A DNA stretch of 22,121 nucleotides from a virus, in the IMG/VR virus record IMGVR_UViG_3300042867_000123, positions 1 through 22,121 of that record. One strand, 5' to 3'. A program made the position numbers and the translations under genes. The stretch's first letter is position 1. Each line of letters opens with the position of its first letter. The notes under the pieces were generated by a model, which was given only the letters and a program-made list of their open reading frames with translations, ran no database searches and was not told where the DNA came from. Below, piece by piece: positions 1-22,121 of the stretch.

Positions 1-330
1 AATGTACCAAAATATAAAGGTACTGCCTAAAACTAACAAGGCTAATATAGGTGTAATGATTTTATTTAATAAAGGTGCTTTATCACTTGTCGCAATATCA
101 ATTTCACGCTTACGAGCTGAGTCCATTTCTTTCTGCTCAATATCCATTTGCTTAGTTAATTCAACTTCCATTAACTGAGTGTGTTTATTAGCTTCCTCAA
201 TTAGTTTTAATTTAATAGCTTCCTTTTCTTCTTTAGATAAAGTAAATTCGTCAACTGTATTGCTAATTGTTTCTATTAACTTAGAGCCACCTCCTGCTAA
301 TATGTTTGTTATGAATTTTGGTAAAGGCAT
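1..330 (-). CDS. 3TM-holin-like protein, 3' part missing
   Basis: An ATG at 330 opens a frame that runs off the left window edge after 110 codons. It starts MPLPKFITNILAGGGSKLIE, followed by an acidic, helical region (TLSKEEKEAIKLKLIEEANK) and a SARKREIDIATSDKAPLLNK segment. An apolar segment, ITPILALLVLGSTFIFWY, lies at the visible end. This order (short GGG segment, EEK helix, SAR-RE-I then membrane segments) matches the Holin_3TMs type. It lies next to the M15 endolysin, as expected for a lysis cassette. The remaining membrane segments are beyond the window. Confidence 0.7.
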   Translation of the reverse strand, partial: MPLPKFITNILAGGGSKLIETISNTVDEFTLSKEEKEAIKLKLIEEANKHTQLMEVELTKQMDIEQKEMDSARKREIDIATSDKAPLLNKIITPILALLVLGSTFIFWYI

Positions 331-331
331 A

Positions 332-739
332 TTATGTAATTATTAAAACCATGTTTCTATTTCCACTCATTTTATAACTGATATGCACCCAGCTATAATC
401 GTATTCATTAATTAATTGATCGAAATATAAATTAGCTTTACACCAATCAAATAACTTTTTATTTTCTTCTTTACTTCCTGCGCTAATATCCATCGCCTCA
501 CCGGTACAATGTTGTGAAGTTTTAGAACCTTTAACTGCCTTGTTTAGTTTTTCATTTCTAAAGAAACTATTAATTTTAATAGGCTTGCCATACCATTTAC
601 GCAAAGGCTCAAAACAAAAGTCTGCTACCTTTTCCATATTATTAAGTTGAGCATTATTAGGTTTGTTATCTATGCCTAATCTTAAAGCTGTTGGGCTTAA
701 TATTGCCTCCTCTAATGTTATGTGTTCGGATATATTCAT
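332..739 (-). CDS. Endolysin-type peptidase M15 (D-Ala-D-Ala carboxypeptidase-like)
   Basis: The 135-residue protein matches the Peptidase_M15_3 pattern. It begins SEHITLEEAILSPTALRLGI, then has a PIKINSFFRNEKLN segment. The zinc ligands are H77 and D84 in SQHCTGEAMDI and H119 in SWVHIS; an acidic residue before the last His (E112 or D114) is a plausible catalytic base. M15 enzymes cut peptide bonds in cell-wall stem peptides, so this is the likely endolysin. There is no signal peptide, consistent with export by a holin. It is coupled to the upstream small membrane protein by TAATG, and lies one base from the 3TM-holin-like gene. Confidence 0.85.
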   Translation of the reverse strand: MNISEHITLEEAILSPTALRLGIDNKPNNAQLNNMEKVADFCFEPLRKWYGKPIKINSFFRNEKLNKAVKGSKTSQHCTGEAMDISAGSKEENKKLFDWCKANLYFDQLINEYDYSWVHISYKMSGNRNMVLIIT

Positions 740-990
740 TATTCATCTTCTCCTTTTATTGTTGGACTTGTTGGCAATGTTGCAACTTGCTTAGGAAAAC
801 TGTTTACTTTAAAATTAACTTCTAAAGCTGAAATTCTAAAGTCATGCGCTTGAAAAGTTAGATCGCTTTTGCTTTTATAACTTTCAATTTTGTTAGACAA
901 AATAGATAATTGAGTAAAGTAAGCTATTGCAGCCGCAACAATATAAGCAACTTCTTTAAATTCAAACCTTAATTTAGAAACCTCATTCAT
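739..990 (-). CDS. Single-span membrane protein with coiled-coil (holin or spanin-like)
   Basis: I chose the ATG at 990 because it overlaps the upstream TGA closely and starts the MNEVSKLRFEFKEV segment; a start at 1032 would add only a basic run inside the previous gene. The 83-residue product has one transmembrane segment (about residues 14-30, VAYIVAAAIAYFTQLSIL), then a helical coiled-coil-like domain (SNKIESYKSKSDLTF) and a Pro/Thr-rich acidic tail. Small one-span proteins next to endolysins are often holins or inner-membrane spanins. The stop shares one base with the endolysin ATG (TAATG), giving tight coupling. Confidence 0.6.
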   Translation of the reverse strand: MNEVSKLRFEFKEVAYIVAAAIAYFTQLSILSNKIESYKSKSDLTFQAHDFRISALEVNFKVNSFPKQVATLPTSPTIKGEDE

Positions 991-1333
991 AGTAATATAG
1001 TGCTTTATTTTTCTTTTTATCTTGTAAATCAAATCTTACTCTAATGACTAAAGCACCGCAAGCTGCGCCCCAAATAGTCATGCCCATATCTTTATTAGAA
1101 TAAACGCCCCTATCCATTTTTTTATCCCAAACAACCTCTTTTAATATCCCTGCCGTTGTACCGGCTACAAAGCCCGTTAAGGCACTTAGAAACGGTTTAT
1201 CAATCATTTGATTAGTAACTTCGGCTGTTAGTACTGTAATTCCAAAACCAGCGTAAAAGTGTTTTGTTTTATCGTCTATCTGCGAGTTAAGACAAATAGA
1301 CGACAACAAAAATATGATTAATAATTTACCCAC
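983..1333 (-). CDS. Putative exported membrane protein, YfiM/DUF2279-like
   Basis: The start is GTG at 1333, overlapping the upstream gene by eight bases. The 116-residue product has an N-terminal signal-like segment (MGKLLIIFLLSSICLNSQ), then DDKTKHFYAGFGI, an apolar AGTTAGILKEVVWD region and a NKDMGMTIWGAACGALVIRV region. The DKTKH-AG ... KE-D ... D-M order resembles YfiM/DUF2279-like small membrane proteins. The apolar segments may insert into a membrane, and the C-terminus is charged. It sits in the lysis region but has no proven lysis role. A Cys at residue 14 does not form a good lipobox. Confidence 0.6.
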   Translation of the reverse strand: MGKLLIIFLLSSICLNSQIDDKTKHFYAGFGITVLTAEVTNQMIDKPFLSALTGFVAGTTAGILKEVVWDKKMDRGVYSNKDMGMTIWGAACGALVIRVRFDLQDKKKNKALYYYE

Positions 1334-1505
1334 GTTTTTTTAATTCCTCATTAATGAATTTAATGTTAGCTTGATTTTGCTCAATGATAGCAAGTGAATC
1401 ATAAACTAAGGCTTTTAATTCAGTTGTAGAATAGTCTTCAATTTTCTTTTGTGTTGGGTCGGTTGCTGCAACTTCCTCAACTACTTCTATTTTATCTGTT
1501 TTCAT
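1326..1505 (-). CDS. Small phage protein, 59 residues
   Basis: An ATG at 1505 opens a 59-codon frame ending in TAA at 1326. The product has an acidic N-terminal section (MKTDKIEVVEEVAATDPTQK) followed by a helical coiled-coil-like part (STTELKALVYDSLAIIEQNQ, then NIKFINEELKKRG). The ALVYDSLAIIEQ pattern followed by an I-N-E-E helix is common in small proteins beside fibres in Bacteroidetes phages. It overlaps the GTG start of the next gene by eight bases and lies 18 bases after the fibre stop. A small assembly or chaperone role for the fibre is possible, but not shown. Confidence 0.65.
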   Translation of the reverse strand: MKTDKIEVVEEVAATDPTQKKIEDYSTTELKALVYDSLAIIEQNQANIKFINEELKKRG

Positions 1506-1523
1506 GCTGTAAATATAATAAAA

Positions 1524-3197
1524 TTATGCTAGCAATCCGATTGTTCTTAAAGCCCTTACTATTTTTTCAAGTGTGTACCCATCAAAAGTATCATCGTGCT
1601 TAACGTTTCCGCCTGTTCCGCTTACAACGGTAGCAGAAGCCACAGCAGTAGTAGGTTGTACTATTGGTGTAGAATTGTAGAAACTCAACTTTTGTGATGT
1701 CGACGTACCTATCTTTATCCCAGTAGTTGTATCTATTTTTAAATCAGAAATTAAAGCATTTGCCGAATTAAACCATAGCACTTTATTACCAGCACCATCC
1801 GCAATAATTACATTGTTAGCAAGCGTAGAACTTAATCCAGTTACCTGAGCGCCTATAATTGTATTGCTTCCACCTGTTGTTATCCCCCTTCCAGTATTCC
1901 AACCAATAGCGGTATTAAATGTTCCGCTAGTATGGTCATATAAAGTATTTTTACCTACACCTGTATTAGAACCTCCTGTTGTTTGAAATAAACTTAAATC
2001 GCCAACCGCTGTATTTCCAGTAGCAGTTTGGTTTGAAAAAAGAGCATTAGTACCGATAGCTACATTTTGAGTTCCAGTAGTATTTGAATATAATGTTTCT
2101 GTACCAAAGCCAACGTTAAAACTACCAGTTGTTAGTCTTAAAGCAAAATATCCAAAAGCGCAATTTTTTGTACCTACTATATTTGTTAGTAATGCATTTG
2201 CTCCAAATCCAGTGTTTAAATTAGTAGTTAAGTCATCAGCCACACCGCAACCACTTCCAAAGAAAGTAGAACTTCCTAATCCCTCTTGTGATACCCTTCC
2301 GTTAAACCCAGCAGCATAATTATTAGTTATAGTTGCATTAGTTCCAACGGTAGGGGCATTTACAAAAAGCGAATACGCATTGGTTATTGTACTTGCACCG
2401 ACAAAAGAGTAAGTAGGGCTATTAATTAAAAAACCATGTTGAGCCGTTACAGCACCTGTATTTCTTTGAAGTGTACCTAAAGTGAATGAAACAGTAGGAA
2501 TATTAGCACTTGCCGTTTGAGTTGTATGATTAGCAGCAGTAAAAGTAAAGTTAGTAATAGCACCGCTTGATTGTGCTGCATTTGTAAATACTAAATTACC
2601 ACTTACGCCTGTTATCTGTGGGGTAGTTATATTAGTTGTAAAAGTTGGACTAGTTCCAAAAACTAAACTACCACTTCCTGTTTCGTCGCTTATTACACCT
2701 GCTAATTGAGATGAAGTAGTTGCTGCAAATACGCTTAAATTTTGAGCGTTAACAGCCGCTAAAGTTGTACCGCCTAATCCTGCTAAAGTGTAATTTGGAA
2801 CGTTTAAAACGTTTGCAATTAACGTAGATGCCCCACTTGAACCTGTTGTTGTTAGTGAAGTCGCTGCCGTTCCTAATGTAGTTAAATAAGTTGAACTATC
2901 AACCGTACCATCCGCTTTTAAAAACTGAGTAGAAGTACCACCTGTTTTTATAAAGCCAGTTGTTTCTATTGTTGTTGTTGCAACTTGACCAGCCGTTAAA
3001 ACTTGCTGAATAGTTGGAGTTGACGCACTTACCGTTGGTAAAAAAGACAAAGCACTTAAAGCCGTTACACCATCGCCTAACTTAAATAAGCCAGTCGTAT
3101 CATGATAGGCAGGCTCACCTGCTTTTAATACCATTGCAGCGTTAGCGGTAAACCATGCTGTGTTCTTTGGGTCGTATCTAAATTCTACTGTTGCCAT
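1524..3197 (-). CDS. Long tail fibre with YadA-head-like repeats
   Basis: The 557-residue protein begins with a fibre attachment motif, MVLKAGEPAYHDTTGLFKLG then DGVTALSAL (residues 22-50), common in phage fibres. A shaft rich in Thr, Ser, Ala and Gly follows, with TQFLKADGTVDSSTYL. Residues 328-450 hold eight repeats of 16-17 residues, each beginning N-x-x-hydrophobic-G, such as NVAIGTNALFSNQ and NTAVGDLSLFQTT, as in the beta-roll head of YadA-type trimeric adhesins. The C-terminus, DGYTLEKIVRALRTIGLLA, is a common fibre ending in Bacteroidetes phages. Trimeric assembly and binding to host surface are inferred. It is in the far-left tail region, separate from the fibres near 12-13 kb. Confidence 0.8.
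   Translation of the reverse strand: MATVEFRYDPKNTAWFTANAAMVLKAGEPAYHDTTGLFKLGDGVTALSALSFLPTVSASTPTIQQVLTAGQVATTTIETTGFIKTGGTSTQFLKADGTVDSSTYLTTLGTAATSLTTTGSSGASTLIANVLNVPNYTLAGLGGTTLAAVNAQNLSVFAATTSSQLAGVISDETGSGSLVFGTSPTFTTNITTPQITGVSGNLVFTNAAQSSGAITNFTFTAANHTTQTASANIPTVSFTLGTLQRNTGAVTAQHGFLINSPTYSFVGASTITNAYSLFVNAPTVGTNATITNNYAAGFNGRVSQEGLGSSTFFGSGCGVADDLTTNLNTGFGANALLTNIVGTKNCAFGYFALRLTTGSFNVGFGTETLYSNTTGTQNVAIGTNALFSNQTATGNTAVGDLSLFQTTGGSNTGVGKNTLYDHTSGTFNTAIGWNTGRGITTGGSNTIIGAQVTGLSSTLANNVIIADGAGNKVLWFNSANALISDLKIDTTTGIKIGTSTSQKLSFYNSTPIVQPTTAVASATVVSGTGGNVKHDDTFDGYTLEKIVRALRTIGLLA
1848..2216 (-). repeat. Eight protein-level YadA-head-like repeats in fibre gene
   Basis: The repeat units start at Asn residues 328, 345, 361, 378, 395, 411, 428 and 445 of the fibre. 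The period is 16 or 17 residues, and each unit has a conserved small-hydrophobic-Gly turn. The DNA of the units is well diverged, so this is an old structural repeat rather than a recent tandem duplication. Confidence 0.75.
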
Positions 3198-3791
3198 TTA
3201 TAAAGTTTGAATAATTGTTGCAGGTGCAGGGTCTGTTAATGTTTGAATAATCTCTTGCAATACCTCAACCGTGTAAGTACTATTAGGATTAAGTGTTGCT
3301 ATTACGTTTCCGTTTTGGTCTAAGATTGAAACTAAACCAGCGGTGTTATTATTAGGTGTTAAACAAGTTGAATGGTCATAATGTTGAACTACATTTAATT
3401 CAAAGCCCCAACCACTCACATCGTCATCGTAAACCGATTGTAAAGGTTCTAATGTTATACTTTCATTTACTGTGCAATTATAAATACTTTGTAAATCCGA
3501 TCTAATTTGTGAGAATACTTCCAAAGCTACTTTCTGCATTTCACTCATTAGCACATCCATATTTCTGTTATCTTGGTGTACTAAGTCTAAAAATACAAAA
3601 GCAAAAGACGAACTATGTATGTTAATGTCTAATGTAACTGGGTTAACAGTAACACCCATTAAAGGGTATGTTATTTCATTAGCAGCCCCAAACTCAGGCA
3701 CTCTATCAAACAAAAAAGTACCACTACTTAGTTGGTTGTGGTTTGTTTGTTTGTCTTGGAATAACTGTTTTAGTTGGTTTTGGCTTAACAT
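3198..3791 (-). CDS. Neck/tail-completion-like structural protein
   Basis: The 197-residue protein starts MLSQNQLKQLFQDKQTNHNQ and continues with FLFDRVPEFGAANEITYPLM, strand-rich FAFVFLDLVHQDNRNMD and helical SEMQKVALEVFSQIRSDL segments. It then has SITLEPLQSVYDDDVSGWGF. This order (N-terminal helix, YPLM, D-x-x-x-x-N-x-x, long helix, Asp-rich turn) is one I associate with a small protein after the connector in Bacteroidetes phages, proposed to be a neck or tail-completion component. The start at 3791 keeps the conserved N-terminal helix, even though it overlaps the small gene by 68 bases. The stop is followed directly by the fibre gene start. Confidence 0.55.
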   Translation of the reverse strand: MLSQNQLKQLFQDKQTNHNQLSSGTFLFDRVPEFGAANEITYPLMGVTVNPVTLDINIHSSSFAFVFLDLVHQDNRNMDVLMSEMQKVALEVFSQIRSDLQSIYNCTVNESITLEPLQSVYDDDVSGWGFELNVVQHYDHSTCLTPNNNTAGLVSILDQNGNVIATLNPNSTYTVEVLQEIIQTLTDPAPATIIQTL

Positions 3792-3843
3792 TTGCTTTCT
3801 CGAATTGTTCTAATTTCTTAATATGTTCTTTTTTGATTCCCAT
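3724..3843 (-). CDS. Small basic protein, 39 residues, nested into next gene
   Basis: An ATG at 3843 directly follows the connector TAA and opens a 39-codon frame ending in TAG. The product begins MGIKKEHIKKLEQFEKA and continues with Lys/Pro/Thr-rich residues (KPKPTKTVIPRQTNKPQPTK). It overlaps the first 68 bases of the next gene in another frame. Direct TAA-ATG adjacency and charged, non-random composition support a real coupled gene. It could instead serve as a short leader peptide that brings ribosomes to the next start. No function is recognised. Confidence 0.5.
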   Translation of the reverse strand: MGIKKEHIKKLEQFEKANVKPKPTKTVIPRQTNKPQPTK

Positions 3844-4383
3844 TTATTTATATAAATATTTATAACAATCATCGCAGTCATTATCGTCAATCATAATGCC
3901 GCTTGTAAAGTTGTTTCTATTAGGCATTATTTCATCACGCTCTACATTGCTAATGTATAAAGGATAGCTACTAACATATCTATTTAAATAGTTAGTTACT
4001 CTTTGTGCGTAAATCTCAGCTTTGTTTTTAGACCTATCCATTAAGAATTGAATCTCGGCTAAATCGGCTGCACTAGAATTTTCGCTATTCTTAATCATTA
4101 CACCCTTATTCATTAGCCTATACTTCATGTCTGGCATAGCCTCCATTTTAGCGTAATGCAACATACAAGGCACAACTAAATCTAATAACGTTTGGTTTAA
4201 AACGGTTACCGTTGATGTGGTAACTTGGTTTAATACTTCGTTATATAAATTAGTACCTAATAAAGGAATAATATAAAAGTCTTGCACCTCTTGTAAAATT
4301 GGTGTTAAGATGGTCATATCAACATTTTTGTTTATGTTGGTATATTCCTTTAGATAGTTTTCTGATATTAATAAACTTGCCAT
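3844..4383 (-). CDS. DUF6712-like head-tail connector protein
   Basis: This 179-residue, mainly helical protein starts SLLISENYLKEYTNINKNVD and contains a PILQEVQDFYIIPLLGTNLY segment, the pattern I recall for DUF6712-type proteins next to portals in Bacteroidetes phages. A central LVVPCMLHYAKMEAMPDM helix and a Tyr/Asp-rich C-terminus with CDDCYKYLYK follow. Helical proteins in this place usually form the connector ring under the portal. The ATG overlaps the portal stop as TAATG. The stop is immediately followed by the ATG of a 39-codon small gene. The family call is from memory of the pattern. Confidence 0.65.
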   Translation of the reverse strand: MASLLISENYLKEYTNINKNVDMTILTPILQEVQDFYIIPLLGTNLYNEVLNQVTTSTVTVLNQTLLDLVVPCMLHYAKMEAMPDMKYRLMNKGVMIKNSENSSAADLAEIQFLMDRSKNKAEIYAQRVTNYLNRYVSSYPLYISNVERDEIMPNRNNFTSGIMIDDNDCDDCYKYLYK

Positions 4384-6485
4384 TATTTCTTAGTTCTAGA
4401 TTTAGTTATTGCTTTCCAAATGTGACGGCAATAAGCAGTTGTTTGTTTGGTCTCGGGATTAGTATAAAAACCACCTCTAAAAGACCAAGGATCTTCGCCA
4501 AACACATTAGTAATATCATCAATACCCTCACGTGTCCATGTTCTAAATTTACTTAACAAAAGCATTTTTTTGCAAAATGGTCTAGACGTTCCACCCTTTA
4601 ATAAAGCAGGCGCATCAGGGCGTTCTACATATTTGTAAACAGTGTAAAGTTCTGTTTCAACTTCTGGCGTATTCGTTTCTAAACCTTTAGGTGTGATAGT
4701 TATAGTATTGTTTATTGTAGATATTAATCCTGCAACAACTAAACTGTTAATTATATTCTTTACAGTTTCAATATCTAATCCTAATATTTTTGCAGCCTTT
4801 TCGGGCGTTGTTTCGGGTGCGCCTTTTAATAAATCTAATACTTGTTTTTCTGTATCCGTTACAAATTTATGCTTTGCAAATTCAAAGTTAAAAGCTTCAG
4901 CATTACTTCCAAAGGTTACAAACTCTTCACTTACTATTGGGTCATCATTGTCATCTATTGCACTACCCTCAAATAAACTAAGAACATAGTCAGTCATATC
5001 AACTTGTTTGTCAAACTTACTAAATTGAGCTTCAGGTGTTGCAAATAAAATATTAATGTCTTGGTCGCTTAATCCGTAACTATTCTTAAGCATCATTGCA
5101 GCCACCTCTTTAGTAGTCTTTTGATTGTTAACCTCACGAATTAATCTTTTAATATTAATCCATTGTTTGCCGGTTAAGTTCTTTAAATGCTCATTTACTT
5201 GCGTTTCTGGTATCTGTGCTAAATCACCGTCAACTGTAACTTTATCTTTAATATCAATGCCTAACTTTTTAGCGTAATGCTCACGTAAAGTATCTAAATC
5301 AAATAGTGATTGAAGTAAAGCAGTATCAAAAGGTAAATCAACATTAGCAGGTTGTTTCTGTTTTATTTCTAATAAAGATAAGTCAACACCGTTAACGGCT
5401 GCTAAATCTTTAATAATGTTTAAGTGTATTTCTTGTCTATGCTCAATATAACTAAATAACCATCTTTCAAACTTTTGTAAATAAATAGTGTTATCACCAA
5501 TGTTAACCGAGCCATCAAAAATAGCCGCTAAAGCAGGATCTGTTCTATGGGCTGTAAAGATATTTTGTTGTGAACGTTTAGCAACCTGCTCAAACATTTT
5601 ATCTAAATCGCTTTGTGAAAACGTTGTTAACTCAGCTTTTTGACCGCCTTTGTCAACAAAGTTAAACATCATTTTACCGGTGTTAGAACTTCCTTTGAAT
5701 TTACGGTCAAAGAATTTAGCGTATTTTCTTTGCTCTTCCTGAGTTGGCTCACCATTGAATAAAGATAACATTGCACTTGCAAACATTCCATTCTTTAAAT
5801 GTGAATAGTTAAAGTTAGTTATCTCAATATTTGTTTCAATGTCTTGCAAACCTTGTTGGTAATTTGGAGCAGGATAAATATTACCAAATTCCATAGCACT
5901 CATTACTTCTGTTTTGTAATAAAGTATTTGAGTTCCTGTTCTTATATTAGGGTTAAAAATAGGATATTCAATAAATGATTTATGCTTATGTGCTTGGTCA
6001 TTTACACATCCATTATCGTCAACCCATTGCTCACAATAGAAAAGAGTTTTACCGTCTGGTGAACGTCTAAATTTGCTAAACTCTTGGTTATAAACCTCAG
6101 CTATTTTACCGTTAAAATCGTAAACTATTTGTAAAGCAATACCATCAAATATTTCAAATGGTGTTACGTTTTTTCTAAATAGACTATTCCAATCTTCAAA
6201 GCGATTAGCGTGTGATAAGAATTTATCGTATTGCGCTTGTTGTGCTAACGTTAATTTGCTTTCGTCATAACATAAGCCACGTCCATAAACATGGTCAGCC
6301 TTAGCCTTTATAATAGCACCGTGAACGGCATCTCTATTGTATAATTCTAATAAGTAATTAGGATGTGAGTTATGCTCACCCCATTGTAGATATTTACCGC
6401 TAGATATTTTTCTGATAGCAGGTTGAAACGAGCTATCAAATTCAATTTGTAAAAGGTTACCGACCTGTGTTATATTATTGCCCAT
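4383..6485 (-). CDS. Portal protein with C-terminal winged-helix and Cys/His-containing domains
   Basis: The 700-residue protein is the portal, the ring through which DNA is packaged. The first 420 residues have portal features: HNSHPNYLLELYNRDAVHG near the N-terminus, a GMFASAMLSLFNGEPTQEEQ region, and HRTDPALAAIFDGSVNIGD before a long helix. It is longer than simple portals. Residues about 543-601 look like a winged helix (TPEKAAKILGLDIETVKNII then VVAGLISTINNTITITPKG). Residues about 613-700 form a domain with C638, C686 and H688 and the motifs RPFCKKML and AYCRHIWK, a C-terminal module I recall from Bacteroidetes phage portal or MuF-like proteins. The stop shares a base with the next ATG (TAATG). 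Its place after the capsid gene is unusual. Confidence 0.85.
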   Translation of the reverse strand: MGNNITQVGNLLQIEFDSSFQPAIRKISSGKYLQWGEHNSHPNYLLELYNRDAVHGAIIKAKADHVYGRGLCYDESKLTLAQQAQYDKFLSHANRFEDWNSLFRKNVTPFEIFDGIALQIVYDFNGKIAEVYNQEFSKFRRSPDGKTLFYCEQWVDDNGCVNDQAHKHKSFIEYPIFNPNIRTGTQILYYKTEVMSAMEFGNIYPAPNYQQGLQDIETNIEITNFNYSHLKNGMFASAMLSLFNGEPTQEEQRKYAKFFDRKFKGSSNTGKMMFNFVDKGGQKAELTTFSQSDLDKMFEQVAKRSQQNIFTAHRTDPALAAIFDGSVNIGDNTIYLQKFERWLFSYIEHRQEIHLNIIKDLAAVNGVDLSLLEIKQKQPANVDLPFDTALLQSLFDLDTLREHYAKKLGIDIKDKVTVDGDLAQIPETQVNEHLKNLTGKQWINIKRLIREVNNQKTTKEVAAMMLKNSYGLSDQDINILFATPEAQFSKFDKQVDMTDYVLSLFEGSAIDDNDDPIVSEEFVTFGSNAEAFNFEFAKHKFVTDTEKQVLDLLKGAPETTPEKAAKILGLDIETVKNIINSLVVAGLISTINNTITITPKGLETNTPEVETELYTVYKYVERPDAPALLKGGTSRPFCKKMLLLSKFRTWTREGIDDITNVFGEDPWSFRGGFYTNPETKQTTAYCRHIWKAITKSRTKK

Positions 6486-6885
6486 TTGTTACGATTGATG
6501 TTCTTACATCTTTATAATAAATATTAGTTACCGATGGTGCTTTCCACCACGCCTTGCCATTTCCAACTTCACCTGTTAACGTTCTAATATCTGTTGTATT
6601 TATATTTGCATAATTGAATAAGGCTGCATTAGCCGATTGATAAACGTAGAATGAATAACTACCATAGTCATCAAATAAAACGCTGCCAGTTAAAGGCACA
6701 GCTGCTCCAACGGTTATAACAAAACGTTGCTTGTTATTGTCTAAGTTAGTGTAAGTACTTGTACACGCTACTTTGCGACCTGTATTATCATTAATGAATA
6801 CAAAGACAAATTGAGGATTTGCAATAGTTGAATTTTCCGTTACCGAAATATCAATAGTATTAGCCCCTGTTATTAATTGCATCAT
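6475..6885 (-). CDS. Structural protein of unknown role before portal
   Basis: This 136-residue protein has no enzyme motif. It consists of beta-strand segments (TIDISVTENSTIANPQFVFV, RFVITVGAAVPLTGSV, YSFYVYQSAN) and then EVGNGKAWWKAP near the C-terminus. That last pattern, a YxFYVYQ strand followed by a GKAW turn, looks like small structural proteins found beside portals in Bacteroidetes phages. Its end overlaps the portal start by 11 bases, suggesting coupling. It is the first gene after a terminator and carries the conserved 11-base leader, so it may open a separate transcription unit. A head fibre or decoration role is possible but unproven. Confidence 0.5.
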   Translation of the reverse strand: MMQLITGANTIDISVTENSTIANPQFVFVFINDNTGRKVACTSTYTNLDNNKQRFVITVGAAVPLTGSVLFDDYGSYSFYVYQSANAALFNYANINTTDIRTLTGEVGNGKAWWKAPSVTNIYYKDVRTSIVTNGQ

Positions 6886-6890
6886 ATACT

Positions 6891-6901
6891 TATTAAATAC
6901 T
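6891..6901 (-). promoter_or_regulatory. Conserved leader motif before the 6885 start
   Basis: The mRNA-sense 11-mer AGTATTTAATA ends five bases before the ATG at 6885. This copy follows a terminator, so transcription of the portal unit probably begins nearby. A TAACATTTG sequence just upstream is close to, but one base longer than, the Bacteroidetes -7 consensus TAnnTTTG. A GTTAC direct pair (four-base spacer on the plus strand) surrounds it. Confidence 0.45.
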
Positions 6902-6920
6902 AAAAAGTTACAAATGTTAC

Positions 6921-6951
6921 TAAATAAAAAAGCCCACCTTACAGGGTGGGT
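6921..6951 (-). terminator. Rho-independent terminator
   Basis: In mRNA sense the sequence forms CCCACC-CTGTAA-GGTGGG followed by C and the T-tract TTTTTTATTTA. The six G/C-rich pairs plus U-run are a textbook intrinsic terminator. It ends the unit containing the capsid and the 6978-7514 gene; the next gene starts at 6885, so its promoter should lie between them. Confidence 0.85.
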
Positions 6952-6977
6952 CTTACATTTATATTTTAAAGAATTAA

Positions 6978-7514
6978 TTAAGCAGGTATCAATAGTAAAG
7001 CAGCTAAAGCGTTTGGTACAACGTTTGCGAACGTTCTCTCTTCACCTGTTAACACTATTGTATATCCCGAATCATCATTACCCATTGCACCACTTGCAGC
7101 GGTTGCAGTTGTAATTCTCATTCCGAATTCTTGACCTAATAATCTAAATGCACCGTTCTTATCTTTAACCATCCAAATAGTATCTTGCTTTGCTAACAAT
7201 AAAATTTGTTGAGCCACAGCAGCTTGTTTCTTTGGAATGTATAAATTCAAAGTAATTGCATTCATTAATGTTCCGTTTGTATTAGCGGTTAAAACCTCAG
7301 TCTCATTCGCTTTACCATAGTCAAATTCAAAACCCCACATTTTCTTTCCTGTGTTTAAGAAAGAAGCTACGTTAGTAATACTACCACTTGCAGAGGTAAT
7401 AGTTCCTTGTGTATAGTTAGAAAATTCTACGGCATAAACGTTTGTAAGTCCGGGTGAACCATCTCTACAATCTCTTGCTATTCCCGAGGTTATCGGGCAA
7501 CTTGATAATGCCAT
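6978..7514 (-). CDS. Small structural protein, possible tail tube or head decoration
   Basis: The 178-residue protein starts SSCPITSGIARDCRDGSPG and contains strand-rich segments (GTITSASGSITNVASFL, KKMWGFEFDYG). Its C-terminal part reads FRLLGQEFGMRITT, then GNDDSGYTIVLTGEERTF. This last pattern, with a D-x-x-G-Y-T strand followed by a Glu-rich turn, recurs in small structural proteins of Bacteroidetes phages that may be tail tube proteins. It sits between the capsid gene and a strong terminator, which suggests high-level expression with the capsid. Tail tube, neck or decoration protein cannot be told apart from the sequence alone. Confidence 0.5.
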   Translation of the reverse strand: MALSSCPITSGIARDCRDGSPGLTNVYAVEFSNYTQGTITSASGSITNVASFLNTGKKMWGFEFDYGKANETEVLTANTNGTLMNAITLNLYIPKKQAAVAQQILLLAKQDTIWMVKDKNGAFRLLGQEFGMRITTATAASGAMGNDDSGYTIVLTGEERTFANVVPNALAALLLIPA

Positions 7515-7536
7515 GTTTTTATATTTTTTTAATTAA

Positions 7537-7560
7537 GAGGGGTAAACTTAATTACCCCTC
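7537..7560 (-). terminator. Stem-loop after major capsid gene
   Basis: A perfect 9-pair stem (GAGGGGTAA with TTACCCCTC) encloses a six-base loop between the capsid stop and the next ATG at 7514. In the sense direction it is followed by TTAATT and then A-rich sequence, so it lacks a good U-tract for full termination. On the plus strand it is followed by T-rich sequence, but no plus-strand genes occur here. I favour an mRNA-processing, attenuation or stability hairpin. Confidence 0.6.
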
Positions 7561-7579
7561 AATTTATTTATTTATTTAT

Positions 7580-8491
7580 CTAAACCCCAAGGTAGCGGTA
7601 TACCCTTGACGGAAAAGCAATTTGTACTCCTAGTTTCCACTCAGCATGAAACTTTAAGTTTTGATCGTCATCTGATTTCCAAACTTTGAATTTCTCTTCT
7701 TCGTTAGCCATGTCAGTTCCGATGTACATATTTTCTGGCTCGATAGCGTAGATGTAATTTAAACCAGATAAACCAGCAACTTCAACGATTTCAATGTTTG
7801 CACCCTCAGCATATAATTTGCTTTCTTCACCTGTAGTGTTGAATAAATTATCAGTACGTAATTTGAAACGGTATGTTGCAGCCATTTGAGGTGACATTAA
7901 CATTTTGACAGTTGGGTTACCTTGGTAAACGTCATTGTTAGCAATAACTAAAGTAGCTAAACCCTTTATGACGGTTCTAGAATTTGCCTCACTCCAAGCT
8001 ACGCCTGAATAAGTACCACCGATTGTAGCAGCACCAATGATTTTTACAAACCCATCAAAACGATTTAAGTAAGCGTTTGTTGAAGTTGTATCACCTTGCC
8101 ATAAAGCAATTTCAATATCTTCTTTAGCTTGTTGCATAGTGTCATCGATAATTTCTTTGCTATAAGCTAAAGAATCATAATCACCACCTGCAGCTAATTT
8201 TCTTTGAGTGAAATACGGCTCTAAGTCACGCTCGCACCAAAGCATGTCAATTTTAGTTTTACCTACTGTGATAGTACGTTGTGAAATTGTAGTTGAACCA
8301 GATGCGTTAAAAGCACATGATTGAGCTTGAAATACACCACGAGTGTTAACCACGTTAATAGTTTCAGCCGACTTAATGCCAGTCTGTTTGTTTTTCACTA
8401 AATCCATTGTTGGTGAACCTGAGAAAAGTTTTTGATAAATCAGTTGTTCTGGTTGCTCTACATACGATGGAGCTGTTATTGAATATGCCAT
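7580..8491 (-). CDS. Major capsid protein (HK97-fold type)
   Basis: The 303-residue protein is the best capsid candidate. It follows the protease and scaffold genes and has the mixed alpha/beta pattern of HK97-like shells: a helical spine segment (AYSKEIIDDTMQQAKEDIEI), a strand-rich P-domain region with NPTVKMLMSPQM, the TDNLFNTTGEESKLY loop, and a C-terminal strand series ending SRVYRYLGV. There is no long N-terminal delta domain, which agrees with a separate scaffold protein. The upstream leader is A-rich (AAACAAAATAAA) with no Shine-Dalgarno site and lacks the 11-base leader of its neighbours. A strong hairpin lies just after the stop and may protect or process this abundant mRNA. Confidence 0.85.
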   Translation of the reverse strand: MAYSITAPSYVEQPEQLIYQKLFSGSPTMDLVKNKQTGIKSAETINVVNTRGVFQAQSCAFNASGSTTISQRTITVGKTKIDMLWCERDLEPYFTQRKLAAGGDYDSLAYSKEIIDDTMQQAKEDIEIALWQGDTTSTNAYLNRFDGFVKIIGAATIGGTYSGVAWSEANSRTVIKGLATLVIANNDVYQGNPTVKMLMSPQMAATYRFKLRTDNLFNTTGEESKLYAEGANIEIVEVAGLSGLNYIYAIEPENMYIGTDMANEEEKFKVWKSDDDQNLKFHAEWKLGVQIAFPSRVYRYLGV

Positions 8492-8520
8492 TTTATTTTG
8501 TTTTTTTTATTTGTTTATAT

Positions 8521-9144
8521 TTATTTGTTTAATCCTAATTTGCTAAACATTTTATCTTGCTTTGAAAAAGAACGCTCAGGTGTAACAATAGGGTTAGCCA
8601 TTGGCGTACTTAGTAAGTCAGTAAATGTTTTTGAGAATGTTGCTAAAGTTGCTTTTAACTCTGTATTGTCTTTTTCAACTGCATCAAAACGAGATACCAA
8701 AGCAGAGATAGTTTTGTTAGCTAAATCTAATTGTGACTTAACATCGTTAACCGCTGCATCCATAGCTTCTTGAGTTACAGGAGCAACCGGCTCAACAACT
8801 TCAGCAGGTTCGTATTCTAATAATAAACCAGCATCACCAACTGTAATTTCATCACCATTTTCTAATTCATGGTCACCAGCAGGAGCAGGAAGCTCACCGT
8901 CGGGAGTTACAACAGTTACGATTGTCTCGTTAGGGATTGGCATTGGTGTTGAGTATTTAACAACCGTACCATCTTTTGTTTTTATCTCACCTGCTACAGG
9001 CGGAACAGTCTCAGGCTCAGCGTTATTAACTGGCTCTACAACTGGAATTGGTGTTTCGAATTTAAAAGCCTTTGCAAAAGTTTCCTTTTGTTCAGGTGAT
9101 AAAATTGAGTTTACCAAATCTTTAAATGTTTTTTTATCGTTCAT
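8521..9144 (-). CDS. Capsid scaffold-like protein
   Basis: This 207-residue acidic protein lies between the prohead protease and the major capsid protein, the usual site of the scaffold. Its N-terminal part is a helical segment (FKDLVNSILSPEQKETFAKAF). Residues about 35-120 are rich in Pro, Val and Glu with a small strand-rich unit (KDGTVVKYSTPMPIPNE, then ENGDEITVGDAG). A coiled-coil follows at about 125-175 (VNDVKSQLDLANKTISALV), with a short basic end. Scaffolds commonly show this low-complexity plus coiled-coil design and are removed by the protease. No enzyme motif is seen. The first codons follow the conserved leader. Confidence 0.65.
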   Translation of the reverse strand: MNDKKTFKDLVNSILSPEQKETFAKAFKFETPIPVVEPVNNAEPETVPPVAGEIKTKDGTVVKYSTPMPIPNETIVTVVTPDGELPAPAGDHELENGDEITVGDAGLLLEYEPAEVVEPVAPVTQEAMDAAVNDVKSQLDLANKTISALVSRFDAVEKDNTELKATLATFSKTFTDLLSTPMANPIVTPERSFSKQDKMFSKLGLNK

Positions 9145-9147
9145 ACT

Positions 9148-9158
9148 TATTAAATACT
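9148..9158 (-). promoter_or_regulatory. Conserved leader motif before scaffold ATG
   Basis: The mRNA-sense AGTATTTAATA ends three bases before the ATG at 9144. It is one of four copies in the window, all directly before start codons. Here it follows the second copy of the 16-base direct repeat, as if it belonged to the original protease-scaffold junction. Confidence 0.45.
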
Positions 9159-9172
9159 TAAGATTTATTTTT

Positions 9173-9280
9173 GTTTACTCTAAAATTAAACTACTAGCGT
9201 GTTCATAGGTTCAACTCCCTTTCAGCAGAGCTCCTCCCCTCATTAAGGCTTTAGCCACTAGTTAGTTTACTCTAAAATTA
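9173..9280 (-). repeat. 16-base direct repeats flanking a 76-base structured insert
   Basis: The plus-strand sequence GTTTACTCTAAAATTA occurs exactly at 9265-9280, where it includes the end and stop of the protease gene, and again at 9173-9188. Between them are 76 bases that are not coding and look richer in G and C than their surroundings. The ends of the insert form an imperfect inverted repeat (9187-9201 with 9256-9269, about 12 pairs), so the transcript could fold into a stem closing a loop of about 54 bases that holds a small GGCUAAAGCC hairpin and a G/A-rich tract. This looks like an insertion with target duplication or a recombination scar; the type of element is not recognised. Confidence 0.65.
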
Positions 9281-9887
9281 CACTTAACAGGTGGGCGCAA
9301 AATTCATCGCTTAATTCAGTAGCCACACTTTCATAAAAATTACCCTCAACACTAAAGCCGGTATATATTCCCGTCTTAATATATTCATCCCAAACGTTCT
9401 TATCACCTATGTAAATAAAACCAAACCAAGTACCGTCAACTAAATGTTCTTGTCCTAAAGGCGGATTAACACCCATAGCACGATTAATAATAAACGATTG
9501 ATATAAATAGCTATCGTTAATCATGCGTGTGTTATCGTGCATTTGGTTAACGTTATTGGCATAACTTAACTTAGCGTGTTTCTTAACTATTTGCTCAATA
9601 GTTTTAGATGAGAATTTAACGTTATATTCCTTTTTAGTTTTCTCGTCTATTCTAGGAATAGCCATGTCGGGGATCATTAAAGCACCGGCAAGTATTTGTC
9701 TATCGCCTGTAGGAGCTGCAAAGTTTCCTTTTTGACTTCCGCAAGTAATACGGATTGTTTTTAATTCTTTGTTAGAACCAAAGGCAAAGTAACCTTGCTC
9801 TATTGCAGGGCTGTCAACTGTTGCAATGGCAGTTACACCACTAGCATCTTTTACATCGTCTTCGATTGTTAAATCTATTAGTTCCAT
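9267..9887 (-). CDS. XkdF-like prohead protease
   Basis: The 206-residue product ends with the pattern of XkdF/S78-type head maturation proteases. H117 lies in NQMHDNTRM, a strand reads SYLYQSFIINR, and S179 lies in the terminal YTGFSVEGNF segment after a GTWFGFIYIGDKNVWDEY run. His and Ser are the expected catalytic residues. Such proteases cleave scaffold and capsid precursors before DNA entry. Its position directly before a scaffold-like gene and the major capsid gene fits. The start at 9887 follows the conserved 11-base leader. The last codons (VILE and TAA) lie within a 16-base sequence that recurs 92 bases downstream, see the repeat entry. Confidence 0.75.
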   Translation of the reverse strand: MELIDLTIEDDVKDASGVTAIATVDSPAIEQGYFAFGSNKELKTIRITCGSQKGNFAAPTGDRQILAGALMIPDMAIPRIDEKTKKEYNVKFSSKTIEQIVKKHAKLSYANNVNQMHDNTRMINDSYLYQSFIINRAMGVNPPLGQEHLVDGTWFGFIYIGDKNVWDEYIKTGIYTGFSVEGNFYESVATELSDEFCAHLLSVILE

Positions 9888-9890
9888 AAT

Positions 9891-9901
9891 TATTAAATAC
9901 T
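9891..9901 (-). promoter_or_regulatory. Conserved leader motif before protease ATG
   Basis: The mRNA-sense 11-mer AGTATTTAATA ends three bases before the ATG at 9887. The whole segment from 9885 to 9928, which includes the tape measure stop, aligns without gaps to 9142-9185 at 34 of 44 positions. This suggests a duplicated junction cassette rather than chance. Confidence 0.45.
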
Positions 9902-9922
9902 AAATTGTTTAGTTTGTTTACT

Positions 9923-11533
9923 TTAGAATGTGGCTTGGTCTTTAATCTTATCTATTGTGTTTGTTGAATTTCTTAAATCAGTTTCAACTACGTATGTTTT
10001 AATAGGCGGTTGGTTAAAGTTGTTGTTATTGTTTCCTGTAAAAGTTGTTGTGTTTTGTTGAGGTGCTGCTATTGATGGCGTGCCGTTGCCAGCAGGCATA
10101 GATGGTGCGGACGGTGTAGCTCCTAATGATGGTGCAGCCCCGGCAGAGCCACCACCTAATGCGCCTAATGCTTTAGTAGTTGCTGCTATTGATGCTGCAA
10201 TACCTAAAGCTGCGGATATATTATTAAAAGCAATTACAGGAATAGCAGCTGCTCCACTTGTTGCAATAGCTTGTGGTGTAAGGTTAGCAGCGGCATTAGC
10301 CGCCCTAGTTGATATAATTATTTTAGCTATTCCTATTGCGCTTTCTGCTATTAATGCCGCTTTTTGTACATTCTTATTTGAGCCTGCTAGCTGATTTGCT
10401 AAACCTACTAATTGACTAGCAGTGTTTAGCGCTTGCATTTGAATTTGTTGTTTGTGAGCTTGTTTTGTTTTTTCTATTTCAATTTCTTTAGCCGCTTGAT
10501 CTTTTATGAATTGTTCCATAAAAATATCATCTTGGAATTTTTGTTCTTGTGCTGCTTTTTCAGCATCTAACTCATCCTTACGAGCTTTATTTCTTAAAGC
10601 TAATTCGGTATCTTGGTGTAAAGAAAGTTGTTTAAATAACTCCTCAGCATCTATAATAGATTGTTCACGCTCTAATTTAGCCGCTTCGGCTTTTATTTTA
10701 TTTTGTTCTTCTAAATGTTTTTTATACTTTTCTTCCTTTGCCTTATTGTCATTTTCAGTTATAACGTATTCCTGTACCTTTGCATTTTTAATAGCTTCTA
10801 AACTGCCACTAAGTTGCTTTTTCATTTCATCTGTAAACTCACCACCTGCTCTTACTTGCGCCTCAATGCCTTTAGCTATTTGAAAGTTGGTATCAATTAT
10901 AGCTTGCTGTTTAGCTTGCTCTATTTCAATAGTACTTTTGCCAGCCGCCTTTGCAACTGCTAACTGCCTATCAAATTCGCTAGTTGTACCTTGTAAGGCT
11001 TCCTGAGATTTCTCATTGGCTTTAACCATTGCTTCGCCTTGGTCTTCAATAGCCCTACTCGATTCACTTGTTACACCTATTAAATCTGTAAAACCATCAA
11101 CTAACCAACTAATGGCATCGCTAACACTTCTTAAAATAGTTGCTAAAAAACCCGAACCTTTACTTAGTTCGTCAAAGTTTTGTACTAAATAACTAATCCC
11201 TTCTATAATTAAAAAGATAGGAATAGCGGACATTGCAGCACCTACACCTTTAAAACCTGTTTTAATTTTATCAAAGTCAAAGTCTTTAAAACCTTGACCC
11301 AACATACTAAAGCCTGAACTAATCTTTTCAACTCCCGAACCTTGTAAAGACTTTGTAGTGTCTTTAAGGTCATCCATTTTATCCTTTAACTCAGCTACTC
11401 TTTTAGCAGCTTTACCATCACCATTTAAGGCAGCGGATTGAGCCGCTTTTAATTCGGCTTTTAATTCTTTAATTGAGTTAATGGCTTTGCCCGTTCCCTC
11501 AACTTCAATACTTATTACTGTTTTTTCTGCCAT
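9923..11533 (-). CDS. Tape measure protein (short)
   Basis: This 536-residue protein has tape measure features. There is an N-terminal Ala/Lys coiled-coil (about 17-63), a hydrophobic segment (about 98-120, AMSAIPIFLIIEGISYLV), a second hydrophobic patch near 130-153, a long Glu/Lys/Ala coiled-coil (about 260-370), an Ala-rich apolar region (about 390-460), a Gly/Pro/Asn linker, and a KTYVVETDLRNSTNTIDKI ending often seen in tape measures of Bacteroidetes phages. Tape measures set tail length and are guided by tail chaperones. At about 0.15 nm per residue, the general rule, it predicts a tail of roughly 80 nm. It lies after the fibre genes and before the protease, not next to the chaperone. 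Two bases separate its start from the upstream stop. Confidence 0.8.
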   Translation of the reverse strand: MAEKTVISIEVEGTGKAINSIKELKAELKAAQSAALNGDGKAAKRVAELKDKMDDLKDTTKSLQGSGVEKISSGFSMLGQGFKDFDFDKIKTGFKGVGAAMSAIPIFLIIEGISYLVQNFDELSKGSGFLATILRSVSDAISWLVDGFTDLIGVTSESSRAIEDQGEAMVKANEKSQEALQGTTSEFDRQLAVAKAAGKSTIEIEQAKQQAIIDTNFQIAKGIEAQVRAGGEFTDEMKKQLSGSLEAIKNAKVQEYVITENDNKAKEEKYKKHLEEQNKIKAEAAKLEREQSIIDAEELFKQLSLHQDTELALRNKARKDELDAEKAAQEQKFQDDIFMEQFIKDQAAKEIEIEKTKQAHKQQIQMQALNTASQLVGLANQLAGSNKNVQKAALIAESAIGIAKIIISTRAANAAANLTPQAIATSGAAAIPVIAFNNISAALGIAASIAATTKALGALGGGSAGAAPSLGATPSAPSMPAGNGTPSIAAPQQNTTTFTGNNNNNFNQPPIKTYVVETDLRNSTNTIDKIKDQATF

Positions 11534-11535
11534 AA

Positions 11536-12774
11536 TTAATTTACTATTTCAGCACTTGCTGCATAATGAACACCTACTAAATCACCTACTGCCCCGTTAA
11601 CATCACCCGTTGCAGATACTACTAAGCCATAATCCATAACTCCCGTTTGTGCCGCTGTTGTTTGAACGGCAGGGGTAGTTCCGGTTATTCTATAAGGTAC
11701 TGCACCAGCACCAACAGGTGTGTATAAAGTAACGGCAGGGACTTTAAACATTCTAACAGGGAATTTAATATTAATAAAACAAGCTAATGCTGTTGCGCCT
11801 GCTTTACCTATTATTCCAGTTACACCATTACCAGCCGTTGCAACCGCTATTGATGCAGCTGGGACAGTTGTTAAAGGAAATGATTTACAGTAACGCCTTA
11901 AACATCTATTAATATTTTCTGCAAAAAGTGGTTCTAAATAATCGACAAGTTCAGTTCCTAAAGTTATCTGAGCTTCTGCTATTGATACGTTATCGGTAGT
12001 TCCGCCTGTTGCATCACTAAAGAAAACCATTACTAAGTTTTTTGCATTAGTTGGAACGGTAAAAACACAACTTGATTTAGTCCATACACCAGCGGCTACG
12101 TTTACATTTAAAAAGTTTCCTGTTATAGTTCCATTTTCTCCTGTTGGACTTGCATCGGGTGTAATGGCTGCTAAGTTAGTATTCCATGCAGGGTCTACAC
12201 CTGTTGTAACCGACCATGCACCCGATAAGAAAGCAGGTGATGTATCAATAGTTCCCGCACTTGTTAACTGAATTAATCCTAGTTTAAAGGTTTGGTCTGT
12301 TCCAACTTTCTTATTATGTTTAATTGATACCCTTACTTTTCTACCAACTAAGTGACGCATATCTTCATTTAATATCCATTGGCTCAGCATTACTTTTTTA
12401 CCAGCAGTTGCAGAAATTATAGAGCCATAATAACGTGCATTTACACCTGTTTCTGGTGCTGAGCCAGTATCGACTTGCTGCCAGTTTAAGTTTGATGCTA
12501 CAGATGAAGTAACACTCCAAGCATCTGAAACTACACCACCACGAGTTGTTGTTGATACTCCTGCAATAGCCGTTGATGCTACTGCAACTTTTTGTTGAAC
12601 ACTAAACCCACCGTTAACAAGTATATTGCGTTCATCTAATCCGTTGTGATTAAAAATGGATATCACGCCTTTGTCATCTATACTACAAGTTTTATTGTTA
12701 TTGTCTATAAAAATTTCTACTTTGTTACTTACCGGTGTTGAGGGGGCTTCCCCTTTTGTCATTTTTAATCCCAT
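11536..12774 (-). CDS. Tail fibre/receptor-binding-type protein with carbohydrate-binding-like fold
   Basis: The 412-residue protein begins with a short attachment segment (APSTPVSNKVEIFIDNNNK). Residues from NILVNGGFSVQQ onward follow the plan of jelly-roll carbohydrate-binding modules found in phage fibres: a DAWSV strand, KVMLSQWILNEDMRHLVGRK, and a closing IAEAQITLGTELVDYLEPL. The following ENINRCLRRYCKSFPL segment matches the conserved helix after such modules in many tail fibres. The C-terminal 110 residues form a further strand-rich domain (SIAVATAGNGVTGIIGKAG onward). It lies between a small fibre protein and the tape measure gene, separated from the latter by two bases. Host-surface binding is inferred. 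Confidence 0.7.
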   Translation of the reverse strand: MGLKMTKGEAPSTPVSNKVEIFIDNNNKTCSIDDKGVISIFNHNGLDERNILVNGGFSVQQKVAVASTAIAGVSTTTRGGVVSDAWSVTSSVASNLNWQQVDTGSAPETGVNARYYGSIISATAGKKVMLSQWILNEDMRHLVGRKVRVSIKHNKKVGTDQTFKLGLIQLTSAGTIDTSPAFLSGAWSVTTGVDPAWNTNLAAITPDASPTGENGTITGNFLNVNVAAGVWTKSSCVFTVPTNAKNLVMVFFSDATGGTTDNVSIAEAQITLGTELVDYLEPLFAENINRCLRRYCKSFPLTTVPAASIAVATAGNGVTGIIGKAGATALACFINIKFPVRMFKVPAVTLYTPVGAGAVPYRITGTTPAVQTTAAQTGVMDYGLVVSATGDVNGAVGDLVGVHYAASAEIVN

Positions 12775-12790
12775 TGTTTTATGTTTTTAA

Positions 12791-13177
12791 TTATCCTATT
12801 TCTAAAGTTGAATTTATGCCTATTTCTAAAAATTTAGTATTTGCTATTTCATAATAACCAGAGTAGTATGCACAATAACCATCTGTAATTGTTTGGTTTA
12901 ATGCAGGGGCTTGTTTAGTTATTATTAAGTCGGGTAAAGAAGCTGAGACCGTTGCCCAACTTGCACTTACGCCGTCTGTTGTTAAGTATTTACTGTTGTT
13001 TCCTGTTTGAGTTGGTAAACTACCGCCACCACTTGCGGCAATGGTTACATTAACCCTATCGTTTGCTACATCATCCGCAATAGTTAATGTTACGTTAGTC
13101 CCCTCTATTAAATTTAAAGTACGTCTAACGCCTATTAGAGTTCCTGCTTTTCTTATTATTGTTCTTACAAATCCCAT
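12791..13177 (-). CDS. Small tail fibre-type protein
   Basis: The 128-residue product starts with a basic helix (VRTIIRKAGTLIGVRR), followed by EGTNVTLTIADDVANDRVNV, a beta-repeat typical of phage fibre shafts. A GGGS hinge and a GNNSKYLTTDGVSASWATV segment, another common fibre motif, come next. The C-terminal part ends in YSGYYEIANTKFLEIG. It is coupled to the tail-tip gene by a TAATG overlap, followed by a 16-base gap to a larger receptor-binding-type gene. It may form a trimeric shaft or adaptor between the hub and the larger fibre. Confidence 0.6.
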   Translation of the reverse strand: MGFVRTIIRKAGTLIGVRRTLNLIEGTNVTLTIADDVANDRVNVTIAASGGGSLPTQTGNNSKYLTTDGVSASWATVSASLPDLIITKQAPALNQTITDGYCAYYSGYYEIANTKFLEIGINSTLEIG

Positions 13178-16002
13178 TATACTAAAGGTTTAATTTGTTT
13201 AACACCACCACTATCTAAATTAGAAGTTAATAAAAGTCCATCCCATTGTACCATACCTAAATCATAAGGGATAGCGTTACCAATGAATTGAGCCGTTGCA
13301 TCTGCATCATTTATATAAATCTTAAATGCTGAGTTATCAACTCTGTTAATATACACACGACATCCCGTCATTGTTGCTACATCCCAATAAACGGTAATAT
13401 CATTTGACGTTGCATCAACTTCAACCGTTTTATTGTGGTAAGTAATATCTAAAGTTATATCTACTAAAGTTGATATTGGAACGATGGGTGCTTCAATAGT
13501 TGAATTGTTTAAAGCATTAGTTATAACAACATTACTTAATCCAATACCTCTAAAGGCACTCACATCACCGTTAACAACTACATTGGTACAATTATCTAAC
13601 TGAATATCCGTTGCGCCACTTGCTATAAAATTACCCCTGCCATTAACTATATGAGATGCGTTACCGTTGTTTGTGTTATTTATTCCATTAGAGTAATTAC
13701 CGTTAACTATTCTGTTTAATTCGCTAGGGTCTTCGTTTGGTAATTCTATTGTGTTTGACTGCCATGTGTCATATTCCTGTAACTTCAACATCGTAACTAA
13801 AGTACTTTGTTGAGTGTTCATTATGTACTCAAAGTTTTGAATGTAGAAGTAACAGTTAAAATGATCTACCCAAACTACTTTTCTAAAACTAAAATCTTTA
13901 ACCTTTAATTCATTAAGATTAAAATAAGCCTTAACAACTGCCGAACGTTTATCGCTCAACTGATTAATCATTTTAGAATAGTATTTATTCTTTAAGTTGT
14001 TATTGGTGTAAGTAGCATTAATATAATTGTAATAAACCTTTTGTGGCGTATCCCAATTTATACTAAGTGTAGGTGTGTAAGGATTATCAACTTCACCAAC
14101 GAATGGATAGTAATTGTAAACCGTATCACCGGCAATAGAACTTCTTAGTTTCCAACCGCCATAAGACATATTAATATTACCACCTCTATAAAGTTGGCGT
14201 ATTACTGACTTCATTGGTTTAATAGTTCCGTTGTCGTTTTTAAAAATCTTAGGTAGTATTAAGCCATTAACTTGATTATCTACTATTGGAGTAGGTGCAT
14301 AAATTAATTCAGTCTTTTTAACGGGCTTAACAAATTCGCTTACACAATCGGTATATCCAAAACCATAAGTTTGTTTATATTGTTTAAAATAAGCATCGTT
14401 ATACTGGTCGCTGTCTTGTTTATTCCAAAACTCATAACGCTTTGTGTCAAGTTCGGAAACTGGCAATACTTCATAATCTTTGCTAAAGTCTAATAACTCA
14501 GACCAGTTATCTTCACCTACATAAAAACCGTCATCACGTGGCTCAATAATATAATCTTTTGCTTTGTCGGGATTAGGTATCATGTAAAGGTTAGCCGCTT
14601 TTATTTCAGTCATTAACCAATCAATCTGTTTAACCTCGGTAGGAATACATTGGTTAACTTCTAAAAAACCACCCTCTGTAATGTTGTTATTTAATAACCT
14701 TGCGGCATAAGTACTATTAACTTTTGTGTCATATCTCCATGTTGTTGCACCGTCAACAATAAGAACATTTGTAGCTGTAAATAAATTAAAATTAATATTA
14801 CCAGCTATTTCAACTCTATAGTTTTCAGTAGCTAAAGCAGCCCATGATGGTATTTGTACATAAATTTGATGTGATGAAGTTAATGCAGGTAATGTTATAT
14901 TGAATAAAGAAACCGAATTTGTACCTACTGCCTGCCAACCTATACCGTTAAACTGAGTTATGTAAACATCAAAACTTGCAAAGTTAATTATGGCATAACT
15001 TGCAGCTCCAGCGGTCGCTCCAACATTTTCTAAAACAACATCAAAATTAACTAACGTTTCAATTATAAAAGTATTAGTTGTTGTTGGCGAAAATATACCC
15101 GTACCCGTTGCATAGTTACCGCCCGGGTCATTATAAGGTAAAACGTTATCTTCATTAAACAAAACAACTTCGCTAGGATTAGGAGGAAAATTAAGAATTT
15201 TTGTCCCAGACCAAGGACCGTAAAAACAAGCCGTAGGCGTTCCCGTTTGCGTAGCGTTACGCCTTGCATAGAATTGGCTATTAGTTATAGCCGTCGTTCC
15301 TAACGTTAGATATTCTTTTGTTGGTGGTATTAATTGGCTTTTATAATATGCGCTGTCTAAGTAAGTAGATGTCCATGTGTAACCTGCAGCCGCAAATATC
15401 TTAGCCATGTACTCACGCTTGTATAATTGAGGCCTCATGTGCTTTACATGATATTCAACATCGGTTAGTATTTGGTTTTCGCCCCAATTAATTAAGCCAT
15501 AATAATACCCCGAGCCAATTACACCCGTTACACTTGTTGCAGGTATCCAACTGTTTGTTACATTAGCTTTAGTTAAGTCATGGTCATAATCACTAAAATC
15601 TAAATCAGTTAAGTAAGCATCACCAATGGCTAAAAACAAATTGCCAATAGTTCCGGTTGCCGTGGTTTGGTAGTTTACCGTTTTACTATCAGGGTCAACA
15701 ATTACTTTTATTAATTGCAAATCACCATCTAACTGCAATACCTCGTTAACGTAGTATTTTATCTTACATTTTAATCGAGGGTCAAAAGTAGTTAGTGTAC
15801 TGTTTAGTTTCCAAATAACTCTAAAGAATAAATCAACATCCTTAGAATTAAAGTTTATTGTTTTAGAAAATGTTGTATTTCTTTTGCTAGGGTCTTTAAC
15901 GTCGGCTATTAAATAGCTTAACGATAAAGGTATTTCCTGAATATAACTTACGTCGTATTCAGCACCAGCTTGGTCATATAATAATACTTTTATGTTAGCC
16001 AC
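13177..16002 (-). CDS. Large tail-tip/baseplate hub-type protein with C-terminal beta-repeat region
   Basis: At 941 residues this is the largest protein in the window. The N-terminal segment (IPLSLSYLIADVKDPSKRN, then TTFSKTINF) is a pattern I associate with a widespread Bacteroidetes phage tail protein, probably the tail-associated hub. The middle contains long aromatic-rich regions. Residues about 763-836 change style to short Asn/Gly/Val repeats such as SHIVNGRGNF and NVVVNGD, consistent with a small beta-helix or fibre-like spike. A last strand-rich domain (about 840-941) could contact host glycans. No lytic domain motif was recognised. The stop shares a base with the next ATG (TAATG), so translation is coupled to the fibre-type gene downstream. 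Confidence 0.65.
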   Translation of the reverse strand: MANIKVLLYDQAGAEYDVSYIQEIPLSLSYLIADVKDPSKRNTTFSKTINFNSKDVDLFFRVIWKLNSTLTTFDPRLKCKIKYYVNEVLQLDGDLQLIKVIVDPDSKTVNYQTTATGTIGNLFLAIGDAYLTDLDFSDYDHDLTKANVTNSWIPATSVTGVIGSGYYYGLINWGENQILTDVEYHVKHMRPQLYKREYMAKIFAAAGYTWTSTYLDSAYYKSQLIPPTKEYLTLGTTAITNSQFYARRNATQTGTPTACFYGPWSGTKILNFPPNPSEVVLFNEDNVLPYNDPGGNYATGTGIFSPTTTNTFIIETLVNFDVVLENVGATAGAASYAIINFASFDVYITQFNGIGWQAVGTNSVSLFNITLPALTSSHQIYVQIPSWAALATENYRVEIAGNINFNLFTATNVLIVDGATTWRYDTKVNSTYAARLLNNNITEGGFLEVNQCIPTEVKQIDWLMTEIKAANLYMIPNPDKAKDYIIEPRDDGFYVGEDNWSELLDFSKDYEVLPVSELDTKRYEFWNKQDSDQYNDAYFKQYKQTYGFGYTDCVSEFVKPVKKTELIYAPTPIVDNQVNGLILPKIFKNDNGTIKPMKSVIRQLYRGGNINMSYGGWKLRSSIAGDTVYNYYPFVGEVDNPYTPTLSINWDTPQKVYYNYINATYTNNNLKNKYYSKMINQLSDKRSAVVKAYFNLNELKVKDFSFRKVVWVDHFNCYFYIQNFEYIMNTQQSTLVTMLKLQEYDTWQSNTIELPNEDPSELNRIVNGNYSNGINNTNNGNASHIVNGRGNFIASGATDIQLDNCTNVVVNGDVSAFRGIGLSNVVITNALNNSTIEAPIVPISTLVDITLDITYHNKTVEVDATSNDITVYWDVATMTGCRVYINRVDNSAFKIYINDADATAQFIGNAIPYDLGMVQWDGLLLTSNLDSGGVKQIKPLV

Positions 16003-17206
16003 GCTGTCTAAAGTTTTGGTGAGTATAATCTAAATCTATTTGGTAATTTCTAAGCCTATCTGTGTTCTTAGTGGTGTAACTTGTTTGAGTAACCTTAACA
16101 CCTTTGTAAGTTGTTAAACTGCCAATATCTAAGCGTACATCGGTAGAAGTAAACAAATCTTTATGCAAGGCAAATTCAGCATCGGTTAACCAATCGCTAT
16201 TTAATTGTAGCTTATCTTGAATGGTTACTGATTGTATCTTTTCGCTATTCAAAGCAGGATCTAAAGTCATAACGTTAGAAATTAAAGACCATCCGCTTTT
16301 TTTAAATGATGTTGTAGTTTTACTGCTCGATAAAGTAGCTGCTAAATTGCAATGTAATGTTTCATAAGAGCCATTAGCTTTTAAATAATGTAAAGTGTAC
16401 ACCTCAAATTTAGGATTACATTCTATTGTTATATTTTTGATAACATCATTTGTGTCACCATTCTTAATAACATAAGATGCGACGTTAGAAGTAATGATAG
16501 GATATGTGCCACTATTAACGGTAACAAATGGGGCTGTTATTCCTAACAAGCCTTTATAACCAACGTCAATGGCAACGTAATTATCAGAGAATAAACCCGT
16601 GCCGGCATCTGGTCTATTGATTGAATAGTTACCTAATAAAGAGCCGGCTGCATCGTAAGTAAATATATCAATCTTATTTAACTCGCCTATATTTTCCTGA
16701 CATAAAGCGTAAAGATATTGCGAGCGATCTTTGTATGTTTTGCTAGGAAGTATAGTTAAGTAAACTAAATTAGGTATTGAACTATCATAACAAAAGTAGT
16801 TAGGTGAATAAGGGGCGATATATTGTTTATCAACTCCTGCATTCCAAGTAATATAATCTTTATCAACTCCTGCAAAGTAAGTTGGTACGGTTGCAACGTC
16901 ATAAGTTTCACCAACATTAAATCTAAACTTTCTAGTTGCATTAGTGCATTTTTGCCAACCGTATAAATTAACGGGAATATAGTTAACCATTAATAGTTGA
17001 ACATACGCTTGTAAATCCATTACTAATTTATTGTTAGGGTCTGGTTTTACTTTGATAGTATCAAACACATAAGAGCCTGTTACATCGGTTAAAACGATTG
17101 TGTAATAAAAGTTAGGCTGTATTGTTTGATTTGACGTTGCAACCACCCAATTCTCATTATAAGCAGGTGTTGGTGACGTTGGGCTTGATTGTATTGTTAT
17201 TGCCAT
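15995..17206 (-). CDS. Putative distal tail/baseplate structural protein
   Basis: This 403-residue protein has no catalytic motif I can identify. It is rich in beta-strand-forming Thr, Tyr, Val and Asn. The N-terminal section (IQSSPTSPTPAYNENWVVATSNQ) looks like a beta-sandwich edge, as in fibronectin-like tail modules, and the C-terminal region (TDVRLDIGSLTTYKGVKVTQ) is also strand-rich. It overlaps the tail-tip gene by eight bases and the gp10-like gene by ten, so it is firmly in the tail operon. Proteins of this size in this place in Bacteroidetes phages are often listed as tail proteins without a detailed role. A distal tail (Dit-like) or tail-tip-associated role is inferred from position. 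Confidence 0.55.
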   Translation of the reverse strand: MAITIQSSPTSPTPAYNENWVVATSNQTIQPNFYYTIVLTDVTGSYVFDTIKVKPDPNNKLVMDLQAYVQLLMVNYIPVNLYGWQKCTNATRKFRFNVGETYDVATVPTYFAGVDKDYITWNAGVDKQYIAPYSPNYFCYDSSIPNLVYLTILPSKTYKDRSQYLYALCQENIGELNKIDIFTYDAAGSLLGNYSINRPDAGTGLFSDNYVAIDVGYKGLLGITAPFVTVNSGTYPIITSNVASYVIKNGDTNDVIKNITIECNPKFEVYTLHYLKANGSYETLHCNLAATLSSSKTTTSFKKSGWSLISNVMTLDPALNSEKIQSVTIQDKLQLNSDWLTDAEFALHKDLFTSTDVRLDIGSLTTYKGVKVTQTSYTTKNTDRLRNYQIDLDYTHQNFRQRG

Positions 17207-17751
17207 TTAATATCTGTTACTGTTATTGCTTTACCTATTAATTTTCCCATTTGTTCTGCTAACTCTGCCTTTCTTCCGTCCTCTGTTACTCTATCTATAA
17301 AAGGCTTTGGTTTAATTCCATTCTTACCTATTGCCCTTGCCACTATAAAAGCAAATTGTTTCGCTGCTTTTGGGAATGGTAACTCTTTAACTATTCGTTT
17401 AGTAAACCCTTTTTTTTGGTTATAATCAATAGTCATTTGGTAAAGTATCTTAGACGGATTTATTCCGTTTTTAGCTTGCCACTTTTCACCTAAAACTTTT
17501 GTTGGCGGTTGCTTACCTTTCTTTCTGCCATTCTCAATATAGTACCAATAGTCCTCATTAGGAGTTATTGATATAATCACTTTGTTAGGATAATATTTAA
17601 CACCCCCAACAAATTCAATCCTTGAGGTTTGTAACCTTTCGCCACGTTTAGCACCATCCTTTAAGGCTTTATCTAATGAAGTCTTTAAATCATTAGCCCA
17701 TTTAGCCCCAAAGTCATTTAGTAATTTATCTATTTCTTCGTTGACGTTCAA
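17197..17751 (-). CDS. HK97 gp10-like head-tail/tail completion protein
   Basis: The 184-residue product shows the pattern of the HK97-gp10 family of neck or tail-completion proteins. It has an N-terminal helical region, a central VKYYPNKVIISITPNEDYW strand pair followed by YYIENGRKKGKQPP, then a C-terminal FAFIVARAIGKNGIKPKPF segment ending in a helix. These proteins sit at or near the head-tail joining end of siphovirus tails. The best start in this frame is a TTG at 17751, 26 bases inside the end of the frameshift extension; a CTG nine bases earlier is the alternative, and no ATG precedes the conserved region. The gene overlaps the next by 10 bases. Confidence 0.7.
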   Translation of the reverse strand: MNVNEEIDKLLNDFGAKWANDLKTSLDKALKDGAKRGERLQTSRIEFVGGVKYYPNKVIISITPNEDYWYYIENGRKKGKQPPTKVLGEKWQAKNGINPSKILYQMTIDYNQKKGFTKRIVKELPFPKAAKQFAFIVARAIGKNGIKPKPFIDRVTEDGRKAELAEQMGKLIGKAITVTDIKWQ

Positions 17752-18013
17752 TTTCTTCAGCTTCCATTTTATTCTTATCTTTAAGATAAGCTAGTTCATT
17801 TAATAATCTTATTACTCCCCACTCATGCACATCGTCCTCTGTTATTCTATTAGCTTGGGATACCTCTTTAACTATGTGAACCCATCCCCAAAAATCGACA
17901 AACCTTTCTCTCTCAGTTCTGTTTCTATCTCTTTGTTGATCGTCTTCATCGCTTCCACCCCCTCCAAATAATCCAAGGTATTTAGATTCCAATTCGCCAA
18001 TACTTCTAAGCAA
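17726..18013 (-). CDS. -1 frameshift extension of tail chaperone (T-like domain)
   Basis: This 95-codon open frame overlaps the 3' end of the chaperone gene by about 140 bases in the -1 frame. It has no ATG until near its end; its first possible initiator is a TTG sitting in the slippery run itself. Joined after F174 it would give a 269-residue fusion. The extension has a Gly/Asp-rich linker (GLFGGGGSDEDDQQ) and then a helical domain from about WGWVHIVKEVSQANRI to LLNELAYLKDKNKMEAE, which resembles the T domain that binds tape measure protein in GT-type chaperones. The Arg-rich end overlaps the next gene by 26 bases. Independent initiation from the TTG cannot be excluded, but the uniform open frame across the T9 run favours frameshifting. 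Confidence 0.7.
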   Translation of the reverse strand: MLRSIGELESKYLGLFGGGGSDEDDQQRDRNRTERERFVDFWGWVHIVKEVSQANRITEDDVHEWGVIRLLNELAYLKDKNKMEAEEIERQRRNR

Positions 18014-18534
18014 AAAAAAACACTTGGTTGCGCTATCGACATTGATGCGTTTAGAAACTTATCGGCTACCTCAGCGTGTTTGTTACCATCGTATTTGAAT
18101 GATAGGTATTGAGCAGGCTCATAAGTCAAGGCACAAAGTTCGTGTAGTTTATTAGGGAAATAGTCGGGCTGCTCCATTAACGTTTTAATCGTAATGTAAC
18201 GAGCCACGTTTATATCGTTTACCGAGCGTGATGCCTTGTAAAAGTTACCACCTTGCCAAGTGATTAACTTAGGTTGTGGTTTATACTTAACAGACTTTAA
18301 TAAGCCGCAAGTAAAAGACTTAAAAGATACTTTAGGTTGGATGGGTTTAGTTAAGAATGAAAGACTTTTAACTAAGTACTTGTAATGCTTTAAATCTAAG
18401 TTTTCAACTTCGTCATAGGTTTTGCCGGTAAAGAATGATATAATACGTGACCAATCTATTTCGCCTTGCAGGTGAGGATAGATGGTTTGGTATTGTTCAA
18501 TGGTTACTTTATTCCAATTAAAAGGTATTGTCAT
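17872..18534 (-). CDS. Tail assembly chaperone-like protein (zero-frame product)
   Basis: This 220-residue protein begins with FNWNKVTIEQYQTIYPH and a helical pattern (SRIISFFTGKTYDEVENL, KYLVKSLSFL) seen in tail-chaperone-like proteins of Bacteroidetes phages. At codons V172-F173-F174 the message contains nine consecutive U residues, where ribosomes could slip to -1 and continue into the region ending at 17726. In lambda and relatives, the unshifted G and shifted GT products help assemble the tail around the tape measure; this arrangement fits that pattern. The gene follows the terminase by 33 bases rather than lying next to the tape measure. Its ATG is preceded by the 11-base leader AGTATTTAATA shared with three other genes here. 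Chaperone function is inferred from architecture, not from a strong motif. Confidence 0.75.
   Translation of the reverse strand: MTIPFNWNKVTIEQYQTIYPHLQGEIDWSRIISFFTGKTYDEVENLDLKHYKYLVKSLSFLTKPIQPKVSFKSFTCGLLKSVKYKPQPKLITWQGGNFYKASRSVNDINVARYITIKTLMEQPDYFPNKLHELCALTYEPAQYLSFKYDGNKHAEVADKFLNASMSIAQPSVFFCLEVLANWNLNTLDYLEGVEAMKTINKEIETELREKGLSIFGDGFT
18012..18021 (-). other. Putative -1 ribosomal frameshift site (T9 run)
   Basis: In mRNA sense the site reads GTTTTTTTTTGC, in zero frame GTT-TTT-TTT-TGC. It contains the heptamer T-TTT-TTT, which satisfies the X-XXY-YYZ rule for -1 slippage. After slippage the next codons are TTG-CTT-AGA, which enter the open frame ending at 17726. I see no obvious upstream Shine-Dalgarno-like stimulator and no convincing downstream pseudoknot by eye. 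The run of identical bases may alone be enough for slippage, and polymerase slippage is an alternative. Confidence 0.7.
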
Positions 18535-18539
18535 ATACC

Positions 18540-18550
18540 TATTAAATACT
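18540..18550 (-). promoter_or_regulatory. Conserved leader motif before tail chaperone ATG
   Basis: In mRNA sense this is AGTATTTAATA, ending five bases before the ATG at 18534. The same 11-mer precedes the starts at 9887, 9144 and 6885. With the 6885 leader the match extends to an AACTTTTT tract upstream and to the GTATATG that includes the start codon. It may be a translation-initiation element in a group that lacks Shine-Dalgarno sites, or part of a phage promoter; sequence alone does not decide. Confidence 0.45.
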
Positions 18551-18567
18551 AAAAAAGTTGATTTGTT

Positions 18568-19707
18568 TTAGGCAAATGAATATCTGCCTGAGCCTTTATT
18601 TATCTTATTAAGAGCTACATAACGAATAGCATCAATAGTGTGATTATTAAAATCAACGGGTATATTTTTACCATCTATCCATTTATAAGATCTAAACTCT
18701 TTTATGGTATAAGTTGACGTTCTTGTTATGTTAATCTTAAATTGCTTTAAAGTGTCTATTGAATTACGGATACTATCTGCCCCTTTGTTAGCCCCTTGAA
18801 TATTAAAACCTGCCCTTGTTAAGTCTTCAATACTTTTAGGCTCGGCACTATCCGCAACTATTGGCATGGCACGTGTTACACCTAACCTTGTTAATTCGTT
18901 TGCAATATCGCTATTGGTTAATCCTGTGCGATATAACAGCTCGTCTATGTATATCTCACTATTGTACCTAAATACTTTTATAACCGTTGTAGGGTCATTA
19001 GTAAAGCCAAAGTCCATACCTATTCCAAGTAACTCAGCACCCAAAGGAATGTTATCTACAATATCAAAGTTTCTAAAGACTAAGCCCTCTATTTTCCCAG
19101 TCATGCCACGTGCATAAACCTTGAATAGTTCCATATCTTTAAAGCGTAAACCCTCTATTTTATCACGTATCTTTTGAGCAACGAATGGATTGTGCCTGTG
19201 GTCGGATATAAATAACTTTACGCCATCCGTACCTATTAAATTCTCATGCACCCAGAACTCAGCATTGGGATTGTAGTCGATATAAACTTGTTTACGGGTA
19301 CGCATATACAATTCGTTAAATATATCGTATGTTATGCCCTGTGCTTCGTTTATGAATAGATAATCCCTTTTACCAGACTTTGCACCTTGGGCGGTCTCAT
19401 AAGATTTAAACTCCATAACTGAGCCATTAGCAAATTGAAAGATACGGTCTGTTCTATTGTAGTCTGCTATCTTATGCCTAAGTTGTTCGCTATTGTTATA
19501 AATATCTAAGGCATCACGTAACGCCCCGGCTTTTAAGTTAGGGATTGATTCGCCAACAACTGTGATAACTATTGGCGATTGAATAGCTTTAGTGAATAGG
19601 ACTTGTAAAATGGAATAGGTTTTTCCTGAGCTGCTCCCGCCTTGATTGACTAGTACATCTTCGGTGGCAAAGTAATTGGCTTCGTATAGGCATGAGGTTT
19701 TAAACAC
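18568..19707 (-). CDS. terL: Terminase large subunit (DNA packaging ATPase/nuclease)
   Basis: The 379-residue protein has both halves of a large terminase. The ATPase shows Walker A GGSSSGKT (residues 23-30), a Walker B-like YLFINEAQ with E121 as catalytic glutamate and N120 in place of the usual Asp, and a coupling motif YIDYNP (142-147). The RNase H-like nuclease shows D232 (GMDFGFTNDP), D286 (VADSAEPK) and D359 (TIDAIRY), the expected metal-binding acidic triad. The short N-terminus before Walker A and the overall pattern resemble PBSX-type terminases (Terminase_3 and Terminase_3C), although it is somewhat short. The start is GTG at 19707: the in-frame stop lies at 19714-19716, and the nearby ATG at 19709 is in another frame. 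It packages DNA through the portal at 4383-6485. Confidence 0.95.
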   Translation of the reverse strand: MFKTSCLYEANYFATEDVLVNQGGSSSGKTYSILQVLFTKAIQSPIVITVVGESIPNLKAGALRDALDIYNNSEQLRHKIADYNRTDRIFQFANGSVMEFKSYETAQGAKSGKRDYLFINEAQGITYDIFNELYMRTRKQVYIDYNPNAEFWVHENLIGTDGVKLFISDHRHNPFVAQKIRDKIEGLRFKDMELFKVYARGMTGKIEGLVFRNFDIVDNIPLGAELLGIGMDFGFTNDPTTVIKVFRYNSEIYIDELLYRTGLTNSDIANELTRLGVTRAMPIVADSAEPKSIEDLTRAGFNIQGANKGADSIRNSIDTLKQFKINITRTSTYTIKEFRSYKWIDGKNIPVDFNNHTIDAIRYVALNKINKGSGRYSFA

Positions 19708-19708
19708 A

Positions 19709-20119
19709 TTAATCTAAACTAATATCCTTTTCATTACTACTCAATGGTGAATCGCTTTTAATAATCTCAACTGTTGTATTGAGGTTTATGTTTTCGTTTT
19801 TAGACTCGACCTCTTGTTTAGGTTGCCCGTAAACTCTATTAAGTAAAATTTCCATTGAATATAACGTTCCCTTTTCAATGCCTCTTTTAATAGCGTTGGC
19901 AACTGTTTTTTCTAATACAGTAGAGTTATCATCTTTAAATACTTCTGCTAATTCTGTAATAGTCATAGCCATCATATTTTCAATGGTTTGAGTTATGTCT
20001 TGTTTATTGTAACCCATATCTTTTAATTGACAAACGAATTTACGAGGTCTTCCGTGTGGGTTTCCTGTTTGCCCCTTTGTATAGGGTATTAAGTTTTTGT
20101 GTCCGTCGCTACTTGGCAT
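19709..20119 (-). CDS. terS: Terminase small subunit-like DNA-binding protein
   Basis: This 136-residue protein lies directly upstream of the large terminase gene, the usual place for the small subunit, which recognises phage DNA and delivers it to the motor. It starts with the basic KGQTGNPHGRPRK box (residues 15-27), common to DUF5681-like phage/terminase-associated proteins. A predicted helix-turn-helix-like stretch follows (about 36-60), then a helical SMEILLNRVYGQPKQ segment, then an acidic, Ser/Asn-rich tail. The ATG is one base after the stop of the dioxygenase gene, and the TAA lies two bases before the large-subunit GTG start, so all three are probably co-translated. The assignment rests on position plus the basic box. 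Confidence 0.75.
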   Translation of the reverse strand: MPSSDGHKNLIPYTKGQTGNPHGRPRKFVCQLKDMGYNKQDITQTIENMMAMTITELAEVFKDDNSTVLEKTVANAIKRGIEKGTLYSMEILLNRVYGQPKQEVESKNENINLNTTVEIIKSDSPLSSNEKDISLD

Positions 20120-20120
20120 A

Positions 20121-20903
20121 TTAGTCTAAGTTTTTAAATGCTTTTAATGGGTAAAATACTAAACTGTTTCTGTAACCGCCTTCGTGGGTTGGTACTATTG
20201 GTGTTACACCATGCAAGTTTCTCCATGCCGGATATACCAGCATTGAGTTATCGCAGCTATCCATTGTAGCGCCATAATCCGGAACTGTTGTATTCCCTCC
20301 TTTAGCGTTTCTTTTTTTTGCTATTATTACATTAACACAACCTTCTAAGTTTCCAGCATCCCTATGAAATGGTGCTGATATATTATAATTGGAGATTGAA
20401 CTTGTAAATAATTCACTAAACCTATATTTTACAGATGCATTTTTTTGTATTATCTCTTTTTGCCTTTCGTATATATGAGGTGTTAATTCTTTTATTATCT
20501 GCTCGCTTTCTTTAGCTAATAGGTACATTGCCTTTATAAATGTTTGAGCAGATTTTACAGAGTGAACACTTGATACAGTTGCATAAGGTCTTCTCATGTG
20601 AGGTTTTGGAGGAACACCACCTAATATTGTACTATACTGTAATACTTCTTTTTCAGAGTTATGCAGTCCGCTTGACCTTTTCATTACTGACTTTGGTACA
20701 TTTTTACTTCTCAACTCGGCATCCGCTAATTCAGCAAGTTTTTTAGCCTTTATGGAGTAAGTACCTATATCCTTAATATAAAACCCGATTGGCTCATTAT
20801 TAAAATAAAACATTGAATCCTCTGTTATATTAGGCTCAATATGTCCGCAAACATCCCCTATTTGGACATTATGCTCTAGCTTAATTAAATCAATTCTTTT
20901 CAT
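20121..20903 (-). CDS. TET/JBP-like 2-oxoglutarate/Fe(II) dioxygenase
   Basis: The 260-residue product carries, in its C-terminal third, the ligand set of 2OG-Fe(II) dioxygenases: H180-R-D182 (HxD), distal H231 in LHGVTPI, and R245 in YRNSLVFY for 2-oxoglutarate. The surrounding pattern (NYNISAPFHRDAGN, then GGNTTVPDYG, then MLVYPAW before the distal His) resembles the TET/JBP group that oxidises methyl groups on DNA pyrimidines, including phage members. The N-terminal 170 residues hold a mixed helical region I cannot assign. ATG 20903 is preferred; upstream in-frame ATGs (20915, 20948) lie deeper in the FkbM gene. The gene overlaps the FkbM gene end by 14 bases and ends one base before the terminase small subunit ATG. 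The dioxygenase fold is well supported; DNA as substrate is inference, since a protein or metabolite hydroxylase could share these motifs. Confidence 0.7.
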   Translation of the reverse strand: MKRIDLIKLEHNVQIGDVCGHIEPNITEDSMFYFNNEPIGFYIKDIGTYSIKAKKLAELADAELRSKNVPKSVMKRSSGLHNSEKEVLQYSTILGGVPPKPHMRRPYATVSSVHSVKSAQTFIKAMYLLAKESEQIIKELTPHIYERQKEIIQKNASVKYRFSELFTSSISNYNISAPFHRDAGNLEGCVNVIIAKKRNAKGGNTTVPDYGATMDSCDNSMLVYPAWRNLHGVTPIVPTHEGGYRNSLVFYPLKAFKNLD

Positions 20904-21573
20904 AACAAAATACATTAGTACAAGGTGCAACAAATCCGGGAGGAACAACTAAATCATAAAATCTCTTATCTATAAATTTCATTTCGTATCTTTGCATTAG
21001 TAGATTACAACATTCTCTAAATCTATTAAGGTTCTTGTCAATATCAAAACTCCATTCATAAACCATTTTTTTAAATACTTTCTTTGTATTTTCTAAAATT
21101 AACATTTCAGCACCTTCAATATCCATTTTACAACAATCGAAATTTTTAGCCTCAACATCAAAATTTAAGCATGGGACTTTCAATCCTTTATTATTCCATT
21201 TCTTTACAATTGAATTTCTCCAAACATTACCATTATTACCAATAAATAAAATAACTTCTTTCACTTCATTATGTACTAGAGCAGCCTGCTTTATAGTTGC
21301 TTTAAATCCATTAAGGTCTAAGTTCTTTTTAATCATTTCGCAGTTAAAAGGATCCGGCTCATAAACAGTAACATTAGCACCCATTGAACAAGCTAATAAT
21401 GTGAAAGCACCAACATTACCGCCACAATCCATCCAAGTTTCATTTTGTTTAATTGTCATGCCTTTTTTTAAATAAACTTCTTTTCCTAAAACCTCATTAA
21501 AAGTTTTAAGTTCTGACATACCTTCTCTATGAAAAAATTTAATCCCTTTTATTTCCCCTTCGATTAGTTTCAT
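20890..21573 (-). CDS. FkbM-family SAM-dependent methyltransferase
   Basis: This 227-residue protein has the FkbM pattern: SAM-binding motif I DCGGNVG at residues 49-55, the acidic ribose-binding loop VYEPDP with E72, and the family signature KMDIEGAE at 149-156. FkbM enzymes usually O-methylate hydroxyl groups of sugars or small molecules. I chose the ATG at 21573 because it overlaps the upstream TGA as ATGA, follows a purine-rich stretch, and starts just before the conserved region. An in-frame ATG at 21642 would add 23 Arg/Lys-rich residues lying inside the ParB-like gene and is probably not used. The gene lies between a ParB-like protein and a TET/JBP-like dioxygenase. Its substrate cannot be read from sequence: a hydroxylated DNA base, a glycan or a protein are all possible. 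Confidence 0.85.
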   Translation of the reverse strand: MKLIEGEIKGIKFFHREGMSELKTFNEVLGKEVYLKKGMTIKQNETWMDCGGNVGAFTLLACSMGANVTVYEPDPFNCEMIKKNLDLNGFKATIKQAALVHNEVKEVILFIGNNGNVWRNSIVKKWNNKGLKVPCLNFDVEAKNFDCCKMDIEGAEMLILENTKKVFKKMVYEWSFDIDKNLNRFRECCNLLMQRYEMKFIDKRFYDLVVPPGFVAPCTNVFCYEKN

Positions 21574-22121
21574 ATCTTTTCTTTTTCTTCTTTTAAATAC
21601 TCCATAATCATTCCTCCTACATATGCCTTTTGGTCTCTCCAAAATTTAACAAGTTCATAAGCTTGGTCGTAATGTTCAGCCTCAAATTCTATTTGGATGG
21701 CTTTTTTAACACCATCTGTCATATCATTTAATTGTCCTGATACATCTTCATCATCTAAAATAGAATAATCAACCTCTGCAGCAAAATTAGGCAAATCTAA
21801 ACCCCAACTTTCCAATTCCAAAGCATCCCAGTCGTTTAATAATTGCCAATCCCATTCGCCACCTGATAGGTTATCCTTAATCAAAAATTCCCTTTGTTTC
21901 TCCTCAGATAATCCACTTGCTTTAATAATCGATACTTCCTTTAACCCAGCTTCTTTGCATGCTTTAAAACGCATATTTCCGCCCAATATAATCATATCAT
22001 CATTAACCACTATCGGTCTGATATTTAACATTTCGGGGAAGTCTTTTATAGACTGAACCAACTTGGCAAACTTATCGTCCTTAATTAACCGAGGGTTATT
22101 TGGATTAAGTTTAATTTTACT
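21570..22121 (-). CDS. ParB/Srx-fold nuclease-like domain protein, 5' part missing
   Basis: The frame is open to the right window edge, so the N-terminus is cut off; 183 codons and a TGA stop are visible. The first visible residues, SKIKLNPNNPR, followed by a stretch reading LNIRPIVVNDDMIILGGNMR, match the start of the ParB/sulfiredoxin-like domain, with the GGNMR segment in the place of the family's G-x-R box. The later DWDALELESWGLDLPNF segment is the kind of linker seen when such domains precede DNA methyltransferases, but here no methyltransferase domain follows and the protein ends in a charged tail (KEEKEKI). A TTG at 22061 could be read as a start, but the domain clearly continues upstream of it. 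The stop overlaps the next ATG by four bases (ATGA), implying translational coupling to the FkbM-like gene. Phage ParB-like proteins are linked to DNA binding, nicking or base modification; the exact role here is unknown. Confidence 0.8.
   Translation of the reverse strand, partial: SKIKLNPNNPRLIKDDKFAKLVQSIKDFPEMLNIRPIVVNDDMIILGGNMRFKACKEAGLKEVSIIKASGLSEEKQREFLIKDNLSGGEWDWQLLNDWDALELESWGLDLPNFAAEVDYSILDDEDVSGQLNDMTDGVKKAIQIEFEAEHYDQAYELVKFWRDQKAYVGGMIMEYLKEEKEKI

Follow-up and report, generated by a model that had tools for sequence, protein, structure and literature searches.

Genes of the cassette at the terminase

The window, a virus record of 22,121 bases, covers a tailed-phage structural region that is read from the minus strand and in which ParB, FkbM methyltransferase, TET, a probable small terminase subunit, and the large terminase subunit are encoded in this order, with overlaps or near-zero gaps. 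The gene for the TET/JBP-type Fe(II)/2-oxoglutarate dioxygenase (20121..20903, minus strand; 260 amino acids) is complete, with its ATG at 20903 and the end of its stop codon at 20121. As the earlier note had it, the gene lies beside the terminase: it adjoins the gene for the probable small subunit (19709..20119, minus strand), which was assigned by a DUF5681 match above the cut-off and by its place just ahead of the large subunit, and this is followed by the large subunit itself (18568..19707, minus strand), with matches to PF17288 and PF04466 above the cut-off and to several PHROG terminase families. On the other side, the 3′ end of the FkbM methyltransferase gene (20890..21573, minus strand) shares 14 bases with the start of the TET gene, and its own start is overlapped by the stop of the gene for a ParB/Srx-fold protein (21570..22121, minus strand), which is cut by the window end.

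The ParB protein matches phrog_620 (ParB-like; E = 3.5e-23) and, slightly below the cut-off, PF02195 (E = 8.9e-6); a complete copy of 191 amino acids is found at positions 3745-4320 of L001, a 36-kb contig identical to the window. Upstream of ParB, outside the window, L001 carries three further genes (871-3413), one of which matches the glycosyltransferase family phrog_7162 (E = 1.3e-39; 1.7 kb upstream of ParB), and two of which have no family; they could serve a modification pathway or host-surface modification. The product of L189:10382-11119, again from phage sequence that the window does not cover, resembles by eye phage PAPS-reductase-like proteins.

The FkbM-family methyltransferase (Methyltransf_21) was identified by PF05050 (E = 5.9e-9) and TIGR01444 (fkbM_fam), both above the cut-off, and by phrog_28597 (E = 2.8e-74). 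A SAM motif (D-x-GGNVGAF-like) and the motif KMDIEGAE are conserved in its close relatives. The nearest structures to its model (pLDDT 79) are class I methyltransferases of nucleic acids, for example Trm5a and RlmK (Z 14.7), a resemblance that is weak evidence, because the class I fold is common and does not reveal the substrate.

Family and fold of the dioxygenase

Pfam assigns residues 105-251 of the dioxygenase to Tet_JBP (PF12851) with an E value of 5.5e-11 and 42.4 bits (cut-off, 34.9), and no other 2OG-Fe(II) family appeared in a search up to an E value of 1. The active-site residues named before, the HxD pair H180/D182, the distal histidine H231, and the 2-oxoglutarate-binding arginine R245, were placed correctly and are, together with N172, invariant across relatives: in an alignment of 28 close relatives, in 22 relatives of 47 to 74% identity, and in a set of 11 that includes actinobacteriophage and cyanophage proteins of 23 to 25% identity. 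The family match is not due to chance. Searching PDB sequences with the sequence and with profiles gave only noise, with no TET among the matches, and NCBIfam has no model for the protein; its kinship to the solved TETs is visible by Pfam and fold only.

The AlphaFold (AF2) model, built from the 28-sequence alignment, has a mean pLDDT of 81 and a pTM of 0.85, with detail limited in the low-confidence segments 96-109 and 174-178. Foldseek returned CcTet and NgTet1 in the top matches, with FTO interleaved. In a second structural comparison, TET2 came first (Z 15.0, rmsd 3.9, 230 aligned residues), with NgTet1 (Z 14.7, rmsd 3.2, 204 aligned), CcTet (Z 13.2), and CMD1 (Z 12.9), and the non-TET folds FTO (Z 11.7), ABH3 (10.9), and PHD2 (10.0) scored lower. 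Furthermore, a viral structure model annotated as JBP1/TET oxygenase matched with an E value of 3.4e-15. The TET/JBP membership claimed from the sequence alone is thereby borne out by Pfam, by the conserved active site, and by a fold that is nearest to the solved TETs, and we regard the enzyme as a predicted methyl hydroxylase of DNA pyrimidines. One part of the earlier note did not hold: it had left the N-terminal 170 residues unassigned and imagined a recognition domain of their own there. Although the Pfam match starts at residue 105, the structural alignments with NgTet1 and TET2 cover residues 1-260, and the N terminus is therefore part of the TET-like catalytic domain; a separate recognition domain was rejected.

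The shared fold of FTO, ABH3, and PHD2, with Z scores of 10 to 11.7, could also be read as pointing to a 2OG-Fe(II) hydroxylase of the protein, metabolite, or alkylated-DNA repair type that modifies no base. We consider this very improbable, as TETs lead in both structural comparisons, Tet_JBP is the only 2OG family found by Pfam up to an E value of 1, and TAGT and ADDT families belong to the cassette in which the gene is firmly embedded (see below). Still less credence can be given to the queuine tRNA-ribosyltransferase (7-deazaguanine insertion enzyme) that is suggested by the label of phrog_6059, by several GenBank records of relatives, and by the RefSeq labels for phages MED4-117 and Acadian. 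In both the window protein (no DpdA/TGT match up to an E value of 1) and Acadian gp2, Pfam detects Tet_JBP but no transglycosylase domain, and the fold is that of a TET; the label was rejected and appears to be a propagated error. Relatives that carry such labels are phrog_6059, NC_020857.1, NC_020847.1, and NC_023701.1 (Acadian gp2, L084:813-1691), and one GenBank record is labeled DpdA-like.

The exchangeable slot between ParB and TET

Relatives were collected by searching viral contigs for homologues of the window TET (214 found, 80 kept), to which a query with the MED4-117 protein added 80 (of 166) and a query from an Oscillatoria MAG 12 more. Among the loci with at least 2.6 kb of upstream sequence, 103 of 104 had a ParB match upstream of TET, and the sole exception, L087, has an evident ParB-like open reading frame at 7406-8014 that the search had missed, so that ParB is present in 104 of 104. 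The cassette reads ParB-[slot]-TET-terminase, and TET is its fixed member. As the constant partner, ParB would perhaps be a DNA-binding or targeting component.

What lies between ParB and TET is variable. FkbM occupies this slot in 87 loci (and in 11 more with ParB off the contig), 38 have nothing there, and 36 have another gene. The other genes encode TAGT (TET-Associated Glycosyltransferase, PF20691; some above and some below the cut-off), ADDT (Amino acid:DNA transferase, PF18724) together with glutamine-amidotransferase-like and P-loop genes, a DXD glycosyltransferase, and a few unassigned proteins. The earlier note had not linked the overlapping FkbM gene to TET, although the same position holds TAGT or ADDT in other phages. 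Slot proteins of about 300 amino acids in L058 (4158-5060), L062 (922-1839), and L085 (7075-8001) have no Pfam match above the cut-off, those of L058 and L085 no PHROG match either, and they are possibly unrecognised tailoring enzymes.

After dereplication to 69 sequences, FkbM is the commonest form in this sample (27), with an empty slot in 19, TAGT in 16, ADDT in 4, and other genes in 3. On the TET tree of these sequences, the state of the slot changed at least 25 times, compared to 35 times with shuffled labels, a count that is approximate because the tree was built quickly and some of its branches are long. Hence, the slot state is heritable over short times, yet often exchanged. The window TET itself groups with L006, whose TET is 89 to 90% identical and which has TAGT in the slot, and with L004 (86%), whose slot is empty; L005, within 86 to 90% identity, also has no slot gene. 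The tailoring gene in the slot has been swapped repeatedly. Among 26 long records, FkbM (13 records), TAGT (4), and ADDT (3) never co-occur, and FkbM was found solely in the slot position.

This gene context, with TAGT and ADDT in the relatives, makes a DNA-modification role of TET well supported and agrees with the role in DNA hypermodification proposed earlier.

Substrate, product, and relation to known systems

The cassette may be read as a small pathway. TET would hydroxylate the 5-methyl group of a pyrimidine in the phage DNA, most likely thymine, before or during packaging, and its product would then most likely be 5-hydroxymethyluracil, as with JBP. Thymine is the likelier substrate, because relatives couple TET to thymidine-hypermodification genes and 22 of the 26 long records are without a C5-cytosine methyltransferase. 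Kinase-like and ADDT genes are present in some of the relatives (ADDT was not found in L001), and the authors who described phage Tonitrus interpreted its cassette as one for thymidine hypermodification that includes a 5-hmU DNA kinase (PMC11955845). Profile searches detected no C5 methyltransferase in L001 or in the isolate genome of MED4-117, and no thymidylate synthase homologue in any of the 26 long records, so that a thymidylate-synthase route to hydroxymethyl-dUMP was rejected; the profiles for both enzymes matched in most control genomes, and the window record and those compared with it may be incomplete. Thus, the earlier remark that no cytosine methyltransferase is visible holds, and extends to the 22 relatives, but the need for methylation from the host or from outside the window, which had been derived from it, largely falls away if thymine is the substrate.

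Alternatively, the substrate of TET may be 5-methylcytosine that a C5 methyltransferase of host or phage has made; its oxidation to 5-hydroxymethylcytosine would then be followed by decoration through the slot enzyme, on the pattern of the phage TET systems of Burke et al. (2021). The nearest solved folds are indeed 5-methylcytosine oxidases, and, according to the summary in PMC12730594, the phage TETs characterised so far partner with C5 methyltransferases and glycosyltransferases. C5 methyltransferases were present in 4 of the 26 long records, and a homology search placed relatives of them in the regions flanking 8 of 180 loci, of which seven belong to phages with an empty slot; therefore, 5-methylcytosine may be the substrate in some phages. 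In L046, L047, L049, L051, L052, L055, and L056, the C5-cytosine methyltransferase lies about 0.7 kb upstream of ParB and the slot is empty, and phages of this type are possibly a 5-methylcytosine-using branch. For the window TET, we hold 5-methylcytosine to be rather unlikely, since 22 of 26 long relatives, including MED4-117 and the window-identical contig, show no such methyltransferase, even if the host could supply 5-methylcytosine, and since in several relatives TET is coupled to thymidine-pathway genes, namely ADDT and kinase.

With thymine as the preferred substrate, the FkbM methyltransferase would act on the TET product, most simply by O-methylation of the new hydroxyl. Direct O-methylation is the simplest assumption because FkbM, TAGT, and ADDT are mutually exclusive among the 26 records and because the 13 FkbM records are without a GT2 or GT1 glycosyltransferase above the cut-off. 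It is also imaginable that a glycosyltransferase adds a sugar to the hydroxymethylpyrimidine and that FkbM methylates this sugar and not the base substituent. FkbM enzymes typically methylate hydroxyls of sugars, TAGT fills the same slot in relatives, and the phrog_7162 glycosyltransferase upstream of ParB in L001 means that the methyl group could go on a base-attached sugar here. However, that glycosyltransferase could instead serve the host surface, FkbM and TAGT co-occur in none of the 26 records, and no GT2 or GT1 enzyme above the cut-off was found in the 13 FkbM records, so that the idea of FkbM being generally paired with a glycosyltransferase was rejected and we judge methylation of a sugar to be unlikely. 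On balance, we favor a route in which TET probably makes 5-hydroxymethyluracil in the phage DNA and FkbM O-methylates 5-hydroxymethyluracil or a derivative of it. The finished base would go unrecognised by host nucleases, and the modified DNA would likely be shielded from bacterial defenses such as restriction.

The closest known systems are the Prochlorococcus phages MED4-117, MED4-184, and P-HS2, whose TETs (phrog_6059 proteins) are 56% identical to that of the window, and MED4-117 has the same gene order of ParB, FkbM, TET, a small gene, and terminase. These phages differ in that they infect another host group and that their TET is annotated as hypothetical or as queuine tRNA-ribosyltransferase. 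The actinobacteriophages Acadian, MakoManhole, and Tonitrus likewise have a leftmost operon that combines ParB and TET/JBP with tailoring genes and terminase, as ParB-TET-TAGT in Acadian and ParB-TET-ADDT-Ploopntkinase3 in the other two, but their TETs are just 23 to 25% identical to the window's, and the tailoring genes are TAGT or ADDT plus kinase instead of FkbM and follow TET, whereas the FkbM gene of the window lies between ParB and TET. The phage TETs of Burke et al. (2021), a work cited in PMC12730594, also feed base hypermodification; they are reportedly active on 5-methylcytosine and act with C5 methyltransferases, genes that are absent from most relatives here. JBP1 and JBP2 of kinetoplastids, which make base J, resemble our model in the substrate, thymine (predicted here), and in the subsequent decoration of the hydroxymethyl group. 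The JBPs are larger multidomain proteins and their decoration is glucose, whereas the neighbor of the window TET is a methyltransferase.

Phage TETs accompanied by tailoring enzymes are already recognised as a kind, for which Pfam itself names the TAGT and ADDT families, and therefore, the TET gene alone is no surprise. The most worthwhile leads are the variant with a methyltransferase in the slot, the product predicted for it, and the fact that it occurs in cultured cyanophages, from which DNA is measurable now. We found no account of the FkbM-TET pairing in the papers searched, which is a weak absence; Iyer 2013 may already mention it. Tentatively, phages with FkbM in the slot might carry an undescribed O-methylated hydroxymethylpyrimidine, for example 5-methoxymethyluracil, in a cassette with an exchanged finishing enzyme that would switch between methyl, sugar, and amino-acid chemistries, a combination that we hold to be less likely than not. 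The added value lies in the single slot beside a near-constant TET, which takes up a methyltransferase, a glycosyltransferase, an amino-acid transferase, or nothing; its exchange would be a direct record of phages trading DNA chemistry under host pressure.
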